From Chloroflexaceae bacterium (GTDB lineage: Bacteria; Chloroflexota; Chloroflexia; Chloroflexales; Chloroflexaceae): a stretch of DNA of 64,000 nt. How positions within the stretch are numbered: position 1 is the stretch's first letter; each line of letters starts with the position of its first letter. The notes under the pieces are model-generated. The model had not been told where the DNA came from. It saw nothing but the letters and a program-made list of their open reading frames with translations, and did not search any database. The stretch lies in contig JANWYD010000002.1 in the NCBI GenBank assembly GCA_025057155.1, positions 1 to 64,000 on the forward strand, in the 5' to 3' direction. The position numbers were made by a program, and so were the translations under genes. Of this stretch, positions 1 through 64,000 are shown piece by piece.

Positions 1-110
1 CCCGGGCCCCCCGGGGGGCGGCGGGGGTTGTGCGGGGGGGGGGGGGGGGGGGTCCCCCCCGCCCGGGCGGCCGGCCCCACCCCCCCGCCTTTGGGTCGGC
101 TCCCTCCCGC
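1..110. repeat. Extreme G/C homopolymer tract at window edge
   Basis: This stretch is almost only G and C, with an uninterrupted run of 19 G at 34-52 and several C runs. It resembles no coding sequence and no repeat elsewhere in the window. It is most simply a low-quality contig end or an assembly artefact. The remaining bases up to the tRNA-Arg promoter at 276 show no gene I can support. Confidence 0.6.
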
Positions 111-275
111 CATTGGGCCGGGGCCTTGCCACGATCAGGCGCCGCGATGGGCCGGCGGAACGCTCGAAAATAAGCCCTGGCAGACCAGGAACGAAAAATG
201 ATCCTGTCGCGCAACCATGCCGCCCCGGCCCCTGCTGCCAGAGGTGGACTTTGCACCAGCCCTGCCCCTCCCCGG

Positions 276-304
276 TTGCGCGAACTCCCCGAACATGGTA
301 TACT
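276..304 (+). promoter_or_regulatory. Sigma70-type promoter of tRNA-Arg
   Basis: TTGCGC (276-281) and TATACT (299-304) are separated by 17 bases. The -10 box lies 20 bases before the mature tRNA 5' end. Confidence 0.6.
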
Positions 305-324
305 TATGCCGCTGATATGAACAC

Positions 325-401
325 GACCCCGTAGCTCAGTGGATTAGAGCGTTTCCCTGCGGAGGAAAAGGTCGCGCGTTCGAGTCGCGCCGGGGTCGCC
401 A
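325..401 (+). tRNA. tRNA-Arg (anticodon GCG)
   Basis: A complete cloverleaf can be drawn. The acceptor GACCCCG pairs with CGGGGTC, the D stem is GCTC/GAGC, the anticodon stem TTTCC/GGAAA encloses the loop CTGCGGA, and the T arm is GCGCG-TTCGAGT-CGCGC. The discriminator is G and CCA is encoded. Anticodon GCG reads CGC (Arg). A20 in the D loop and C35 match arginine identity elements. Most bacteria read CGC with an A34 (inosine) tRNA, so a G34 version is uncommon. Confidence 0.9.
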
Positions 402-402
402 G

Positions 403-430
403 AAAGCCGGAGCCGTATGGCTCCGGTTTT
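403..430 (+). terminator. Rho-independent terminator after tRNA-Arg
   Basis: A perfect 8-bp stem (CCGGAGCC/GGCTCCGG) with loop GTAT is followed by TTTT, immediately after the tRNA. Confidence 0.85.
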
Positions 431-470
431 GTCATCGTGAACACCGGCGCCCGCACGCCGACCCAGGCCT

Positions 471-1220
471 ATGTCCGATATTTATGCCGCCTACGCTCCT
501 ATCTACCACGCCATCGGCCAGGGCGCGTTCGCCGAGGCCCTGGCGCGCCGCATCCTCGCCGCCCTCCCCGCCCCCCCCGAACGGGTCCTCGACCTGGCCT
601 GCGGCGCCGGCGCCGCTACCCTGGTCTTTGCTGCCAGCGGCGCGGCAACGATAGGTGTTGATCGCTCCGAGGCTATGCTCGCCATTGCCCGCGCCCGCGC
701 CGGCGATCTGCCCGTCACATGGCTCGCCGCCGACATCCGGCGCCTGCCCATAGGCGAGATGCTCGCGCTGGCGTCGTTTGATCTGATCACCTGCCTCTAC
801 GATAGCCTCAACTATCTCACCGGCGATGATGATCTGGCCCTGGCTATCGGCCACGCGGCGCGCCTGCTGCGTCCCGGCGGGCGCCTGATCTTCGATCTCA
901 ATACCGAACATGAGTTTGCCCTGTGGGGAGAGGGGTTGGATCAGGTCGTGCACGATGCCGATGGCCTCCTGGTCTACCACCGCCTCAGCTATGACGCCGC
1001 GGTGCGTCTGGCCCACGGGCGCGTGGTCTGGTTCGCGCACGAGGACGGACGCTGGCGGCGGGGGGAAGAGCGGCACGTTGAGCGGGCCTGGAGCGACGCG
1101 GAGGTGCTGGATGCCCTCGCCGGCGCCGGGCTGCGCCTCGCCGCGCGCCGCACGCCATCCTGGGAACCGGCGCCCCCCGATGCTCCGCGTGTCGTCTATG
1201 AGGCCATTCGCGCTTCCTGA
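471..1220 (+). CDS. Class I SAM-dependent methyltransferase
   Basis: A 249-residue cytosolic protein with a Rossmann methyltransferase fold. Motif I is DLACGAGA at residues 41-48, the acidic end of strand 2 is the D of VDRSEAM near 63, and the post-I region is AADIRRLP. GGRLIFDLNTEHEF near 138 corresponds to motif III. The length fits one catalytic domain with no extra module. It stands alone after the tRNA-Arg terminator and before a repeat-rich gap, so the context gives no substrate. Family assignment is firm; the methyl acceptor (small molecule or protein) cannot be read from the sequence. Confidence 0.85.
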   Translation: MSDIYAAYAPIYHAIGQGAFAEALARRILAALPAPPERVLDLACGAGAATLVFAASGAATIGVDRSEAMLAIARARAGDLPVTWLAADIRRLPIGEMLALASFDLITCLYDSLNYLTGDDDLALAIGHAARLLRPGGRLIFDLNTEHEFALWGEGLDQVVHDADGLLVYHRLSYDAAVRLAHGRVVWFAHEDGRWRRGEERHVERAWSDAEVLDALAGAGLRLAARRTPSWEPAPPDAPRVVYEAIRAS

Positions 1221-1423
1221 AGGGGAAACCAGGTTTCTCCCGGTCTCCGCTCGCCGGGAGGGGTTAGCGAGGGCGAAACCACCGTCTGTGGAGAGGGCGT
1301 AGGAGGGCAAAGCCCTCCCACGAATTTCTAGCCCGCCGTTGACGCGGCGTTCAGGAGAGAGTGTGGGAAGGCTTTGCTCTCCCAAAAACATCGCGGATAC
1401 GGCGCGCAGGCGCCACCCAAGAC

Positions 1424-1450
1424 AAACGCCCCTGCTCAGCAGGGGCGTTT
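1424..1450 (-). terminator. Strong hairpin terminator of the mini-gene
   Basis: A perfect 13-bp inverted repeat centred on one base (AAACGCCCCTGCT and its complement), read on the minus strand into TTTGTCTT. It lies 14 bases after the stop codon of the 21-codon ORF. Because the stem carries A and T runs on both sides it could act in both directions. Confidence 0.75.
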
Positions 1451-1464
1451 CGCTGAGAGCGGGG

Positions 1465-1530
1465 TCACCGGTTCGGTAAGACCTGGCGGGCCTCACCAGC
1501 GGCGACGCCCATACGCTTACTATCATTCAT
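1465..1530 (-). CDS. Putative 21-residue peptide (or structured RNA) mini-gene
   Basis: A short ORF starts MNDSKRMG and ends QVLPNR. What singles it out is its complete expression frame. It has a consensus promoter (1590-1618), a Shine-Dalgarno sequence matching the 16S 3' tail over 11 bases (AAGGAGGTGAT, 1535-1545) with 8 bases between its GGAGG core and ATG, and a strong terminator 14 bases after the stop. The transcript would be about 160 nt and contains nothing else. The peptide is basic, has no signal sequence or membrane segment, and I recognise no family. The same RNA can partly fold on itself (CGCTG near 1503 with CAGCG near 1454), so it may instead be a small regulatory RNA. It is not in frame with any neighbour. 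Confidence 0.5.
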   Translation of the reverse strand: MNDSKRMGVAAGEARQVLPNR

Positions 1531-1589
1531 GGGCATCACCTCCTTCGCGCCTGGACGGCTTACCTGGTTGTGCAACAGCCAGCACTGGT

Positions 1590-1618
1590 ACTATAACCAG
1601 GGAACGGGTTCGTGTCAA
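1590..1618 (-). promoter_or_regulatory. Consensus sigma70-type promoter of the mini-gene
   Basis: On the minus strand a perfect TTGACA (1613-1618), 17-base spacer and TATAGT (1590-1595). The predicted start of transcription near 1583 leaves a ~50-base leader before the 21-codon ORF. Confidence 0.75.
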
Positions 1619-1772
1619 GATGGAGAAACCCTCGGCAGGGCTGGTGCAAAGGTTCGGGGACAGGCTCCAAACTCTGGTATTTGGAGGCGTAGCAGCTAAT
1701 ACCAGCACAAAGACCTTATCAGGCGTCTACACTGCCCTGGCCTCCCGTCCCTCTCTGCAAGCGACAATCGCA

Positions 1773-2192
1773 TCAGGGCGTGGCGAGGGTGGGCGTCGGC
1801 GTCCCTGGCGGGACCGGCGTGCCGACCACCGGCGTTCGCAACAGCGAAGGGATCAACAGCGTCTGCCCTGTCTGCAACGCGTTGGGGTCGGTCAGGCCGT
1901 TGGCGGCTACCAGTTCGTCTACCGTGGTATTGAAGCGCTCGGCGATGGCGCTGAGGGTGTCGCCGGGCTGGACGGTGTAGAGCGCTGCAGGGGTGGGCGT
2001 GGGGCGTTCCAGCGAGGCGAGGGCCGTGGCCGTCGCGTCCACGTCGAGGGTTGGCGCAGGCGTGATGTCGAGGACCGCCGGCAGGGTTGGCAGGGTCGCG
2101 GTGGGGGGATCAGGAATGCAAGCGACGCAGACCAGTGCCAGACCAACGACCAGGGTGGCCCGCGGCGGATGCAGCAAGCGGTGAACTGCCAT
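1773..2192 (-). CDS. LysM-domain lipoprotein
   Basis: A 139-residue exported lipoprotein that probably binds peptidoglycan. The N-terminus is basic, then hydrophobic, and ends in the lipobox VCVAC with the lipidated cysteine at 25. A Pro/Thr-rich linker follows, then one LysM domain at about 70-115 (from YTVQPGDTLSAIAERF to TLLIP), then a Pro/Thr tail. The start at 2192 is chosen because it gives a normal lipoprotein signal; an in-frame ATG at 2276 would add 28 residues with no signal-like features. A good promoter lies upstream (2286-2315). It is a single-gene unit, probably with an envelope role. Confidence 0.8.
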   Translation of the reverse strand: MAVHRLLHPPRATLVVGLALVCVACIPDPPTATLPTLPAVLDITPAPTLDVDATATALASLERPTPTPAALYTVQPGDTLSAIAERFNTTVDELVAANGLTDPNALQTGQTLLIPSLLRTPVVGTPVPPGTPTPTLATP

Positions 2193-2285
2193 GGTATGAC
2201 GAACCTTGTGGAAATGCGGATCGGTCAGGAGGTTTAAAATAGGTGAATAATCCATGCGCTGATGGATCGGAAACAAGTGTTGTTC

Positions 2286-2315
2286 ATTCTACCAGTGTTT
2301 CGATGTGAATGTCAA
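2286..2315 (-). promoter_or_regulatory. Promoter of the LysM lipoprotein
   Basis: TTGACA (2310-2315), 18-base spacer, TAGAAT (2286-2291) on the minus strand. Its position favours the internal start at 2192, because the ATG at 2276 would leave almost no leader. Confidence 0.65.
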
Positions 2316-2571
2316 CGGTGAAAACTCGCGCGGGTCGGGCACAGGCAAGTTCGCGACCCTTTCCGGGGTAAGAAAGGAGGAATCCGGAAGGCCGTGGCAT
2401 AGCGCGCGGCTGAGGGGAAATTGGTTTTCCTATGCCTCAAATATGGGGATGCGAGTCAAGATTGCGTCAGAAAAACCTGAACCTGAGAGGGGGGCCGCGG
2501 GTTTTCGATCCTCCTCCGCCCGGCGATAGAGTATACTATGACGTAGCAGGGAAGCGATGAAAGGCAGAACG

Positions 2572-3354
2572 ATGGCAATTACATTAAAAAGCCCGCGGCA
2601 GATCGAGTTGCTCCGCGAGTCGGGGCGTCTGGTGCGGGCAACTTTTGAGGTCCTGCGCGAACATATTCGGCCAGGTGTCTCGACGGCAGAGCTTGATGCA
2701 ATTGCCGAGGAGTTCATCCGTAAACACGGCGCCGAGCCGGTCTACAAAGGCTATGTGCCTCCCAGCCGGCGCGGCTGGTCGAATAGTCCGCCCTTTCCCG
2801 GCGCCATCTGCGCGTCGGTTAATGATGTGATCTGCCATGGCATTCCCAGCAAGAAGGAGCGTCTGCGCGAAGGGGATATCATTGGCATCGACATTGGCCT
2901 GCGCCTGAATGGCTGGATCGGTGATGCCTGCGAGACCTTCCCGGTTGGCAAGGTCAGTCCGGCCACGCAGCGCCTGCTGGATACGGCGCGCCAGTGCCTG
3001 CAGGTGGGCATCGAGCAGGCCTACGCCGGGAATACCCTTCGCGCCATCGGCGCGGCCATCCAGCGTCATGCCGAGGCGGCAGGCTTCTCCGTGGTGCGCG
3101 AATACACCGGTCATGGTCTCGGACGCAACCTGCACGAAGAGCCGACCGTCCTGCACTACGACGATCCGCGCAACACGCGCAAGATTATGGCCGGCATGGT
3201 TTTTACCATCGAGCCGATGATTAACGCCGGGCGCCCGGATACAAAACTCGACCGCGACGGCTGGACGGTGCGCACTGCTGATGGGTCGCTCTCGGCCCAG
3301 TTCGAGCATACCCTGGCGATCACCGATGATGGGCCGATCCTGTTGACGGCCTAG
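2572..3354 (+). CDS. map: Type I methionine aminopeptidase
   Basis: A 260-residue metallopeptidase that removes the initiator methionine from nascent proteins. It opens with MAITLKSPRQIELLRESGRL, typical for the family. The five metal ligands can be placed in GIDIG, in GDACETFPVG, in TGHGLGRNLHEEP (the catalytic-site His), in FTIEPM and in QFEHTLAIT. There is no N-terminal SH3 or zinc extension, so it is the short bacterial form. An ATG at 2557 in the same frame is an alternative start with its own GGGAAG; the chosen ATG has AAAGG at proper distance and matches the family start. It is transcribed alone. Confidence 0.95.
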   Translation: MAITLKSPRQIELLRESGRLVRATFEVLREHIRPGVSTAELDAIAEEFIRKHGAEPVYKGYVPPSRRGWSNSPPFPGAICASVNDVICHGIPSKKERLREGDIIGIDIGLRLNGWIGDACETFPVGKVSPATQRLLDTARQCLQVGIEQAYAGNTLRAIGAAIQRHAEAAGFSVVREYTGHGLGRNLHEEPTVLHYDDPRNTRKIMAGMVFTIEPMINAGRPDTKLDRDGWTVRTADGSLSAQFEHTLAITDDGPILLTA

Positions 3355-3459
3355 TGGCGCATCCAGCCGGTTTTCTCAAACAAGAGGTTATCGGCACGCC
3401 CTCCCACCGTGGAGGGGCGCAGAGAAATCTGGTTTTCCCGCCTTCCTCGCAGGTGGCAT

Positions 3460-3738
3460 ATGCATACATCTCCTTCACTGGAAGAACAACTCGTCGCCGC
3501 GCTGCAGGCCGGCGATGCGGAAGAGGCGCGCCGCCTGGCGCGTCTCCTTCACGAGCGCGGTTTCGATGCGACGGCAATGCAGCGAGCCCTGGCCGCTGAT
3601 CCCCACCTCGAAGAGCAACTCTATGCCGTGCTGCAAGAGGTTATACCCCTGTCTCGGCGGGCGGCGAAACGTCGCGCGATCCGCGCCGCCGAGGAACGCG
3701 ACTGGGGCAACTGGCGCGAGGGTAAACGCAAGCTCTGA
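3460..3738 (+). CDS. Small hypothetical protein, alpha-helical
   Basis: A 92-residue soluble protein rich in Ala, Arg, Glu and Leu, predicted almost wholly helical. It begins MHTSPSLEEQLVAALQAGDA and ends in a very basic tail (RAAKRRAIRAAEERDWGNWREGKRKL spans about 67-92). The upstream in-frame ATG at 3409 lies inside a GGGAAA-type palindromic repeat and is unlikely. The helical hairpin style (ARRLARLLHERGFDATAMQRAL) resembles protein-binding helical repeats, but I recognise no family. It follows map by about 105 bases and may be cotranscribed. Confidence 0.6.
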   Translation: MHTSPSLEEQLVAALQAGDAEEARRLARLLHERGFDATAMQRALAADPHLEEQLYAVLQEVIPLSRRAAKRRAIRAAEERDWGNWREGKRKL

Positions 3739-3895
3739 CGGGCGCGGAGCGCATGCCAGGCCGCTTGCCGCGGTCTGAAGAGTGCAATCCAGAATATGCG
3801 CTTTTCGTCGGAGAATTGAGACCTACTGCGCCCTCCCAGAAGGACGCCTGTGCGTTCGGTCGTTGTGCGGCGCGACCGCCTGAACCCCTGGCGCT

Positions 3896-4345
3896 TCAGT
3901 ATACCCGGTAAATGACGAAGGCGTGGTCGCCGCTCGCGTCACGCAGCAGGATCTCGACCTGATCCTTGCCAATCACGCCCCGACTCAAGGGATCGAAGTT
4001 CTTCGCCCCCTCGACATAGTAGTAGTACACCTGACCGTCGAGTTGCAGGCCGCGCAGATTGCTGGCCCGGGCGCTGTAGCCGTCGCCTACGGGCACGAGC
4101 GGGTCGGCCACGGCGCCGCTCAACCGGTCGCGAATAGCGTCAACCACCAGACGCAGATCAGTAGCGGTCGCCAACGGTGTGGCAGGGGGCAGTAGGTGCA
4201 GGAGCGCCCACGCCAGCGCGCTTAGCAACAGCAGGAGTTCGATCCCGATCAGGACGTTCAAGGTGCGCGGGCCGATCCGTCGCACCGGAACGGTCCGCTC
4301 GTACAGGGCGCCCTCGGCGCTCGCATGGGTAGTGGCGTGGATCAC
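3896..4345 (-). CDS. Hypothetical single-span membrane protein
   Basis: A 149-residue protein with one transmembrane helix at about 30-52 (LNVLIGIELLLLLSALAWAL) after a cytoplasmic segment. The remaining ~95 residues would lie outside the cell and include a short beta-rich stretch (YYYYVEGAKNFDPLSRG). No signal peptide cleavage site, lipobox or enzymatic motif is visible. It is divergent from the YggT-like gene at 4589 across a ~240-base gap. I do not recognise the family. Confidence 0.6.
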   Translation of the reverse strand: MIHATTHASAEGALYERTVPVRRIGPRTLNVLIGIELLLLLSALAWALLHLLPPATPLATATDLRLVVDAIRDRLSGAVADPLVPVGDGYSARASNLRGLQLDGQVYYYYVEGAKNFDPLSRGVIGKDQVEILLRDASGDHAFVIYRVY

Positions 4346-4588
4346 GGCGGTTCCCCTTCGTCCTGTTGCGCCTGATCGGGTGGAGTAAGCAATGCTCGGG
4401 TGCGAAAAGGCTTCTTGATATATAGTGTATCAGAACCGTATTAACAGTGCCATAGGTCTTAGGTCATAGCACGCTGAGATGGCGCTGACAGCCTGACAGG
4501 CGCGCCGGCGGGCCGCCCGCAGGAAACCAACGGCGCCGGCAGGGCGCTATGACAGACCACAATCTGAAACGATGCAACCAGAGTAGCA

Positions 4589-4933
4589 ATGATGTTCCGG
4601 CCATCCACACGGCGCCCCGCTACAACCTGGCTCGTCTGGCTTACCGGCGTCCTTGAGGCGTTGCTGCTGGCGCGCCTGGTGGCCCGCGCTCTGGCCGCCC
4701 GTCCCGATAATCCAGCCTTTGCATTGTTATACGGTGTTACTGACCCGTTGGTCACACCCTTCCTGGCCCTGCAGCCCGATCTGCCACCTTTTGGCGCGGC
4801 GCTGGAGTGGCCCACCGTCCTCCTGGCGCTGCTGGCGCTCCTCAGCGGCTTCGCCCTGTGGCGTTGGCGCTTGCCTCGCGCAACCACCTCGCGAGATCCA
4901 GCGTCTAACTCAGCGGTTTCTTCGCAACAGTAG
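4589..4933 (+). CDS. YggT-like small membrane protein
   Basis: A 114-residue protein with two hydrophobic helices (about 12-35 and 73-93). The pattern between them, ALAARPDNPAFALLYGVTDP followed by LVTPF, matches the YggT family signature (residues around a TDP-L-x-P-F turn). Family members are inner-membrane proteins linked to osmotic tolerance or cell-envelope organisation, without known enzymatic activity. The next gene starts 70 bases downstream on the same strand and encodes another small membrane protein, so the two may form an operon. Confidence 0.65.
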   Translation: MMFRPSTRRPATTWLVWLTGVLEALLLARLVARALAARPDNPAFALLYGVTDPLVTPFLALQPDLPPFGAALEWPTVLLALLALLSGFALWRWRLPRATTSRDPASNSAVSSQQ

Positions 4934-5003
4934 GCGAAGGCCCGAACGTCGTCGGTCTGAGAGGACTTGCTGGAAGCGTCAAAACGTTGCTGGAGTGACG
5001 TCT

Positions 5004-5459
5004 ATGCTCGAACATCTACAAAGTGTTATGACAGGGTTGTTCATCGCGATGATGGCGGCGCTGGCGCTTGCCAGTGTGGGGCTGGCGCTGATCTGGCGCA
5101 GCGTCAGGCGTCTTAACGTTCCTCAGGAGGCGGGCTTCTTCACCACCATGCACCACGTGCCGCTGCTGCTGATGGTGTTGCTCGATCTGCTCGACTTCGG
5201 GCTGGATATCTTCGCCGCGCCGGTGAGCTGGGTGCTCCTCGACCGCCTGGGCCTGCGCGGGCTGCGCAACAAGGCCGCGCTGGAGGCCCTGCTCCCCTTT
5301 ACTCAGACTGTGCCGACCTTTACCCTGGCCTGGCTGGCGGCACGCTGGCTCAACCTGCGTGATGATCGCTTCACACAGATCATTGAGAGCGAGGCGGTGG
5401 CCCCCCCGCGCCAGTTGGAGGAGGGACGACAGGCTGGAATTCGCCGGCCCCTGACTTGA
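5004..5459 (+). CDS. Hypothetical two-span membrane protein
   Basis: A 151-residue protein. Hydrophobic segments lie near 8-30 (MTGLFIAMMAALALASVGLA) and 50-75 (PLLLMVLLDLLDFGLDIFAA), with a weaker one near 110-125. The start at 5004 is preceded by GGAG at 8 bases. The reading frame stays open back to 4653, but that part overlaps the YggT-like gene and is a shadow. It is convergent with cysK, with a shared hairpin between them. No family recognised. Confidence 0.6.
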   Translation: MLEHLQSVMTGLFIAMMAALALASVGLALIWRSVRRLNVPQEAGFFTTMHHVPLLLMVLLDLLDFGLDIFAAPVSWVLLDRLGLRGLRNKAALEALLPFTQTVPTFTLAWLAARWLNLRDDRFTQIIESEAVAPPRQLEEGRQAGIRRPLT

Positions 5460-5467
5460 GAAGGGGA

Positions 5468-5490
5468 CTGGGAGGGCGCAGCCCTCCCAG
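5468..5490. terminator. Palindrome between convergent genes, likely bidirectional terminator
   Basis: CTGGGAGGGC-GCA-GCCCTCCCAG is a perfect 10-bp hairpin placed between the stop codons of the 5004-5459 gene and cysK. The same GGGAGGGC/GCCCTCCC core recurs in many intergenic gaps of the window. There is no T tract, so termination would be of an atypical kind. Confidence 0.5.
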
Positions 5491-5524
5491 GGATCCTGTC
5501 ACTCGCCGTGAGGCAGCGGGCAGG

Positions 5525-6454
5525 TTACTCTTCGCTGTACAGCGGAGTGCTGAGGTAGCGTTCGCCGTTGCTGGGGGCAATAAAGACGATCAGCTTGCCG
5601 GCGTTCTCAGGGCGACGGGCCACGCGCATCGCCGCCACCGCTGCCGCGCCGCTGGAAATGCCCACCATCAGGCCCTCCTCCCGCGCCAGACGCCGGGCCA
5701 TATCGAAGGCGTCTTCGTTCGAGACGACCTGGATCTCGTCAATGATGCTGGTGTTCAGCACCTCAGGAATGAACCCCGCCCCGATGCCCTGGATCTTGTG
5801 CGGGCCGCGCTTGCCCCCCGACAGCACCGGCGAGCCTTCCGGCTCCACCGCCACCGTCTTGAACTCCGGCTTGCGCGCTTTGATGACCTCGCCAACCCCG
5901 GTGATGGTGCCGCCGGTCCCCACTCCCGCCACCAGGATGTCAATCTGGCCGTCGGTGTCGTTCCATAGCTCTTCGGCGGTAGTGCGACGGTGGATCTCAG
6001 GGTTGGCCGGGTTCTTAAATTGTTGCAGCATGTAGCCGTTAGGCAGATCGGCCAGGATCTCCTCGGCTTTGGCGATCGCCCCGGGCATGCCCTCGGCGCC
6101 GGGCGTCAGCACCAGTTCGGCGCCATAGCCGCGCAGCAGTTTGCGCCGCTCGATGCTCATCGTCTCGGGCATGGTCAGGATCAGCCGATAGCCCTTGGCC
6201 GCGGCCACGAACGCCAGACCAATGCCGGTGTTGCCGCTGGTCGGCTCGATCAACACCGTTTCGCCTGGCCGGATCTTGCCTTCACGCTCGGCGGCCTCGA
6301 TCATCGCCAGTCCGATGCGATCTTTGACCGAACTCGCCGGATTGAAAAACTCCAGTTTGGCCACCACGGTCGCATCGCTGTCATTCACGCGGTTCAAGCG
6401 CACCAGCGGAGTATTGCCGACCAGTTCGGTAATGCTGTTATAGATGCGCGCCAT
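5525..6454 (-). CDS. cysK: Cysteine synthase A (O-acetylserine sulfhydrylase)
   Basis: A 309-residue PLP enzyme that makes L-cysteine from O-acetyl-L-serine and sulfide. The PLP lysine is in [12 protein letters not shown] (about 42), the substrate loop is TSGNTGIG (about 69-76), the phosphate-binding loop is GTGGTITG (about 177-184), and the C-terminal SSGAAA serine binds the pyridine nitrogen. Length and motifs match CysK rather than CysM or cystathionine synthase. The ATG has GGAG upstream at good distance. It is monocistronic, with a promoter at 6515-6543 and convergent with its downstream neighbour. Confidence 0.95.
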
Positions 6455-6514
6455 GGGTTGCTCCTGATCACGAACCGCCGCGAGGCCGCGGCTGCCTGAG
6501 GAAATGCTGCAAAA

Positions 6515-6543
6515 ATTGTAACGCCCCTGGGAGCATAAGTCAA
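6515..6543 (-). promoter_or_regulatory. Promoter of cysK
   Basis: TTGACT (6538-6543), 17-base spacer, TACAAT (6515-6520) on the minus strand, about 60 bases before the cysK start. Confidence 0.65.
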
Positions 6544-6673
6544 ATTATTGATGAAAATTATCAAGTACCGCTGATGCGGTATACTGGGTGTGGGACACCG
6601 GTTTCGGAAGGGCGCAACCGTTGCCGCCCCTTCCTTACCCATGCCGTAGCGAACCTATTCTGAGGAGCGTGTC

Positions 6674-7240
6674 ATGCGTGGCCGATCAGTGCGAACAGCG
6701 GAGCGCGCGGGCGGCGGGGAGGAGGCCACTCGCCTCACGCGGTGCGCTGGAACCTGGCTGGCCCAGCCGCCCGATGCCGCCGAACAGGAGCGCATCGCCG
6801 AGGCTTCCCGGCGCCTGCAGCAGCAGCGCGCCATCGCGACCGAGTTTTACCGCGACCTGGACGCCGCGGGCGTCTTCTGTATCGAGTTGTTTCGCGGAGA
6901 GGAGTTTGCGCCGTTGCACTTCTCCGATGAACTGGTCGAGCAGATGATCGCCCGCGTGGGCGAACCGCCGGTGGTGGAAGCCGGCGAGGAGCATGTCTTC
7001 TCCGACTACCTGCGGCGCGCGGTGCTCAGCGTAGCCTCGCCCAACACCCGCCGGTTGCTTGCAGCCCAGTTGCGCCGCTACCTGCCCCGCTACGTCGAGG
7101 CCCGGCGCTGGAAAGAAGCCATCGCCATTGACTTCAGCGCCTTGCGCACCTCGCTGGGCAATGAGGTCTCGCCCTTTCTGGCGCAGATGGCCCTTGCCGG
7201 CCTGGCCGATTACTACGAGGCCCGTGAGGAAGAGGGGTAG
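6674..7240 (+). CDS. Hypothetical protein
   Basis: A 188-residue soluble protein preceded by a good TGAGGAG. Residues 1-30 are Arg/Gly-rich; the rest is mostly helical, with a long charged helix near 38-60 and an acidic C-terminus. Conserved-looking aromatic and acidic stretches (EHVFSDYLRRAVLSVASPNT) give no family match that I recognise. The gene is divergent from cysK and is followed by the tRNA-Glu promoter. Confidence 0.6.
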   Translation: MRGRSVRTAERAGGGEEATRLTRCAGTWLAQPPDAAEQERIAEASRRLQQQRAIATEFYRDLDAAGVFCIELFRGEEFAPLHFSDELVEQMIARVGEPPVVEAGEEHVFSDYLRRAVLSVASPNTRRLLAAQLRRYLPRYVEARRWKEAIAIDFSALRTSLGNEVSPFLAQMALAGLADYYEAREEEG

Positions 7241-7250
7241 ACATAGTATG

Positions 7251-7276
7251 TGATTTTGGATTTCGGATTTTGGATT
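7251..7276. repeat. ATTTTGG-type tandem repeat
   Basis: Short array of the 7-8 base unit (GATTTTGGATTTCGG...). Five further copies of this array type occur in the window (26352, 28615, 42403, 53078, 61323). Confidence 0.7.
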
Positions 7277-7342
7277 TCCGCTCCCTACCCCGCTGCGGGT
7301 ATCGGGCCGGCCCGCAGGCTCCGGAGATCGTCGCCGCGCGAC

Positions 7343-7371
7343 TTGATAGGATTGCGCCTGTTTGTTATAAT
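7343..7371 (+). promoter_or_regulatory. Promoter of tRNA-Glu
   Basis: TTGATA (7343-7348), 17-base spacer, perfect TATAAT (7366-7371); the tRNA begins 12 bases later. Confidence 0.75.
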
Positions 7372-7382
7372 GAGTGCTGCCG

Positions 7383-7459
7383 GCCCCCATAGTCTAGTGG
7401 CCTAGGACGTCACCCTTTCAAGGTGAAGATCGCGGGTTCGAATCCCGCTGGGGGTACCA
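7383..7459 (+). tRNA. tRNA-Glu (anticodon TTC)
   Basis: The acceptor GCCCCCA pairs with TGGGGGT (terminal G-U), the anticodon stem TCACC/GGTGA encloses CTTTCAA with anticodon TTC, and the T arm is GCGGG-TTCGAAT-CCCGC. CCA is encoded at 7457-7459. The only tRNA-Glu isoacceptor needed for GAA/GAG. Confidence 0.95.
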
Positions 7460-7470
7460 CAATGCACGGA

Positions 7471-7500
7471 ACGCCAGGGTAACACCCTGGCGTTTCTGCT
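7471..7500 (+). terminator. Terminator after tRNA-Glu
   Basis: ACGCCAGGGT-AAC-ACCCTGGCGT is a perfect 10-bp hairpin followed by TTCTGCT, 11 bases after the tRNA. Confidence 0.8.
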
Positions 7501-7573
7501 ATCTGGCTCCGGGCGCCGCCTTGCCGGGTTGTCAGGGAGGCGCGAAGGGCCGCCTCACCGCGCCTCCCGTATC

Positions 7574-7924
7574 TTACACCTTGTCGAGCGCCTGCAACAC
7601 GTCCTCCAGCGCGTCCACTCCGCCCTGGTTGTAGGCGACCCACTGGATGGCCGGGCGCTCGCGGGCCTGCTGCGCCCGCAGCGCCTCCTGCCACGTGGCA
7701 AGATCCTGCGCGACCAGCGCCCGGATGTCTTCACCCGCTGCCTCCCTGAGCCGCCGCCGGAGGGTGTTCAACGCCACCAGCCGCCCCTCGTCGTATTTCA
7801 TACCCCCGGTCACGCGACCGTCCTGTTGCAACCGGCAGACATTCGTGCCGCCAGTCTGGTCCATCAACGAACGTTCCGCTGCCGCAATGCGCTGATCAAG
7901 CAGGTGGACGATTTCCTGGTCCAT
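7574..7924 (-). CDS. Hypothetical protein
   Basis: A 116-residue soluble, largely helical protein with a good GGAGG before its ATG. It has two charged helices (MDQEIVHLLDQRIAAAERSL and the segment around LNTLRRRLREAAGEDIRALV). One cysteine at about 30. No recognised domain. It lies alone between the tRNA-Glu terminator and a 290-base gap in which I see only weak traces of the GGGTTTCC palindrome repeat. Confidence 0.6.
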   Translation of the reverse strand: MDQEIVHLLDQRIAAAERSLMDQTGGTNVCRLQQDGRVTGGMKYDEGRLVALNTLRRRLREAAGEDIRALVAQDLATWQEALRAQQARERPAIQWVAYNQGGVDALEDVLQALDKV

Positions 7925-8216
7925 ATGGCCTCCATTGTGTACCCATCAAGAAGCGGGAGAGCCAGGCCATTCGGGAAACCCGCTGTCCGGAAAAGCCGGC
8001 GCCGGCGCCGGGGTCCCATAGTCAATTCCCTTGCTATTCCCCGACGAGAACAGGTCAATCCTGGTCGCCCTTAGTTTACCGCAGATGTCTGCGAAAGAAC
8101 CGGGTTTCCTCTCGTGGCGTGCGGAACAGGCGTATCTCCAACGCCCCGCCAACGGTTCACTGCATGCTATGCAGCGTGCACTGCCCGTTGTCGAGCGTGA
8201 ATGAGAGGAAACGGCC

Positions 8217-9461
8217 ATGCTCTGTCGCCACTCGCTCATCCTGACCCTGGTCGCTGCAATACTCGCGGCGTTTGCTCCCGCCCCCCTTGCCCGCGCGCAG
8301 ACGGCGCGGCCGGCGCTGCCGGTGCTCGAGGCTGGCGATCACGTGGTTGAGGAGCCGTTCCGCAGCTTCATTCTGGCCCACGGCGGCCTGGAGTGGTCGG
8401 GCCAACCGCTGAGCGCCGCATTCTACGATGCTGAAGCTCACGCCTATGTGCAGTACTTCACCTACGTGCGCCTGGAGCGCCGGGGCGACAGGGTGGAACT
8501 GGCCAGCCTGGGACGCCTGTATACGGCTGATCGCCAGGACGAGACGCCGTTTCGCCCGGTGGCGCCTGCCGCCCTTGATGCTTCCGAGCGCGTCTTCATC
8601 GCCGCGACGGGGCATACCCTGGGCGGCGCCTTCGCCTGGTACCACGGTCAACATGGCGGCGCCGCCCTGCTCGGGCATCCGATCTCAGAGGAGTTTTACG
8701 AAACGCAGCCCGATGGTTCGCGACTGCTAGTGCAGTACTTCGAACGCATGCGTCTGAGCTACCATCCGGAGCATGCCGGCAGCGATAAGGAGGTGCAGCG
8801 AGCGCCCCTGGGGGCCTGGCTGGTCGAAGCCATGGCCCCCGCCGCAGCTCTTGCCCCCCAATCATTGAAGGTGCTGGCCAGCGCCAGTATGCGCTACCAC
8901 GCCGGGAGCGGCAGCGGCGCCAACATTGAACTGGCCGCCGCGCGCCTCAACGGAGCCATCCTCGCTCCCGGAACGGAGCTTTCCTTCCTGCGGACCCTGG
9001 GAGGCATCTCTGCCGCCCGCGGTTTCCGGCCCGGTCCAGGCATTGTGGGTGGTCAGGTGGTGGAGAACATAGTTGGCGGCGGGGTCTGTATTGTGGCAAC
9101 GTTGCTCTACCGCGCGGCCTGGGAAGCCGGCTTGCCGGTCACCGAACGGCGCGGGCATAGCCGCTGGCTGGCCACGTTTGCCGACCGGCCCGGCCTCGAT
9201 GCGGCTGTGGCCGACCCCGGTCTGGATCTGCGCATTCGCAACGATACCGGCGCGCCGCTGTACCTGGTCGTCACGGCGCGCGGCGGCAACGTGACGCTGA
9301 GTCTCTGGGGACGCGGCGATGGCCGCGCGGTAACGCTCGGCGCGCCGCAGGTGAGCCGGGGCGCGTCGCTGACAGTGCTTAACACGCGGGTTGTTCGCGC
9401 AGGCAGCGGAGCGTTGTTGCGAAGCGAGCGTGTGGTAACGATGTACCGCCTGGCCGGGTAG
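8217..9461 (+). CDS. Secreted VanW-family protein
   Basis: A 414-residue exported protein. A signal peptide covers 1-28 with likely cleavage after ARA. Residues 29-190 hold a domain with repeated YVQYFTYVRLERR / LVQYFERMRLSYH segments of the kind that often precedes VanW domains in Chloroflexota. The VanW core is C-terminal: GTELSFLRTLGGISAARGF, then GGQVVENIVGGGVC near 285, then RRGHSRW and DAAVADPGLDLRIRNDTG. VanW proteins lie in or outside the envelope; the family takes its name from vancomycin clusters but the activity is unsettled. In this copy the usual CQVSTTLY is CIVATLLY, so the Gln-Val-Ser triad is altered. Start supported by GAGAGGA. Confidence 0.8.
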   Translation: MLCRHSLILTLVAAILAAFAPAPLARAQTARPALPVLEAGDHVVEEPFRSFILAHGGLEWSGQPLSAAFYDAEAHAYVQYFTYVRLERRGDRVELASLGRLYTADRQDETPFRPVAPAALDASERVFIAATGHTLGGAFAWYHGQHGGAALLGHPISEEFYETQPDGSRLLVQYFERMRLSYHPEHAGSDKEVQRAPLGAWLVEAMAPAAALAPQSLKVLASASMRYHAGSGSGANIELAAARLNGAILAPGTELSFLRTLGGISAARGFRPGPGIVGGQVVENIVGGGVCIVATLLYRAAWEAGLPVTERRGHSRWLATFADRPGLDAAVADPGLDLRIRNDTGAPLYLVVTARGGNVTLSLWGRGDGRAVTLGAPQVSRGASLTVLNTRVVRAGSGALLRSERVVTMYRLAG

Positions 9462-9574
9462 AAGGCGCGAGGGCGTCCCTCCAGGGGACGCGGGCCGGCG
9501 AGTCTTCTCTGCAATCGCTTCGGCTCCTCCCAACAGCGCCTTACAGGGCCGCGCGGCGAAACCGGGTCCGAGAG

Positions 9575-9695
9575 ATCGTGTTCGTATCTACCGGACACGT
9601 TCGCGCTGCAGAGGGCGTGGAGGGGCGTAGAGAGCTTCACGAAGCTCGCCTCTACGTTAATCTGCGTGCTCTGCGGTCAATCTGAATACGCAGGT
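9575..9695. repeat. Interspersed ~110 bp repeat (GCAGAGGGCG family), copy 1
   Basis: A region starting TATCTACCGGACACGTTCG and ending CTCTGCGGTCAATCTGAA that is clearly related to 45870-45975, with an internal palindrome around the AAGCTTCACGAAGCTC-type centre. A shorter relative is at 19410-19480. No coding content. The remaining bases of this 370-base gap hold only the greA terminator. Confidence 0.65.
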
Positions 9696-9699
9696 CCGA

Positions 9700-9735
9700 G
9701 AAAAAAAGCCCCACCTCTCGCGCAGAGAGGTGGGG
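9700..9735 (-). terminator. Rho-independent terminator of greA
   Basis: CCCCACCTCTC / GAGAGGTGGGG stem (9709-9735) read on the minus strand into seven T. It lies 100 bases after the greA stop codon. Confidence 0.85.
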
Positions 9736-9835
9736 AAGCATGGGCAGACACCAGCAGGCCGCGCCGGCCATAACTTCAGCCGTGGTCTCCAGTTTTGTGC
9801 AGCGCCCGGCGCGTGCAGCGGATATCCCCGCCTGT

Positions 9836-10309
9836 CTACTGCACCTTTACGATGGTCAGTTTCATCACTCCGGAGGGGGTTTGCACCGTCACCTTCTGGC
9901 GCGGGCGTTTGCCCAGGATAGCAGCGCCGATCGGCGACTCATTGGAGATGCGACCCTGACGGGGATTGGCCTCGGCGCTCCCGACGATCATCCAGGTCTC
10001 CTCTTCACCATCTTCGTCAAAACGCACGGTGACGGAGGAGCCGACACGAACCTCGCCATTGCTGCTCTGCTCGTCATCAATAATCTGGGCGCGCGAGAGA
10101 AGGCTCTTCAGTTCGCGGATGCGCCCCTCAAGCAGGGCCTGCGCCTTTTTGGCATCCTCATACTCGCCGCTCTCGGAGATGTCGCCTAGTTCCTTGGCAG
10201 CGGCGATGCGCTCTGCAACATGTTTACGCTCAACTGTCTGGAGGTGCTCGAGTTCAGCCTCGAGCTTGGCGCGGCCCTCACGTGTGAGGTACGTCGTCTT
10301 GTCTGTCAT
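9836..10309 (-). CDS. greA: Transcription elongation factor GreA
   Basis: A 157-residue RNA polymerase cofactor that rescues backtracked complexes by stimulating transcript cleavage in the secondary channel. The N-terminal coiled coil (1-75) carries the acidic tip GDISESGEYEDAK, whose D and E residues position the catalytic metal. The C-terminal FKBP-like domain includes NGEVRVGSSVTVRF and RISNESPIGAAILGKRPRQK. Length is standard. It is monocistronic with its own promoter and terminator. Confidence 0.97.
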   Translation of the reverse strand: MTDKTTYLTREGRAKLEAELEHLQTVERKHVAERIAAAKELGDISESGEYEDAKKAQALLEGRIRELKSLLSRAQIIDDEQSSNGEVRVGSSVTVRFDEDGEEETWMIVGSAEANPRQGRISNESPIGAAILGKRPRQKVTVQTPSGVMKLTIVKVQ

Positions 10310-10483
10310 TGTGTGGCTGCCTCTGTGCTGTCCAATCGCCGTGGGAGCTACAGCGTGGAAGGGCCGCAGAAGGTGCGAACCCTGCTCCAGGCGACGAAAA
10401 GAAGAAACCGAGAGCGTGGCTCTCAGTCAGATCAACGGTAGCAGTCCCCGTCGGCTGCTCACTTTTTTACCGTTGACACAACG

Positions 10484-10512
10484 ATTATAGCGGATGACGC
10501 ATCAGTTGTAAA
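10484..10512 (-). promoter_or_regulatory. Promoter of greA
   Basis: TTTACA (10507-10512), 17-base spacer, perfect TATAAT (10484-10489) on the minus strand, giving a leader of about 165 bases. Confidence 0.7.
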
Positions 10513-10517
10513 GAACC

Positions 10518-10546
10518 TTGACGAATGTGCGCCGATACGCTACGAT
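10518..10546 (+). promoter_or_regulatory. Promoter of the phosphohexomutase operon
   Basis: TTGACG (10518-10523), 17-base spacer, TACGAT (10541-10546). It is divergent from, and nearly back-to-back with, the greA promoter. It rules out an upstream in-frame ATG at 10525 as the start of the mutase gene. Confidence 0.65.
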
Positions 10547-10578
10547 CACCCTCAGTCATCGGCTCCCAGGAGTGCGCC

Positions 10579-11958
10579 ATGGGCGTACCGCTGAACCCCA
10601 CGATCTTTCGCGCCTACGACATCCGCGGCGTTGTTGGCAGCGATCTGGACGCATCGATCTACGTCCGTCTCGGGCAGGCTGTGGGGGCCTATTTCGGTGA
10701 TCAGGGCCTGCGGCGCGTGGTGGTCGCGCGCGATGCGCGGCTGAGTTCGCCGCAGTTTCAGGCGGCCTTGATCGAGGGTCTCCGCGCTACGGGCTGCGAC
10801 GTGGTTGACATCGGGCAGGCGCCAACGCCGGTGATGTATTTCGCGGTCGAGCACCTCGGCGCCGACGGGGGAGCGATTGTTTCCGCCAGCCACAATCCTC
10901 CCGAGTTCAACGGACTCAAGTTGCGCCGCGCGCATCCACGCTACGGGAGTGAGCCGTTGAGCAGCGAGGAGATCCAGGCGCTTGGACGTATCGCGCTGGC
11001 CGGCAGGTTTCCCGACGGGGCCGGGAGTCTGAGCCAGGTTGACGTGAGCGCGGCCTATGTGGAGAGCATCGCCAGGGTGTTGCCCTTCAGCGGGCGGCGG
11101 CCACGGGTGGTGCTTGATGCTGGCAACGGTGTCGCCGGGCCGATCAGTCTGCGCCTCTACGAAGCGCTCGGATTGGAAGTCGTGCCGCTGTTCATCGAAC
11201 CCGACGGCGCTTTTCCCAACCATCATCCCGATCCGCTCAAGGCGGAGAACCTCCAGCACCTGATCGCCGCCGTGCGCGCCCACCAGGCCGATCTGGGCAT
11301 AGGCCTCGATGGTGATGGCGATCGCCTCGGGGTGGTTGACCGCGATGGCGCGATTGTGTTTGCCGACCGCTACCTGATCGCCCTGGCGGCCTACATCCTC
11401 GGCCGACAACGCGGGCCGGTCGTTTTTGACGTGAAGTGCAGCGCCGTGCTGCCTCGCGCCATCGCGGACCTCGGCGGCACGCCGGTGATGTGGAAGACCG
11501 GCTACCCCAATCTCTCAGCAAAGATGCGCGAGACCGGCGCCGTGCTCGGTGGCGAGCTTAGCGGGCACGTTATCTTCCCTGTCCCGCGCCATTTCTATGA
11601 TGATGGCGCCTTCGCCGGCGCCTACCTCCTCTATGCCCTGGCCAGCCTGGGGACGACCCTCACCGAGGTGCTGGCGCCCTACCCCCAGTTGCCCTCCCTC
11701 GATGAGGGCCGTATCCCCTTCCCGGAGGAGCTCAAGTTCCAGGCCATCGAGTACGTGCGCGAACGGTTCAGCGCTACGTACCAGGTGATTGATGTTGACG
11801 GCGTCCGCGTTGACTTTGGCGACGGCTGGGGGCTGCTCCGCGCCTCGAATACCGAGCCCGCCCTGACCAATCGCTTTGAGGCCCAGACCATGGAGCGCGC
11901 GCTGGCCATTCGCGACCTGATGATGGGCGCAGTGGAAGAGTTCCGAAGGCGCATATGA
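10579..11958 (+). CDS. Phosphomannomutase/phosphoglucomutase
   Basis: A 459-residue alpha-D-phosphohexomutase that interconverts hexose 1- and 6-phosphates (Man or Glc) for sugar nucleotide and glycan synthesis. All four family landmarks are intact: the phosphoserine loop IVSASHNPPEFNG with Ser104, the metal loop LDGDGDR near 240, the sugar-binding GELSGH near 325, and the phosphate-binding RASNTEP near 425. The start at 10579 has AGGAG at good distance. Its stop overlaps the start of the next gene (ATGA), which encodes a degenerate paralogue. Sugar preference cannot be read from sequence. Confidence 0.93.
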   Translation: MGVPLNPTIFRAYDIRGVVGSDLDASIYVRLGQAVGAYFGDQGLRRVVVARDARLSSPQFQAALIEGLRATGCDVVDIGQAPTPVMYFAVEHLGADGGAIVSASHNPPEFNGLKLRRAHPRYGSEPLSSEEIQALGRIALAGRFPDGAGSLSQVDVSAAYVESIARVLPFSGRRPRVVLDAGNGVAGPISLRLYEALGLEVVPLFIEPDGAFPNHHPDPLKAENLQHLIAAVRAHQADLGIGLDGDGDRLGVVDRDGAIVFADRYLIALAAYILGRQRGPVVFDVKCSAVLPRAIADLGGTPVMWKTGYPNLSAKMRETGAVLGGELSGHVIFPVPRHFYDDGAFAGAYLLYALASLGTTLTEVLAPYPQLPSLDEGRIPFPEELKFQAIEYVRERFSATYQVIDVDGVRVDFGDGWGLLRASNTEPALTNRFEAQTMERALAIRDLMMGAVEEFRRRI

Positions 11959-13094
11959 GTGTTCGCTATCGGCCCTACGCCCAGGTCTGGGCAGCGGTGG
12001 TGGCTGCCGATTTTACGCTCGATCAGGTGCGCCGACGCGGCGTGGGCCTCGCCAGGCAGCTTGTCGAACGCGGGCTGAGCTGTCTGGTCGCCTACGATAC
12101 GCGCTTTATGGGCGGTCTTTTCGCCCGTGATCTGGTGGCCCTGCTGCAAACGCACGGCGTCCGCGCTTCGCTGGCCGCCGCCCCGGTCCCGCTGCCGGCC
12201 GTGTATCACGCCCTCGATCAGCGCGTCGCTGATACGGCTCTGTGCGTCTCTGCCGGCAACCAGAGCTACTATATCAACGGCTTGATGCTCCTTGCCGACA
12301 CCGCCGGTCTCTCGCTCGAACCCGTGGATGCAGCCCCGCCGGCCACAGTGTTCCCGCCGACGGTCGAGCCGCCTGTCGAACAGATCGTGGACGTGCGCAA
12401 GGTGTACCTCAAGGCGCTGCGTGATGCAGTTGAGATTGATCTCATTCGCAGGACGTCCCTGACCATCTTTGTTGATGCAATGAACGGCCCCGGCGCCGGC
12501 ATCTTTCCGGCCCTGCTCGGCGAGAACGGGCAGACTCGGGCGATTGAAATCAACCGTGAACCTGATCCGCTGTTCGCCCGTGTGCCTCCCACGCCGGTTG
12601 AGCATAACCTCAGCCGGCTCAAAAAGCTGGTGCGTGAGAGTGACTCGCATCTCGGTCTGGCCATCTCTGCCGATGGCACCGCGATGGCCCTGGTAGACAA
12701 GCACGGCGAGCAACTCGACCCGGCCGAGACGGGGATGCTGCTCGCCGCCTATCTGGCGCGCCAGCATCGCCAGCGTGGAACAGTCATCATTCCGGCGCCC
12801 GCCGCCGGGACGCCGCTCGCCGGTCCGGCTAATCTGACCGCCTGGGAAGACGCGACCGGCCTGAAGATAGAGATCGCTGCCGACCCGGAAGCCCACCTCG
12901 CGAAACTCCTGACTCGTGATCGCACGGCGCCCGTCCTAGTCGTGACCGCCGATGGGCAGTTCACCCTCGGACGTTATGCCCGGTACCCTGATGGCATCCT
13001 GGCGGGCTTGCTCTGCGCCGAGATGGTCGCCCGGAGCAGCGGCAATCTGCGCGAGTTGATCGATGCTCAGCGGAAGCAGTTGCTCCAGACCTGA
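11955..13094 (+). CDS. Degenerate phosphohexomutase-like protein (probable pseudoenzyme)
   Basis: A 379-residue protein whose fold follows the mutase encoded just upstream (VAYDTRFMGG for the N-terminal strand, FVDAMNGPGAGIFPALL for domain 2), but the catalytic parts are gone. The phosphoserine loop SASHNP is replaced by CVSAGNQSYYING, the metal loop DGDGDR by ISADGTAMALVD, and the C-terminal phosphate-binding domain is much shortened. Translation is coupled to the active gene by an ATGA overlap. A regulatory or scaffold role beside the true mutase is my inference; it could also be an enzyme with changed chemistry. It is not a decaying gene, since the frame is intact. Confidence 0.7.
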   Translation: MSVRYRPYAQVWAAVVAADFTLDQVRRRGVGLARQLVERGLSCLVAYDTRFMGGLFARDLVALLQTHGVRASLAAAPVPLPAVYHALDQRVADTALCVSAGNQSYYINGLMLLADTAGLSLEPVDAAPPATVFPPTVEPPVEQIVDVRKVYLKALRDAVEIDLIRRTSLTIFVDAMNGPGAGIFPALLGENGQTRAIEINREPDPLFARVPPTPVEHNLSRLKKLVRESDSHLGLAISADGTAMALVDKHGEQLDPAETGMLLAAYLARQHRQRGTVIIPAPAAGTPLAGPANLTAWEDATGLKIEIAADPEAHLAKLLTRDRTAPVLVVTADGQFTLGRYARYPDGILAGLLCAEMVARSSGNLRELIDAQRKQLLQT

Positions 13095-13147
13095 CGCTAT
13101 GGTCATCCGTCCTCAGGCGCATACCCCTCATCACCCTTCACAACCAT

Positions 13148-14329
13148 ATGCAATCAGTCACCCGTCGCCTCTCTTCCCTGAGTCATCTTACCTGGCCACT
13201 CGCGTTCATATTTGTCGGCGTTGTGTTGCTTTCGCTAGGCGTGGCCTACCTGTTCATCCATATCTATCGGACGGTTGAAGGCTTGCCCCCTTTTGTGTCT
13301 ATATTAACTCTCCAGTTCCTCCCTCGCCCGCTACGGGGCGTGCTCCTGATGCTGGCGGGGCTGGGCGTGCTGGTCTTTGGGATCTGGCGCCTGAGCGGGG
13401 TCGTGGTCATCCCTATTCCTGATCCGCCAACCGAAGGCGGTGATGACCTGGTGCTCGGCTACCGGCGCGACACTCCTCCGAACATTACCGTGCTGTCAGG
13501 TGGTCCGGGGCTGCTGGTGCTCAGCGCGATAGGAGATCAGGTGCGCCGGATGACATGTATTGTGCCGGTGCAGGACCCGGTTGAGTACTATTACCGGGCC
13601 GCCAGTCTCTTCAATATGCAGAACGTGTACTACGTCGTGCCCACTCCCGAGCCGATCGGGGTCATCGCCGAACTCGACGATGGCACTCGCATGGACGTGC
13701 GGCGGCTCAACCTGGACCCGACCATTGCCGAGCGGCATGTGGAGCGACTGTTCCTCGAATACGACGGCGCTGAACCGCCCCGCATCACCCGGCTGGCCGC
13801 GGAGGCCATTCGTGATGCCGATGCGATCGTGCTGGGGCCAGGCAGCCTCTTCGAGAGCATTCTGCCCAACCTGTTGATTGATGAACTGCGCGAAGCGATT
13901 GCCAGGAGCCCGGCGCGAAAGATCTACGTCTGTAACCTCATGACTGAACCCGGCCGCACTACCGGGTTCGGGGTCGCCGAGCATATTGCGGCGATAAAAC
14001 GCTTTGGCGGCTTCGCCCCCGATTATGTGCTGGTGAATGCCCAGCGCATTGACCCGGAGATCTACCAGCTCTACGCGGCGGCAAACCAGTCGCCCGTCTA
14101 CCTTGACCCTGAGGAGTACGAAGAGACCACTCTGTTGCCCGGAGGCAAAGTCACCCAGCAACAGGTAATGATCGAGGGTAGCGTGGTTATTGAAGCCGAC
14201 CTGGCTTCATCGGTGATTCAATATACTGCCTCGCTCAGCAATCCGACCGAGAGTCGCGCCGTGCGCGTGCTGCGCCACGACAGTCAGAAACTCGGCCAGG
14301 CTATTCTGGAGTTGATCCGGCGAACGTAA
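13148..14329 (+). CDS. Membrane-anchored YvcK/CofD-like protein
   Basis: A 393-residue protein with two transmembrane helices (about 16-39 and 62-82) and a cytosolic domain related to YvcK (the CofD/gluconeogenesis-factor superfamily, UDP-sugar binding proteins that control cell-wall and carbon balance). Supporting segments are ADAIVLGPGSLFESILPNLL, KIYVCNLMTEPGRTTGF and the spaced PDYVLVNAQRIDPEIYQLY. The N-terminal nucleotide loop is changed: GGGTG of YvcK is SGGPG (118-121), and the DDGGSSG segment is absent, replaced by QDPVEYYYRA. So binding may differ. It follows the mutase pair by 53 bases and probably belongs to that operon. Confidence 0.75.
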   Translation: MQSVTRRLSSLSHLTWPLAFIFVGVVLLSLGVAYLFIHIYRTVEGLPPFVSILTLQFLPRPLRGVLLMLAGLGVLVFGIWRLSGVVVIPIPDPPTEGGDDLVLGYRRDTPPNITVLSGGPGLLVLSAIGDQVRRMTCIVPVQDPVEYYYRAASLFNMQNVYYVVPTPEPIGVIAELDDGTRMDVRRLNLDPTIAERHVERLFLEYDGAEPPRITRLAAEAIRDADAIVLGPGSLFESILPNLLIDELREAIARSPARKIYVCNLMTEPGRTTGFGVAEHIAAIKRFGGFAPDYVLVNAQRIDPEIYQLYAAANQSPVYLDPEEYEETTLLPGGKVTQQQVMIEGSVVIEADLASSVIQYTASLSNPTESRAVRVLRHDSQKLGQAILELIRRT

Positions 14330-14556
14330 CGTAGGGCGATTGCAGATTGCCGTTTCTAGATTGCGGATTGGGCGTGGCGCCTCTAAAATACCTGTCCTTT
14401 CCCTGGCCCTTCACCTGCCGAGAGAGCGCGTCCGGCGCCTCCCTTCAGCAGGGGTTCAGGGAATGTAAGACCACGCACGTTACAGGCGCAACAGGCCCCT
14501 GCAACTCCAGTCGATGCGAGAACTTACCGAATGAACAGCACCTCCTGCCTGACGCC

Positions 14557-15885
14557 ATGACAATCATTGTTTTTGAAGACGAACTCTGGCGCAACTTCGC
14601 TGCGCTCATACAGGCCCGCCCGGTGTTCGAACTGCGCTGCGGGGCCTTTTCCACCCGCGAGCGGTCCGCTGCGGTTGCAGGCATGGCCCGGCCGCCGGAA
14701 TGTGAGGTCCTGGGACTGGGCCGGTCGTACTTGATGGGTTACTATGGGCCGAAAGAGGGGATGGCAGCGTTCCTGCGCGTGGGTGAAGCGATTGTGCTGG
14801 TCAATGGCCGCGCGCTCGATCTGAGCTGGCTGGGGCGACTGCTCGCCGAGCCGCTGAATACGGTCTACCTTGCCGGAGCGACGCTCCTCGGCGCGCGCCT
14901 TTCACCGGCGCTGGCCTCGGCGGTGCTGTACTTTCTGCGCGAGCAGGCCGCCGCTGATGCCCGCGATGAACTGCTGCGCTTCGCCCGCGCCCGCGAAATC
15001 GGCCCGGATGAACCGCCCTTGCTGCTGCGCTACCCTTGGGACATGATCACCCACTGTGGCGAGCAACTGGTGCGCGACCTGCCGGCCCTGCAGCAGCGCC
15101 TGCCGCTCTACACTGGCGATGACCCGCAGGTGGTCGTGCGCGGCGAGCACGTCTATGTCGCTCCCAGCGCGCGCCTCGACGGGCCGCTGGTGCTCGACGC
15201 TCGCGACGGGCCGGTGTTTATTGACGCTGGCGCGCATATTGAGCCGTTCAGTTTCATCCAGGGGCCGGTGTACATTGGCGCGGGCACACTGATCGCCAGC
15301 GCCCGCATCCGCGGCGAAACCGCGATTGGCCCGGTCTGCCGCGTCGGCGGCGAGGTGGAAGCCAGTATTATCCACGGCTACAGCAACAAGCACCACGATG
15401 GCTTCCTGGGCCATTCCTGGCTTGGCGAGTGGGTCAATATCGGCGCAATGACCACGAACAGCGACCTGAAAAACAACTATGGCCATATTCGCGTGGTGCT
15501 CGAAGGTCTGGGCCAGTTCGACAGCGGGCTGATCAAGCTGGGCTGCTTTCTGGCCGACCATGTCAAGCTGGGCATCGGGCTGCACCTCACGGGCGGGACG
15601 GTTGTCGGCACGGGCAGCAATGTGTTTGGTCTGCACAGCGCGCCCAAGAACGTGCCGCACTTCACCTGGGGCGGCGAAGTCTTCCGCGAGTACCGTATTG
15701 ACAGCATGATCAATGTGGCGCGCACGGTAATGGGCCGGCGCAAGCGGCAACTGGCCCCGGAGTACGAGGCCGTGCTGCGGGCGGCCTTCGAGCGTACCCG
15801 GCCCGTTCGCGGCGCGACGCCTCCCCCGACGCCCGAGAGCGAGGCGGCTCTGGCGCGCGCCGAGGCCGAGGCGCTGCGAGTGTAG
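14557..15885 (+). CDS. Alternative GlmU-like sugar nucleotidyltransferase/acyltransferase
   Basis: A 442-residue cytosolic protein. The N-terminal part (1-190) begins MTIIVFEDELWRNFAALIQA and has RPVFELRCGAFSTRER, the hallmark of the alternative GlmU family (not the classic GlmU). The C-terminal part (about 195-410) is a left-handed beta helix of hexapeptide repeats (APSARLDGPLVLDARDGPV, FIDAGAHIEPFSFI, VYIGAGTLIASARIRGETAI). NSDLKNNYGHIRV and GIGLHLTGGTVVGTGSNVFG lie near the acyl-CoA site. Likely product UDP-GlcNAc or a related nucleotide sugar. The frame is open upstream to 14347, but that part is AT-repeat and not family-like. Only 9 bases separate it from selA. Confidence 0.75.
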   Translation: MTIIVFEDELWRNFAALIQARPVFELRCGAFSTRERSAAVAGMARPPECEVLGLGRSYLMGYYGPKEGMAAFLRVGEAIVLVNGRALDLSWLGRLLAEPLNTVYLAGATLLGARLSPALASAVLYFLREQAAADARDELLRFARAREIGPDEPPLLLRYPWDMITHCGEQLVRDLPALQQRLPLYTGDDPQVVVRGEHVYVAPSARLDGPLVLDARDGPVFIDAGAHIEPFSFIQGPVYIGAGTLIASARIRGETAIGPVCRVGGEVEASIIHGYSNKHHDGFLGHSWLGEWVNIGAMTTNSDLKNNYGHIRVVLEGLGQFDSGLIKLGCFLADHVKLGIGLHLTGGTVVGTGSNVFGLHSAPKNVPHFTWGGEVFREYRIDSMINVARTVMGRRKRQLAPEYEAVLRAAFERTRPVRGATPPPTPESEAALARAEAEALRV

Positions 15886-15894
15886 GGCGCCGCG

Positions 15895-17277
15895 ATGACC
15901 CGCCTGCGCGATCTCCCCAGCGTTGATCGGCTCATCCTCGCCGCGCGCGCCGAACTGGGCGACGCGGCGCCACAGTCTCTGTTGCGTGAGGCTGCGCGCG
16001 CTGAACTTGACGCCGCTCGCCGTGTCCTCCAGCACGGCGAGGCGCCCGATCCGGAGACCCTGTCCCTCGACGCCCTGGTCCGCAGGGTGCGCGCCCGCAT
16101 CGAACAGTGGCTCGCGCCGAGCCTGCGCCCGGTGATCAACGCCACCGGCGTGATTATCCAGACCAACCTGGGCCGGGCGCCCCTCAGCGCCGAGGCTCTG
16201 GCGGCCATGGCGGCGGTAGGAACGGGCTACTCGAACCTGGAGTACGACCTGGAGCGGGGCGAGCGGGGCAGCCGCAATGTACACCTGGAGCGGCTGTTAA
16301 CCCGGCTCAGCGGCGCCGAGGCGGCCATGGCGGTGAACAACAACGCCGCCGCGGTCTATCTGGCGCTGATCGGCCTGGCTGCCGGGCGGGAAGTGATCGT
16401 CTCCCGTGGTCAGGCAGTGGAGATCGGCGGTGGGTTTCGCATTCCCGATGTGCTGCGACAGAGCGGCGCCGTGCTGGTCGAGGTCGGCGCCACGAACCGC
16501 ACCTATGCCCGCGACTACGCCGACGCGATCACCGAACGGACGGCGCTGCTGCTGCGCGTTCACAGCAGCAACTTCCGGATGATCGGCTTCGTGCACGAAC
16601 CGACGCTGGCCGAACTGGCGGAGGTGGGTCGCGCGCACGGCGTGCCGCTGCTCGATGATCTGGGGAGTGGCACGTTCCTGCCCACCACACCCTATGGGCT
16701 GGCGCCAGAACCGACGGTGCAGGAAAGTGTGGCTGCCGGAGCGGATCTGGTGACCTTCAGCGGGGATAAACTGCTTGGGGGGCCGCAGGCCGGCCTGATG
16801 GCGGGCCGGCGCGAGTTGATCGAGCGGCTGCGCCGGCATCCCCTGGCCCGCGCCCTGCGAGTAGATAAGACCACCATCGCCGGTCTGGAGGCGACCCTGC
16901 GGAGCTACCTGCGGGGTCGTGCGACCGAGGAGATCCCGGTGTGGCGCATGATCGCCGCGCCCCTGGAGATGCTCAGGGCGCGCGCCACAGCCGTAGCGGC
17001 GGCGCTGAGCGCGGCTGGTCTCCGGGCCGAGGTTGTCGCCTGCCAGAGCGCCGTGGGGGGCGGTTCGCTGCCCGGCGAAACCCTGCCCAGCGCCGGAGTG
17101 GCGGTGGCGCCGGGGGCGACAGGCGCCGAGCGTTGCGCGGCGCGCCTGCGTCTGGGCGCGCCTGCTATCGTGGCGCGCATTGTTGATGAACGGCTGCTCT
17201 TCGACCTTCGCACCGTCCTCGCCGAAGACGAGCCGGCGCTCGTCCGGCGGGTGATTGAGGCCGTGGGTGAGGGGTAG
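15895..17277 (+). CDS. selA: L-seryl-tRNA(Sec) selenium transferase
   Basis: A 460-residue PLP enzyme that converts Ser-tRNA(Sec) to Sec-tRNA(Sec) with selenophosphate. Family segments are LPSVDRLI at the N-terminus, PVINATGVIIQTNLGRAPLS (about 80-99), SNLEYDLERGERGSRNVH, LLDDLGSGTFLP, and the PLP lysine in TFSGDKLLGGPQAG (about 285-298). The length is full. Its presence predicts selB, selC (tRNA-Sec), selD and at least one selenoprotein elsewhere in the genome; none is in this window. It follows the GlmU-like gene by 9 bases, so it is probably cotranscribed. Confidence 0.95.
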   Translation: MTRLRDLPSVDRLILAARAELGDAAPQSLLREAARAELDAARRVLQHGEAPDPETLSLDALVRRVRARIEQWLAPSLRPVINATGVIIQTNLGRAPLSAEALAAMAAVGTGYSNLEYDLERGERGSRNVHLERLLTRLSGAEAAMAVNNNAAAVYLALIGLAAGREVIVSRGQAVEIGGGFRIPDVLRQSGAVLVEVGATNRTYARDYADAITERTALLLRVHSSNFRMIGFVHEPTLAELAEVGRAHGVPLLDDLGSGTFLPTTPYGLAPEPTVQESVAAGADLVTFSGDKLLGGPQAGLMAGRRELIERLRRHPLARALRVDKTTIAGLEATLRSYLRGRATEEIPVWRMIAAPLEMLRARATAVAAALSAAGLRAEVVACQSAVGGGSLPGETLPSAGVAVAPGATGAERCAARLRLGAPAIVARIVDERLLFDLRTVLAEDEPALVRRVIEAVGEG

Positions 17278-17400
17278 AGGGATGGGGGTGTGGAGGTGTG
17301 GAGGTGTGGGGGAGCGGAAGAACATTTCTACATCTCCACACCTCCACATCTCCACACCTCTACATCTCCACACCTCCACATCTCCACACCTCAACGGACA
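17278..17400. repeat. Low-complexity GGTGTGGA array with inverted arms
   Basis: Left arm: GGTGTGGAGGTGTGGAGG units; right arm: many CCACATCTCCACACCTC units. The arms are complementary and could form a long hairpin in RNA between selA and the MocA-like gene. A second such array is at 41118-41232. Confidence 0.8.
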
Positions 17401-17413
17401 GCGGAGCCAGTCC

Positions 17414-18013
17414 ATGATCGTACACGGCATCCTGCTGGCCGCGGGGCGCTCGGCGCGCATGGGGCGGCCAAAGCAACTGCTGCTCTGGCAGGGGCGCCCG
17501 CTGGTGCGCCACGTGGCCGAGGTGGCCCTGGCAAGCCGCCTGGCGGAGCTGGTCGTGGTGCTGGGAGCCTACGCCGAGGAGGTGGCCGGCGCGCTGGAGG
17601 ATCTGAACGGCGCGGTGCGGCGAGTGCGGTGCGTGGAGTATGCCCGCGGGCAGGCGACTTCGCTGCGTTGCGGCCTGGAGGCCCTGCCGTCCGGCGTCAG
17701 CGCCGTGGTAGTGTTGCTGGTTGATCAGCCTCGCGTTACACCGGAGTTGATTAACCGCCTGATCGCCGCCTTCGAGGCCGCGCCGGAGGCCGTGGCGGTG
17801 GCGCCGCGTTACCGGGGTCAGCGAGGCACGCCGACGCTTCTGGCGGAGCGTCTGTTCGCCGACGTGCGCGCCCTGGAGGGTGACCTGGGGGCGCGCCCGG
17901 TCCTGGCGCGCTATGCCGACGCGGTGCGCTGGCTCGATCTGGACGATCCCGCTGTCGTCGAAGATATGGACACGCCTGAGGATTATGAGCATCTCGTGAG
18001 AGAAGCTCAGTAG
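17414..18013 (+). CDS. MocA/MobA-like NTP transferase
   Basis: A 199-residue nucleotidyltransferase. The nucleotide loop GILLAAGRSARMGRPKQLL (5-23) is diagnostic for the MobA-like family, and LLVDQPRVTPELI near 100 holds the metal-binding DQP. Lys at PKQ and a C-terminal DDPAVVEDMDTPEDYE agree with molybdenum cofactor cytidylyltransferase (MocA) more than with MobA (which has Leu-x-GG-x-S-x-R-M-G). It would activate molybdopterin with CTP for xanthine-dehydrogenase-type enzymes. It follows selA. Its TAG stop is the first three bases of a MITE-like insertion (18011), and without the insertion the frame would run about 30 codons further, so the C-terminus may be trimmed. Confidence 0.85.
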   Translation: MIVHGILLAAGRSARMGRPKQLLLWQGRPLVRHVAEVALASRLAELVVVLGAYAEEVAGALEDLNGAVRRVRCVEYARGQATSLRCGLEALPSGVSAVVVLLVDQPRVTPELINRLIAAFEAAPEAVAVAPRYRGQRGTPTLLAERLFADVRALEGDLGARPVLARYADAVRWLDLDDPAVVEDMDTPEDYEHLVREAQ

Positions 18014-18151
18014 TCTGTAAACAAAGTCTTTTGCTAAATCCCCACCCCTTCCCAACCCTCCCCCTCCGGGGGAGGGAGTCCTGCTCCTCCCCTCCAACAA
18101 GGGGAGGTTGGGAGGGGGCCGAAATCCCAGGAAACTTAACTTTACAGACTA
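18011..18151. mobile_element. MITE-like element, family 1, copy 1
   Basis: 141 bp with terminal inverted repeats TAGTCTGTAAA / TTTACAGACTA and a 5-bp target duplication CTCAG (18006-18010 and 18152-18156). The inside is a C-rich then G-rich palindrome (CCCTCCCCCTCCGGGGGAGG core). No coding capacity. It supplies the stop codon of the MocA-like gene. Confidence 0.85.
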
Positions 18152-18224
18152 CTCAGCAGACCCTGGCGCGGCCCGGACGCATCGGGCGATTCTGGATCGC
18201 CGTAGCCGGTTATGTTCAGATAAA

Positions 18225-18257
18225 GATCATCGGGAGGGCTATGCCCTCCCGATGATC
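18225..18257 (-). terminator. Terminator of the ferredoxin gene
   Basis: GATCATCGGGAGGGC-TAT-GCCCTCCCGATGATC, a perfect 15-bp hairpin 19 bases after the ferredoxin stop, followed on the minus strand by TTTATCTG. Confidence 0.75.
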
Positions 18258-18276
18258 GTTTACGGCAGGTAAGCAC

Positions 18277-18513
18277 TCAGGCGCCAAAGAAGTTGCGGTT
18301 CTTCTCGATATAGCTCTTCCACTGCTCCGGGACCGAGTCATCAGGGAAGATCGCCTCGACGGGGCACTCAGGCTCGCATGCGCCGCAGTCAATGCACTCG
18401 TCGGGGTTGATGTAGTACTGATCCTCGCCCTCGTAGATGCAGTCCACCGGGCAGACAGCCACACACGACGCGTCTTTCGTTCCGATACACGGCTCAGCGA
18501 TGATGTACGCCAC
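18277..18513 (-). CDS. 7Fe/8Fe-type ferredoxin (3Fe-4S/4Fe-4S)
   Basis: A 78-residue soluble electron carrier. The order of cysteines ([18 protein letters not shown] at the N-terminus, then [17 protein letters not shown]) is that of FdxA-type ferredoxins: the wide spacing after the first Cys marks the [3Fe-4S] site, the CxxCxxC group the [4Fe-4S] site. The GTG at 18513 is chosen because GGAGG lies 8-10 bases before it and the family starts M/V-A-Y-I-I. Partners could be the FprA-type reductase at 45997 (inference). It is downstream of, and codirectional with, the Crp/Fnr gene, 192 bases apart. Confidence 0.93.
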
Positions 18514-18705
18514 GGCTCTACTCCTCCAGGAACAGTATACGGTAACGCCACTCGGCGTTCCGTGATGGTTGTTCAGATACAGATTACTAAGTTCGGTCAC
18601 GGCGATCTACGACTAAAGTCTCATTGCAGTTCCTGGGAGAGCGAGGGTTTGTCCTGCGAGAGCAACCTGGCAGGGGGCCGGGTAAGGGCAACCTGGAAGG
18701 TCGCC

Positions 18706-19368
18706 CTACTCTTCGACGACGCGGGCCAGGCCCGCCGGGTCGAGCACGATGACGCGGCCACGCTCAAGGCGCACCAGGCCCTCCTCGGCCAGGCGGCGCA
18801 GCGCCCGCCCGACGATCTCGCGGACGGTGCCGGTGCGTTCGGCGAGTTCCTGGTGGGTCAGTTCGGCGGCGCCCTCGCCGGCCTCGGCCAGCAGCAGCCG
18901 GGCCAGGCGGGCGCGCACCGAGCGGAAGGCCAGATCCTCGACCAGGGTCACCAGCTCGCGCAACTGCCCGGCCATGGCGCTCAGGGCCGCCAGCGCCAGG
19001 TCGGGATGGCGCCGGATGAGGGCCAGCAGATCCTCGCGGGGCAGGAGCAGGCAGACCACAGGACTCATCGCTCTGGCCGTAGTGGGGTTAGGGCCGCCGT
19101 CGAAGAGCGGCACGGGGTTGAAGTGCTCGCCGGGGCCGACCATGGCCAGCACCTGTTCGCGACCGTCGGGCGCAGTGCGGGAGAGGCGCACGCGGCCGCG
19201 CAGCACCATGAACAGGCCGGGCGCCGGTTCGCCTTCCAGCATAATGTGCTGCCCCGGACGGAAGCTGCAGCGACGAACCCGGCGCGCCGTATCGGCAAGG
19301 GTCGGGCCGTCCAGGCTGGCAAACAGGGCAATGGCACGCAGATCGTCAATCGTCACCATACTGCTCAT
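18706..19368 (-). CDS. Crp/Fnr-family transcription regulator
   Basis: A 220-residue one-component regulator. The cyclic-nucleotide-binding fold covers about 8-120 (FRPGQHIMLEGEPAPGLFMV, RGRVRLSRTAPDGREQVLAM), a dimer helix about 125-150, and the winged helix-turn-helix is ELTHQELAERTGTVREIVGR followed by ALRRLAEEG. It has no FNR-type cysteine set, so an iron-sulfur sensor is unlikely; the phosphate-binding RS of cAMP-type Crp is not obvious either, so the effector is unknown. The ATG at 19368 is chosen; 19359 and 19416 are alternatives. It is divergent from the flavoprotein/prp genes, which suggests it may control them (inference). Confidence 0.88.
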   Translation of the reverse strand: MSSMVTIDDLRAIALFASLDGPTLADTARRVRRCSFRPGQHIMLEGEPAPGLFMVLRGRVRLSRTAPDGREQVLAMVGPGEHFNPVPLFDGGPNPTTARAMSPVVCLLLPREDLLALIRRHPDLALAALSAMAGQLRELVTLVEDLAFRSVRARLARLLLAEAGEGAAELTHQELAERTGTVREIVGRALRRLAEEGLVRLERGRVIVLDPAGLARVVEE

Positions 19369-19409
19369 GATACACGAGAAACCCGGCGAGCCGGCGCGAT
19401 GCGCGTTCA

Positions 19410-19482
19410 GGCTCACCGCGGAGCGCGCGGAGGAGTCTTTTGAGATGCTCTGCGCCCCTCGGCGCTCTCTGCGGTGAGTATG
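19410..19482. repeat. Short relative of the GCAGAGGGCG repeat family
   Basis: CTCACCGCGGAGCGCGCGGAGG...CTCTGCGGTGAG forms an imperfect inverted repeat like the ends of the 9575 and 45870 repeats. Confidence 0.45.
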
Positions 19483-19581
19483 TGTTTGGTGGATGTGCAG
19501 CGCTATCCCGGCGAAGCGCCCCCCCGCGCCAGAACCTGCCCGGATGGATGGGCCACACAGAGCGGCCAGGGTCTAAAATAC

Positions 19582-19612
19582 GACATGTAAATCGTGATAC
19601 ATTTCTCATACT
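19582..19612 (+). promoter_or_regulatory. Putative operator upstream of the flavoprotein gene
   Basis: ATGTAAATCGTGATACATTT followed by CTCATACTACG matches the region before prpB (AATCGTGATATATTTTTCGTATA) over about 20 positions. The shared core is ATCGTGATAYATTTYTCRTA. It lies just before the Shine-Dalgarno sequence, so a bound protein would block transcription or initiation. The regulator is unknown. Confidence 0.5.
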
Positions 19613-19626
19613 ACGAAGGAGACAGG

Positions 19627-21129
19627 GTGCGAGGCATGTACGAAGTGATCGTGATCGGCGGCGGACCCAGCGGGGTAACCGCCGCGCTCCGGGCGCGCGA
19701 GCTGGGCGCCACTGTAGCGTTGATTGAACGTGACCGGCTTGGCGGCATTTGTCTTAATGATGCTGTGGTACCTACCCGCGTGCTGGCGCGGGCGGCGCGC
19801 CTGGCACGGGACGCCGGGCAGTTCCCGTCGTATGGACTGACGGGGGCGGCGCCGGCGCTTGATTTTCCTGGGCTTCTGGAACGGGTGCGCCAGACCATAG
19901 AGACCGTCCACTACAAGAAGCACCTTCGCGAACACCTTCGGGCGGCAGGAGTGGTGGTATTTGAGACGGCGGGCGAGGCCCGCTTTCTTGATCCATACAC
20001 GCTGGCGCTGCCCGCGGGCGAACGGCTGGAGGGGGAGCGTTTCATCATCTGTGCAGGCGGCCAGTCGCGCCGGCTTGATGTTCCCGGTAATGAGCACGCG
20101 CTCAGCTATCGCGACATCTGGACGCTGGAGCGTCTGCCGCGTTCGCTCGTGATTGTGGGCGGCGCCGCCACCGGTTGCCAGCTCGCCTCGATCTTTGCCG
20201 CCTTTGGCTGCGAGGTGACCCTCCTGGAAACCAGCCCGCGCCTGATGGGGCGCGCTGACCCGCTCATCGGCGCAGAACTGGAGCAGGCCTTCCTCCGGCG
20301 CGGCATCCAGGTAGTGTGTGGAATAACAGGCATCGAACGCATCGAACGCCGCGAAGCGGAACGTGTGGTCCATTTCACCCGTTCCGGCGCGCAGCACGCG
20401 CTCAGTTGCGACGCCGTGCTGCTGGCTGTGGGATGGGCAGGCAATATCGCGTCGCTGGGTCTGGAGGCCGCGGGCGTTGAGTGTCAGGGAGGCTACATCG
20501 TGGTGGATGACACCCTGCGCACCTCGGCGCCGCACATTTTCGCTGCGGGAGATATTACTGGCCGGGTCATGCTGGTGCAAAGCGGCAGCCACGAAGGCCG
20601 CATTGCGGCTGAGAACGCCGTGCTCGAAGCCAGACGCGCAAATTCGCTGGCCGTTGTGCCCCACGGCGGCTTTACCGATCCTGAGTATGGCTCGGTCGGG
20701 CTGAGCGAAGATCAGGCCCGCGCGCGCTACGACTGCGCAGTAGCGGTTGTGCCGTACAGCGACCTGGATCGCGCGGTGATTGACGGAGTCACGCACGGCG
20801 CCTGCAAGCTCATCGTTGCGCGCGACAGCGGGCGGCTGCTGGGGGCGCACGTGGTTGGCGTCCACGCGCTGGAAATCGTGCAGGTGGTAGCTGCTGGAAT
20901 GGCGGCGGGCATGGAGGTGTCGCAACTGGCGGATCTGGAAATAGCCTATCCCACCTACACGGCAATCGTGGGGCTGGCCGCACGCCAGTTGGTGCGCGAA
21001 CTTGGTCGCGTGGAGCTGGCGCCGTCCTGGCGGGCGCTCAGCCGGCTGCGGGCGACTGAATGGGAGCGCAGCGACACCCTTCGCAAACGCGACCGCGGCC
21101 CGCGGGGCGGGGAGGGCCCTCCGGTGTAG
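19627..21129 (+). CDS. Lpd-like flavoprotein lacking the redox cysteine pair
   Basis: A 500-residue FAD/NAD(P) oxidoreductase of the dihydrolipoamide dehydrogenase/mercuric reductase type. FAD loop VIVIGGGPSGVTAALRARE (8-26), NAD loop LVIVGGAATGCQLAS (about 175), second FAD motif HIFAAGDIT (about 305), and a C-terminal dimerisation domain. But GGTCLNxGCIPSK is GGICLNDAVVPTR, so only Cys42 remains, and the catalytic HPT..E of the interface is YPTYT. It therefore cannot be a normal disulfide reductase; a soluble transhydrogenase-like or other hydride transfer is possible. The GTG start has AAGGAG at ideal distance. It precedes prpBCD and shares an upstream motif with prpB. Confidence 0.8.
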   Translation: MRGMYEVIVIGGGPSGVTAALRARELGATVALIERDRLGGICLNDAVVPTRVLARAARLARDAGQFPSYGLTGAAPALDFPGLLERVRQTIETVHYKKHLREHLRAAGVVVFETAGEARFLDPYTLALPAGERLEGERFIICAGGQSRRLDVPGNEHALSYRDIWTLERLPRSLVIVGGAATGCQLASIFAAFGCEVTLLETSPRLMGRADPLIGAELEQAFLRRGIQVVCGITGIERIERREAERVVHFTRSGAQHALSCDAVLLAVGWAGNIASLGLEAAGVECQGGYIVVDDTLRTSAPHIFAAGDITGRVMLVQSGSHEGRIAAENAVLEARRANSLAVVPHGGFTDPEYGSVGLSEDQARARYDCAVAVVPYSDLDRAVIDGVTHGACKLIVARDSGRLLGAHVVGVHALEIVQVVAAGMAAGMEVSQLADLEIAYPTYTAIVGLAARQLVRELGRVELAPSWRALSRLRATEWERSDTLRKRDRGPRGGEGPPV

Positions 21130-21294
21130 GGTTTTTCGAGCGAGAAGGGGTTTTCGGCATTCCGATGCACTTACGATCCTCGCCCCCCTTGCCCCCCCTC
21201 TCCCGCGAGCGGGAGAGGGGGGAGTTGGGCCTCCTAATGGCCCGGATGGCGCATGCGACGCGAAGATGCGCCCGAAAGCTCCCTACCTGTGAGA
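21118..21294. repeat. Inverted-repeat element, family 2, copy 1
   Basis: Starts GGTGTAGGGTTTTTCGAGCG and ends CTCCCTACCTGTGAG. The inside (GAAGGGGTTTTCGGCATTCC, then the CCCCCTCTCCC/GGGAGAGGGGGG palindrome and CCGGATGGCGCATG) matches 52886-53057 closely. The stop codon of the flavoprotein gene (21127-21129) is inside the left end. Confidence 0.75.
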
Positions 21295-21366
21295 GTGGCG
21301 AGGCGTGCAGCGCCATGGGCGCGCCCGCCCCCTTCAAACGGGTAGGCGCGAAACTACTCGTCCGGC

Positions 21367-21406
21367 GATATACGAAAAATTAATCGTGATATATTTTTCG
21401 TATATC
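21367..21406. promoter_or_regulatory. Perfect 14-bp palindrome before prpB, putative operator
   Basis: GATATACGAAAAAT, 12 bases, ATTTTTCGTATATC, ending 22 bases before the prpB start. Arms are fully complementary. The right half plus the spacer is what is shared with the region before the flavoprotein gene. Confidence 0.65.
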
Positions 21407-21428
21407 AGGAGTTCAGGGAGGACCAGCA

Positions 21429-22319
21429 ATGAAACATCACGGCGCCCCTGGCGAGCATTTCCGCGCGGCAATGGCAGCCGAGCGCCCCCTCCAGATTGTC
21501 GGGGTCATCAATGCTTACAGCGCCCTGCTTGCGGCCCGGGCCGGCTTTCGCGCCCTCTACCTCTCGGGGGCGGGGGTGGCGAATGCGTGCTTCGGCTTGC
21601 CCGATCTGGCGCTGACAACCCTCTCCGAGGTGACGGAAGAGACCCGGCGGATTACGGCAGCCTGCCCGCTTCCGTTGCTGGTGGATATTGACACGGGTTG
21701 GGGCGGCGCCCTGATGATTGCACGGACCACGCGGGAGTTGATCCGGGCTGGCGCCGCAGCGATCCAGATCGAAGATCAGATCCAGGCCAAGCGCTGCGGC
21801 CATCGCCCCAACAAGGCGGTCGTCTCGACGAGGGAGATGGTCGATCGGCTCAAAGCCGTCCTCGATGCGCGCTCCGAGAGTGGTCTGGTCGTGGTGGCCC
21901 GCACCGACGCGGTTGCCGTCGAGGGGCTCGACGCCGCGGTCGAGCGCGCCTGCGCCTACGCCGAGGCAGGCGCCGATGTCATCTTCGCCGAGGCAGTAAC
22001 CTCGCTCGATGACTATCGTCGTTTCGCTACGACCGTGCCCGTGCCCATTCTGGCCAACCTGACCGAGTTCGGTATGACCCCCCTGTTCACCACCGCAGAG
22101 CTGGCGGAGGCGGGTGTTGGCCTCGCCCTCTACCCCCTTTCGGCCTTCCGCGCGATGAGCGCGGCGGCCATGCGCGTCTACGAGAGCATTCGTCGCGAAG
22201 GCACGCAACGGAGCGTCCTGGACGGCATGCAGTCCCGCGCCGAACTCTACGAGGTGCTCGGGTACCACGCCTACGAACAGCAACTTGACCGTCTGTATGC
22301 GAAGGAGGATGGCTCGTGA
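21429..22319 (+). CDS. prpB: 2-methylisocitrate lyase
   Basis: A 296-residue TIM-barrel lyase that splits 2-methylisocitrate into pyruvate and succinate, the last step of propionate oxidation. The catalytic loop is [12 protein letters not shown] (about 119-130) with Cys in KRCGH; Mg ligands are in [10 protein letters not shown] and IQIEDQ; VVARTDA and [12 protein letters not shown] follow. Length is right for PrpB and too short for isocitrate lyase. GGGAGG precedes the ATG. Its stop overlaps prpC (GTGA). The operon lies behind the 14-bp palindrome. Confidence 0.92.
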
Positions 22320-23440
22320 CCACTGCGAAGAGCACTGCCGGTCTGGCCGGCGTCATTGCCGGAGAAACCGCCATTTGCACCGTTGGCCAGAGCGGAGTTG
22401 GCCTGACCTATCGCGGCTATGATATTGCCGACCTTGCCGCCAATGCAACTTTTGAGGAGGTGGCCTATCTGCTGATCTACGGTCACCTGCCTAACCAGAA
22501 GGAACTGACCCGCTACATGCGCCAGATGAAGAAGCTGCGCGATCTGCCCGCCGCGGTCAAGGCGGTGCTGGAGCAGATTCCGAGCAGCGTGAACCCGATG
22601 GACGTGTTGCGCACAGGTTGCTCGATGCTCGGCGCGCTGGAGGCCGAGAACCGCTTTCACACGCCGCAGCAGGCCGCCGACCGGTTAATTGCGACGTTCC
22701 CGGCGATGATCTGCTACTGGTACCACTATGCCAACAATGGCAAACGGATTGACACCTCCACCGACGAGGAGAGTCTGGCTGGTCATTTTCTGGCGATGCT
22801 GCATCGCGAGAAGCCTGAGGAAGTCTTCCGCAAGGCGCTGGATGTGTCGCTCATTCTCTATGCCGAGCACGAGTTCAACGCCTCAACCTTCGTGGGGCGC
22901 ACGGTGGTCTCAACGCGCGCCGATCTGCACTCGGCCATCACGGCGGCGATCGGGGCCTTGAAGGGCCCGCTGCACGGCGGCGCGAACGAGGCGGCGATGA
23001 TGCTGATCCAGCGCTTCAGCAACCCTGATGAGGCCGAGGCCGGGGTCATGGACATGTTAAAGCGCAAAGAGTTAATTATGGGCTTCGGCCATCGCGTCTA
23101 TAAGAAGTCTGACCCGCGCTCCGACATTATCAAGCCCTGGGCGGAACGGCTGAGCGCCCTGGTGGGCGAGCCGATGCTCTACGCGGTCGCCGAGCGCATC
23201 GAGGCGGTGATGCGGCGCGAACGCTCGCTCTTCCCCAACCTCGACTTTTACTCAGCCGTGGTCTACCACTGCTGTGGCATCCCCACCGAGCTGTTCACGC
23301 CGATCTTCGTTGTCTCGCGCACGGCGGGCTGGGCTGCGCACGCCTTTGAGCAGCGCCAGAATAACAAGCTCATCCGCCCCAGCGCCGAGTATATCGGCCC
23401 GGCGCCGCAGCCGTTCTTGCCGTTGAGTGACCGGCCGTAA
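22316..23440 (+). CDS. prpC: 2-methylcitrate synthase
   Basis: A 374-residue citrate-synthase-family enzyme that condenses propionyl-CoA with oxaloacetate. [19 protein letters not shown] and [12 protein letters not shown] are the N-terminal family marks. Catalytic residues fall in [12 protein letters not shown] (His), [14 protein letters not shown] (His) and FYSAVVYH (Asp in the preceding LD). The short length and HGGANEA are those of PrpC/gram-positive-type citrate synthase. Function as methylcitrate synthase is taken mainly from its place between prpB and prpD; it may also use acetyl-CoA. GTG start overlaps prpB by 4 bases. Confidence 0.92.
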
Positions 23441-23452
23441 AGGAGAACCGCC

Positions 23453-24898
23453 ATGGGCAGCACCTACGACCTGAATGATCGCCCCGCTCCTGATGGATTG
23501 CTCACCACCATCGCCGACTATGTTCTCAACTACGAAGTTGAGAGCATTCTTGCGGAGGACACGGCCCGTTATACCCTGCTCGACTCGATCGCCTGCGCCG
23601 TGATGGCCTTTAGCTCACCTGAGTTCACCAAGTTGCTCGGGCCGATTGTGCCCGGCACGGTGACCCCGCACGGCGCCAGGGTCATTGGCACGCCGTACCA
23701 GCTTGATCCGGTGAAGGCCGCGTTCGACAACGGGATGCTCATCCGCGCCTATGACTACAATGATACCTGGCTGGCGGCTGAATGGGGCCATCCCTCAGAT
23801 AACTACGGCGCCATCCTGGCAGTGACCGATTATCTCAGCCGGATGCGAGTGGCAAACGGGAAGCCGCCCCTGACGATGCGGTTGGTCCTGGACGCGGCCG
23901 TCAAAGCCTATGAGATCCAGGGTGTGCTGGCGTTGAACAACTCGTTCAACCGGGTGGGGCTTGACCATGTAATCCTGGTGAAGGTCGCCTCTACCGCCGT
24001 GGCGACCTGGCTCCTGGGCGGCGATCGCGACCAGATCGTGGACGCCCTCTCGAACGCCTGGATTGACGGTCATCCCCTGCGCACCTACCGCCATGCCCCC
24101 AACACCGGCTCGCGCAAGTCGTGGGCCGCTGGCGACGCCACCAGCCGCGGCGTGCGCCTGGCGTTGCTCACCCTGCAGGGCGAAATGGGCTATCCCTCGG
24201 CCCTCTCCGCGCCCCGCTGGGGGTTCCAGGACGTGCTCTTCAAGGGCCAGCCCGTCACCCTGGAGCGCCCGCTGGGCAGTTATGTGATGGAGAACATCCT
24301 CTTCAAGGTCAGTTTTCCGGCCGAGTTTCACGCCCAGACCGCGGTCGAGGCCGCGCTGCGGCTGCATCCCCTGGTGCGGGACCGGCTCGACCAGATCGAG
24401 CGCATCGAGTTGACCACCCACGAGGCTGCCATCCGCATTATCAGCAAGGTTGGCCCCCTGCACAACTACGCCGATCGTGACCACTGCCTCCAGTACATGG
24501 TCGCGGTGCCGCTGATCTTCGGACGGCTAACGGCGGATGATTACACCGACGCCGTGGCCGCCGATCCCCGCATTGACGCCCTTCGCGCCAGAATGGTGGT
24601 CACCGAGGATCCGCAGTGGAGCCGTGACTACCTGGATCCGGCAAAACGCTCGATTGCCAATGCCGTGCAGGTATTCTTCAAGGATGGCAGCGCGACTGAG
24701 CGGATCGCGGTGGAATACCCGATCGGGCATCGCGCCCGGCGCAGCGAAGGCATTCCGAAGCTGCAACGCAAGTTCGCCCAGGCCCTTGCCGGCCACTACT
24801 CGGCTCGGCGAGTGGATCAGATCGCCGACGTATGTCTCGACGCGCGCCGCCTGGAGCAAACCCCGGTCCACGAGTTTATGGATCTGCTGGCCTGGTAA
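23453..24898 (+). CDS. prpD: 2-methylcitrate dehydratase
   Basis: A 481-residue MmgE/PrpD-family enzyme that dehydrates 2-methylcitrate to 2-methyl-cis-aconitate without an iron-sulfur cluster. Family segments include [54 protein letters not shown] followed by [15 protein letters not shown], and [15 protein letters not shown]. It starts 12 bases after prpC. The hydratase that would return the product to methylisocitrate (an aconitase) is not in the window. Confidence 0.92.
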
Positions 24899-24939
24899 TG
24901 CTTCCCCGGCGCCAGGCGCCTTTGCCACAACCAGACCTC

Positions 24940-25205
24940 CCATCAGACGGCCAGGGGAAACCAGGTTTCCCCTGGCCTCTCCAACTGTCCGGGTTCACGC
25001 CGGGTCCCCCACGCGGCTATGCCGCGCACTAACCAGGCAACCGCGTCTTCCTGAAGGGCCGTCGCCCTCCTGGACCCTCCTGTGCAGGGCCTCTGTGGGT
25101 GCGCGGGTCTTAGCTGCACACCAGGGGCATGAAAAAGGTATACTTGAGAGGGCGAAGCCCTCCCAGACCCTCCCTTCCGGTAGGCAGGGCGTTGGGAAAG
25201 TCATC
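24940..25205. repeat. Intergenic palindromic repeats between prpD and mscS
   Basis: The 330-base gap carries the GGGGAAACCAGGTTTCCCC palindrome (24955-24976) and, at 25146, AGAGGGCGAAGCCCTCCCAGA, members of the two short palindrome families found throughout the window. No ORF in it looks like a gene. Confidence 0.6.
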
Positions 25206-25230
25206 CCTGCCCTATGTTCAGGTTGGGTAT

Positions 25231-26349
25231 ATGCCTGATTTCCCTCTCCTCGACCGGGTGATTCTCGGCAATACGCTGTTACGCTGGCTGCTGGCGCTGC
25301 TCCTGGTGGTCCTCGTGCTGCTCGGGTTCGCCGTCGGGCGCTGGCTCTTCAGCCGGCGCCTGCGCTTTGGCCCGCCGATCACCAACGTCATTCTCGATGA
25401 TATTGGCCACGCCGTGAGCCGAACCACGGCACGGCCCATCGTGTTCTTGCTGGCCCTCTACGCCGGCAGCCTGACGCTGGCGTTCGATCCACAGGTCAAA
25501 ACCTTCCTCCGCGCCGGGGCGATTATCCTCCTCCTGGTGCAACTGGGCATCTGGGGCAACACGCTGATCGCCCGCTGGCTGGCGCGCTACGAAGCGCGCC
25601 AGCAGGACCCGGCCGCTGCCGGCACGGCCCGGCTGTTCGGTTTCGTCGCCCGGCTGGCGCTCTACGTGCTGCTCTTTTTGCTCATCCTCGATAACATCCC
25701 CGGCGTTGAGGTAACCGCCCTGCTGGCCAGCGTTGGCATCGGCGGTATCGCCATTGCTCTGGCGGTGCAGAACATCCTTGGCGACCTCTTCGCCTCGCTC
25801 TCCATCGCGCTTGACAAGCCGTTCGTCGTGGGCGACTTCATCAGCGTAGGGAGCGAAATGGGCACGGTCGAAGAGATCGGCCTGAAGACGACCCGCGTGC
25901 GCAGCATTTCGGGCGAGCAGTTGATCTTCTCGAATGCCGACTTGCTGGGGAGCCGCATTCGTAACTTCGGACGGATGCAGGAACGGCGGGTGGTTTTTTC
26001 GATCGGGGTATCGTATGAGACTGGCATTGAAACCTTGCGAACAATCCCCGATATTATCCGTGCGATTATCGAGGCCCAGGAGCAGGTGCGTTTCGACCGT
26101 GCCCATCTGGCCAGAATTGACGAGTATGACCTGGTGTATGAGGTCGTGTACTTCGTGCTTTCTCCAGACTATAAAATATATATGGATGTGCACCAGGCTA
26201 TCAACCTGGCGCTGATCGAGCGTTTCCGCGCCGAGGAGATTGATATTATCTACCCGACCCAGCAGGTTTACCTGTACGATCAGACGCCAGGCCGGAACGA
26301 TCGCTCTGCGGGAGGCAGGGCCCAGGCGGGGAGCGAACGCGACAGCTAG
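25231..26349 (+). CDS. MscS-type small mechanosensitive channel
   Basis: A 372-residue membrane channel that opens under membrane tension to release solutes. Transmembrane helices lie near 12-36, 62-85, 94-115 and 140-160; the pore helix TM3 is VTALLASVGIGGIAIALAVQ followed by NILGDLFASLSI, the MscS signature. The cytosolic vestibule contains DKPFVVGDFISVG, GTVEEIGLKTTRVRS and the NADLLGSRIRNFG loop. The ATG at 25231 is chosen; upstream codons come from a palindromic repeat. It follows prpD by 330 bases and is probably independent. Confidence 0.92.
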   Translation: MPDFPLLDRVILGNTLLRWLLALLLVVLVLLGFAVGRWLFSRRLRFGPPITNVILDDIGHAVSRTTARPIVFLLALYAGSLTLAFDPQVKTFLRAGAIILLLVQLGIWGNTLIARWLARYEARQQDPAAAGTARLFGFVARLALYVLLFLLILDNIPGVEVTALLASVGIGGIAIALAVQNILGDLFASLSIALDKPFVVGDFISVGSEMGTVEEIGLKTTRVRSISGEQLIFSNADLLGSRIRNFGRMQERRVVFSIGVSYETGIETLRTIPDIIRAIIEAQEQVRFDRAHLARIDEYDLVYEVVYFVLSPDYKIYMDVHQAINLALIERFRAEEIDIIYPTQQVYLYDQTPGRNDRSAGGRAQAGSERDS

Positions 26350-26351
26350 GA

Positions 26352-26390
26352 CGATTTTGGATTTCGGATTTCGGATTTTGGATTTTGGCC
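26352..26390. repeat. ATTTTGG-type tandem repeat
   Basis: About five units of GATTTTGG/GATTTCGG directly after the mscS stop codon. Confidence 0.75.
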
Positions 26391-26556
26391 GGCGCCGGGA
26401 TGTGGGGGGCGTTGTGTTGAGGTCCGAACGGGTTGCCTGGAACGGTATGCACGTACTGGCGCGAAGCTGTGCGGTAATTGTCACTTTCGAGGCCGGTCGC
26501 CGTTGCGTCACAGCGGGTGACGCAGGCGGGAAGCCTCAATTCGAGGTGCGTGTCCA

Positions 26557-28614
26557 ATGCTGAGGATGTACCGTTCTTTGTTGCTGCGGGCCGGGTGCGC
26601 TGGCCTGATCGTTGCGTTGCTCGCGGCCTGCGCCACCGGGTTGCCCGCCGCTCCCGCGCCGTCGCCGTCGCCGGTCGCCACTGTCCCGCCGCCCTCGCCC
26701 ACGCCGATACGTCTCGACGCGACCCTGCGGCTGGAGGAGGCCGGGGTTGAGTTGCGTTACCCCGATGGATGGGCGACCCGAGTGGTGTCGTCAACGGCGA
26801 CTCTGGCCCCCAGCGCGGCCACGCTGGCCGGCGTGACGCCCGGCGACGAACTGCTGGTAACGGTTGACGCCACGCCCCTGGAGGTGCTGGTAACGCGCTT
26901 CGGGCCGGGGGCGGTGACAAATCCGGAGAGTTTCTTTGAGGTGAGCAGCAGTGCCGCCCAGGAAGCCGGCTATCTCCTCAGCGCCACCAGCGCCATCAGC
27001 GTGGACGGCTATCCCGGCCTGTCCGCAGACCTGACCGCGGCCAGGGGGGCGGGGCGGCTTACCGTGCTGATTGGCCCCAACACGGCGGTGCGCATGCTGG
27101 GGCAGGCCGCGCCGGAGGCCTGGGCCGCCGACGGTGCGGAGTTGTATGCTGCGATCCTCGCCAGTGTGCGCTTCTTCCCGCCGACGACCTCCACGCCCGT
27201 AACGGTACAGCAGGCTGAACAGCCGCCGATCCTTACCGCCGGGCCAGCAGGGTTCGTGTTGCGCCTCGGCGGCGGCAGCGGCCCCCCCCGCGGGCGCTTC
27301 GTCTCGGCGCGAGGGCTGGCCACCGCCCCTGATGGCACGCTTTACCTGGCCGAGAGCAGCCGTGGCGTCTGGGTCTTCGCTCCCGATGGCGCGCTCGTGG
27401 GAACCTTTGGCGGCGAGGAGTTGCTCGACGCCTACGATGTGGCGCGCGCCCCCGATGGTGATCTGTTCGTGGCCGACTACGGACGTAACGCCATTGCCCG
27501 GTTCCGTGCCGACGGCACATTTGTGGGGCGCTGGGGCGGTCCTGGCAATGCCCCGGAGCAGTTCGGCTTCTCGTCGCCCCAGCGCATCGCTCTGGGGCCT
27601 GATGGCAGCGTCTACGCGCTCGATACTCGTCCCGGCCCCGAGAGCGGGCGGGTGGTGAGCAGCGTGGCGCGTTTCGACCCCGCGGGGAGCCTGCGCGAGC
27701 GCATCGAGCTGCCGGCCGATCTCGCCCCCGCCGACCTGGCGGTGGATGGCGCGGGCTATATCTACCTGGCCGATAGCTTCAGCGGCGTGGTGGTCAAGCT
27801 CGATCCGCGCGGCGCGGAAGTGGCCCGCTTTGGCGACCCTGCCGCCCGCGAGAGTTTTGCCAGCGGCGCGATTGACCTGGACGAGCAGGGCAACATCTAC
27901 GTCGCCACTTACGCGGCGGGAGTGCTCAAACTTGCCCCGTCGGGCGTGGTCATCGCGCGGGGCGGGAGAGTGGTCGCGCCGGGCAAGATCCCCGCGCCCG
28001 GCGAATTCAGCCTGCCCAACGGCATCGCTGTCGGACCGGGAGGGGTGGTCTGGGTCAGCGACAACAGCGGCGAGTACAGCGCCGTCACTGCCCTGCGCCT
28101 CACGGTTGACGAGGCCGCTGTAGCCACCGCGCTGGCCCAGCCGGCTTCAGGTACGCCGGGTGTGGCGCTGCCCAGCGCAAGCCTGCTGCGCCAGTGGGCT
28201 GGCGAGGCCAGAGCCAGCAGCTTCTACGCCCCCGATTACGACCCCGCCGGGGTCATCGGCCCGCCTGACGTGGAGGGGTGCCAGGACAGTCCTGACGCCT
28301 GGGCCGCCGCTGCGCCGGATACGCTGGAGACCCTCGAGGTGCGCTTTGACACCCCGGTGTTCGCCGTGGGTCTCAACGTCTACCAGAGTTACCATCCCGG
28401 CTTCATCAGCAAGATCGAGTTGCTTGATGAGCGCGGCGAGGCCAGGACCGTGTACAGCGCCACGCCGGCCCCGGCGGAGGAGTGCCCCGGTGTGCTCAGC
28501 GTCACCTTCGCGCAAACCCTGACGCGCATCGTGGGCGCCCGCCTGACGGTGGACCAGCGAGCCGGGGCCACCTGGGCCGAGATTGACGCCGTGGAGTTGC
28601 TCGGAGTGCCGTAA
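26557..28614 (+). CDS. NHL-repeat beta-propeller lipoprotein
   Basis: A 685-residue exported lipoprotein with lipobox LLAAC (Cys at about 25) and a Pro/Ser linker. Residues about 50-215 form a domain resembling PsbP/DUF-type globular modules (VELRYPDGWATRVVSS). Residues about 235-520 hold NHL-like propeller blades with the recurring LATAPDGTLYLAES, VARAPDGDLFVADYGRNAIA, IALGPDGSVYALD and IAVGPGGVVWVSDNSGEYS. The last ~130 residues resemble a discoidin-like sandwich (SSFYAPDYDPAGVIGPPDVE, VRFDTPVFAVGLNVYQSYHP). Likely a surface binding protein; the ligand is unknown. Confidence 0.75.
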   Translation: MLRMYRSLLLRAGCAGLIVALLAACATGLPAAPAPSPSPVATVPPPSPTPIRLDATLRLEEAGVELRYPDGWATRVVSSTATLAPSAATLAGVTPGDELLVTVDATPLEVLVTRFGPGAVTNPESFFEVSSSAAQEAGYLLSATSAISVDGYPGLSADLTAARGAGRLTVLIGPNTAVRMLGQAAPEAWAADGAELYAAILASVRFFPPTTSTPVTVQQAEQPPILTAGPAGFVLRLGGGSGPPRGRFVSARGLATAPDGTLYLAESSRGVWVFAPDGALVGTFGGEELLDAYDVARAPDGDLFVADYGRNAIARFRADGTFVGRWGGPGNAPEQFGFSSPQRIALGPDGSVYALDTRPGPESGRVVSSVARFDPAGSLRERIELPADLAPADLAVDGAGYIYLADSFSGVVVKLDPRGAEVARFGDPAARESFASGAIDLDEQGNIYVATYAAGVLKLAPSGVVIARGGRVVAPGKIPAPGEFSLPNGIAVGPGGVVWVSDNSGEYSAVTALRLTVDEAAVATALAQPASGTPGVALPSASLLRQWAGEARASSFYAPDYDPAGVIGPPDVEGCQDSPDAWAAAAPDTLETLEVRFDTPVFAVGLNVYQSYHPGFISKIELLDERGEARTVYSATPAPAEECPGVLSVTFAQTLTRIVGARLTVDQRAGATWAEIDAVELLGVP

Positions 28615-28640
28615 TTTTAGATTTTGGATTTTGGATTTTG
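28615..28640. repeat. ATTTTGG-type tandem repeat
   Basis: Three to four units (AGATTTTGGATTTTGG...) immediately after the stop codon of the NHL lipoprotein. The rest of the gap to 28800 contains the GGGGAAACCTGGTTTCCCC palindrome (28677-28695). Confidence 0.75.
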
Positions 28641-28800
28641 GCACGGATAGGTCGTGCTTCTGCTGAGATATAAGGTGGGGAAACCTGGTTTCCCCCTACT
28701 CCCGCCGATGGAGCGCAATCCTCCGGGTTGCGCGCGGGGTTAGAGAGGGTCCTGGCTCTCCCAGAACGTAACCGGATGAATCTGGTTGTCCGATCACGCT

Positions 28801-29706
28801 CTATCCCTGCCGGACGGCTTTGCGGCGGGGCGCGGCGTACTCCGTCGGCTTAAGCAACCGTATGCAGAGGAACAGACAGACAAGCGTGAGGATCGCTGAG
28901 AGCGCAACGTAGACCATCCAGGGCGATGGCACGATGACCTCGCCCGTTCGCGTAGGGATGTCGAAGAAGAAGGGATTTTCGCCGCTGGCGAGCGAGGCCG
29001 CGGTGATGCCGAGGGCAATAAAGGGGTGAGTGGACAGGAACAGGCCCATCACATAAACATACCACGGTTCAAACGGGCCACTGAAGGCATCGGTGAGTGT
29101 GGAAATGATGACGTACAAAAACGGCACCCCCAGCAACAGAGCGATCACGATGCCCTGCGCCAGCACCGTGGCCGATAGGGTCGAACGCATCAGCCCCGAT
29201 GCGAGTAAGCCGATGGTAGCGTAACATACGGCGGTGACCAGAACGCCGATGATGCCAATGATCAACTCTGCGCCGCTGACGCCGCCGAAGAGGAAGGACA
29301 GGCCCGCCAGCGGCAGGGCGGCGATGATCAGGAGCAGGGCGAAGGCCAGCGCCGCGACCAGTTTGCCCACGATGATCTGCCAGGGCGAGAGCAGCGAGAT
29401 GAGCAGCAGATCGTAGGTCTGGCGCTCCTTCTCGCCGGAAATCGCCCCGGCGGTGAGCGCGGGGCTGATCAAGCAGACCTGCACCAGCGTTGCCCCCATG
29501 ACGGTGAGGAAGATGCCTTTGCCGATGCCCCGACCGGCCTCGGGGTCGTTGATGCCGCGCTCGAACGTGCTGGCCGCCGCGGCATAGACCAGCAGAGTGA
29601 CAATCGCGGTGATGGCGAGGTAGGCGACGAGAATAATCATCGCGCGCTGGCCGCGGATGCGCCCGCGCAACTCGCGGGTCAGGACGGGGTTTGAACGGAG
29701 GCGCAT
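28801..29706 (-). CDS. ABC-2-type transporter permease subunit
   Basis: A 301-residue protein with six predicted helices (about 22-45, 65-90, 112-135, 143-170, 178-200, 255-285). ISGEKERQTYDLLLISLLSP after the second helix is the hallmark of ABC-2/NatB-type permeases. The start has GGAG at good distance. No ATPase gene lies beside it, so the partner must be encoded elsewhere. Similar in type to the 47600-48595 permease. Substrate not predictable. Confidence 0.82.
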   Translation of the reverse strand: MRLRSNPVLTRELRGRIRGQRAMIILVAYLAITAIVTLLVYAAAASTFERGINDPEAGRGIGKGIFLTVMGATLVQVCLISPALTAGAISGEKERQTYDLLLISLLSPWQIIVGKLVAALAFALLLIIAALPLAGLSFLFGGVSGAELIIGIIGVLVTAVCYATIGLLASGLMRSTLSATVLAQGIVIALLLGVPFLYVIISTLTDAFSGPFEPWYVYVMGLFLSTHPFIALGITAASLASGENPFFFDIPTRTGEVIVPSPWMVYVALSAILTLVCLFLCIRLLKPTEYAAPRRKAVRQG

Positions 29707-29736
29707 AGAGGCTCCTTTGTGCGACCTTTTGCGTTA

Positions 29737-29955
29737 CTATTTGCGGTAAGGCGCGGAGGGCGCAGCCCTCTGCACCTCCCCTCCGGCAGTGGCATCGCCG
29801 GCCACGAAGACATCGCTTCGCTCACGGAACAGGGCCTCCAGGTTCCCCTGAATGGTGACAATTGCCCGAAACTGCTTCGTGTCGTCGGCCACTGGCATAC
29901 CGTCGCTGTCGGGGTAGACGATCGGCGCGGTGGTCGCCGGCGTGCTGGGCATCAT
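29737..29955 (-). pseudogene. Truncated Uma2-family (DUF820) gene, 5' part only
   Basis: The first ~55 codons encode PIVYPDSDGMPVADDTKQFR and IVTIQGNLEALFRERSDVFV, the normal N-terminus of Chloroflexota Uma2 proteins (PD-(D/E)XK nuclease-like). The match ends after AGDAT; the sequence then passes into a GAGGGCGCAGCCCTC repeat and stops at 72 residues against a usual ~190. The nuclease core is missing. GGAG precedes the ATG. A remnant left by deletion or repeat insertion. Confidence 0.7.
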
Positions 29956-30156
29956 CCACACTCCTGGGATTATCTCTACTTTATCAATTCGCGCTAGCGT
30001 CACCTCAAGCGGGGTTTGGGGGCCGCAGGCTCCCAAAGATCTTCCCTTCCTGGTGCGGCGCAGTAAAGCCGCGCGGTGCCAGGAAGAGGAAAGCGTGGAG
30101 GAGTATAGCCCCTCCGAACCTCCTCGCAACGGAAACGGTGGCAGGCGACCAGGTAG

Positions 30157-31524
<1,368 letters not shown>

Positions 31525-31555
31525 TGCTCCTTCACGGCGAGGAACGAGGGTTTCT

Positions 31556-31620
31556 GGGAGGGCGCAGCCCTCCCAGACCCTCCCTTCCGGCAGGAGCATG
31601 GGGAAATCTGGTTTCCCCAT
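31556..31620. repeat. Paired short palindromes (GGGAGGGCGCAGCCCTCCC and GGGGAAATCTGGTTTCCCC)
   Basis: Both common palindrome types sit side by side between the methyltransferase and the next gene; the same pair recurs at 31980-32120. Confidence 0.65.
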
Positions 31621-31640
31621 TTTCACATCAGGATAAACCT

Positions 31641-31973
31641 ATGAACAACCCCCGTCTCTGGCCCTGGTTGATCGGCGCGGCGACGCTGGCGGCGCTGCTG
31701 GGCGCGGCGGGCCTGAGCGTCGTGCTGGCGTGGGAGTTGCGCGCCGGGCTGGAGCAGGGGGTCCCCTTTCGCGCCGCGCTATGCATGGGTTGCACCATGA
31801 TCGGCGCCCTGGGCGGCGCGGTCGGGCTGCTGGTGGTGCTCACGCGCCGCTTTATTGACGGGCGCGGGCCGCAGCGGGTGGTCCTGGTCAGCGGCCTGGC
31901 CCTGTTGATGGGCCTGGCGCCCCTGGTGATAATTATGGTGGTCTATTTGCTGGTCAGCGGGCGCGGGCCATAG
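31641..31973 (+). CDS. Hypothetical three-span membrane protein
   Basis: A 110-residue protein with three hydrophobic helices (about 8-30, 42-66 and 78-104) joined by short Arg-rich loops. AALCMGCTMIGALGGAVGLL contains two cysteines inside the second helix. No family recognised. It lies between palindromic repeats and is convergent with trpE. Confidence 0.6.
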   Translation: MNNPRLWPWLIGAATLAALLGAAGLSVVLAWELRAGLEQGVPFRAALCMGCTMIGALGGAVGLLVVLTRRFIDGRGPQRVVLVSGLALLMGLAPLVIIMVVYLLVSGRGP

Positions 31974-31979
31974 AAGATA

Positions 31980-32122
31980 TGGGGAAACCCGGTTTCCCTA
32001 CACCCCTGCGGGAGATAGGGTTTTCCTGGGAGGGCGTTACCCTCCCCGACCCTCCCCGGCGGCAATAGGGAAACCCGGTCCCCCCCGCGGGCAGGGGGAT
32101 GGGGAAACCTGGTTTCCCCCAA
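31980..32122. repeat. Cluster of GGGGAAACC-GGTTTCCCC palindromes
   Basis: Three palindromes (31980, 32068, 32100) and one GGGAGGGCGTTACCCTCCC hairpin fill the gap between convergent genes and may serve as terminators of both. Confidence 0.6.
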
Positions 32123-32124
32123 GC

Positions 32125-33645
32125 TCACACCAGTTCCTCAGCCATATCAATGGCCCGCAGCAGCGCCGCGGCCTTGTTGCAACTCTCCTGGTACTCGGCC
32201 TCGGGGTCGCTGTCGGCCACGACGCCGCCGCCGGCCTGCATGTAGGCGACGCCGTTCTGGATGACCAGGGTGCGCAGGGCGATGCAGGTATCGAGGTCGC
32301 CGTTGAAGCCGACGTGGCCCACGCAGCCGGCATAGACGCCGCGGCGCGCGCCTTCGAGTTCGGCGATGATCTCCATGGCGCGGATCTTGGGCGCCCCGCT
32401 CACCGTGCCCGCCGGGAAGCAGGCCCGCAACGCGTCGAGGGCGGTCATATCGCTCCGCAGGCGCCCGGTGACGTGGCTCACCAGGTGCATCACGTGGCTG
32501 TACTTCTCGACGATCATGAAGGTGGGTACGCGCACCGTGCCCGGCTCGCTCACCCGCCCGAGGTCGTTGCGCCCCAGGTCCACCAGCATCAGATGCTCGG
32601 CGCGCTCCTTCTCGTCGTTCAGCAACTCCTCGGCCAGGGCGGCGTCTTCGGCCATGTCGCGCCCGCGGCGGCGCGTGCCGGCGATGGGATGGGTCTGCAC
32701 CTCGCCCTCCTGCACGCGCACCAGCAGTTCGGGCGAGGCGCCCACCAGGTCGCCCTCGCCGGTGCGCAGCAGAAACATGTATGGCGAGGGATTGATCGTG
32801 CGCAGGGCGCGGTAGATCGTTATCGGGTCGGCGCTGGTGGGGCGGGTAAAGCGTTGCGAGGGCACCACCTGGAAGATGTCGCCAGCAAGGATGTACTCCT
32901 TGGCCCGCAGCACATTGGCGTGGTACTGCTCGCGGGTGACGTTGGAGACGGGCGCGGGCCGCGGGCGGGGCGGCTCCACCGGCGAATGCGGCTCGTAGTT
33001 GCGCGGCTCCAGTTCGCGGGCCCCCAGGCGGGCGGCGGGCGGCACGGGCTGCCGCAGGCGGGCCGCCAGGGCCTCGATGCGCGCCGTGGCGCGGCGGTAC
33101 TCCGCCTCCAGGTCCTCCGCGTCCAGATGCACGTGCGAGAGCACCTTGAGCTTGTGGCGCAGGTGGTCGAAAATCAGCAGCGTGTCCACGAACATCCAGA
33201 AGCCCTCGGGCATCTGGTAATCGCAGGGCTCGGGCACGGGCAGCCGCTCGAAGTAGCTTGCCGTCTCGTAGCTCAGGTAACCCACCGCCCCGCCGACGAA
33301 GCGCGGCAGGTCGGGCAGGCGCACGGGCCGGTAGGCGCTGAGGTAACTGCCCAGCACCACCAGAGGGTCGTTGTAGGTGAGCGTCTGCTTGTAGCCGCCC
33401 TGGAGGGCCTGGGCCACGCCCCGGTCGAGGCGCAGGGTCAGATAGGGATCGCTGCCGATGAAGGAGTAGCGGGCAATGTGCTGCCCGCCCTCCACGCTCT
33501 CCAGCAGGAAGCTATGGGCGCCCTGGGCGACCTTCAGGTAGGCCGAGACGGGCGTCTCCAGGTCGGCCAGGATTTCGCGGTAGATCGGGCAGAGGTTGCC
33601 CTGGCCGCGCAGGGCGCGCACCTCTTCCAGTGTCGGGGTGTACAT
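32125..33645 (-). CDS. trpE: Anthranilate synthase component I
   Basis: A 506-residue chorismate-utilising enzyme that makes anthranilate with TrpG-supplied ammonia. The N-terminal half carries the tryptophan feedback site (LLESVEGGQHIARYSFIG). The catalytic half has FQVVPSQRFTRP, INPSPYMFLL, ETHPIAGTRRRG in the form QTHPIAGTRRRG, LVDLGRNDLGRVSEPGTV, and FPAGTVSGAPKIRAMEII. These are TrpE-type rather than PabB or MenF. It lies 28 bases after trpS in an apparent PAS-STAS/trpS/trpE operon; trpG is not in the window. Confidence 0.95.
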   Translation of the reverse strand: MYTPTLEEVRALRGQGNLCPIYREILADLETPVSAYLKVAQGAHSFLLESVEGGQHIARYSFIGSDPYLTLRLDRGVAQALQGGYKQTLTYNDPLVVLGSYLSAYRPVRLPDLPRFVGGAVGYLSYETASYFERLPVPEPCDYQMPEGFWMFVDTLLIFDHLRHKLKVLSHVHLDAEDLEAEYRRATARIEALAARLRQPVPPAARLGARELEPRNYEPHSPVEPPRPRPAPVSNVTREQYHANVLRAKEYILAGDIFQVVPSQRFTRPTSADPITIYRALRTINPSPYMFLLRTGEGDLVGASPELLVRVQEGEVQTHPIAGTRRRGRDMAEDAALAEELLNDEKERAEHLMLVDLGRNDLGRVSEPGTVRVPTFMIVEKYSHVMHLVSHVTGRLRSDMTALDALRACFPAGTVSGAPKIRAMEIIAELEGARRGVYAGCVGHVGFNGDLDTCIALRTLVIQNGVAYMQAGGGVVADSDPEAEYQESCNKAAALLRAIDMAEELV

Positions 33646-33673
33646 AGGTATGGCTTTCCAGCGTCACGCGCCA

Positions 33674-34687
33674 TCAACGGAAGTATGTCAGACCCATAGC
33701 CTCCTCGACCATCTGAATGGTCTCGCGAGCCACGGCGCGGGTCCGTTCGTTGCCGGCGGCGATGATCTCGTCCACCAGGCGCGGTTTGGCCTCGTAGCGC
33801 GCACGGCGCTCGCGGATAGGGGCCAGGAAGTTCTCCAGGGCCAGAAAGAGCTTGCGTTTCACCTCCACATCACCCACGCGGCCCTGGCGGTAACGCTCCT
33901 TCAGGTCGTTGACCTCCTCAACATCGGGGTTGAAGGCGTCGTGATAGGCGAACACCGGGTTGCCTTCCACTCGTCCGGGGATGTCGGCGCGGATGCGATT
34001 GGGGTCGGTGTACATCCCGCGCACCTTCTGCTCGACGGTCTTCGTGTCGTCGGAGAGGAAGATCGCGTTGCCGGCGCTCTTGCTCATCTTGCCCTGGCCG
34101 TCGGTGCCGGGGAGGGTGCCCACCTCGGGCACCAGGGCCTCCGGCTCGGGGAAGACCTCGCCGTAGAGGTAGTTGAAGCGGCGGGCGATCTCGCGGGTGA
34201 TCTCCACGTGAGCCTCGTTATCCTTGCCTACCGGCACCAGGTGCGCCCGCGGCATGAGGATGTCGCCGGCCTGCAACACCGGGTAGCCCAGCAGGCCGAA
34301 GGGCAGTTGCTCCTCGTCAATGTTGGCGTTGCGAGCCATGTCCTTGATGCTCGGCAGGCGCGCCAGGCGCGGCACCGTCACCAGCATCTCGAAGATCAGG
34401 TTGAGCTGGTAGATCTCCTTCACTGCCGATTGCACGTAAAATGTAACCTTATCTGGATCTATTCCCACCGCAAGATGATCCAGCACCAGATCACGGATAT
34501 TCTGGGGGATCTCGGCAATATCCGCGCGGGTGGGCCTGGTGGTCAGAACGTGCAGATCAGCGATGATAAAGAAGCACTCGTAGGTGTCCTGCAGGGCCAC
34601 CCGGTTCTGCAACGAGCCGACGTAGTGGCCCAGGTGCAGCTTGCCGGTAGGCCGATCTCCGGTCAGAATGCGTTTTTTCGTGGTCAT
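33674..34687 (-). CDS. trpS: Tryptophanyl-tRNA synthetase
   Basis: A 337-residue class I synthetase. The HIGH-equivalent is in [14 protein letters not shown] (about 9-22), and KMSKS is exact in [13 protein letters not shown] (about 197-209). [15 protein letters not shown] and [13 protein letters not shown] are family segments. The length is typical. It is read just after the PAS-STAS gene (20 bases) and before trpE, an unusual operon pairing of charging and biosynthesis. No T-box is visible in front of it. Confidence 0.96.
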
Positions 34688-34707
34688 TGAGCGTTTGTTC
34701 CTCCCTG

Positions 34708-35544
34708 TTACGCTTTCAGTTGCAGTGCGAGGGCGATGCCGTCCTGCAAGGTCGCCCGGGTTTCAATCGAACGCAGATCGGCGCCCAGCCCCACCAGGGT
34801 CTGCGCGATCTCCGCGCTGATGCCGGTCAGGATAACGCGCGCGCCGAGCAGGCGCACGGCGCGGGTCGCCTGGATGAGCATATGCGCCACCATAGTGTCA
34901 ACGGTCGTAACGCCGGTAATGTCCATAATGACGATGCGGGCATTACGCGCGGCGACGCCTTCGAGCAGCGTCTCCATGATCTGTCCGGCCCGACGGGCAT
35001 CAATCGCGCCGATCAGCGGCAGCGCCACGGCTTCATCGCTGATGGGCACGAGCGGCGTGCTCAACTCACGCAGCGCCCGCTCCTGAGCCGCGATGACATC
35101 AGCCTGCATCTGCAGTCGCTCAGCTTCGAGTTGTTTGATGGCGCTAATATTTTGCATCATGCCGATCATCCGCGCGGCCTTGCCGTCAGGACCGGGCAGG
35201 AAGGCGCCACGGTCAAGGATCCAGACGTATGTTCCGTCTTTGTGCCGGAAGCGGTATTCAACATCGTACTGGCCCACCTGCGCTTCCGCCTCGCCCAGCA
35301 ACTCCATGGCCCTGGCGCGATCGTCGGGGTGGATGGCTTCTTCCCACTGGGCGATCCCGCCGTTCAATTCGGCCACGCTCATCCCGCAGACCTCTTCGGT
35401 CTCGCCGCTCCAGACAATTCCGCCAGTCGCCACGTCGTAGTCATAAATCATCAGCCTGAGCGCCCGCACCAACAAGTCGTAGCGCTGGCGCAGCCGGGTC
35501 AGTTCATCCGGCGCATCCCAGGAACCATTGCCGCTCGGTAGCAC
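34708..35544 (-). CDS. PAS-STAS (RsbR-like) sensor protein
   Basis: A 278-residue soluble protein. A PAS domain (about 25-130) includes the PAC end [21 protein letters not shown] short helix leads to a C-terminal STAS domain (about 160-275) with [20 protein letters not shown] and [17 protein letters not shown], as in RsbR-type stressosome proteins, with Thr residues at the usual kinase sites. It would sense a signal through PAS and act by partner switching. No kinase or phosphatase gene is near. GTG at 35544 has a good GGAGGAGAGG; GTG at 35565 is an alternative. It may be the first gene of the trpS-trpE operon. Confidence 0.82.
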
Positions 35545-35884
35545 AGCCTCTCCTCCCTCATGCACCGAAAGCTAATGGATGGGTTTGACGAAAGAGCGAC
35601 GCCTCTATGGAGGGACGACTGATGAAGATTCAGAACATAAACGGGTATTCGCCCGGCAGCCCGGCGGCTGAAGCCGCAGGCTTCCGATGCGAAGCCCGCC
35701 TGCGCGGGCTATGCCGGATTTAATTCTTAGTCTTCATTAGTCGTTGCCCTTGCACGGCCCCTGTCCGGCAGGGTCATCCTTGCAGGACGTTCCGCAACCA
35801 CTCGCGTCCCTCCAACGGCGCCTATGGTATACTTGCCGCGCATCACGCATCAATGTTCTTGCCTGTGTCTGGAAAGGATGTGTT

Positions 35885-37837
35885 GTGCCGCGCCCGCGCC
35901 GTACCCTTCTGCCAGTCCTGCTGGTGGTGTTGCTGACCCTGGGATTCCCCCTTGTCCCCGTCCGCGCCCAGCGTGGCGCCTCGTTCGCCAGCGCCCGGCC
36001 CGTGGTCGAGCCGCTCATGCCGGTAGTGGTCAATGTAAATGTTCAGGACTACAGCGGCCCCGCGACGCTGCTGGTCTTCGACGCCCGCGGCCGCTTCGCC
36101 GGCAGCTTCGCCGTCACGCTGGCCGGCGGCTTCGGGGCGGTCGAGGTAATCCCGCGCGGCGCCCTCGGCGCCCACTGGGGGGCGCTGTTCCTGCCCTCGG
36201 GCGCGCAGGTGGCCGCGGGGCCCCTCTACCGCCTCGACGCGACCACCACGGTGCGCACGGGCGTGGCCGCGTTCGATACGCTCTACGACCGGGTGCGCGG
36301 CTTCATGGCCGCCAAGCGGCTGAGCTACCAGCTTGATGGCCGGACGGTCACCGGCTACCGTTCGCCGGACAGTCCGCTGCTCTGGCTGCGCGACCACTAT
36401 TATCAAAACCGCGCCTTCCGCTATTTTGAGACGGAGTTGACCAGCCTGATTGAGGCCAATGCCCGCGCCCAGGCCCCCGATGGCAGCCTGCCGGATTTTG
36501 TCGCCCGCCCGGAGTGGAACATCCCCGCCCTGCGCACACCGGTCGAAGCTGACGTGGAGTACCTCTACGTCCAGTTGATCTACGAGACCTGGAAGACGAC
36601 CGGTGACACCGCCTGGATGCTGCGCATGCTGCCCTCGGCGCAGAAGGCTATCCACTACACCCTTACCTCGCCCCTGCGCTGGGAGCCAACCCTGGGCCTG
36701 GTCAAGCGTCCCTTCACGATTGACACCTGGGACTTCGAGTACGGGCCTGCGACCCGCGATCCGACCACCGGCCAGCCGGCGCCGCGCCACTGGATTGACG
36801 AGCAGACCCGCTGGGGCATTTTCCACGGCGACAACACTGGCCTGGCGGAGGCCCTGCGCTCGCTGGCGTCCATGGAGGAGCAAGCGGGCCAGCGCGAACT
36901 GGCGGCGCAGCGGCGCGTCCTCGCCAACGACATCATGGTGCGCCTGAACCGCTTGAGCTGGAACGGCTCGTTCTACACCCATCACGTCAAACTCGTTCCC
37001 TTCGATGTGCCCGGGGTGGACGAAGAGCGGCAACTGAGCCTCTCCAACGCCATCGCCCTCAATCGCGGCGTGCTGACGGCGGAGCAGGGGCGCGCCATTC
37101 TGGCCGAGTACCGGCGGCGGCTGAATGACCCGGAGCGCACCGCCTTCGCCGAGTGGTACAGTATTGACCCGCCCTTCCCCGCCGGCGCCTTTAGTCTCGC
37201 CGGGCGCCTGGGGGAGCGCCCCGGCGAGTATGTCAACGGCGGCGTGATGCCCCTGGTCGGCGGCGAACTGGCGCGGGGCGCCTTCCGTTTCGGTTATGAG
37301 TCCTACGGCTTCGATATTCTCTACCGCTACCACGAGTTGATCAGCCGCACCGGTTCGACCTACCTCTGGTACTACCCCACTGGCGGGGTGGCCCCGGCGC
37401 AAGAGTTCCTGCCCACCGATGGATGGGGGTCGAGCGCGATGCTCGGCGCCTTGCTGGAGGGCGCCGCCGGGCTGAATGACGAGGGGATCGCCTACAACGC
37501 CGCCACCATCAGTCCGCGCTGGCTGGCCGCCCCCCGTGACGCGATTACCAGCGCCTACGCCTCGGCGCGCTACGCCGCTTCCGATGGCTATGCGGCCTAC
37601 CGCTGGACCTACGAGCCGGCTGGCGGCGCCGCCGAGGGCCGCGTCACCCTGGAAGCCACTGGCTCGGGCGAGACGCTGCGGGCGCGCATGCTGCTGCCGC
37701 CCCTGGTCCGCGAGGCACGCGCCGTAACCCTCAATGGCCAGCCCGCGCCCCCGCGCCTGGAGACCATCGGCCCGAGCCGCTACGTGGTGGTAGAAGCTCC
37801 GGGACCGATTGTGAACGTACAGGTAACCTTCCGCTAA
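35885..37837 (+). CDS. Secreted six-hairpin glycosidase-like protein
   Basis: A 650-residue exported protein with a signal peptide (LLPVLLVVLLTLGFPLVPVR, cleavage after RAQ). A short beta domain (about 40-120) precedes a long alpha/alpha-barrel region (about 130-560) with LWLRDHYYQNRAFRYFETEL, DTWDFEYGPATRDP, WGIFHGDNTGLAEALRSLA and EWYSIDPPFPAGAFSLAGRL, and a beta-rich C-terminus. The pattern is that of six-hairpin glycosidases (GH15/GH116-like); which residues are catalytic is not clear. The GTG at 35885 has GGAAAGGA upstream. The 340-base gap before it holds a small GGCGGCTGAAGCCGC palindrome and a possible -10 (TATACT, 35828). Confidence 0.68.
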   Translation: MPRPRRTLLPVLLVVLLTLGFPLVPVRAQRGASFASARPVVEPLMPVVVNVNVQDYSGPATLLVFDARGRFAGSFAVTLAGGFGAVEVIPRGALGAHWGALFLPSGAQVAAGPLYRLDATTTVRTGVAAFDTLYDRVRGFMAAKRLSYQLDGRTVTGYRSPDSPLLWLRDHYYQNRAFRYFETELTSLIEANARAQAPDGSLPDFVARPEWNIPALRTPVEADVEYLYVQLIYETWKTTGDTAWMLRMLPSAQKAIHYTLTSPLRWEPTLGLVKRPFTIDTWDFEYGPATRDPTTGQPAPRHWIDEQTRWGIFHGDNTGLAEALRSLASMEEQAGQRELAAQRRVLANDIMVRLNRLSWNGSFYTHHVKLVPFDVPGVDEERQLSLSNAIALNRGVLTAEQGRAILAEYRRRLNDPERTAFAEWYSIDPPFPAGAFSLAGRLGERPGEYVNGGVMPLVGGELARGAFRFGYESYGFDILYRYHELISRTGSTYLWYYPTGGVAPAQEFLPTDGWGSSAMLGALLEGAAGLNDEGIAYNAATISPRWLAAPRDAITSAYASARYAASDGYAAYRWTYEPAGGAAEGRVTLEATGSGETLRARMLLPPLVREARAVTLNGQPAPPRLETIGPSRYVVVEAPGPIVNVQVTFR

Positions 37838-37844
37838 CGGGAGG

Positions 37845-37871
37845 TTCCGGGAGGGCATGGCCCTCCCGGAA
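37845..37871. terminator. Hairpin between convergent genes, likely bidirectional terminator
   Basis: TTCCGGGAGGGC-ATG-GCCCTCCCGGAA, a perfect 12-bp stem exactly between the glycosidase-like gene and trpB2. It belongs to the GGGAGGGC palindrome family. Confidence 0.6.
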
Positions 37872-37878
37872 CGCCTCA

Positions 37879-39237
37879 TTACCCCACACTGGGCAAGCCG
37901 GCCAGGGCCATGGCCACCTCGGCATCGGAATACTCGAAGTCGCGGAGCTTGCCGGCCTGATAATCCATGTACGCCTGCATGTCGAAGTGGCCGTGGCCGC
38001 AGAGATTGAAGAGAATGGTGCGGCTGACGCCCTCTTCCTTGCAGCGCAGGGCCTCGCGGATCACTCCGGCGATGGCGTGGTTGGCCTCGGGCGCGGGCAG
38101 GATGCCCTCGGTACGAGCGAACTGGATGCCAGCGGCGAAGGTCTCGAGTTGTTGAACGGCAATCGGCTCGATGCGCCCCAGTTGCACCAGATGGCTCACC
38201 AGCGGAGCCATGCCGTGGTAGCGCAGTCCGCCAGCGTGGATGGCGGGCGGCACGAAGGTGCTGCCCAGCGTATGCATCTTCACCAGCGGGGTGAGGTGGG
38301 CCGTATCGCCGAAATCGTAGGCATATTTGCCCCTGGTCATGGACGGGCAGGCCGCCGGTTCCACGGCCACGGCGCGCACGGCCCGTTCGCCCCGCAACGC
38401 CGCGCCGATAAAGGGGAAGGCGATGCCGGCGAAGTTGCTGCCGCCGCCGGTGCAGCCCACCACCACGTCAGGGTAATCGCCGGCCATCTCGAGTTGCGTC
38501 AGGGCCTCCTGGCCGATGACCGTCTGGTGGAGCAACACGTGGTTGAGCACGCTGCCCAGGGCATACTTTGTGTCCTCGCTCTGGGCCGCCACCTCTACCG
38601 CCTCGCTGATGGCGATGCCGAGGCTGCCGGTGCTGTCGGGATGCTCGGCGAGAATGGCCCGCCCCGCGGCCGTCTCCTCGCTGGGGCTGGCGACCACGCT
38701 GGCGCCGTAGGCCTCCATCAGCGCGCGACGGTAGGGTTTCTGGTCGTAACTGACCCGCACCATGTAGACCTTGATCTCCAGGCCGAAGAGCGCTCCGGCA
38801 AAGGCCAGGGCCGAGCCCCACTGGCCCGCGCCGGTCTCGGTGACGATGCGCCTGACGCCCTCCTGCTTGTTGTAGTAAGCCTGGGCGACGGCGGTATTGG
38901 GTTTGTGGCTGCCCGCCGGGCTGACGCCCTCATACTTGTAGTAGATCTTCGCCGGCGTATCGAGGAGCCGTTCCAGGCGCCGCGCGCGGAACAGTGGCGT
39001 CGGGCGCCACTGCCGGTAGATGACCTGCACCTCTTCGGGGATCGCGATGGCTCGTTCGGTGCTGACCTCCTGCATGATCAGCGCCATGGGGAAGAGCGGC
39101 GCCAGGTCGGCGGGGCCGATGGGCTGGCCCGTGCCGGGGTGCAGCACCGGGGGCGGCGGCGCGGGCAGATCGGCGGCGATGTTGTACCAGGTGGCGGGCA
39201 TTTGCTCTTCATTGAGTAGATACTTGACGGTGTCCAT
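37879..39237 (-). CDS. trpB: Tryptophan synthase beta chain, TrpB2 type
   Basis: A 452-residue PLP enzyme that joins indole and serine to tryptophan. It is of the longer TrpB2 class: N-terminal [20 protein letters not shown], then [20 protein letters not shown] and the PLP lysine in [20 protein letters not shown] (about 110-118), with [19 protein letters not shown] as phosphate loop. TrpB2 enzymes act without a TrpA partner, as indole scavengers or stand-alone synthases, and no trpA is here. The ATG at 39237 has GGAGG upstream. A Trp-specific T-box precedes it. Confidence 0.93.
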
Positions 39238-39441
39238 CGTTGGTGCGTTCCTCCTGTCTAAAGCGGGGAAACCCGGTTTCCCCATGCCCCTGCCCGCAGG
39301 GGAAACCGCAGGACGGTGCCATCGGGGTCTGCCAGGATGACCCTGCGCCCCTACCCACAGGGGCGGCCCGGTTGCCCCTGTGCCCCTGCCACGTGGGAGG
39401 CGCAGACGGGCTGCACTCTCCCGGGAACATCCCTGTCCAAC

Positions 39442-39770
39442 AAAAAGCGCCTCTCAGACCCTCTGGCGGGTCGAGAGGCGATCAGGGATCGCGGTGCCAC
39501 TCTCTCATTCGCGGGCGCTCACGCGCCGCGCGCTCTGCGGGTACTGTCGCTGCGGCCCACGGGCCTTGGGCGTTCCATACCCCTCGCCCTGGTAACGGTG
39601 GCGTCTCCGGCGGCTCCTACTAGGATGCTGGCTTTCTATGCATCCGTTCGCTCCGCAGCTCCCGGGTCCATTCCACGGCGCCGTGCGCTCCGGCCTCGCA
39701 CCATGCGCCGGCTCGCTGGGCCGCCGTGCGCCGTGTACTCTTCCCGATCATGGCTGTTGGCATATGTACT
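39442..39770 (-). promoter_or_regulatory. Trp T-box riboswitch with terminator
   Basis: On the minus strand the leader holds stem I with the AGTA/GAA loop-E pair and the specifier TGG directly after GAA (GTGGAATGGACCC), the conserved T-box GTGGCACCGCG (39490-39500) and a terminator hairpin (CGCCTCTC...GAGAGGCG) followed by TTTTT (39442-39480). Uncharged tRNA-Trp would stabilise the antiterminator and switch on trpB2. Specifier and gene function agree. Confidence 0.9.
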
Positions 39771-39777
39771 GTGAAGG

Positions 39778-39807
39778 AGTATAGCACGCTGGAGGCGGGG
39801 GTGTCAA
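39778..39807 (-). promoter_or_regulatory. Promoter of the T-box/trpB2 unit
   Basis: TTGACA (39802-39807), 18-base spacer, TATACT (39778-39783) on the minus strand, just before the T-box. Confidence 0.75.
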
Positions 39808-39853
39808 ACGAGCCTGACGCCTGGCCGGTTGGAGGGATACGGGGAGACCTGAT

Positions 39854-39994
39854 CAGTCTGCAAAAAAGTGTTTTGTTAAACTCCCGCCCCCTCCCCAACC
39901 CTCTCCCGCTGGGGGAGGGAGTCCGGCGCCTCCCCCCAACAGGGGGAGGCTGGGAGGGGGGGCAGAAATGCCAGGAAACTTGCTTTACAGACTA
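39854..39994. mobile_element. MITE-like element, family 1, copy 2
   Basis: 141 bp with ends CAGTCTGCAAA / TTTACAGACTA and a perfect 5-bp target duplication CTGAT (39849-39853 and 39995-39999). Same C-rich/G-rich inside as copy 1. It lies just upstream of the T-box promoter and downstream of ribY. Confidence 0.85.
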
Positions 39995-40063
39995 CTGATT
40001 TCCCTACGCCTCTTTAACCGGTATCGGGACATGGGGAAACCGGCTTCGCCATTCCTCTCCCAC

Positions 40064-41101
40064 CTACCGAATAAACTCGTTCGTAAATGCATCGCCCACT
40101 TCCACCGGGCTGGCCAGCAACCCGGCGTCGCGCATGAACTTCTCCGTCGCTTCCCAGAGGGCGGCATCGGTGTAGCCCAGCCCTTCGACGTTGGTCTTCT
40201 CGCTATACCAGTAGGGCAGGCTCTCCAGGAGCACCTGACGTTGCAACGCTGCGTCGCCCAGATTGGCCTCGGGTATGAAGCCCAGGCTGACCTCGAAGGC
40301 TTCATCGGGGTTGTCCAGGGTGGCGCGCAGGCCCTTCAGCGAGGCGGTAACGAAGCCCCGCACCACCTCGGGGGCCTCGGCGATGAGGCGCTCGCTGACG
40401 ACGATGCCATTGGCGGCCAGGTTGTACACATCGGCGACGCGCAGCACATCCACCTCGACGCCCTGCTGGCGCAGGAGCACCGGCTCGTTCATCGCGTAGC
40501 CGGTTGCCGCCTGCACCTTGTCCTCCAGCACCGCCTGGGCCTGGGTAAAGCCGATCTCCTGCACGGTGAACGCGCTCTCGTCGAATTGATTCGCGTAGCG
40601 AATGGCCAGCAGGCCATAGAAACTCTCGCCGAACTGGCCGGGGATGCCAACGGTCTTGCCCTTGAGGTCCTCGGCGCTCTTGAGGCCGGTGCTCGACTTG
40701 GCGAAAAAGACGATCGGGAACTGCTGGTAAAGGGTCATGACCGTTTTGACCGGCAGGCCCTGCTGGCGGGCCAGGAGGGTGGAGGTGCCGGAGGCTGTGG
40801 CGAAATCAACGCCGCTCTCGGGCCAGCTCGCCACCCGTTGCACCACATCGCTCTCAAAGTTGTAGTCGAAGGTCACCTCAAGTCCGGCCTCGGCGTAGTA
40901 GCCTTTGGCCGCGGCCATGTAGTACGGCGCGAACTGCACGTTAGGAATGTAGGACATCGCCAGGGTCACCTTACGCAGCGCCGGGGCCGGCGTGGCCGCG
41001 GGCGCCGCCGGTTCGGTCGGTGTGGCCGCAGGCGCTGCCGCCTGCCCGCAGGCGGCGAGGAGCGCGGCCAGGGTGAGGATTAGATAGAGACGCTTGAGCA
41101 T
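40064..41101 (-). CDS. ribY: Riboflavin ABC transporter substrate-binding lipoprotein (RibY-type)
   Basis: A 345-residue exported lipoprotein (lipobox LLAAC, Cys18) of the NMT1/THI5-like family. VTLAMSYIPNVQFAPYYMAA and KGYYAEAGLEVTFDYNFESD are the family's ligand-binding start. FATASGTSTLLARQQGLPVK and GKTVGIPGQFGESFYGLLAI continue it. The family also covers pyrimidine-precursor transporters, so riboflavin is inferred from the FMN riboswitch that heads the unit, as known for RibXY systems. No ATPase gene adjoins. A low-complexity array separates it from ribX. Confidence 0.85.
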   Translation of the reverse strand: MLKRLYLILTLAALLAACGQAAAPAATPTEPAAPAATPAPALRKVTLAMSYIPNVQFAPYYMAAAKGYYAEAGLEVTFDYNFESDVVQRVASWPESGVDFATASGTSTLLARQQGLPVKTVMTLYQQFPIVFFAKSSTGLKSAEDLKGKTVGIPGQFGESFYGLLAIRYANQFDESAFTVQEIGFTQAQAVLEDKVQAATGYAMNEPVLLRQQGVEVDVLRVADVYNLAANGIVVSERLIAEAPEVVRGFVTASLKGLRATLDNPDEAFEVSLGFIPEANLGDAALQRQVLLESLPYWYSEKTNVEGLGYTDAALWEATEKFMRDAGLLASPVEVGDAFTNEFIR

Positions 41102-41117
41102 AGCACTCCTTTATTCA

Positions 41118-41232
41118 GATTGTGGAGGTGTGGAGGTGTGGAGGTGTAGAAGTGTAGAGATGTAGAGGTGTGGAGGTGTTTTTTCGACCCGACAGCTCCA
41201 CAGCTCCACAGCTCCACACCCCCACACTCCTC
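41118..41232. repeat. Low-complexity GGTGTGGA array with inverted arms, copy 2
   Basis: Units of GTGGAGGTGTGGAGG on the left and CAGCTCCACAGCTCCAC on the right, between ribX and ribY. Similar to 17278-17400. Confidence 0.8.
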
Positions 41233-42055
41233 ATGACCCCATCTCCCACCGCACCAGGGCTCGTTCAAGGAGCGATGCGATCAGGTACAGGCACAGGGTG
41301 ATGGCCGCGAGGGTGATCAAGGACACGAAGATCAGCGGCGTATCGAAGAGGCCGCGGGCGATGTTGATCAGCGCACCCAGGCCCTCGCGCCCGGCGACGA
41401 ACTCGCCGACCACCGCCCCGGTGGTGGCCAGGGCCAGCCCGGTGCGGACGCCGCCGAAGAGCACCGGCAGGCTGAGGGGCGCTTCGACGTGGCGCAGCAT
41501 CTGCCAGCGGTTCGCCCCGCTGATCAGGGCCATTTCGCGCAACTCGCGGGGAATGGAGCGCAGCGCCACGATGGTGTTGATCAGCACCGGCAGGAAGGTG
41601 ATCAGCGCAGCGATCAGCAACTTGCCGGTCAGCCCAGGACCGAACCAGAGGATGACCAGGGGCGCCACGGCCACTACCGGTATCGCCTGGCTGGCCGCCA
41701 GCACTGGCGCCGTAGCTCGCTCCAGCCAGGGCAGGTGCGCCAGGATGTAGCCCAGGCTCAGACCGACGACCAGGGCCAGGCCGAAGCCGCCCAGGGCCAC
41801 CAGCAGTGTTGCCGCGGTGTGCTTCCACAGCAGGCCGCTCTGCGCCGCGCCTATGAAGCGTTCGGCGACCAGGGCCGGGCCGGGCAGGATGAAGGGGCGG
41901 TAGCCCCCCAGGCTGACCAGCGCCTGCCACAGCAGCACCAGGCCGATGATCGCCGCGGGCAGCCCGGCCCACTGCAAGCCGCCCAGGGCCACCCACGGCG
42001 CGCGCGCCACCCGCGGCGCCCGGATCTCCTGCTGCATGGGTAACGTTTGCTGCAT
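41231..42055 (-). CDS. ribX: Riboflavin ABC transporter permease (RibX-type)
   Basis: A 274-residue inner-membrane permease of the SsuC/ThiX (BPD_transp_1) class with about six helices. The ATPase-contact EAA loop is EMALISGANRWQMLRHVEAP (about 180-199). LVVGLSLGYILAHLPWLERA and VVAVAPLVILWFGPGLTGKL are typical. The ATG has GGGAGG upstream. It is the first gene behind the FMN riboswitch, which supports riboflavin as substrate. Confidence 0.85.
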   Translation of the reverse strand: MQQTLPMQQEIRAPRVARAPWVALGGLQWAGLPAAIIGLVLLWQALVSLGGYRPFILPGPALVAERFIGAAQSGLLWKHTAATLLVALGGFGLALVVGLSLGYILAHLPWLERATAPVLAASQAIPVVAVAPLVILWFGPGLTGKLLIAALITFLPVLINTIVALRSIPRELREMALISGANRWQMLRHVEAPLSLPVLFGGVRTGLALATTGAVVGEFVAGREGLGALINIARGLFDTPLIFVSLITLAAITLCLYLIASLLERALVRWEMGS

Positions 42056-42069
42056 CGCTTACCCTCCCA

Positions 42070-42104
42070 ACAGAAAGCCCCGCTGTGCGAGAGCACACCG
42101 GGGC
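42070..42104 (-). terminator. Terminator stem of the FMN riboswitch
   Basis: GCCCCG(G)TGTGC-loop-GCACAGCGGGGC on the minus strand followed by TTTCTGTT, between the aptamer and the ribX Shine-Dalgarno sequence. It would form when FMN is bound. Confidence 0.7.
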
Positions 42105-42204
42105 AGAACTGACCAGACAGCGCATAGCAGCATGGAATGCCGTATGCACCGGATCACAGTACGCGCGAACGAGCGCCCGCTCTGTCGCGCGTCACTGCGT
42201 CGTC

Positions 42205-42326
42205 TGGATCTTCTTTACATCCGGACTGTAACCGTCGGCCCCGGAGTTGCACCGGATCCTGCGTGCCTCGCAACACGCTCGTGGGCTATACCACCGATCG
42301 GGAATTTCACCCTGCCCCGAAGATCG
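42205..42326 (-). promoter_or_regulatory. FMN riboswitch (RFN element)
   Basis: On the minus strand: GATCTTCGGGGCAGGGTGAA, ATTCCCGATCGGTGGTATAG, CCCACGAGC, then GATCCGGTGCAACTCCGGGG, CCGACGGTTACAGTCCGGAT and the closing AAGAAGATC. These match the RFN consensus in order and spacing, including the outer helix. It controls ribX-ribY. Confidence 0.95.
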
Positions 42327-42338
42327 TTTGTTACCGGT

Positions 42339-42367
42339 ACATTACCGCGGTCATGGCGAACTGTCAA
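42339..42367 (-). promoter_or_regulatory. Promoter of the ribXY unit
   Basis: TTGACA (42362-42367), 17-base spacer, TAATGT (42339-42344) on the minus strand, a few bases before the RFN aptamer. Confidence 0.75.
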
Positions 42368-42402
42368 GGGCGTCAGGTGGTGGTGTGACAACCGAATCCC
42401 AT

Positions 42403-42441
42403 TTCGGATTTCGGATTTTGGATTTTGGATTTTGGATTGGT
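42403..42441. repeat. ATTTTGG-type tandem repeat
   Basis: About five units (ATTTCGG, then ATTTTGG repeated). It lies between the ribXY promoter and the element at 42547. Confidence 0.75.
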
Positions 42442-42546
42442 GCGCGAGCGCCGTATTCAACATAATCGAGGGGCCGCGAGGGCAACGCCCTCGCGGCCCT
42501 TAGAGGGGGGTAGGGGGAAGCGGGGTTTCCCGGCTGTTCCGTTCAG

Positions 42547-42669
42547 AGGTCTAGGGTTTTTTACTTTTGGGGCAGGGCATTTCGCATCAGGACGCGGAAA
42601 AAGGCGATTCATGCGAGAGGGCCATTTTTTCGCATTAGGACGCGCTCCACCAAAAACCCCACACCTGAG
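42547..42669. repeat. Family 2-like inverted-repeat element with different interior
   Basis: Ends GGTCTAGGGTTTTTT and AAAAACCCCACACCTGAG resemble the family 2 ends. The inside differs and contains two direct copies of TTTCGCAT(C/T)AGGACGCG. No coding capacity. The remainder of the gap to 42810 shows no gene. Confidence 0.5.
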
Positions 42670-42810
42670 AGGGCCTCCGTTCCTGGCGCCCCACGAAACG
42701 CGCCATGATGGTAAATTATAGGTGGATGTTCGCCTTTCACGCCCGTTGGCGCCAGGCGCGCCGGGAAACCGCCAGGGCGGGCGCTGCGCCAGCCGGCAAT
42801 CCAACATCCT

Positions 42811-43227
42811 ATGCCTCTGAACCCCTACGCCGAAGCCGCGCGCCAGGCCATCGCCGCCCATCTGCCGGAACTGCTGCCCGCGCTGCGCGAAGAGGAGGAT
42901 GGCTCGCTGCTGGTGGAGCTCCGATCGCCGTCCGGGCGTCAGTTCTGGCTGAGCACGAGCGGCGATGAGATCACCGTGGGCTTTGACCTGCACCACCGGC
43001 ATTTCGGCAATTCCGCGCACCCGGACGCCGAGGACGACGTGGCGCAGGCCAGCGCGTACATCCGCAACCTGATGAGCGGGCGCTACCGCATCGCCGTCTG
43101 GAAGCGCGGCGAGCATTTTGTGATGTCCGAGACGCTAGAGGAGGAGAGCGTTCCGGCGGTCGAGTCCCGGTCGTGGGGTGAGCGCAGGTTGCTGCGGGGA
43201 TGTTCCGTGGAGGTGTACGGCTGGTAG
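42811..43227 (+). CDS. Hypothetical protein
   Basis: A 138-residue soluble protein starting MPLNPYAEAARQAIAAHLPE. The middle is beta-rich (SLLVELRSPSGRQFWLSTSG, EITVGFDLHHRHFGNSAHPD) and looks like a small alpha/beta fold often annotated as an uncharacterised immunity-like or DUF protein in Chloroflexota, but I recognise no family with confidence. It is followed by a broken Uma2 gene on the opposite strand. Confidence 0.6.
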   Translation: MPLNPYAEAARQAIAAHLPELLPALREEEDGSLLVELRSPSGRQFWLSTSGDEITVGFDLHHRHFGNSAHPDAEDDVAQASAYIRNLMSGRYRIAVWKRGEHFVMSETLEEESVPAVESRSWGERRLLRGCSVEVYGW

Positions 43228-43240
43228 GCCGTGCAGCGCC

Positions 43241-43571
43241 TCAAAGCGTCATATCCAGGGCGCCGGCGAAGAGCGTTGCGACCGTCAGGGGCGCATCAGG
43301 CAAACAGGTGAACAGGATCTGCTCATCTCAGCGTAGACAAGGGGGTCGCCGTAGGAACCCTTGGCAAGCCGGTAATACCGCAGGACGCGCGTCGCGGGAT
43401 TGACCGCGGCGTACTCCGCCACGCCGCTGCGGGCGTACATGGCGCATTGTTTGGCCATCTCTTCCGCGCTGTTGCCCGGTGAGAGCATCTCGACCACCAG
43501 GTCGGGAGCGCCCCGCACCCGCCGCTCCTGCACCAGGCCGGCAAACCGTTCCGCGCGAATCGAGGGTATGG
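43241..43571 (-). pseudogene. Broken Uma2-family (DUF820) gene, 3' part with frameshift
   Basis: Reading on the minus strand, IRAERFAGLVQERRVRGAPD and LVVEMLSPGNSAEEMAKQCA then MYARSGVAEYAAVNPATRVL are the Uma2 nuclease core (the D and the E-x-L of the PD-(D/E)XK-like site). Near 43325 the frame slips by one base: after GDPLVYAE the correct ending EQILFTCLPDAPLTVATLFA continues in the next frame to a stop at 43241. The first half of the gene is missing, replaced by the end of the 43572-44564 gene. A remnant. Confidence 0.75.
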
Positions 43572-44564
43572 TCAGGCAAGGGACGAGTCGGCAACCAGAT
43601 CCGGCTGCAGCACATAGGCCCACCAGTTGTTAAGCACGCCATCGGTCTCGCCAGCGGCGCGGGGGAGGTGCGCCAGCCACCAGAGGTGATGCAGGCGCAT
43701 ATCTCCTCCGCCCCACTCGCTGGCGTTCATCATCCGGGGCGGGGCGCTCAGGTCGGGGAAACTGTACCAGGCGTCGGCGTGACACAACACGGGGCGCGGG
43801 TTGCCCCAGTCGTAGTCGGCGAGACTATTCGGCGCGAAGTGGACGTTGCCGCACTCAGCGCGGCCAGGGTGGGTCAGGTCGTAGCGGGTGAAGCGTTCCC
43901 ACAGGTTGCGTTCGCCGCGCCGCCCGCGGTAGACCTGCTCCATGATCGACTCGACGCGGTGCCCGAAGTTCTCCAGCATACAGCCAACGTCGCGTTCGTA
44001 GTTGAAGCCCATCACCACGAACCGCCGCGGGCAGCGCTCGCTGCCCGCCAGGGGCGGCGAATTGCACCAGAAGGCCCCCGCGCCAGCCATGTGGCTCTCG
44101 TAGAAGCCGGCGTAGGGGAAGGCAAAGAGCCAGACTTCGTCAATCTCGCCCGCCAGCACCTTCTGGGTGATGGCGAAGTCGTCGAGTATGCGGTGGTAAT
44201 CAGCGGCGTCGGGCTGATGAAACCCGCCCTGGCGCACCCAGCAGGCCAGATAGCGCTCGTCGTCGTAGGCGAAGCCGTCAACCTTCACCGGGTAGCCGTC
44301 AACCAGGTGCCGTTCGACGATGCGGTAGCGGGCGATGCCGCCGGAGCAGGCGTGCAGGTCGGCGCTGTACTGCCGGGCCAGGAGCTCCGGGTCGTGCCAG
44401 CGGAAATGCTCGCGCAGGCGCTGACCGCCGCGGCTTTCTAGCACCGGGTCGTAGATGATCATCGCCACACGCAGTTCGATCGGCGCGACGCCGGCAGGGC
44501 GCTCCCGGACGGGAGGCGCCGCAGGCGCGGGCGGACGACGTTTGCCAAAGAGCCAGTCAAACAT
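43572..44564 (-). CDS. Hypothetical protein
   Basis: A 330-residue soluble protein. After a basic, proline-rich start (MFDWLFGKRRPPAPAAPPVR) comes a compact alpha/beta region: IELRVAMIIYDPVLESRGGQ, YRIVERHLVDGYPVKVDGFA, IDEVWLFAFPYAGFYESHMA, RRFVVMGFNYERDVGCMLEN. Conserved His, Trp and Asp clusters (CGNVHFAPNSLADYDWGNPR) suggest an enzyme or sugar-binding protein, but I do not recognise the family. The last few residues may be read-through into the junction with the broken Uma2 gene. Confidence 0.65.
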   Translation of the reverse strand: MFDWLFGKRRPPAPAAPPVRERPAGVAPIELRVAMIIYDPVLESRGGQRLREHFRWHDPELLARQYSADLHACSGGIARYRIVERHLVDGYPVKVDGFAYDDERYLACWVRQGGFHQPDAADYHRILDDFAITQKVLAGEIDEVWLFAFPYAGFYESHMAGAGAFWCNSPPLAGSERCPRRFVVMGFNYERDVGCMLENFGHRVESIMEQVYRGRRGERNLWERFTRYDLTHPGRAECGNVHFAPNSLADYDWGNPRPVLCHADAWYSFPDLSAPPRMMNASEWGGGDMRLHHLWWLAHLPRAAGETDGVLNNWWAYVLQPDLVADSSLA

Positions 44565-44641
44565 GACAGTAACCGGCTGTGCGCAACCATCCAGGTTGCG
44601 GCCAGGGGCAACCGGGTTTCCGCACCCCGGCCTGCCAGGAA

Positions 44642-45817
44642 TCAGGGTATCATCTGTTTACGCCTTACGGCAAAAGTATACGCCCGCTCCGCTATGGTCG
44701 CCAGGTTCTCCCAGGCATAGCGCGCCGCTGCCTGGCGCGCCCCGGCGGCGAGGCGCGCGCGCAGGGCCGGGTCGTCGAGCAGGCGCAGGGCGGCGGCGGC
44801 GAAGGCGCCGGGGTTGCCTGGAGGGACGAGCAGGCCGCTCCGCTCGTGCTCGATGAAGGATCGCGTCTCGCCCACGTCGCTCGCCACCACCGCCAGCCCG
44901 GCGCCGAGCAGTTCGAGCAGTTTGGCCGAACAGCGGGCGCGGTTGATCAGGGTGTCGCGAGCCGGCGCCAGGGCGATCTCGGCCTCGGCCAGCGCCGCCG
45001 GGATCTGCGCGGGTTCGAGCCACCCCCGCTCGTCGAGCATGGGGAGAAAACCTGCGCGTTCGGCGCGGGCGCGCAATTCCCGCTCTTCGCCCCGTTCGCC
45101 CCGTCCTATCACGATCAGCCGGGCGTCGGGGCGCCGCAGGTGAATGGCCGCCAGTGTGGCCGCCAGTTCCGCCACGTCCAGTTCCCAGAAGCGCGTGTAT
45201 AGCGCCAGGGCCGGCGCCGCCGCGTCGTTCGCGCGGCCCGCGAGCAGTGTCGGAGCGGCGGCCAGGCCATTGGGCAGGTAAAAGACCCGCTCAGGCGCGA
45301 CGCCCATGGCCCAGACGAGGCTCTCCAGGGTCCGGCTGGCGACTGTAACGGCGGCGGCGCGGCGGGGCAGGTCGCGTTCCTGCCAGGCGAAGAGCCGTTT
45401 GGCGTAGCCCGGATAGGGCAGCAGATCGTTCCAGCCGCCCCGGCCCTCCCAGTCATCGGCGTCCACGACGAGGGGCAGGGCAGGCCGCAGCGCGCGGGCG
45501 AAGAGCGCCGCCAGACCGCCAAACCCCCGTGGCTTGAAGAGGTGCAGCAGGTCGGGCCGCTCGGCCAGGGCCTGGCGCAGCATCGCGCCACTCTGGTGCA
45601 GCGCCCCGGCTGGTCCGGGGCGAAGGGGCGCGGTGTGGATGATCGGCACACCATTATATACAACGCGCGTGCCGGCGTCCTCCGGGTTATGCACCGGCGG
45701 CGCCACAATGCTCACCGCGTGGCCCCGGCGGGCGAGGACGCGCGCCAGCGGCAACATGCGCGCCAGCAGCGTCCCCTTGGGACGAATGCCAAACGGGGCC
45801 AGCATAACGATGCGCAT
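44642..45817 (-). CDS. Glycosyltransferase family 4 protein
   Basis: A 391-residue GT-B enzyme that adds a sugar from a nucleotide donor to a glycan or lipid acceptor. MRIVMLAPFGIRPKGTLLAR starts the N-terminal Rossmann domain, with LPLVVDADDWEGRGGWND in its centre. The donor domain has ARLIVIGRGERGEERELR and the C-terminal KLLELLGAGLAVVASDVGET, in place of the usual E-x7-E region. ATG at 45817 is chosen because family members start there; an in-frame ATG lies at 45868. It stands alone, 8 kb away from the main glycan cluster. Confidence 0.85.
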   Translation of the reverse strand: MRIVMLAPFGIRPKGTLLARMLPLARVLARRGHAVSIVAPPVHNPEDAGTRVVYNGVPIIHTAPLRPGPAGALHQSGAMLRQALAERPDLLHLFKPRGFGGLAALFARALRPALPLVVDADDWEGRGGWNDLLPYPGYAKRLFAWQERDLPRRAAAVTVASRTLESLVWAMGVAPERVFYLPNGLAAAPTLLAGRANDAAAPALALYTRFWELDVAELAATLAAIHLRRPDARLIVIGRGERGEERELRARAERAGFLPMLDERGWLEPAQIPAALAEAEIALAPARDTLINRARCSAKLLELLGAGLAVVASDVGETRSFIEHERSGLLVPPGNPGAFAAAALRLLDDPALRARLAAGARQAAARYAWENLATIAERAYTFAVRRKQMIP

Positions 45818-45867
45818 TGTGGGATGAGGGGGTGGAGAGACCTCACGTTTCTTTAAGATAGGGTTCA

Positions 45868-45978
45868 CATCTACCGAACACGTTCACACCGCAGAGGGCG
45901 CGGAGAGGCGCAAGGGGCTTCAAAAAGCTCATCCTCTCCGTGCTCTGCGGTAAATCTGAACATGTACGTCTCAAAGAT
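45868..45978. repeat. Interspersed ~110 bp repeat (GCAGAGGGCG family), copy 2
   Basis: CATCTACCGAACACGTTCAC ... GTGCTCTGCGGTAAATCTGA, aligned along its length with 9575-9695. Internal palindrome around GGGGCTTCAAAAAGCTC. Confidence 0.65.
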
Positions 45979-45996
45979 CTATGAGGTCTCACCTGC

Positions 45997-47391
45997 TTAT
46001 TTCTGCCGCCCGGCGTGAATAATCTCCATCATCTCTTCCACCCGCGTGACCTTCACCCGCGGGCGACCCTGGGCCGCGCCCTGGCTGGTCTCGTGGGTAT
46101 CGAGCCTCTTCCAGTCCTCGTAGCTCACAAAGTCCACGCCGCGCTCGCGCAGCAGGCTCTCGATGTCGCCATTGCCGGGCGCGGGGGTCAGGTTCGGCGC
46201 GTCTTCCAGCATCAGGGCGACCGTGGCGGCGGCATCGGGCTTGTTGGTGCCAATCACCCCCGAAGGGCCGCGCTTGGCCCAGCCGACCACGTACTCGCCG
46301 GGCACCGGCTCGCCGGTGGCCGGATCGATCACCCGCCCGCCGCGGTTGGGGATGGTGCCGGTAGCCTCATCGTAGGGCACGCCGGGCAGGGGCACGCCCT
46401 TGTAGCCCACCGAGCGCAGGATCATGCCGCACTCAAGCGTCTCGTACACGCCTGTGCCTCTGGGCCGCAGGCTCCCGTCAGGCGCCTGGAACAACCGGTT
46501 GCGTTCGATGCGCACCGCGGCGACCCGCCCGTCCTTGCCGATCACCTCTACCGGGGAAACCAGGAAGCGCATCACGATCCGCCGCGGCGCGCCGGTGCTC
46601 CCGCGGGCGGCGTAGGCCCGCAGCATCTCGACATTCTTTGCCGCGGTCTTGTCTTCGGCCAGACTGGCCTCGCTCAGCGGGTCAAGCTCAAGATCGGCCG
46701 GATCAACAATCACATCCACGCCAGGCAGTTCGCCGAACTCTTTCAACTCGGGATTGGTAAAAGCGGCCTGCGCCGGCCCGCGGCGGCCCAGCATCACCAC
46801 TTCGCGCACTTTGCTCGCTCGCAGCACCTCCAGCGCATGATCGGCAATATCGGTCTTCGCCAGTTCTTCAGGGTCGCTCACCAGAATGCGCGTGACATCC
46901 ATGGCCACATTGCCATTGCCCACCACCAGCACCCGCTCACAGGAGAGATCAATCGGCAGGTCGCGGTAATCGGGGTGGCCGTTGTACCAGCCGACGAAGA
47001 TCGTCGCCGGCATACTGCCCTGCAGATCTTCGCCGGGGATGCCCATCTTGCGATCCGACTGCGCGCCGACGGCATAGACAATCTGGTCGTAGTGCCGGCG
47101 GAGATCCTCGTGCAGCACATCCCTGCCAAAGGTCACGTTCCCGAAGTAGCGCACGTTCGGCGCGGCGGCGAGTTTGTCGTACACCCGGGTCACCGACTTG
47201 ATTGACTGGTGATCGGGCGCGACACCCTCGCGCACCAGCCCATACGGGGTGGGCAGCCGGTTGAAGAAGTCTATCCGACAAGCGAGATCTTTTTGCTTCA
47301 GCAGGGCCTCGGCGGCATAAAACCCGGCGGGGCCCGCGCCGATAATCGCAACCCGCAACGGACGCTCAGGGGTTCCCAATCGCTCGCTCAC
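45997..47391 (-). CDS. FprA-type ferredoxin/flavodoxin-NADP reductase
   Basis: A 464-residue FAD enzyme of the adrenodoxin-reductase/FprA class that moves electrons between NADPH and a ferredoxin. FAD loop VAIIGAGPAGFYAAEALLKQ (14-33), FNRLPTPYGLVREGVAPDHQ just after, NADP loop VLVVGNGNVAMDVTRILV (about 155), GRRGPAQAAFT, and the C-terminal GWAKRGPSGVIGTNKPDA. All are family marks. GTG start with AAGGAG. The 78-residue ferredoxin at 18277 is a possible partner (inference). Monocistronic, with a promoter at 47511-47539. Confidence 0.93.
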   Translation of the reverse strand: MSERLGTPERPLRVAIIGAGPAGFYAAEALLKQKDLACRIDFFNRLPTPYGLVREGVAPDHQSIKSVTRVYDKLAAAPNVRYFGNVTFGRDVLHEDLRRHYDQIVYAVGAQSDRKMGIPGEDLQGSMPATIFVGWYNGHPDYRDLPIDLSCERVLVVGNGNVAMDVTRILVSDPEELAKTDIADHALEVLRASKVREVVMLGRRGPAQAAFTNPELKEFGELPGVDVIVDPADLELDPLSEASLAEDKTAAKNVEMLRAYAARGSTGAPRRIVMRFLVSPVEVIGKDGRVAAVRIERNRLFQAPDGSLRPRGTGVYETLECGMILRSVGYKGVPLPGVPYDEATGTIPNRGGRVIDPATGEPVPGEYVVGWAKRGPSGVIGTNKPDAAATVALMLEDAPNLTPAPGNGDIESLLRERGVDFVSYEDWKRLDTHETSQGAAQGRPRVKVTRVEEMMEIIHAGRQK

Positions 47392-47510
47392 GGCTCTCTC
47401 CTTCGCGTGCGGTTACAGCTCAATCCTGCTTACCCTTGCCAGCCAGCCGACACGTCAAGGCCGGACGAACCGGCGCCTGCACTGTGTGAGAAATATCGCA
47501 GATAGGCGCG

Positions 47511-47539
47511 ACTCTAACATGCCCCTGGGAGGGTGTCAA
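47511..47539 (-). promoter_or_regulatory. Promoter of the FprA-type reductase
   Basis: TTGACA (47534-47539), 17-base spacer, TAGAGT (47511-47516) on the minus strand. Confidence 0.7.
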
Positions 47540-47599
47540 ACTGCCAGTGGTGGGTGCGTGTTCAGATGTACAGCAGAGCACGGTGGCGCAATCGTGACA

Positions 47600-48595
47600 T
47601 CAGGTAATGCCCAGGCCCGCCAGCCACCAGTCCCGGAAGCCATAGGCCAGCACCAGACCGCCGAGGAGCACGAGGGCCAGAGCGGCGTCAACGGCGGTGA
47701 GACGCCAGCGGCGGCGCGGCAGGGCCAGGTGCAGGGTCGCCCAGAGCAGGATCAGGCTCGCCCCGGCATAGAGCGCCGCCGTGGCCCGGTATAACGGCAC
47801 AGCATCGGTTACACCCGCCATTCCCAGGTTGGCCACTCCCCGCGTCAGAGGGATCAGCAGCGCCAGGGGGCGCAGGCCGCCAGTGAATGACATCACTGGC
47901 GGCTGAGTCTCGCTTAGCGCCGCCCCCATCGCCGACAGCGGATTGGCGACTACGAAGACCGGCGGGGCCAGTTGCATGCCGTTTATGAGTGACCAGACGC
48001 TGGCCGCGAAGAGCGTTCCGGCGATCAACGTGAACAGGACCGCGTAGCAGAGCAGTACGGCGCTGTAGGTCTGCCGGGTGAGCGCCGAGCAGAATAAGCC
48101 GAACACGCTCCCCGTCACCATGGTGATGAACAGGATCGCCGCCACACGGGCGATGTCGGCGACAGTAACGCCGCCAAAGAGCGCCACGACGCCAAACACC
48201 GGCGCTGCTGCGAGTTGCAGGAGGAACAGGAACGCCAGTCCGGTCACCCATTTGCCGAGCACGAACTGCAACGGCGGCACGGGGGTGAGCAGCAACATCT
48301 CGAAGGCGCCCCGTTCGTACTCGCGACTGATGGCATTCAGGGTGATCGCCGGGCTAAGAAACACCGTCAGCGCCTGCAACCCCAGGCTGATCCCGATGAA
48401 CAGCACCTGCCCGATCTGGGCGCTGAGCAGGGGCGTGCCGCGGTCGAGTTGTTCCAGCACCGCGCTGGCCAGCAGGCGCGCTGCAATGATCGCCAGCCCC
48501 ACGTACAGGGCCAGTATGAGCGCGGCGCGACTGCCGCGCATGAAGACCTTGAACTCTTTGAACAATACGGGAAACGCAGGTCTCCGTCCGCTCAC
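47600..48595 (-). CDS. ABC-2-type transporter permease subunit
   Basis: A 331-residue protein with about seven helices. AISREYERGAFEMLLLTPVP after the second helix is the ABC-2/GldF-type signature. The start (GTG) overlaps the stop of the upstream 792-residue gene by four bases (GTGA), so the two are coupled. Pairing of such a permease with a large soluble-plus-membrane protein recalls gliding-type GldF/GldG or NosY systems. No ATPase gene is in this pair. Confidence 0.82.
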   Translation of the reverse strand: MSGRRPAFPVLFKEFKVFMRGSRAALILALYVGLAIIAARLLASAVLEQLDRGTPLLSAQIGQVLFIGISLGLQALTVFLSPAITLNAISREYERGAFEMLLLTPVPPLQFVLGKWVTGLAFLFLLQLAAAPVFGVVALFGGVTVADIARVAAILFITMVTGSVFGLFCSALTRQTYSAVLLCYAVLFTLIAGTLFAASVWSLINGMQLAPPVFVVANPLSAMGAALSETQPPVMSFTGGLRPLALLIPLTRGVANLGMAGVTDAVPLYRATAALYAGASLILLWATLHLALPRRRWRLTAVDAALALVLLGGLVLAYGFRDWWLAGLGIT

Positions 48596-50970
48596 GGCAG
48601 CACTCCCCGCAGCGTCGCGTCAATGTAGAGGCACCGCGCCTCGGTGATCCGCCCGTAGAAGCGCACGAGCAGTTGGCCGTCGCGCAGATAGGCGGCGGGA
48701 TTGGCGACCTGTAGATCGCCGGGGCCATCGAAATCCTGCTCCACCCAGCGCCGGGCGGTCCAGTCAAAGAGCACCGTGGTCAGCCCCGCGTTTGGCCAGC
48801 GGCCGGCGCTATCCATAGTCAGGGTCAGTTCCTCGGCCCGCAGGCGGCCCATTCCCGGCGGGAGCCGCAGCAGCACTGTAAATGGCTCGGCGGTAACGGC
48901 GATGCCGGCGCCCTGGTCGCCAGCGCAGGCAATCTGGCCGCTGGCGGCCAGATCGGGGCGCATCCATCCCGGCGGCAGCGTCACCGCTCCGCTGCCCTCG
49001 AAGACCGGACGGAGCGCCAGCAGCGTGGTCTCGCGCCAGGCGGCGCCGGGCGCCGCCACCTGCACCGGCAACGGCGAGCGATCCAGCCAGGCGAATGCCA
49101 CCGGCCCCTCATCGTTCGTTACGCCACGCGTAGTGGCGGCATTGATGAGCGCCTCGCGCACCAGCACTGCTCGATCCGGCGCCTGGCCAGGGACGCGGCC
49201 AGCCTCCAGTTCATCGCGCAATACCAGGTAGCTGATCGCCGTGCCGCGGCGCGCGCCGGGGGCCGCCGTTGCGGGCCAGGTCTGGATGGCGCGAGTTCCG
49301 GGCGCGACATCGCCGAACCGCACCAGGTATTCGCCGTAGGCGGCCACGGCATCGCGCAGAACCTCTGGGCCGAGATTGTCAATCTCGACGGCCAGTTGTC
49401 CATCCTTGAGGGTGAGCCGGGCAGCGACGCCAGGGAGCGTCACCTGCCGTTCCACCAGCAGACCCTGCAACTGCCAGGGGGCCGCGTCGAATGCCAGCGT
49501 TGCCCCCTCCTGGGCCAGATCGCCGCTCACCCCGCTTACGCCACCGTACTGCCCCGCCGCAGGACGCACCGGCCGCGCCAGCCCCCCGGCGTCGAGCATG
49601 GCCTCAAAGGCTTGCTGGCGCGGAGTGATCACTCCAGTCACAGTACGGGCGCGAGCCTGATCATCGCCGATCACCTCGATCAGACTCAGTTGATGCACCA
49701 CGCGCTGATCGGGGCGCAGCGCGAAGGCCAGTCCAAACACCGCCGCGCCCGTGACCAGCGCCAGGGCGGGTGCGGCGAGCCACATCAGCGCCTGGGCGTC
49801 GAAGCGCCGCAGCAGCAATGCCAGACCAGGGCCGACCAGCACTGCGTAGATCGCCAGCAGGCCGAAGATCGGCCCGTCGGGCGGAAGGTTGACCGTGGGC
49901 GTGGCGCTCAAGGCCCCTGTCAGGATGCCCTCCTGGAAGGGGTCAATGCCGGGGACGGCGCCGAGCGGGGAGGAGGCCAGGATCGGGGAACGCAGCAACT
50001 GATCCCAGAAGCGGGGCGCCGCCTCCCAGGCGGCCAGTTCCGGCGCGCCGGGGTCAAATGCCAGTTGCGTGACCATACCCACGCCAAGGGGTCGCTGCAC
50101 CCAGGCCGGCGGATCGCGCTCGAAGGCGGCGCGGGCATCCGGGGCCGGAGTCAGCGCCACGCCGGGCAACGCTCCAGGGCCGGGCGCGCTGGCGAGGGCC
50201 GCCAGCGACGCATCGGGCGTCTGCACGCGCCCGCCTGGCGTCGCGGGTTGCAACTGCGGCGGCAGACCGGCCAGCGTGCGAGCGGCGGTCGGGCCGCCGC
50301 CCAGCACCAGGTGCCCCCCGGCGCTGACCCACCCCAGCAGCGCCTGGCGCTGCGCCGGGCTGAGTTCCTCGGTGGGCGCGTCGGAAAGCATCAGCAGGCT
50401 CAGACTGCTCAGGCCGGCCGCCGTGTCGGGCAGTTCGGCGAGAGACAGGCGCACCACAGTGAATGGCAGCGCATTGAGTTCCTGGCGTCGCGGCAGGGAC
50501 AGGCGCAGGTCGCCGCTTGAAACCAGACCCAGCAGCCGCTCGCCGGCGCGCGGACGCACCTCGAGTTCCTGCTCGGCCAGCACTGCCCCGTCGGCTTCCA
50601 CCGTGACGCGCAGGGAGCGCGTTTCCTGCTCCATCGCCGCGTAGAGCACGATCTGCTTCTCGGCGCCCGCGGGCAGGTCCACGGGAGCGGTGTTGCGGAA
50701 AGAGGCGTTGGCGATGGCCGCGGCAACAACAACGACGCGCGCCGCGCCGCCGTTCTTGAGGCGCACCTGGATGGGCAGCCAGGCGCCCGGCAGATAGTTG
50801 CCCTCAAACGCGGGAACGGCCGTAAGCTCCAGCCCGGCCTGAGCCCGAGCGGGCCCGGCTTGCCCTGACAGGAGCATGATGACCGCCAGCGCGACGAGGA
50901 GACACAGGCGTGCGGACCGGGCAAGCCAGAGGGGCCGCAACAGTCCTGCACGCCTCAAACCTGGCTGCAT
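48592..50970 (-). CDS. Large exported membrane protein coupled to an ABC permease
   Basis: A 792-residue protein. A signal or anchor helix (about 17-44) precedes a ~320-residue outside region with a Rossmann-like part (SLLMLSDAPTEELSPAQRQA and LLGWVSAGGHLVLGGGPTAA, as in DUF4350/glutamine-amidotransferase-like domains). Two membrane helices lie near 375-395 and 400-425. The last ~370 residues are beta-rich and outside. It overlaps the following ABC permease gene by GTGA. I do not recognise a named family; the context suggests an auxiliary part of an export or surface system. Confidence 0.68.
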   Translation of the reverse strand: MQPGLRRAGLLRPLWLARSARLCLLVALAVIMLLSGQAGPARAQAGLELTAVPAFEGNYLPGAWLPIQVRLKNGGAARVVVVAAAIANASFRNTAPVDLPAGAEKQIVLYAAMEQETRSLRVTVEADGAVLAEQELEVRPRAGERLLGLVSSGDLRLSLPRRQELNALPFTVVRLSLAELPDTAAGLSSLSLLMLSDAPTEELSPAQRQALLGWVSAGGHLVLGGGPTAARTLAGLPPQLQPATPGGRVQTPDASLAALASAPGPGALPGVALTPAPDARAAFERDPPAWVQRPLGVGMVTQLAFDPGAPELAAWEAAPRFWDQLLRSPILASSPLGAVPGIDPFQEGILTGALSATPTVNLPPDGPIFGLLAIYAVLVGPGLALLLRRFDAQALMWLAAPALALVTGAAVFGLAFALRPDQRVVHQLSLIEVIGDDQARARTVTGVITPRQQAFEAMLDAGGLARPVRPAAGQYGGVSGVSGDLAQEGATLAFDAAPWQLQGLLVERQVTLPGVAARLTLKDGQLAVEIDNLGPEVLRDAVAAYGEYLVRFGDVAPGTRAIQTWPATAAPGARRGTAISYLVLRDELEAGRVPGQAPDRAVLVREALINAATTRGVTNDEGPVAFAWLDRSPLPVQVAAPGAAWRETTLLALRPVFEGSGAVTLPPGWMRPDLAASGQIACAGDQGAGIAVTAEPFTVLLRLPPGMGRLRAEELTLTMDSAGRWPNAGLTTVLFDWTARRWVEQDFDGPGDLQVANPAAYLRDGQLLVRFYGRITEARCLYIDATLRGVLP

Positions 50971-51169
50971 AGATTGGCGCTTCTGTTGCTTACAACCCTG
51001 CGTCGCCGTTCGGAGGGGCGCGGGGAGGCCGTTTCTTCCTGCAATCCTGTTCCGCCCACAGCGGCGGGCTCGTCCTGTCCTGGTCGGGGCGGACCCGCAG
51101 GCGGGCCGTCTCCGGCCGGCGATTCGTGGCAGCCTTGCAGAGCGTAAGCCGTCTGTTAGCGTGACTGCC

Positions 51170-51198
51170 TTGCCCCACTACCCCAGTCATGCTATGAT
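51170..51198 (+). promoter_or_regulatory. Promoter of the LuxR-Kelch gene
   Basis: TTGCCC (51170-51175), 17-base spacer, TATGAT (51193-51198). It decides for the start at 51233, since the in-frame ATG at 51194 is inside the -10 box. Confidence 0.65.
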
Positions 51199-51232
51199 CA
51201 GCCAGTATTATAAAGTCTCAGGACACGCTGGC

Positions 51233-52669
51233 ATGACCAACAACGTCCAGATCAGCGACCGCGAGCGCGAGATCTTGCAACTGGTCGCCCGGGGGGCCAC
51301 CAATCAGCAAATCGCCGATCAGCTTAACATCAGTGTCCATACTGTCAAGGTTCACCTGCGGAACATCTTCAGCAAGATCGGCGTCGTCTCGCGAACCGAG
51401 GCGACGCTCTACGCGATTCGCAACGGGATTGTCAGCGTTGATGCGCCGGGCGACATCTTCGGCGAAGCGGCGCAGGTGAAGCCCGCCCTGGCGGAGGAGT
51501 CCACCCCCATAGCGCTCATTCCTGTGGAGGTTGAGGAGGCCGCGCCCACGACGCTCGCCGCGCCCGATACCGCGCCGGCATCACCCGCGGCGGCTGCCTC
51601 GACCGCCAGCGCCATACCCGCGCCCTCCCCTTTGCGACGACGGTGGCAGGCGCTGGCATTGGTCGCGGGTCTGGTCCTGGCCGGCGCGCTCGTCGCTGGC
51701 TGGCTGCTCTCGCGCCTGCAACCTCCGCTCACCCAACCGACCGCCGCGGCGCCGACCAGCGGCAGCGAACCGTCAGCGGAGGGTCGCTGGATCGCCCACG
51801 CGCCGGTTCCCACCCCACGACAGGCTTTCGCCCTGGTCGCCAATCCCTCGGAGGGGCGGCTGTACGTGATCGGCGGGCGCCATCAGGGACAGACGCTGCC
51901 AGCCCTGGATCGCTACGATCCGCGCACGAGACTCTGGGTTTCCCTTGCCGATATGAACGTCGCCACGAGCGCCATGCAAGCCGCTGAACTGCGCGGCCGG
52001 ATCTACGTCCCTGGCGGCGAACTGGCCAGTGGCGGCGTGAGCAACCGCCTGGAAGCCTACGACCCGCGCGAGCAGCGCTGGTATGAACTGGCGCCATTGC
52101 CCGCCCCGCGCAGCCGCTACGGCCTGGCGGTATGGGAAGGCAAACTCTATCTCTTAGGCGGATGGGATGGCGAACGGATCAGCGCGGAGGTGTTCGTCTA
52201 CGACCCGGTCGGTGATGCGTGGTCGTCCGGCCCGGCCCTGCCCTCTGCGCGCCAGTATGCCGCCGCCTCAGTGGTAGCCGGCCAGTTATACCTCATCGGC
52301 GGCGAAGGCCCTGGCGGCCCCCTGCGCGAGAGCCTGCGGCTTGACGTGGAGGGTGCTACCGAACGCTGGCAGTTCCTGCCCCCGCTGCCGCAGCCGATTG
52401 GTCGCCCGCAGGCCGTGGCTCTGCTCAACAGCCTGCTCGCCATAAACGGCCAGGATCGGGCGGTCTGGCAGTACGACGCGGCCTCCGACGCCTGGGTGCC
52501 CTATCCCATCACGGCTGACGTCGGAGCGAACAGCAGCGTGTCGCTGCTCAACACGAGCCTGTACTTCGTCGGCGATGATCAGACCCCCGAGCCGGGCGCG
52601 GTAATGGAGTACCGCGTGCTGTACACCATCTTCGTGCCGGGGGCCGGAGGCCCGCCCGGCGCGCCGTGA
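51233..52669 (+). CDS. LuxR-type HTH protein with membrane span and extracellular Kelch propeller
   Basis: A 478-residue protein of mixed architecture. Residues 6-56 are a LuxR/FixJ helix-turn-helix (ISDREREILQLVARGATNQQ, IADQLNISVHTVKVHLRNIF). A Pro/Ala/Thr-rich linker leads to one membrane helix at about 138-160 (WQALALVAGLVLAGALVAGW) flanked by RRR on the inner side. Residues about 190-470 are Kelch repeats (PRQAFALVANPSEGRLYVIG, RGRIYVPGGELASGGVSNRL, EGKLYLLGGWDGERISAEVF, AGQLYLIGGEGPGG). The topology puts DNA binding inside and the propeller outside, so it may be a one-protein transmembrane regulator. A MITE begins two bases after the stop. Confidence 0.85.
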   Translation: MTNNVQISDREREILQLVARGATNQQIADQLNISVHTVKVHLRNIFSKIGVVSRTEATLYAIRNGIVSVDAPGDIFGEAAQVKPALAEESTPIALIPVEVEEAAPTTLAAPDTAPASPAAAASTASAIPAPSPLRRRWQALALVAGLVLAGALVAGWLLSRLQPPLTQPTAAAPTSGSEPSAEGRWIAHAPVPTPRQAFALVANPSEGRLYVIGGRHQGQTLPALDRYDPRTRLWVSLADMNVATSAMQAAELRGRIYVPGGELASGGVSNRLEAYDPREQRWYELAPLPAPRSRYGLAVWEGKLYLLGGWDGERISAEVFVYDPVGDAWSSGPALPSARQYAAASVVAGQLYLIGGEGPGGPLRESLRLDVEGATERWQFLPPLPQPIGRPQAVALLNSLLAINGQDRAVWQYDAASDAWVPYPITADVGANSSVSLLNTSLYFVGDDQTPEPGAVMEYRVLYTIFVPGAGGPPGAP

Positions 52670-52670
52670 G

Positions 52671-52785
52671 TAGTCTGTAAACAAAGTCTTTCGCTAAACC
52701 CCGCCCCCTCCCCAACCCTCCCCCGCCGGGGGAGGGCGCCTGGCGCTTCCCCCCAGCGGGGGGAGGCTGGGAGAGGGATTGAACC
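52671..52785. mobile_element. MITE-like element, family 1, copy 3 (right end lost)
   Basis: Starts TAGTCTGTAAACAAAGTCTT and continues through the C-rich/G-rich core to about 52785, where similarity ends without the TTTACAGACTA terminus. It begins two bases after the LuxR-Kelch stop codon. Confidence 0.75.
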
Positions 52786-52885
52786 TCGCTTCCAAGCCTC
52801 CCGGCGCGCCACCTTCACCATCGCCGGACGCCGCATTGCCGATCATCTGCAACCCGCCCCGCTCAAACCGAACCCTGCCCATCCT

Positions 52886-53057
52886 CTCAGGTGTAGGGTT
52901 GTTCGAGCGAGAAGGAGTTTTCGGCATTCCAATGCGCTTCCGATCCTCACCCCCCCGCCCCCCTCTCCACCGTAGGCGGAGAGGGGGGAGTTGGGCGTCC
53001 CAATGCCCCGGATGGCGCATGTGACGCGAGGATGTGTCGGAAAACCCTACACCTGAG
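52886..53057. repeat. Inverted-repeat element, family 2, copy 2
   Basis: 172 bp with perfect 15-bp ends CTCAGGTGTAGGGTT / AACCCTACACCTGAG. The inside matches 21118-21294. No coding capacity. Confidence 0.8.
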
Positions 53058-53077
53058 AACCCCGCCCCTCCCCAATC

Positions 53078-53104
53078 CAAAATCCAAAATCTAAAATCCA
53101 AAAC
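53078..53104. repeat. ATTTTGG-type tandem repeat (reverse orientation)
   Basis: CCAAAATCCAAAATCTAAAATCCAAAA-like units directly downstream of the GT2 gene stop. Confidence 0.7.
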
Positions 53105-54041
53105 GTTCCGCCTTCTGCAGAAGCGCAACCTCTAGCGGCCGCATGGCGTAGCCATCCAGCGTGGCGCGCCAGCGCAGGCGCGCCAGGGAAGCATCGCCCC
53201 GCGCATAGTCGCGGACGGCGCCGAGGGCGGCCTGGGCCAGCAAGACCATAAGCGTCAGACCGGGGAACGGCCCGTGGGGGTGCTGCCGGTAAAACCGCGC
53301 CCGGCCCCAGGCGGCGATGGCCCGGCTGATATGCGGGACCTTGCGGGCGCTCTGCGACACCCGATGCCACATCCGCGCCTCAGGCACGCACCAGATCTCA
53401 AAGCCGGCCGCCCGAGCGCGGTAACAAAAATCGGCATCCTCGTAGTACAGCGCATAGCGGTTATCGAACGAGCCGATCTGCGCGAACACCTCGCGACGCA
53501 CCAGCATCGCGCATCCGGTGACCGCGTCAACCCGCAGGGGGCGCCCGCGGGCGCGCCGCAGCATGCCCGCGCCCAGGTTGAGAGGAACCGGCAGCAGCGG
53601 GTAACGGCGCGACCCTGCCTGCCACAGACGCGCGGGCGCGTCGTAGTAGAAGATCGCCGGCCCCAGAATGCCCGCCCGCGGCAGCGTAACGGCCGCCTCC
53701 AGCAGGCGCGAGAGCATTTCCGGAGCGATGATGGTGTCATTGTTCAGGAGCAGCACCGACCCCGCGCCGGCGCGCAGCGCCGCCGCGATCCCGGCGTTCA
53801 TTCCCCCGGCAAAGCCCTGGTTGACCTCCAGCGCCAGCAGCACGACCTGATCGCCAAACGCCTGCCGGAACTGCCGCAGCGAATCATCGCTTGAGGCGTT
53901 GTCAACAATAATAATCGCACTCCCCGGCAACAGCCCTCGCTGAAGGGAACGCACACAGGCGATCGTATCGCCCGGCAGGTTCCAGTTGAGCACCACAACA
54001 TAGACTGGCTCCCAGCCGGCTGCCGCTCCCTCCATGTGCAT
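53091..54041 (-). CDS. Glycosyltransferase family 2 protein
   Basis: A 316-residue GT-A enzyme with VYVVVLNWNLPGDTIACVRS at the start, IIIVDNASSDDSL (the nucleotide-binding DNAS), SVLLLNNDTIIAPEMLSRLL for the metal-binding acidic residues, and DAVTGCAMLVRREVFAQIGS plus YYEDADFCYRARAAGF, the ED-[ED] acceptor region of rhamnosyl-type GT2 enzymes. Near the C-terminus are two weak hydrophobic helices. It opens the surface-glycan region and is divergent from the GT4 gene at 54116. Confidence 0.88.
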   Translation of the reverse strand: MHMEGAAAGWEPVYVVVLNWNLPGDTIACVRSLQRGLLPGSAIIIVDNASSDDSLRQFRQAFGDQVVLLALEVNQGFAGGMNAGIAAALRAGAGSVLLLNNDTIIAPEMLSRLLEAAVTLPRAGILGPAIFYYDAPARLWQAGSRRYPLLPVPLNLGAGMLRRARGRPLRVDAVTGCAMLVRREVFAQIGSFDNRYALYYEDADFCYRARAAGFEIWCVPEARMWHRVSQSARKVPHISRAIAAWGRARFYRQHPHGPFPGLTLMVLLAQAALGAVRDYARGDASLARLRWRATLDGYAMRPLEVALLQKAERFGF

Positions 54042-54047
54042 AGCCCT

Positions 54048-54076
54048 TTGCCTTTCCCCCCAAGTTGCCCTATAAT
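54048..54076 (+). promoter_or_regulatory. Promoter of the glycan cluster
   Basis: TTGCCT (54048-54053), 17-base spacer, perfect TATAAT (54071-54076), 40 bases before the GT4 start. Confidence 0.65.
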
Positions 54077-54115
54077 GCCTTCGATCCGCCTACCACAACA
54101 CACTACGGAAGTGCA

Positions 54116-55189
54116 ATGAAGGTGCTGTTTATATGCGGTCGCGAACCAGAATACGTTCGAAACCAGATTATTCTCAGATCGTTACATCAGTTTGCGGAGG
54201 TCAATGCGATCACCGACAGCGGAAAAACCTATCTGGGCCGCCATCTTCGCCTTCTACTCAAACTGCTCTGGCGCTATCGGGAGCATGATATTGTCGTCGT
54301 CGGGTTTTATGGCTACCTTCTGGTGCCGCTGTTGCGCCTGTTGAGCCGAAAGCCGCTTGTTTTCGATGCGTATCTTTCAACATACAATACGCTTTGTTTT
54401 GATCGCCGCGTGATCAAACCAGAATCGCTCCTGGGCAGACTGGTGTTTTTGATGGATCGCCTGGCATGTCGCCTGGCCGATATTGTCATCCTCGACACAC
54501 GCGCCCATAGCGCCTACTTTTCCAACCTGTATCATCTTCCGCCGGACAAGTTCCGCGTGCTCTATCTCGGCTACGACGAAGAACTCTTCTACCCCCGCAG
54601 CGCGCCGCCCGAGCGCCCATTCAGGGTATTTTACTACGGCTCCTTTCTGCCGCTTCAGGGCATCGAGTACGTGGTGCGGGCGGCCAAGCTGCTGGAGGAT
54701 GAGCCGGACATCGTCTTTCAGATCGCCGGCGACGGCATACGCTCCGCCGAGATCCGCGCCCTCGCCGAGTCGTTGAACTGCAAGAACATTGGCTTTCTAG
54801 GCTGGATCCCCTACCATCAACTGCCCGATGCCATCGCCCAGGCCTCGGTCTGTCTGGGCGGGCATTTCTCCGATACCGCCAAGGCCCAGCAGGTGATTGC
54901 CACCAAGACATTTCAGTTTCTGGGCATGGCCAAGCCGACCATCGTCGGCGACAACCCGGCCAATACCGAGATCTTCACCCACGGCGAACACGTGTACATG
55001 TGTCGCGTAGCCGATCCGCGCTCGCTGGTTGACGCTATCCTCACCCTGCGCGCCAACCGCGCCCTGCGCGAGAAGATCGCCTGGGGCGGCTACCGGCATT
55101 CGTTCGAGCGCTACAGCAGCGCGCGCATCGGCGCGGCGCTCCACGACATTCTGCGAGAAGCGCATGCGGCTGTGCCTGGTAAGCCTTGA
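54116..55189 (+). CDS. Glycosyltransferase (GT4-like)
   Basis: A 357-residue GT-B protein. MKVLFICGREPEYVRNQIIL starts the N-terminal domain, with PLVFDAYLSTYNTLCFDRRV in its middle. RVLYLGYDEELFYPRSAPPE is the inter-domain link; FRVFYYGSFLPLQGIEYVVR and AKTFQFLGMAKPTIVGDNPA are the donor domain. It is the first gene of a codirectional cluster and overlaps the next GT by 26 bases, so the two are coupled. Sugar unknown. Confidence 0.85.
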   Translation: MKVLFICGREPEYVRNQIILRSLHQFAEVNAITDSGKTYLGRHLRLLLKLLWRYREHDIVVVGFYGYLLVPLLRLLSRKPLVFDAYLSTYNTLCFDRRVIKPESLLGRLVFLMDRLACRLADIVILDTRAHSAYFSNLYHLPPDKFRVLYLGYDEELFYPRSAPPERPFRVFYYGSFLPLQGIEYVVRAAKLLEDEPDIVFQIAGDGIRSAEIRALAESLNCKNIGFLGWIPYHQLPDAIAQASVCLGGHFSDTAKAQQVIATKTFQFLGMAKPTIVGDNPANTEIFTHGEHVYMCRVADPRSLVDAILTLRANRALREKIAWGGYRHSFERYSSARIGAALHDILREAHAAVPGKP

Positions 55190-56327
55190 CTTCGCCCCGG
55201 TGCGCACCTCGGGTCTGACTATTTATGCCGAACGGCTGGCCCGCCTCCTGGCGAACCACGGGCACCAGGTTACGGTCGTCGCCGCGCGCCGCCCCGGCCT
55301 CGCTCACCGGACCTTCGTCGAGGACATCGTGGTTGACCGCCTGCCCATCGGACGCAGCGACTGGATCGGCTACGGGCTGCGCGCCGCGCGCCACGTCGCG
55401 CGACGCCGGGCCAGGGGGGAGTTGGATCTGGTGCACTTCCTGGATGTGCATTTCGCCTGGGCTTACCACGGCCCCTTCGTGGCCAGCCTGCTCCAGTCGT
55501 TCCGGCAGCGCCTCACCGCCGACGGCGGCCGGCCCTACGCCTCCTCCTGGCCCAACCGCGTCTTCCGGCGCGGCTACTACAGCGGCGCGTTGCGCTGGAT
55601 GGAGCGCCCGGCCCTGCGCCGCGCCGGGGCGCTGGTCTCCCTGAGCGAGGCGACACGCCAGGAGTTCATCCAGCACTACCGCATTCGGCCCGAACGGATT
55701 ATGCTCACCCCGCCTTCGATTGACCCCACGCGCTTCGCCCCCCCGCCCCCGGAGGCGGTCGCCGCCCTGCGTCGGCGCCTGGGCCTGGAGGGCCGGCGCG
55801 TCCTGCTGCACGTCGGGTTTTCCACCCCCCGCAAGGGTCTGGAGTACCTGGTCGCCGCCCTGCCCGCCCTGCCCGCCGACGTGCGCCTGGTGCTGGTCGG
55901 CGCCTGGGAGCCGGGCTACCGCGAGAAGGTGCGGGCCGCCGCGGGCGCGGCCTGGGAACGGGTGCTCGAAGCCGGCAGCGTGCCCGATGCAGAGATGCCC
56001 CTGTACTTCGCCCTGGCCGATACGCTGACGCTCCCCTCGCTGCTCGAAGGCTTCGGCTTGCCCGCCCTCGAAGCTATGGCCTGTGGAACGCCGGTGATCG
56101 CCGCCGCGTCCGGCGCACTGCCCGAAGTGGTCGGCCCCTGCGGCGTCCTCGTTCCCCCACGGGACACTCCGGCCCTCGTTGCGGCCATCCGCGCCCTGCT
56201 GGACGATGAACCGCGCCGCGCTCGCCTGGCCCGCTGCGGGCGGGAGCGCGCCTGTACGGTTTTCTCTCCCGAACGGGAGTACGCGACGGTGATGCAGGCC
56301 TACCGGCGGATGATGGATGTGGTGTAA
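55164..56327 (+). CDS. Glycosyltransferase family 4 protein
   Basis: A 387-residue GT-B enzyme: MRLCLVSLDFAPVRTSGLTI with the nearby GLT loop, ALVSLSEATRQEFIQHYRIR, IMLTPPSIDPTRFAPPPPEA, VLLHVGFSTPRKGLEYLVAA, and the classic donor loop LPSLLEGFGLPALEAMACGT followed by PVIAAASGALPEVVG (E-x7-E present). The start is inside the previous gene. Probable step in O-antigen or exopolysaccharide assembly. Confidence 0.92.
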   Translation: MRLCLVSLDFAPVRTSGLTIYAERLARLLANHGHQVTVVAARRPGLAHRTFVEDIVVDRLPIGRSDWIGYGLRAARHVARRRARGELDLVHFLDVHFAWAYHGPFVASLLQSFRQRLTADGGRPYASSWPNRVFRRGYYSGALRWMERPALRRAGALVSLSEATRQEFIQHYRIRPERIMLTPPSIDPTRFAPPPPEAVAALRRRLGLEGRRVLLHVGFSTPRKGLEYLVAALPALPADVRLVLVGAWEPGYREKVRAAAGAAWERVLEAGSVPDAEMPLYFALADTLTLPSLLEGFGLPALEAMACGTPVIAAASGALPEVVGPCGVLVPPRDTPALVAAIRALLDDEPRRARLARCGRERACTVFSPEREYATVMQAYRRMMDVV

Positions 56328-56368
56328 CGGTGGTATGGTGATATGATGACGCTGTGCATTACCGCGGT

Positions 56369-56443
56369 GGGGCAGAGACGGCCCACCGGGCCGTCTCTGC
56401 CCCTGCTAACTATGCACAGATACGGCCTACCGGGCTGTATCTG
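56369..56443. repeat. Two strong adjacent hairpins between glycan genes
   Basis: GGGGCAGAGACGGCCC-ACC-GGGCCGTCTCTGCCCC is a perfect 16-bp stem (56369-56403). A second hairpin, CAGATACGGCC..GGGCTGTATCTG, follows at 56417-56443. The two are related in sequence (ACGGCC-tACCGGGC core). They may terminate or stabilise mRNA, or be a duplicated palindromic repeat. Confidence 0.7.
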
Positions 56444-56475
56444 CCCCACCCTGTGGTGCATGCGCTGGAACCTGT

Positions 56476-58488
56476 ATGCTGCATCTGCTCTGGCATCTCA
56501 TCAGCGCGAGCGCGCTCACGGCGCTGATCGGCGGCGCGGCCCTTGGCTTCGGGGCGCTGGCTCTGGGCCGCCTGCACCTGCCGGGCGCCCGGCCCGCCGA
56601 GCGTCTGCTGTTCGCCCTTGCTGCGGGCGCCGCCGCCCTTTCGCTGCTGGTGCTCCTGCTCGGCGCCCTGGGCCTGCTCTCGCCGCCGGTGGTCGCAACC
56701 CTCCTCCTCGCCGGCCTGGCCCTCGCCATCAGCCGGCGCGAGAACTGGTCGCCTTCCTTCGAGCCTGGGGCGCCGGGGCCGGTCAGGGGCCGCAGCGCCA
56801 GGCCGCGTGAGAAGACCGTTGGCGCCTCTACGCCTTCAGATAGCCAGTCGGTAGAGCGGTGGAGCGGCGGAGCGGCGGAGGTCGAGAGCAATGCTATAGA
56901 ACGAGGCGTCTGGCTGGGATTGCTGGCGGTCATTACCCTCCCGCTGGCGTATGGCCTCTTCGCCCACGCTCTGGTTCCTCCGACAGACTACGACGTCGTA
57001 GCGTACCATTTTGCCATTCCCAGGCTCTACGCCGAAGCCGGCCGGATCATCTATCTGCCCTACGTGCTGCACTCCAACTGGCCCCTCGGCACGGAGATGC
57101 TGTATCTCATCGCCTTGCAGCTCGGCGCCGAGAGCGCGGCCCACCTGGTAACCCTCGGCTTCGCCCTGATGCTCTGCGCCGCGCTGGTGTTGTTCGGCGA
57201 GCGCTGGTTGCCCCGTGGCAGCGGCTGGCTGGCGGCGGCGGTCTTTTGCGCCATGCCCATGGTGGCGCGGCTCGCGGGCACCGGGCTGGTGGAGATGCCC
57301 CTGGCCTGCTATACCTTCCTGAGCTTCTACGCCCTGTGGCACTGGCGCCAGAGCCGCGCCCGGAGCTGGCTGCTGCTCTCGGCGGGGATGGCCGGCGCCG
57401 CTGCCGCCACCAAGCTCAATGGCGCCGCCGCGGCGATCATCTTCGCCACCCTGGCCGCGGCCCTGCTGGTCCTCGAGGGCCAGCCCTGGCGCGCTATAGG
57501 GGCGTTCGCTGGCTACGGCCTGGTCAGCTTCCTGGTAGTGCTGCCCTGGTACCTCAAAGCCTGGATCCATACCGGCAACCCCATCTGGCCCTTTCTCTAC
57601 CCCCTGCTGGGCGGGCGCAACTGGGACGAACTGGGCAGCATCTATCTCATCGGCTACCTGCGCACGACCAATATGGAGCCTACCATCGTCAACTGGCTCA
57701 CCGGGCTGTGGCAGGTGACGCAGGCCAACGGGCGCTTCGGCTCCTTCCTGCTTGGCCCCTACCCCCTGGCGCTGCTACCGCTGGGCCTGTTGCCCCTGAT
57801 CTGGCGCCCAACCCTGCGTCCCCTCCTCACGCTCCTCGGCCTGAGTCTGCTGGCCCTCTACAGCATCTGGTTTCTCCTGACCCACCAGACGCGCTTTCTG
57901 TTGCCGGCCATGCCCTTTGCCATCCTCTTCGGCGCCGCCGGGGCGGCCTGGGTCGGGGCGATGGTCCCGCGACCGGCGCGTGTGGCCATACTGGGCGGGT
58001 TGCTGGCCTGGCTGCTCGCGGGGGCGTGGATCTTCGACCCTTACCAGCGCGAAAGCGCCTGGCGCGCCCTGCCCTACCTGCTGGGCCAGATTGACCGCGA
58101 GAGCTACCTGACCAGCGTCTACGACGATTATCCCGCCTACGCCTATCTCAACCGCCATCTCGCCACTGGCGACCGCGTGCTGCTGGCGCCCATGGATGTT
58201 CGCGGCTACTACCTGGACCCGCCCTACCTCTGGGCCAACGCCATCGGGCAACGCTACCTGCGGCTCGAACAACTGGCCGACGCCGACGCGCTCTACGCTG
58301 AGTTGCAACGTCACGGCGTCAGCCATGTGCTGATCAACACGCGCTTTGTGATCCAGGGCATTCCCTACCAGGAGCACATCAATGACCTGCTGAACGGCCT
58401 GGTGGAACGTTACGGGCGCCTGCTGTACGAACGCGGAGCCTCGCGTGTGTACGCCCTCGATGGACCGGTCGCAGCCATGCCGAGGTAG
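56476..58488 (+). CDS. Polytopic glycosyltransferase, GT39/ArnT-like
   Basis: A 670-residue membrane protein with about twelve helices. After two N-terminal spans and a low-complexity polar stretch (about 92-138), the first outside loop has LVPPTDYDVVAYHFAIPRLY (the Asp-x-Asp-like DYD of PMT/ArnT enzymes uses a polyprenyl-phosphate sugar). AGAAAATKLNGAAAAIIFAT and YLKAWIHTGNPIWPFLYPLL follow in the family style. The C-terminal outside domain holds YDDYPAYAYLNRHLATGDRV. No clear Shine-Dalgarno sequence before the ATG; a later start is possible. It would transfer a lipid-linked sugar outside the membrane. Confidence 0.8.
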   Translation: MLHLLWHLISASALTALIGGAALGFGALALGRLHLPGARPAERLLFALAAGAAALSLLVLLLGALGLLSPPVVATLLLAGLALAISRRENWSPSFEPGAPGPVRGRSARPREKTVGASTPSDSQSVERWSGGAAEVESNAIERGVWLGLLAVITLPLAYGLFAHALVPPTDYDVVAYHFAIPRLYAEAGRIIYLPYVLHSNWPLGTEMLYLIALQLGAESAAHLVTLGFALMLCAALVLFGERWLPRGSGWLAAAVFCAMPMVARLAGTGLVEMPLACYTFLSFYALWHWRQSRARSWLLLSAGMAGAAAATKLNGAAAAIIFATLAAALLVLEGQPWRAIGAFAGYGLVSFLVVLPWYLKAWIHTGNPIWPFLYPLLGGRNWDELGSIYLIGYLRTTNMEPTIVNWLTGLWQVTQANGRFGSFLLGPYPLALLPLGLLPLIWRPTLRPLLTLLGLSLLALYSIWFLLTHQTRFLLPAMPFAILFGAAGAAWVGAMVPRPARVAILGGLLAWLLAGAWIFDPYQRESAWRALPYLLGQIDRESYLTSVYDDYPAYAYLNRHLATGDRVLLAPMDVRGYYLDPPYLWANAIGQRYLRLEQLADADALYAELQRHGVSHVLINTRFVIQGIPYQEHINDLLNGLVERYGRLLYERGASRVYALDGPVAAMPR

Positions 58489-58502
58489 CCTCGCACCCCA
58501 TC

Positions 58503-59459
58503 GTGACCAACGACATCCCTCTGGAATACATCGCCTGTCCCCTGTGCGGCGCCACCGGCTGCCGGGAGCGCTATCGCCTCCCCGATATGGCCCTCGAACG
58601 CCCCGGGTTCTTTACCCTGGTGGAGTGCGACACGTGCGGATTGCTCTACCAGAACCCCCGGCCGGCGCCGGAGGCCATGGGCGCCTTCTATCCGCCCGAG
58701 TACGCTCCCTTCGAGGCGCCACCCTGGGCCGATCCCCGACCGCTCCGCCGGCTAGCGCGCCTCTACGGGCTGAAGAAGCGCTGGCGGGTCGTTGAACGCT
58801 ACGCTCCAGCGCGCCCGGGCCGGCGCGCGATCCTCGACGTGGGCTGCGCGACAGGTCTGTTCCTGGCCGCGGGGAGCGATGCCTGGGAGAAGACGGGGAT
58901 TGAACCGTCGGCCTACGCCGCCGAGTATGCGCGAAACCGCTTTGGTCTGCGGGTTCACACCGGCACTCTGGAGGACGCGCCCCTGGAAGAGCGGCAGTTC
59001 GACGTTATAACCATGTGGGACGTGCTGGAGCACCTGCATGATCCCCTCGGCAGCCTGCGGCGCGCCCGCGCCCTGTTGCGGCCCGACGGGGCGCTGGCGG
59101 CCCGCGTGCCCAATCGCGCCGCCGTGGAGGCGCGCTGGTTTGGCGGCGCCTGGGCCGGCTTCGACCCGCCCCGGCACATGTTCGTGCCTGATCGGGTGAC
59201 ATTGACCGGGCTGCTCGAACGGGCCGGCCTGCGCGTCGTGGCCCTGCCCCCCATGGGCGGCAGCTATGCTATGCTTGTGTTAAGCTGGAACTTCTGGCTC
59301 AAACGGCGCATGCGCGACGGCTGGCGGCGCCGGCTCGCCCAACGCGTCATTGACAACCTGGCAGTGCGCCTGGCGCTGCTGCCCCCAATCTGGTTCATGG
59401 AGCATCAACTGGGGATGGGGTCGTCGCTTACCGTCGTCGCCCGACCCGGTGAGGTGTAG
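58503..59459 (+). CDS. SAM methyltransferase with N-terminal zinc ribbon
   Basis: A 318-residue methyltransferase of the type found in sugar or glycan clusters. The N-terminus has CPLCGATGCRERY and VECDTCGLLYQNPRPAPEAM, four cysteines for a zinc ribbon. The SAM motif is ILDVGCATGLFLAAG (about 112-126), followed by FDVITMWDVLEHLHDPLGSL. GTG start 14 bases after the previous stop, so it is cotranscribed. Confidence 0.88.
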   Translation: MTNDIPLEYIACPLCGATGCRERYRLPDMALERPGFFTLVECDTCGLLYQNPRPAPEAMGAFYPPEYAPFEAPPWADPRPLRRLARLYGLKKRWRVVERYAPARPGRRAILDVGCATGLFLAAGSDAWEKTGIEPSAYAAEYARNRFGLRVHTGTLEDAPLEERQFDVITMWDVLEHLHDPLGSLRRARALLRPDGALAARVPNRAAVEARWFGGAWAGFDPPRHMFVPDRVTLTGLLERAGLRVVALPPMGGSYAMLVLSWNFWLKRRMRDGWRRRLAQRVIDNLAVRLALLPPIWFMEHQLGMGSSLTVVARPGEV

Positions 59460-59485
59460 CGCCGTGGAGCCGGGGAGCAACGAGA

Positions 59486-60418
59486 ATGCTCAAAACCCTC
59501 TGGAAGAACGGCCGCCTGATCGGCCATAACGCCCACGGGCGCCGCATCGCGCTGGCGCTGATCCTTGCGGCCAGTCTTGGCGCGGTCCTGTGGATCATCG
59601 TTCGCGACTGGTACAATCTGACAACCTACGCCTGGCGCTTTGAGTGGGGTTACCTGGCGTTAAGCGGGCTGGCCTATGTTGTGGCACTGGCGCTGGCGAT
59701 TGCCGCCTGGATCGTGATCATGGCCGGGCTGCGCGCGCGGCTCCCCTGGAAAGAGCACGGGCGGTACTTTCTCTACTCCTGGATGGCGCGGCGTTTGCCC
59801 ACGCCGGCGCCGTTCGTGGCCAGCCGCGTCCTGCTCTACGAACAGGCCGGGGTGCCCCGCCGCCTGAGCCTGGCCGGCATGCTCTGGGAGCAACTGCTGC
59901 TCTTCGCCTCTGGAGGCTGGCTGGTAGTGATGCTCTTCCCGCTCACCCCCGCTCTGAGCCAGCGCCTGCCGCTGGCGCCGACAGTGCTGCTGGCAGTGGT
60001 CTGCGCCGGGCTGGTGTTGCGGCCCCAGGTTCTGGCGCGGGGGTTGAACTGGCTGCTGCGGCGCTGGAAGCGCGAACCGCTCACTGCTATGCTGACCGTT
60101 CCCGGAGCCCTGGTCGCCCTCGGCCTCCACACCTTGCTCTGGCTGAGCGGCGGGGTGATCTTTTTTCTCATGGTTCGTTCGATTTACCTTGTCAACTGGG
60201 ATCTCCTGCCTTTGTTCATCCAGATCTGGGTGGCCAGCGGACTGATCGGCTATATCTCCTTTTTCGTTCCTGTTGTGCCGGGCGTGCGCGACATGAGCAT
60301 GATCGCCCTGCTGAGCATTGTCGTTCCCCTCTCGGTGGCGCTGATCATCGCCCTGCTGGTGCGGCTGTGGGTCACGCTGAATGAGTTGTTGTGGGCCGTG
60401 GTGTTCTCGCGGTTGTGA
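59486..60418 (+). CDS. Flippase-like/LPG-synthase-TM family membrane protein
   Basis: A 310-residue protein with about eight helices. The pattern (MARRLPTPAPFVASRVLLYE, PRRLSLAGMLWEQLLLFASG, and the late GYISFFVPVVPGVRDMSMIA segment) matches the lysylphosphatidylglycerol synthase transmembrane/UPF0104 superfamily, which includes putative lipid-linked sugar flippases. Starts 26 bases after the methyltransferase, with GGGGAG upstream. In this context a role in moving a glycan or lipid across the membrane is likely (inference). Confidence 0.75.
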   Translation: MLKTLWKNGRLIGHNAHGRRIALALILAASLGAVLWIIVRDWYNLTTYAWRFEWGYLALSGLAYVVALALAIAAWIVIMAGLRARLPWKEHGRYFLYSWMARRLPTPAPFVASRVLLYEQAGVPRRLSLAGMLWEQLLLFASGGWLVVMLFPLTPALSQRLPLAPTVLLAVVCAGLVLRPQVLARGLNWLLRRWKREPLTAMLTVPGALVALGLHTLLWLSGGVIFFLMVRSIYLVNWDLLPLFIQIWVASGLIGYISFFVPVVPGVRDMSMIALLSIVVPLSVALIIALLVRLWVTLNELLWAVVFSRL

Positions 60419-60500
60419 GAGGAGAATGTAAACAAGGATTGGCGGGGAAAGGTCAGGCCATCTCATTTTTTCCTGTTCTGCCAGATCTGAAAGACCATCT

Positions 60501-61259
60501 ATGCCCTGGTACCCGATTGAGATCCGCCATGCTCCGACCGAGCAGGCTGAACAGCAGGCCTATGATCGCCTCTACCGCGAGCGCGGGCTGCACCAGCGCG
60601 ACTCGCTCTACCTGTGGTTCCTCGACCAGGTGCGCCGCTTCGCGCCGCCGCCGGCCAGCCTGCTCGACGTTTCGTGCGGCGAGGGCGATTTTCTACGCTT
60701 CGCGCGCCGGGCGGGGTACCGCGTCACCGGCTTCGATTTTTCGCTCGCCGCCCTGCGGCGCCTCGACCGGCGGGGCGGCGCGAGCATCCCCGTGGTTCTT
60801 GCCAATGCCCAGGTTCTGCCATTCGCCAGGGCCAGTTTCGATGTGATCACCAACATCGGGAGCCTGGAGCATTATTTCGACCCCGGCCAGGCCATCGCCG
60901 AGATGGCGCGGGTGCTGCGACCGGAGGGCGCGGCCATTATCCTGGTACCGAACGCCTACGGCATCTTCGGCAACGTCTTCCATGTGCTCCGCCACGGGGA
61001 GGTCTTCGACGACGGGCAACCCCTGCAACGCTACGCCACCCGGCGTTCCTGGGAGCGCCTGCTGGCCGCGCACGGGCTGCTGGCCCGCCGGGTGCTGGCG
61101 CTGGAGCGCCCTTTTCCCCGGACGGCGCGCGATCTCTGGTGGATGGCGCAGCGCCCGCACACCTTCGTGCGCGCAGTGCTGGGCGGCCTGGTGCCGGCTA
61201 ACCTGGGTGACCAGCTGGTCTTTGTGTGCACCGCGACCAACCTGGACCTCAACCCGTGA
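60501..61259 (+). CDS. SAM-dependent methyltransferase
   Basis: A 252-residue class I methyltransferase. SLLDVSCGEGDFLRFARRAG (about 53-72) is motif I, with SC in place of the common GC; FDFSLAAL binds the ribose; FDVITNIGSLEHYFDPGQAI is motif II, and AAIILVPNAYGIFGNVFHVL motif III. Typical length. It closes the glycan cluster, about 80 bases after the flippase-like gene. Confidence 0.88.
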   Translation: MPWYPIEIRHAPTEQAEQQAYDRLYRERGLHQRDSLYLWFLDQVRRFAPPPASLLDVSCGEGDFLRFARRAGYRVTGFDFSLAALRRLDRRGGASIPVVLANAQVLPFARASFDVITNIGSLEHYFDPGQAIAEMARVLRPEGAAIILVPNAYGIFGNVFHVLRHGEVFDDGQPLQRYATRRSWERLLAAHGLLARRVLALERPFPRTARDLWWMAQRPHTFVRAVLGGLVPANLGDQLVFVCTATNLDLNP

Positions 61260-61322
61260 GGTCCAGGGCTGACGCCCTGCGAAACGCCGGGCATGCGCGC
61301 CATCTTCGGGGAGAAGCCATAT

Positions 61323-61350
61323 AACTCCAAAATCCGAAATCCGCAATCCA
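61323..61350. repeat. ATTTTGG-type tandem repeat (reverse orientation)
   Basis: CCAAAATCCGAAATCCGCAATCC units just before MITE copy 4. Confidence 0.65.
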
Positions 61351-61358
61351 AGTATTAC

Positions 61359-61498
61359 TAGTCTGTAAACACAGTCTTTCGTTCCATCCCCACCCCCTCC
61401 CCAACCCTCCCCCGCTGGGGGAGGGCGCCTGCCTCCTCCCCCCAAGGGGGGGAGGTTGGGAGGGGGGCGGAAAGGCCAGAACCTTACTTTACAGACTA
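61359..61498. mobile_element. MITE-like element, family 1, copy 4
   Basis: 140 bp with TAGTCTGTAAA / TTTACAGACTA ends, the same C-rich/G-rich core, and near-identical flanks ATTAC (61354-61358) / ATTAA (61499-61503) as a decayed target duplication. The rest of the 425-base gap (61260-61684) has no gene I can support. Confidence 0.82.
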
Positions 61499-61684
61499 AT
61501 TAATCCCAGGACCAGAGTACTACTACTTCTGGATTATTCGTCCCCGAAGCCCAGGAGTAGGCCCGAAAATACTCGCAAAGCGGTATGCGCTTGCTCCGTA
61601 CGGGGTATGGACTGTGGCCCGCCAGCTAGCTAGGATGGGGCTAATCAGGGCAGTCGCACGTCATCCAAAAAGGAAAGGAACGCT

Positions 61685-63037
61685 ATGTTTCGCAAGTTCA
61701 TCGCCCTCCCGCTAGTCTGCGCGCTCCTCTTCGCGTTCGGTCTGGCGCTGATGCCGGCGCAGCGGGTCGCCGCCCAGCAGGGCATCACGTGGACGACTGG
61801 CTTCCGTGTGCAGAACCTGGGCACCGCCACCGCGAATGTGAATGTGCAACTCTACAACCCTGACGGCAGCACCGCCGGGACTATCAACGACACTATTAAT
61901 GCCAGCGACGGCAAGACCTACTTCCCTGTGCCGAACGTGCCCGCCGGCTTCCAGGGATCGGCGGTGATCAGCGCCGACCAGCAGATCGCGGCCATCCTCA
62001 ACATCAGCGGCAACAACTTCGCCTACAATGAGTCGGCCCTGGGCATCTCGCAGCCCTCGAACACTGTGCGCCTGCCGCTGATCATGCGCAACAACGCCGG
62101 CTTCAACACCTGGTTCGCCGTGCAGAACGCCGGCACCGCTCCGGCAAGTGTCACGGTGCAGTTCACAGCCAACCCCAACGCGGGCAACAACTTCACCACC
62201 CCTGCCCAGACCATCGCCCCTGGCGCGTCGGCTATCTTCGACCAGTCCACCCAGAGCCAGCTTGGCAACCTGTTCGTGGGTTCGGCGATCGTTACCGGCA
62301 ACCAGCCGCTGGCCGTGGTTGTCAATCAGACCGGCACGGGCAACTTGCGCCAGTTGCTGGCCTACAGCGGTTTCGCCAGCGGCTCGAGCAACGTGATCCT
62401 GCCCCTCGTCCAGCAGGCGAACGCTGGCTTCAACACCGGCATCTCGGTGCAAAACTCGGGCACCACGCCCGCGAGCGTGACCGTCACCTACGGTCCCAAC
62501 CTGGTGCCGGGCGGGTCGCCGCTGGCGAACGATACGGTCACTCTCGATCCGGGTCGCAGCACGGTCTTCCTCAAGAGCGGCGCTGCGCGCTACGTGGGTT
62601 CAGCCACGGTGACGACCGGCGCCGGCCAGGAAGTGGTGGTCGTGGTCAACCAGTTCTCGAGCCGCTCGGGCACGGCCTACGAGGGCATTAACAACGCCTC
62701 GGCCACCGATAAGGTCAGCCTCCCGCTGCTGATGTCTCGCAATGGCGGTTTTGACACCGGTGTGCAGTGCCGCCACCTCGGCAGCGGAAATGTTACCATC
62801 ACCCTCACCTACACGCCGAATACGGTGCCGGGCAGCACCTTCAACCCGCCCCCGGCCTCGCAGAGCGTTCCCGCTGGCACGCCCTTCAACGTGCAGCAGG
62901 GTCTGTTCCCCGAGCGCTACGTGGGCAGCGGCATCGTGACCACCAACCCCCCCACGCCGGTGGTGTGCATTGTCAACCAGCTCAACAACGCCGCGCCCGA
63001 TGATCGCTTCCTGACCTACAACGGCGTTAACTACTAA
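61685..63037 (+). CDS. Secreted protein with four internal beta-repeats
   Basis: A 450-residue exported protein. A signal peptide (FIALPLVCALLFAFGLALMP, cleavage after VAA) is followed by four repeats of ~105-115 residues: each has GF.T.F.VQN.GTA.A.VTV, then a PG.(S/T)..F turn, (Y/F)VGSA.VT, then VVVNQ and a Y.G..... V.LPL closing. The last copy carries Cys in GVQCRHLG and in VVCIVNQL, perhaps one disulfide. Rich in Asn, Thr, Gly, Val; poor in Lys. Such proteins are likely surface or matrix proteins; no named family recognised. GGAAAGGAA precedes the ATG. Confidence 0.8.
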   Translation: MFRKFIALPLVCALLFAFGLALMPAQRVAAQQGITWTTGFRVQNLGTATANVNVQLYNPDGSTAGTINDTINASDGKTYFPVPNVPAGFQGSAVISADQQIAAILNISGNNFAYNESALGISQPSNTVRLPLIMRNNAGFNTWFAVQNAGTAPASVTVQFTANPNAGNNFTTPAQTIAPGASAIFDQSTQSQLGNLFVGSAIVTGNQPLAVVVNQTGTGNLRQLLAYSGFASGSSNVILPLVQQANAGFNTGISVQNSGTTPASVTVTYGPNLVPGGSPLANDTVTLDPGRSTVFLKSGAARYVGSATVTTGAGQEVVVVVNQFSSRSGTAYEGINNASATDKVSLPLLMSRNGGFDTGVQCRHLGSGNVTITLTYTPNTVPGSTFNPPPASQSVPAGTPFNVQQGLFPERYVGSGIVTTNPPTPVVCIVNQLNNAAPDDRFLTYNGVNY

Positions 63038-63130
63038 AGCGCGCAAGCCCTCTGAGGGCTGCGCCCGCCCATCTTGCAGGTGGAGGGGTGTGGGGAAAAT
63101 AAGGTAGTTTTCCCACCCCCCTGCTTAATG

Positions 63131-63172
63131 AGAGGGGCTGGGAGGCCTGCATCCTCCCAGCCCCTCTTTGCA
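63131..63172 (+). terminator. Terminator of the secreted repeat protein
   Basis: AGAGGGGCTGGGAGG-loop-CCTCCCAGCCCCTCT, a perfect 15-bp stem followed by TTGC. The rest of the 340-base gap to the next gene shows no feature I can support. Confidence 0.75.
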
Positions 63173-63378
63173 TCTCCACTGCCGGGTGGCGAAGCGGGGG
63201 GCGTAGCGGTAAGATGTTAAGATAAGAAGCGGAGGAACGTTTTCTTCCTTCGCAGCACCCTCGCCGCACATCGTTTATGCATGCGTTCCAGCGACAGAGG
63301 GGTTATCGAAACGTTGCCTCCTCCGAACGAAAGGTCGCATGGCGAAACCAGGTCTTGCGTAGTTAGCAGGTTATATCC

Positions 63379-64000
63379 ATGAAACGTTACTGGTTATTGA
63401 GCGCGCTGCTGGCGCTGCTGGCGGCGCTGGCGGGATGTGGCGCGCCCGCGGCCCCGCAGCCCACCCCTTCGGCGCCGGGCGCCACAGCCATTCCCACGGC
63501 AGGTGCTTCTCCGTCCGGGGCGGAAACCGCCGCTCCGGCTGGAACAACCGGCGCCCAGGAAGCCTATCCAGGCCCGCAAACCGAGTACAACCCCTATCCC
63601 GGACCGGCGGCAAGCCCGGCGCCGACGACCGCCTCCGCCCCGGCCCCGCCCACCCCGGCGCCGATCCCGACCCCATCGGGTAGCACGGGCGTGGTGCACG
63701 GCAAGTTGTACAACATTCAGACGGACGAACCTCTGACCGAGGGCGTGCTCATCTATCTCTCACCGGTGCAGAAGACCGACAATCCCGACATGAGCGCGGT
63801 GGCCCTCGATCCCCTGCGCGATCGCAGCACCGTGCCCGATGCCGAAGGCGGCTTCTTCTTCGCCGATGTGCCGCCTGGCCGCTACGGCATCGTAGTGCAG
63901 GCGCCCACCAGCCAGTACCTGACCAGGTTCGGAAATAATCTCGATAAGGACGTGGTCATCACGGTGGAGGCCGGGCAAACGGTGAATGTGGAGAAGATCG
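63379..64000 (+). CDS. Lipoprotein with Pro/Thr linker and carboxypeptidase-regulatory-like domain (partial, 3' end beyond window)
   Basis: At least 207 residues are visible; the gene runs off the window. Lipobox ALAGC (Cys at 20) after MKRYWLLSALLALLAAL. A long Pro/Ala/Thr-rich linker (about 22-100) includes YPGP repeats (EAYPGPQ, YNPYPGPAA). From about 102 a beta-sandwich begins: GVVHGKLYNIQTDEPLTEGV, DAEGGFFFADVPPGRYGIVV, the layout of a carboxypeptidase-regulatory-like (CarboxypepD_reg/SdrD-B-like) module. Probably surface attached. No recognised ligand. Confidence 0.8.
   Translation, partial: MKRYWLLSALLALLAALAGCGAPAAPQPTPSAPGATAIPTAGASPSGAETAAPAGTTGAQEAYPGPQTEYNPYPGPAASPAPTTASAPAPPTPAPIPTPSGSTGVVHGKLYNIQTDEPLTEGVLIYLSPVQKTDNPDMSAVALDPLRDRSTVPDAEGGFFFADVPPGRYGIVVQAPTSQYLTRFGNNLDKDVVITVEAGQTVNVEKI

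Follow-up and report, generated by a model that had tools for sequence, protein, structure and literature searches.

A small transcription unit on the minus strand of a 64,000-nucleotide stretch of Chloroflexaceae DNA (the window) is, as judged from its conservation, a real stand-alone small RNA gene. At roughly even odds (about 0.5), we consider this single-copy gene to produce an RNA that doubles as a mini-mRNA and works as a bistable, translated switch, for which translating a short open reading frame (ORF) matters more than the peptide. The main rival is a micropeptide gene, and the next is a direct ribosome decoy or sensor.

The unit runs from 1618 to 1424 and is complete by sequence, every part of the mini transcription unit proposed in a first-pass annotation having been located (Table 1). 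Its −35 and −10 boxes together match 11 of 12 consensus positions in the window copy. The 5' mini-hairpin is conserved in alignments as CCGNYYAGG, cyanobacterial copies included, and lies 5' of the Shine-Dalgarno (SD) sequence, which is complementary to the entire 16S rRNA tail. Segment 3 overlaps the TGA in the window copy and lies 3' of the stop in relatives. The U-tract of the hairpin is short and mixed (the last three T lie inside the stem, followed by GTCTT), and the window hairpin is absent from the list produced by a simple terminator scan. By themselves, motif statistics leave the unit unremarkable, with a mildly unusual 2 promoter-like sites in 5 kb vs 0.7 expected and an RNA fold z-score of −1.9.

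Table 1. Features of the minus-strand unit and its upstream neighbour, in window coordinates.
Feature	Position	Strand	Basis
−35 box TTGACA	1613..1618	-	motif scan
−10 box TATAGT, 17-nt spacer	1590..1595	-	motif scan and alignment
5' mini-hairpin GCC-GUCCA-GGC	1549..1559	-	alignments
Shine-Dalgarno sequence AAGGAGGTGAT = AAGGAGGUGAU, 11-nt match	1535..1545	-	near-invariant among homologues
Segment 1 GGUGAUGCCCAU, SD/start-codon arm of helix A	1529..1540	-	covariation
Short ORF ATG...TGA, 21 codons, MNDSKRMGVAAGEARQVLPNR (ATG 1530-1528, TGA 1467-1465)	1465..1530	-	ORF call, alignment, frame conservation
Segment 2 AUGGGCGUCGCCG, within the ORF, partner of segment 1 (helix A) or segment 3 (helix B)	1500..1512	-	pairing analysis, covariation
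Segment 3 CGGUGACCCC, 3' arm of helix B	1461..1470	-	sequence and pairing analysis
Terminator-like hairpin AAACGCCCCUGCU-G-AGCAGGGGCGUUU, perfect 13 bp, 1-nt loop (arms 1450-1438/1436-1424)	1424..1450	-	repeat/hairpin search
LysM-domain putative lipoprotein gene, outside the unit, directly upstream on the same strand	1773..2276	-	PF01476, E 2.6e-18

The earlier claim that such an arrangement exceeds chance is borne out by conservation and not by these statistics. A DNA search of 60 relatives, the check in close relatives that had been proposed, returned clear homologues across the family and many within the order, and the alignments show the promoter, SD, ATG, short ORF and hairpin recurring across the order. 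A covariance model (R1) detects the element in 136 of 158 genomes from the class; among the near-complete genomes the figure is 89 of 93, and the element is nearly always present in exactly one copy. Because the unit is conserved across both order and class, a chance origin is excluded. The −35 and −10 pair was found in 59 of 61 homologues from four families (f1-f4), a simple scan finds a terminator-like hairpin 3' of the ORF in most homologues (54 of the 61 in f1-f4, for example), and the SD is near-invariant in all homologue groups. An exact core motif occurs in 45/301 Chloroflexota genomes, with no match to the reversed control motif among the Chloroflexota genomes listed. In a scan of named genomes, the SD-ATG-short ORF architecture was found in Chloroflexaceae, Herpetosiphonaceae, Kouleothrix, Thermomicrobiales, Ardenticatenia, Anaerolineae and Caldilineaceae and, outside Chloroflexota, in filamentous cyanobacteria and two Bdellovibrionota metagenome-assembled genomes; a third Bdellovibrionota match (L279) has an 18-codon ORF. 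With a cyanobacterial model (R2), 76 of 194 cyanobacterial genomes yield one copy each; those listed as negative are largely, not solely, of picocyanobacterial size (about 2 Mb).

Several other origins were considered and rejected. Ten matches in other phyla lack the architecture and are put down to chance. Phage origin was dismissed after a search of 2.9 million viral contigs gave 7 exact-motif matches, none seen with the architecture, and a multi-copy repeat or mobile element is discounted by the single copy in the source genome. There is no match to 6S RNA (RF00013) at the locus; the genome encodes its 6S RNA at another site (contig C20), and 6S RNA was detected in 15 of 21 genomes searched. 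As separate observations on copy number, two diverged copies, possible paralogues, occur in each of two genomes (G043, L047/L051; G045, L036/L042), a third genome (G595) has two overlapping R1 matches on opposite strands, and in Thermomicrobiales SJ248 two copies in opposite orientation lie ~100 bp apart at a contig end (L129, 5812-5933).

Of the 61 f1-f4 homologues, 37 have the LysM ORF just upstream, as do members of further families of the class, and where present in Chloroflexia it ends just 5' of the unit promoter; this shared neighbour suggests that the Chloroflexia copies are orthologues. The same proximity, on the same strand in many class members, would suit a 3'-UTR or terminator module of the LysM gene, a reading we hold to be very improbable since in 59/61 of f1-f4 the unit's own promoter separates the two, and since the unit is kept where the LysM gene was undetected, namely in f8, f6, several members of f1, f5 and f7, almost all other Chloroflexota, and cyanobacteria. 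Downstream genes vary by group and some are convergent, with a methyltransferase in the window and an rRNA operon in Herpetosiphon. As the LysM gene is often missing and the downstream genes vary, the unit is autonomous. Synteny comparison found no neighbour gene conserved across groups or phyla, and therefore the unit would not be the leader of a downstream gene, one of the roles first proposed for it. A short ORF, alternative helices and a terminator do make up the anatomy of an attenuator, but a cis-acting leader or attenuator is hardly credible given these differing and sometimes convergent downstream genes and the lack of any antiterminator that would overlap the switch helices and compete with the terminator. 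At 1302-1382, in the interval separating the unit from the methyltransferase gene, the window also carries a 20-nt inverted repeat (90%).

The self-complementary parts noted in the first-pass annotation are real, and form two mutually exclusive helices that covary. Segment 1 (GGUGAUGCCC, on the SD side) can pair with segment 2 (GGGCAUCACC, in the ORF) as helix A, which by the pairing layout hides the SD, or segment 2 can pair with segment 3 (GGUGAUGCCC or its counterpart, 3' of the stop) as helix B, which frees it. In helix A 94.6% of cells are paired over 39 distinct arm pairs, and in helix B (f1 and f4) 95.8%, counts that are inflated by the placing of segments 2 and 3 by best pairing. Double-sided changes in helix A number 11 cells vs 3.1 in shuffled controls (0/500 shuffles as high), with compensatory examples such as GCCC:GGGC to GCUA:UAGC and GCGG:CCGC, while helix B has 36 double-changed cells vs 10.8 shuffled and changes on both sides at five pairs; these cell counts come from arms joined via artificial A6 linkers and are raised by related sequences. 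Both helices lose their pairing when the partner is shifted by 1-3 columns, and arms swapped within families pair nearly as well (9.7 vs 10.4 of 11). In Anaerolineae, helix B occurs at the same place with an unrelated sequence (GGUCUGGUAGC/GCUACCAGACC in L089). By this scoring, cyanobacterial copies show a weak helix A or none, and its presence in one Bdellovibrionota copy is uncertain. Folds constrained to A or B have similar predicted energies, with family means within about 5 kcal/mol. For the window copy, helix A is predicted to be better by about 7 kcal/mol and helix B is weak, with a C-C mismatch, and because of this the copy may be biased to the OFF state or, having lost its stop, be decaying.

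Among 132 homologues, a set prefiltered to ORFs of 8-30 codons, ORF length is 12-24 codons with an in-frame stop. In four congeneric copies (L009-L012) a TAG closes the ORF after 15-16 codons; at this point the window has CAG (1485-1483, codon 16) and 6 more codons are read. By this comparison the 21-codon length is a derived read-through of an ancestral 15-codon ORF; of the 21-residue peptide first proposed, what stands is the selected start, frame and stop, and not the length. In one other genome (L235, 4000) the ORF has lost its stop and extends to 43 codons, where its relatives keep 15. ATG and segment 2 lie 17, 20, 23 or 26 nt apart, in the same phase in 88/88 distinct ORFs of the class, and therefore indels preserve the frame. 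In two families the SD-ATG spacing is longer by 3-4 nt, and the ATG and 15-codon ORF are retained.

This conservation of frame, start and stop, together with a very strong promoter and SD, is what a micropeptide gene would require, in which the 12-24 residue peptide is the acting product and the helices merely tune its translation. Such a gene is further favoured by the near-invariant C-terminus RLCAGAVL of the cyanobacterial copies, by an ORF tail in which synonymous changes modestly outnumber expectation (25 observed vs 17.4 expected), and by the translation proposed for the cyanobacterial RNA ncl0160 (PMC4734099, discussed below). Against it, neither the loop codons nor segment 2 carry more synonymous changes than expected (8 vs 9.9 and 4 vs 6.0, respectively), third positions there are mostly U as first and second positions vary, the C-terminal half of the peptide follows the RNA pairing, and peptides from different groups have little in common beyond M-[SD]-x-S. 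The micropeptide is on balance unlikely, if a serious competitor. Across the alignments, selection acts on start, frame and stop and hardly on amino-acid identity, a pattern which we read as selection for translating a short frame, with little on the peptide. A toxin or signal peptide, also suggested earlier, fits poorly with such a barely constrained sequence; a type I toxin was rejected, peptides such as MSDSKRMGVTAGEAR being hydrophilic by inspection. The earlier choice between a peptide and a small RNA need not be made, as RNA helices and a selected frame hold at once, with translation presumed.

An SD of 11 nt exceeds the length usually needed for translation. It is conceivable that the RNA is a direct ribosome decoy or sensor, its SD pairing with the 16S tail of 30S subunits and the short ORF aiding capture. 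The near-invariance of AAGGAGGUGAU across groups and its length beyond usual translational need would be explained in this way, as would the stretches resembling an anti-SD that some ORFs contain (GGCGUCACCUCCUUUCU in L108, for example). The loop codons following the start are mostly AGU and other NNU and are C-poor; they would avoid pairing with the G-rich SD and so keep the site open. A pure decoy, however, would have no need of a frame and stop, and we regard this explanation as improbable.

The bistable translated switch that we favour would work as follows. A strong sigma-70-type promoter would give an RNA of ~150 nt ending at its own terminator. During transcription, segment 2 would pair with segment 1 and hide the SD (helix A), until segment 3 emerges after the stop, captures segment 2 (helix B) and frees the SD; covariation backs both pairings, and their order is our inference. 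A ribosome would then translate the 12-24 codons through segment 2, and its passage, most likely the selected event, would reset the choice between A and B. The RNA would be a translation-gated regulator that acts in trans or affects its own stability, and not the leader of any neighbouring gene. A bolder version, which we offer tentatively and think doubtful, is that Chloroflexota and Cyanobacteriota share an ancient housekeeping RNA which uses the bistable SD switch to sense translation initiation, the ribosome traversing the mini-ORF to set the state and the output in trans tuning physiology to ribosome availability.

No Rfam 15 family matches the unit in the window or its homologues at either the gathering score or a relaxed E-value, and searches of open-access literature found nothing specific on Chloroflexota small RNAs or leader ORFs. 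Elsewhere in the window, there is an FMN riboswitch (RF00050, 102 bits) at 42204-42328 on the minus strand and one CRISPR-DR28 direct-repeat match, barely over the gathering score, at 35688-35711 on the plus strand; the very G/C-rich, low-complexity contig start (1-60) is probably an assembly artefact.

In cyanobacteria, ncl0160 is reportedly a small RNA of Mitschke et al. 2011. It was found through transcription start sites in Synechocystis and Nostoc, and has 83 homologues in 89 genomes, with a predicted peptide of 23-25 aa and always a ribosome binding site (PMC4734099, Brenes-Álvarez et al. 2016). The cyanobacterial homologue of our unit is probably ncl0160, matched by description alone and not by sequence: these copies are widespread outside small genomes and single, with ORFs of 23-24 codons (within the 23-25 of the ncl0160 type), a strong SD and a terminator-like hairpin. 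With 21 codons, ancestrally 15, the window copy is a homologue and not a standard member. Chloroflexi are absent from the main text of PMC4734099, and the part of that paper covered holds no mention of alternative helices for ncl0160, which is named in no other paper of the open-access set searched. On this partial view of the source, the family seems to have been described once, in one phylum and without a function.

A single-copy RNA gene found in almost every genome of a class, with kin in many cyanobacteria, should be important, and this family is missing from Rfam, falls below gene-caller length and was glimpsed only in cyanobacteria, probably as ncl0160. It offers a test case for RNAs in which selection keeps the act of translating a short ORF and not the peptide. 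CRISPRi libraries targeting ncRNAs exist (PMC10615215), and together with model cyanobacteria they make the family experimentally tractable now.

Three known kinds of system bear comparison with the unit. The dual-function sRNAs SR1/SR1P and SgrS/SgrT encode a small protein. Our unit resembles them as a stand-alone small RNA with its own promoter, terminator and short ORF, and at the sequence level promoter, terminator features and frame conservation are all present; it differs in that the ORF overlaps an SD-hiding switch and the amino acids are barely conserved. Leader-peptide translational attenuators such as ermC likewise combine a short ORF with exclusive helices that hide or expose an SD, whereas here there is no conserved downstream cistron and the switch governs the short ORF's own SD. 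In the hok-type mRNAs of type I toxin-antitoxin systems, metastable folds hide the SD until the 3' part joins in, much as segment 3 would here. In contrast to these, the peptide of our unit is hydrophilic and poorly conserved, no antisense antitoxin was seen, and the gene is carried as a single copy with apparently vertical inheritance.
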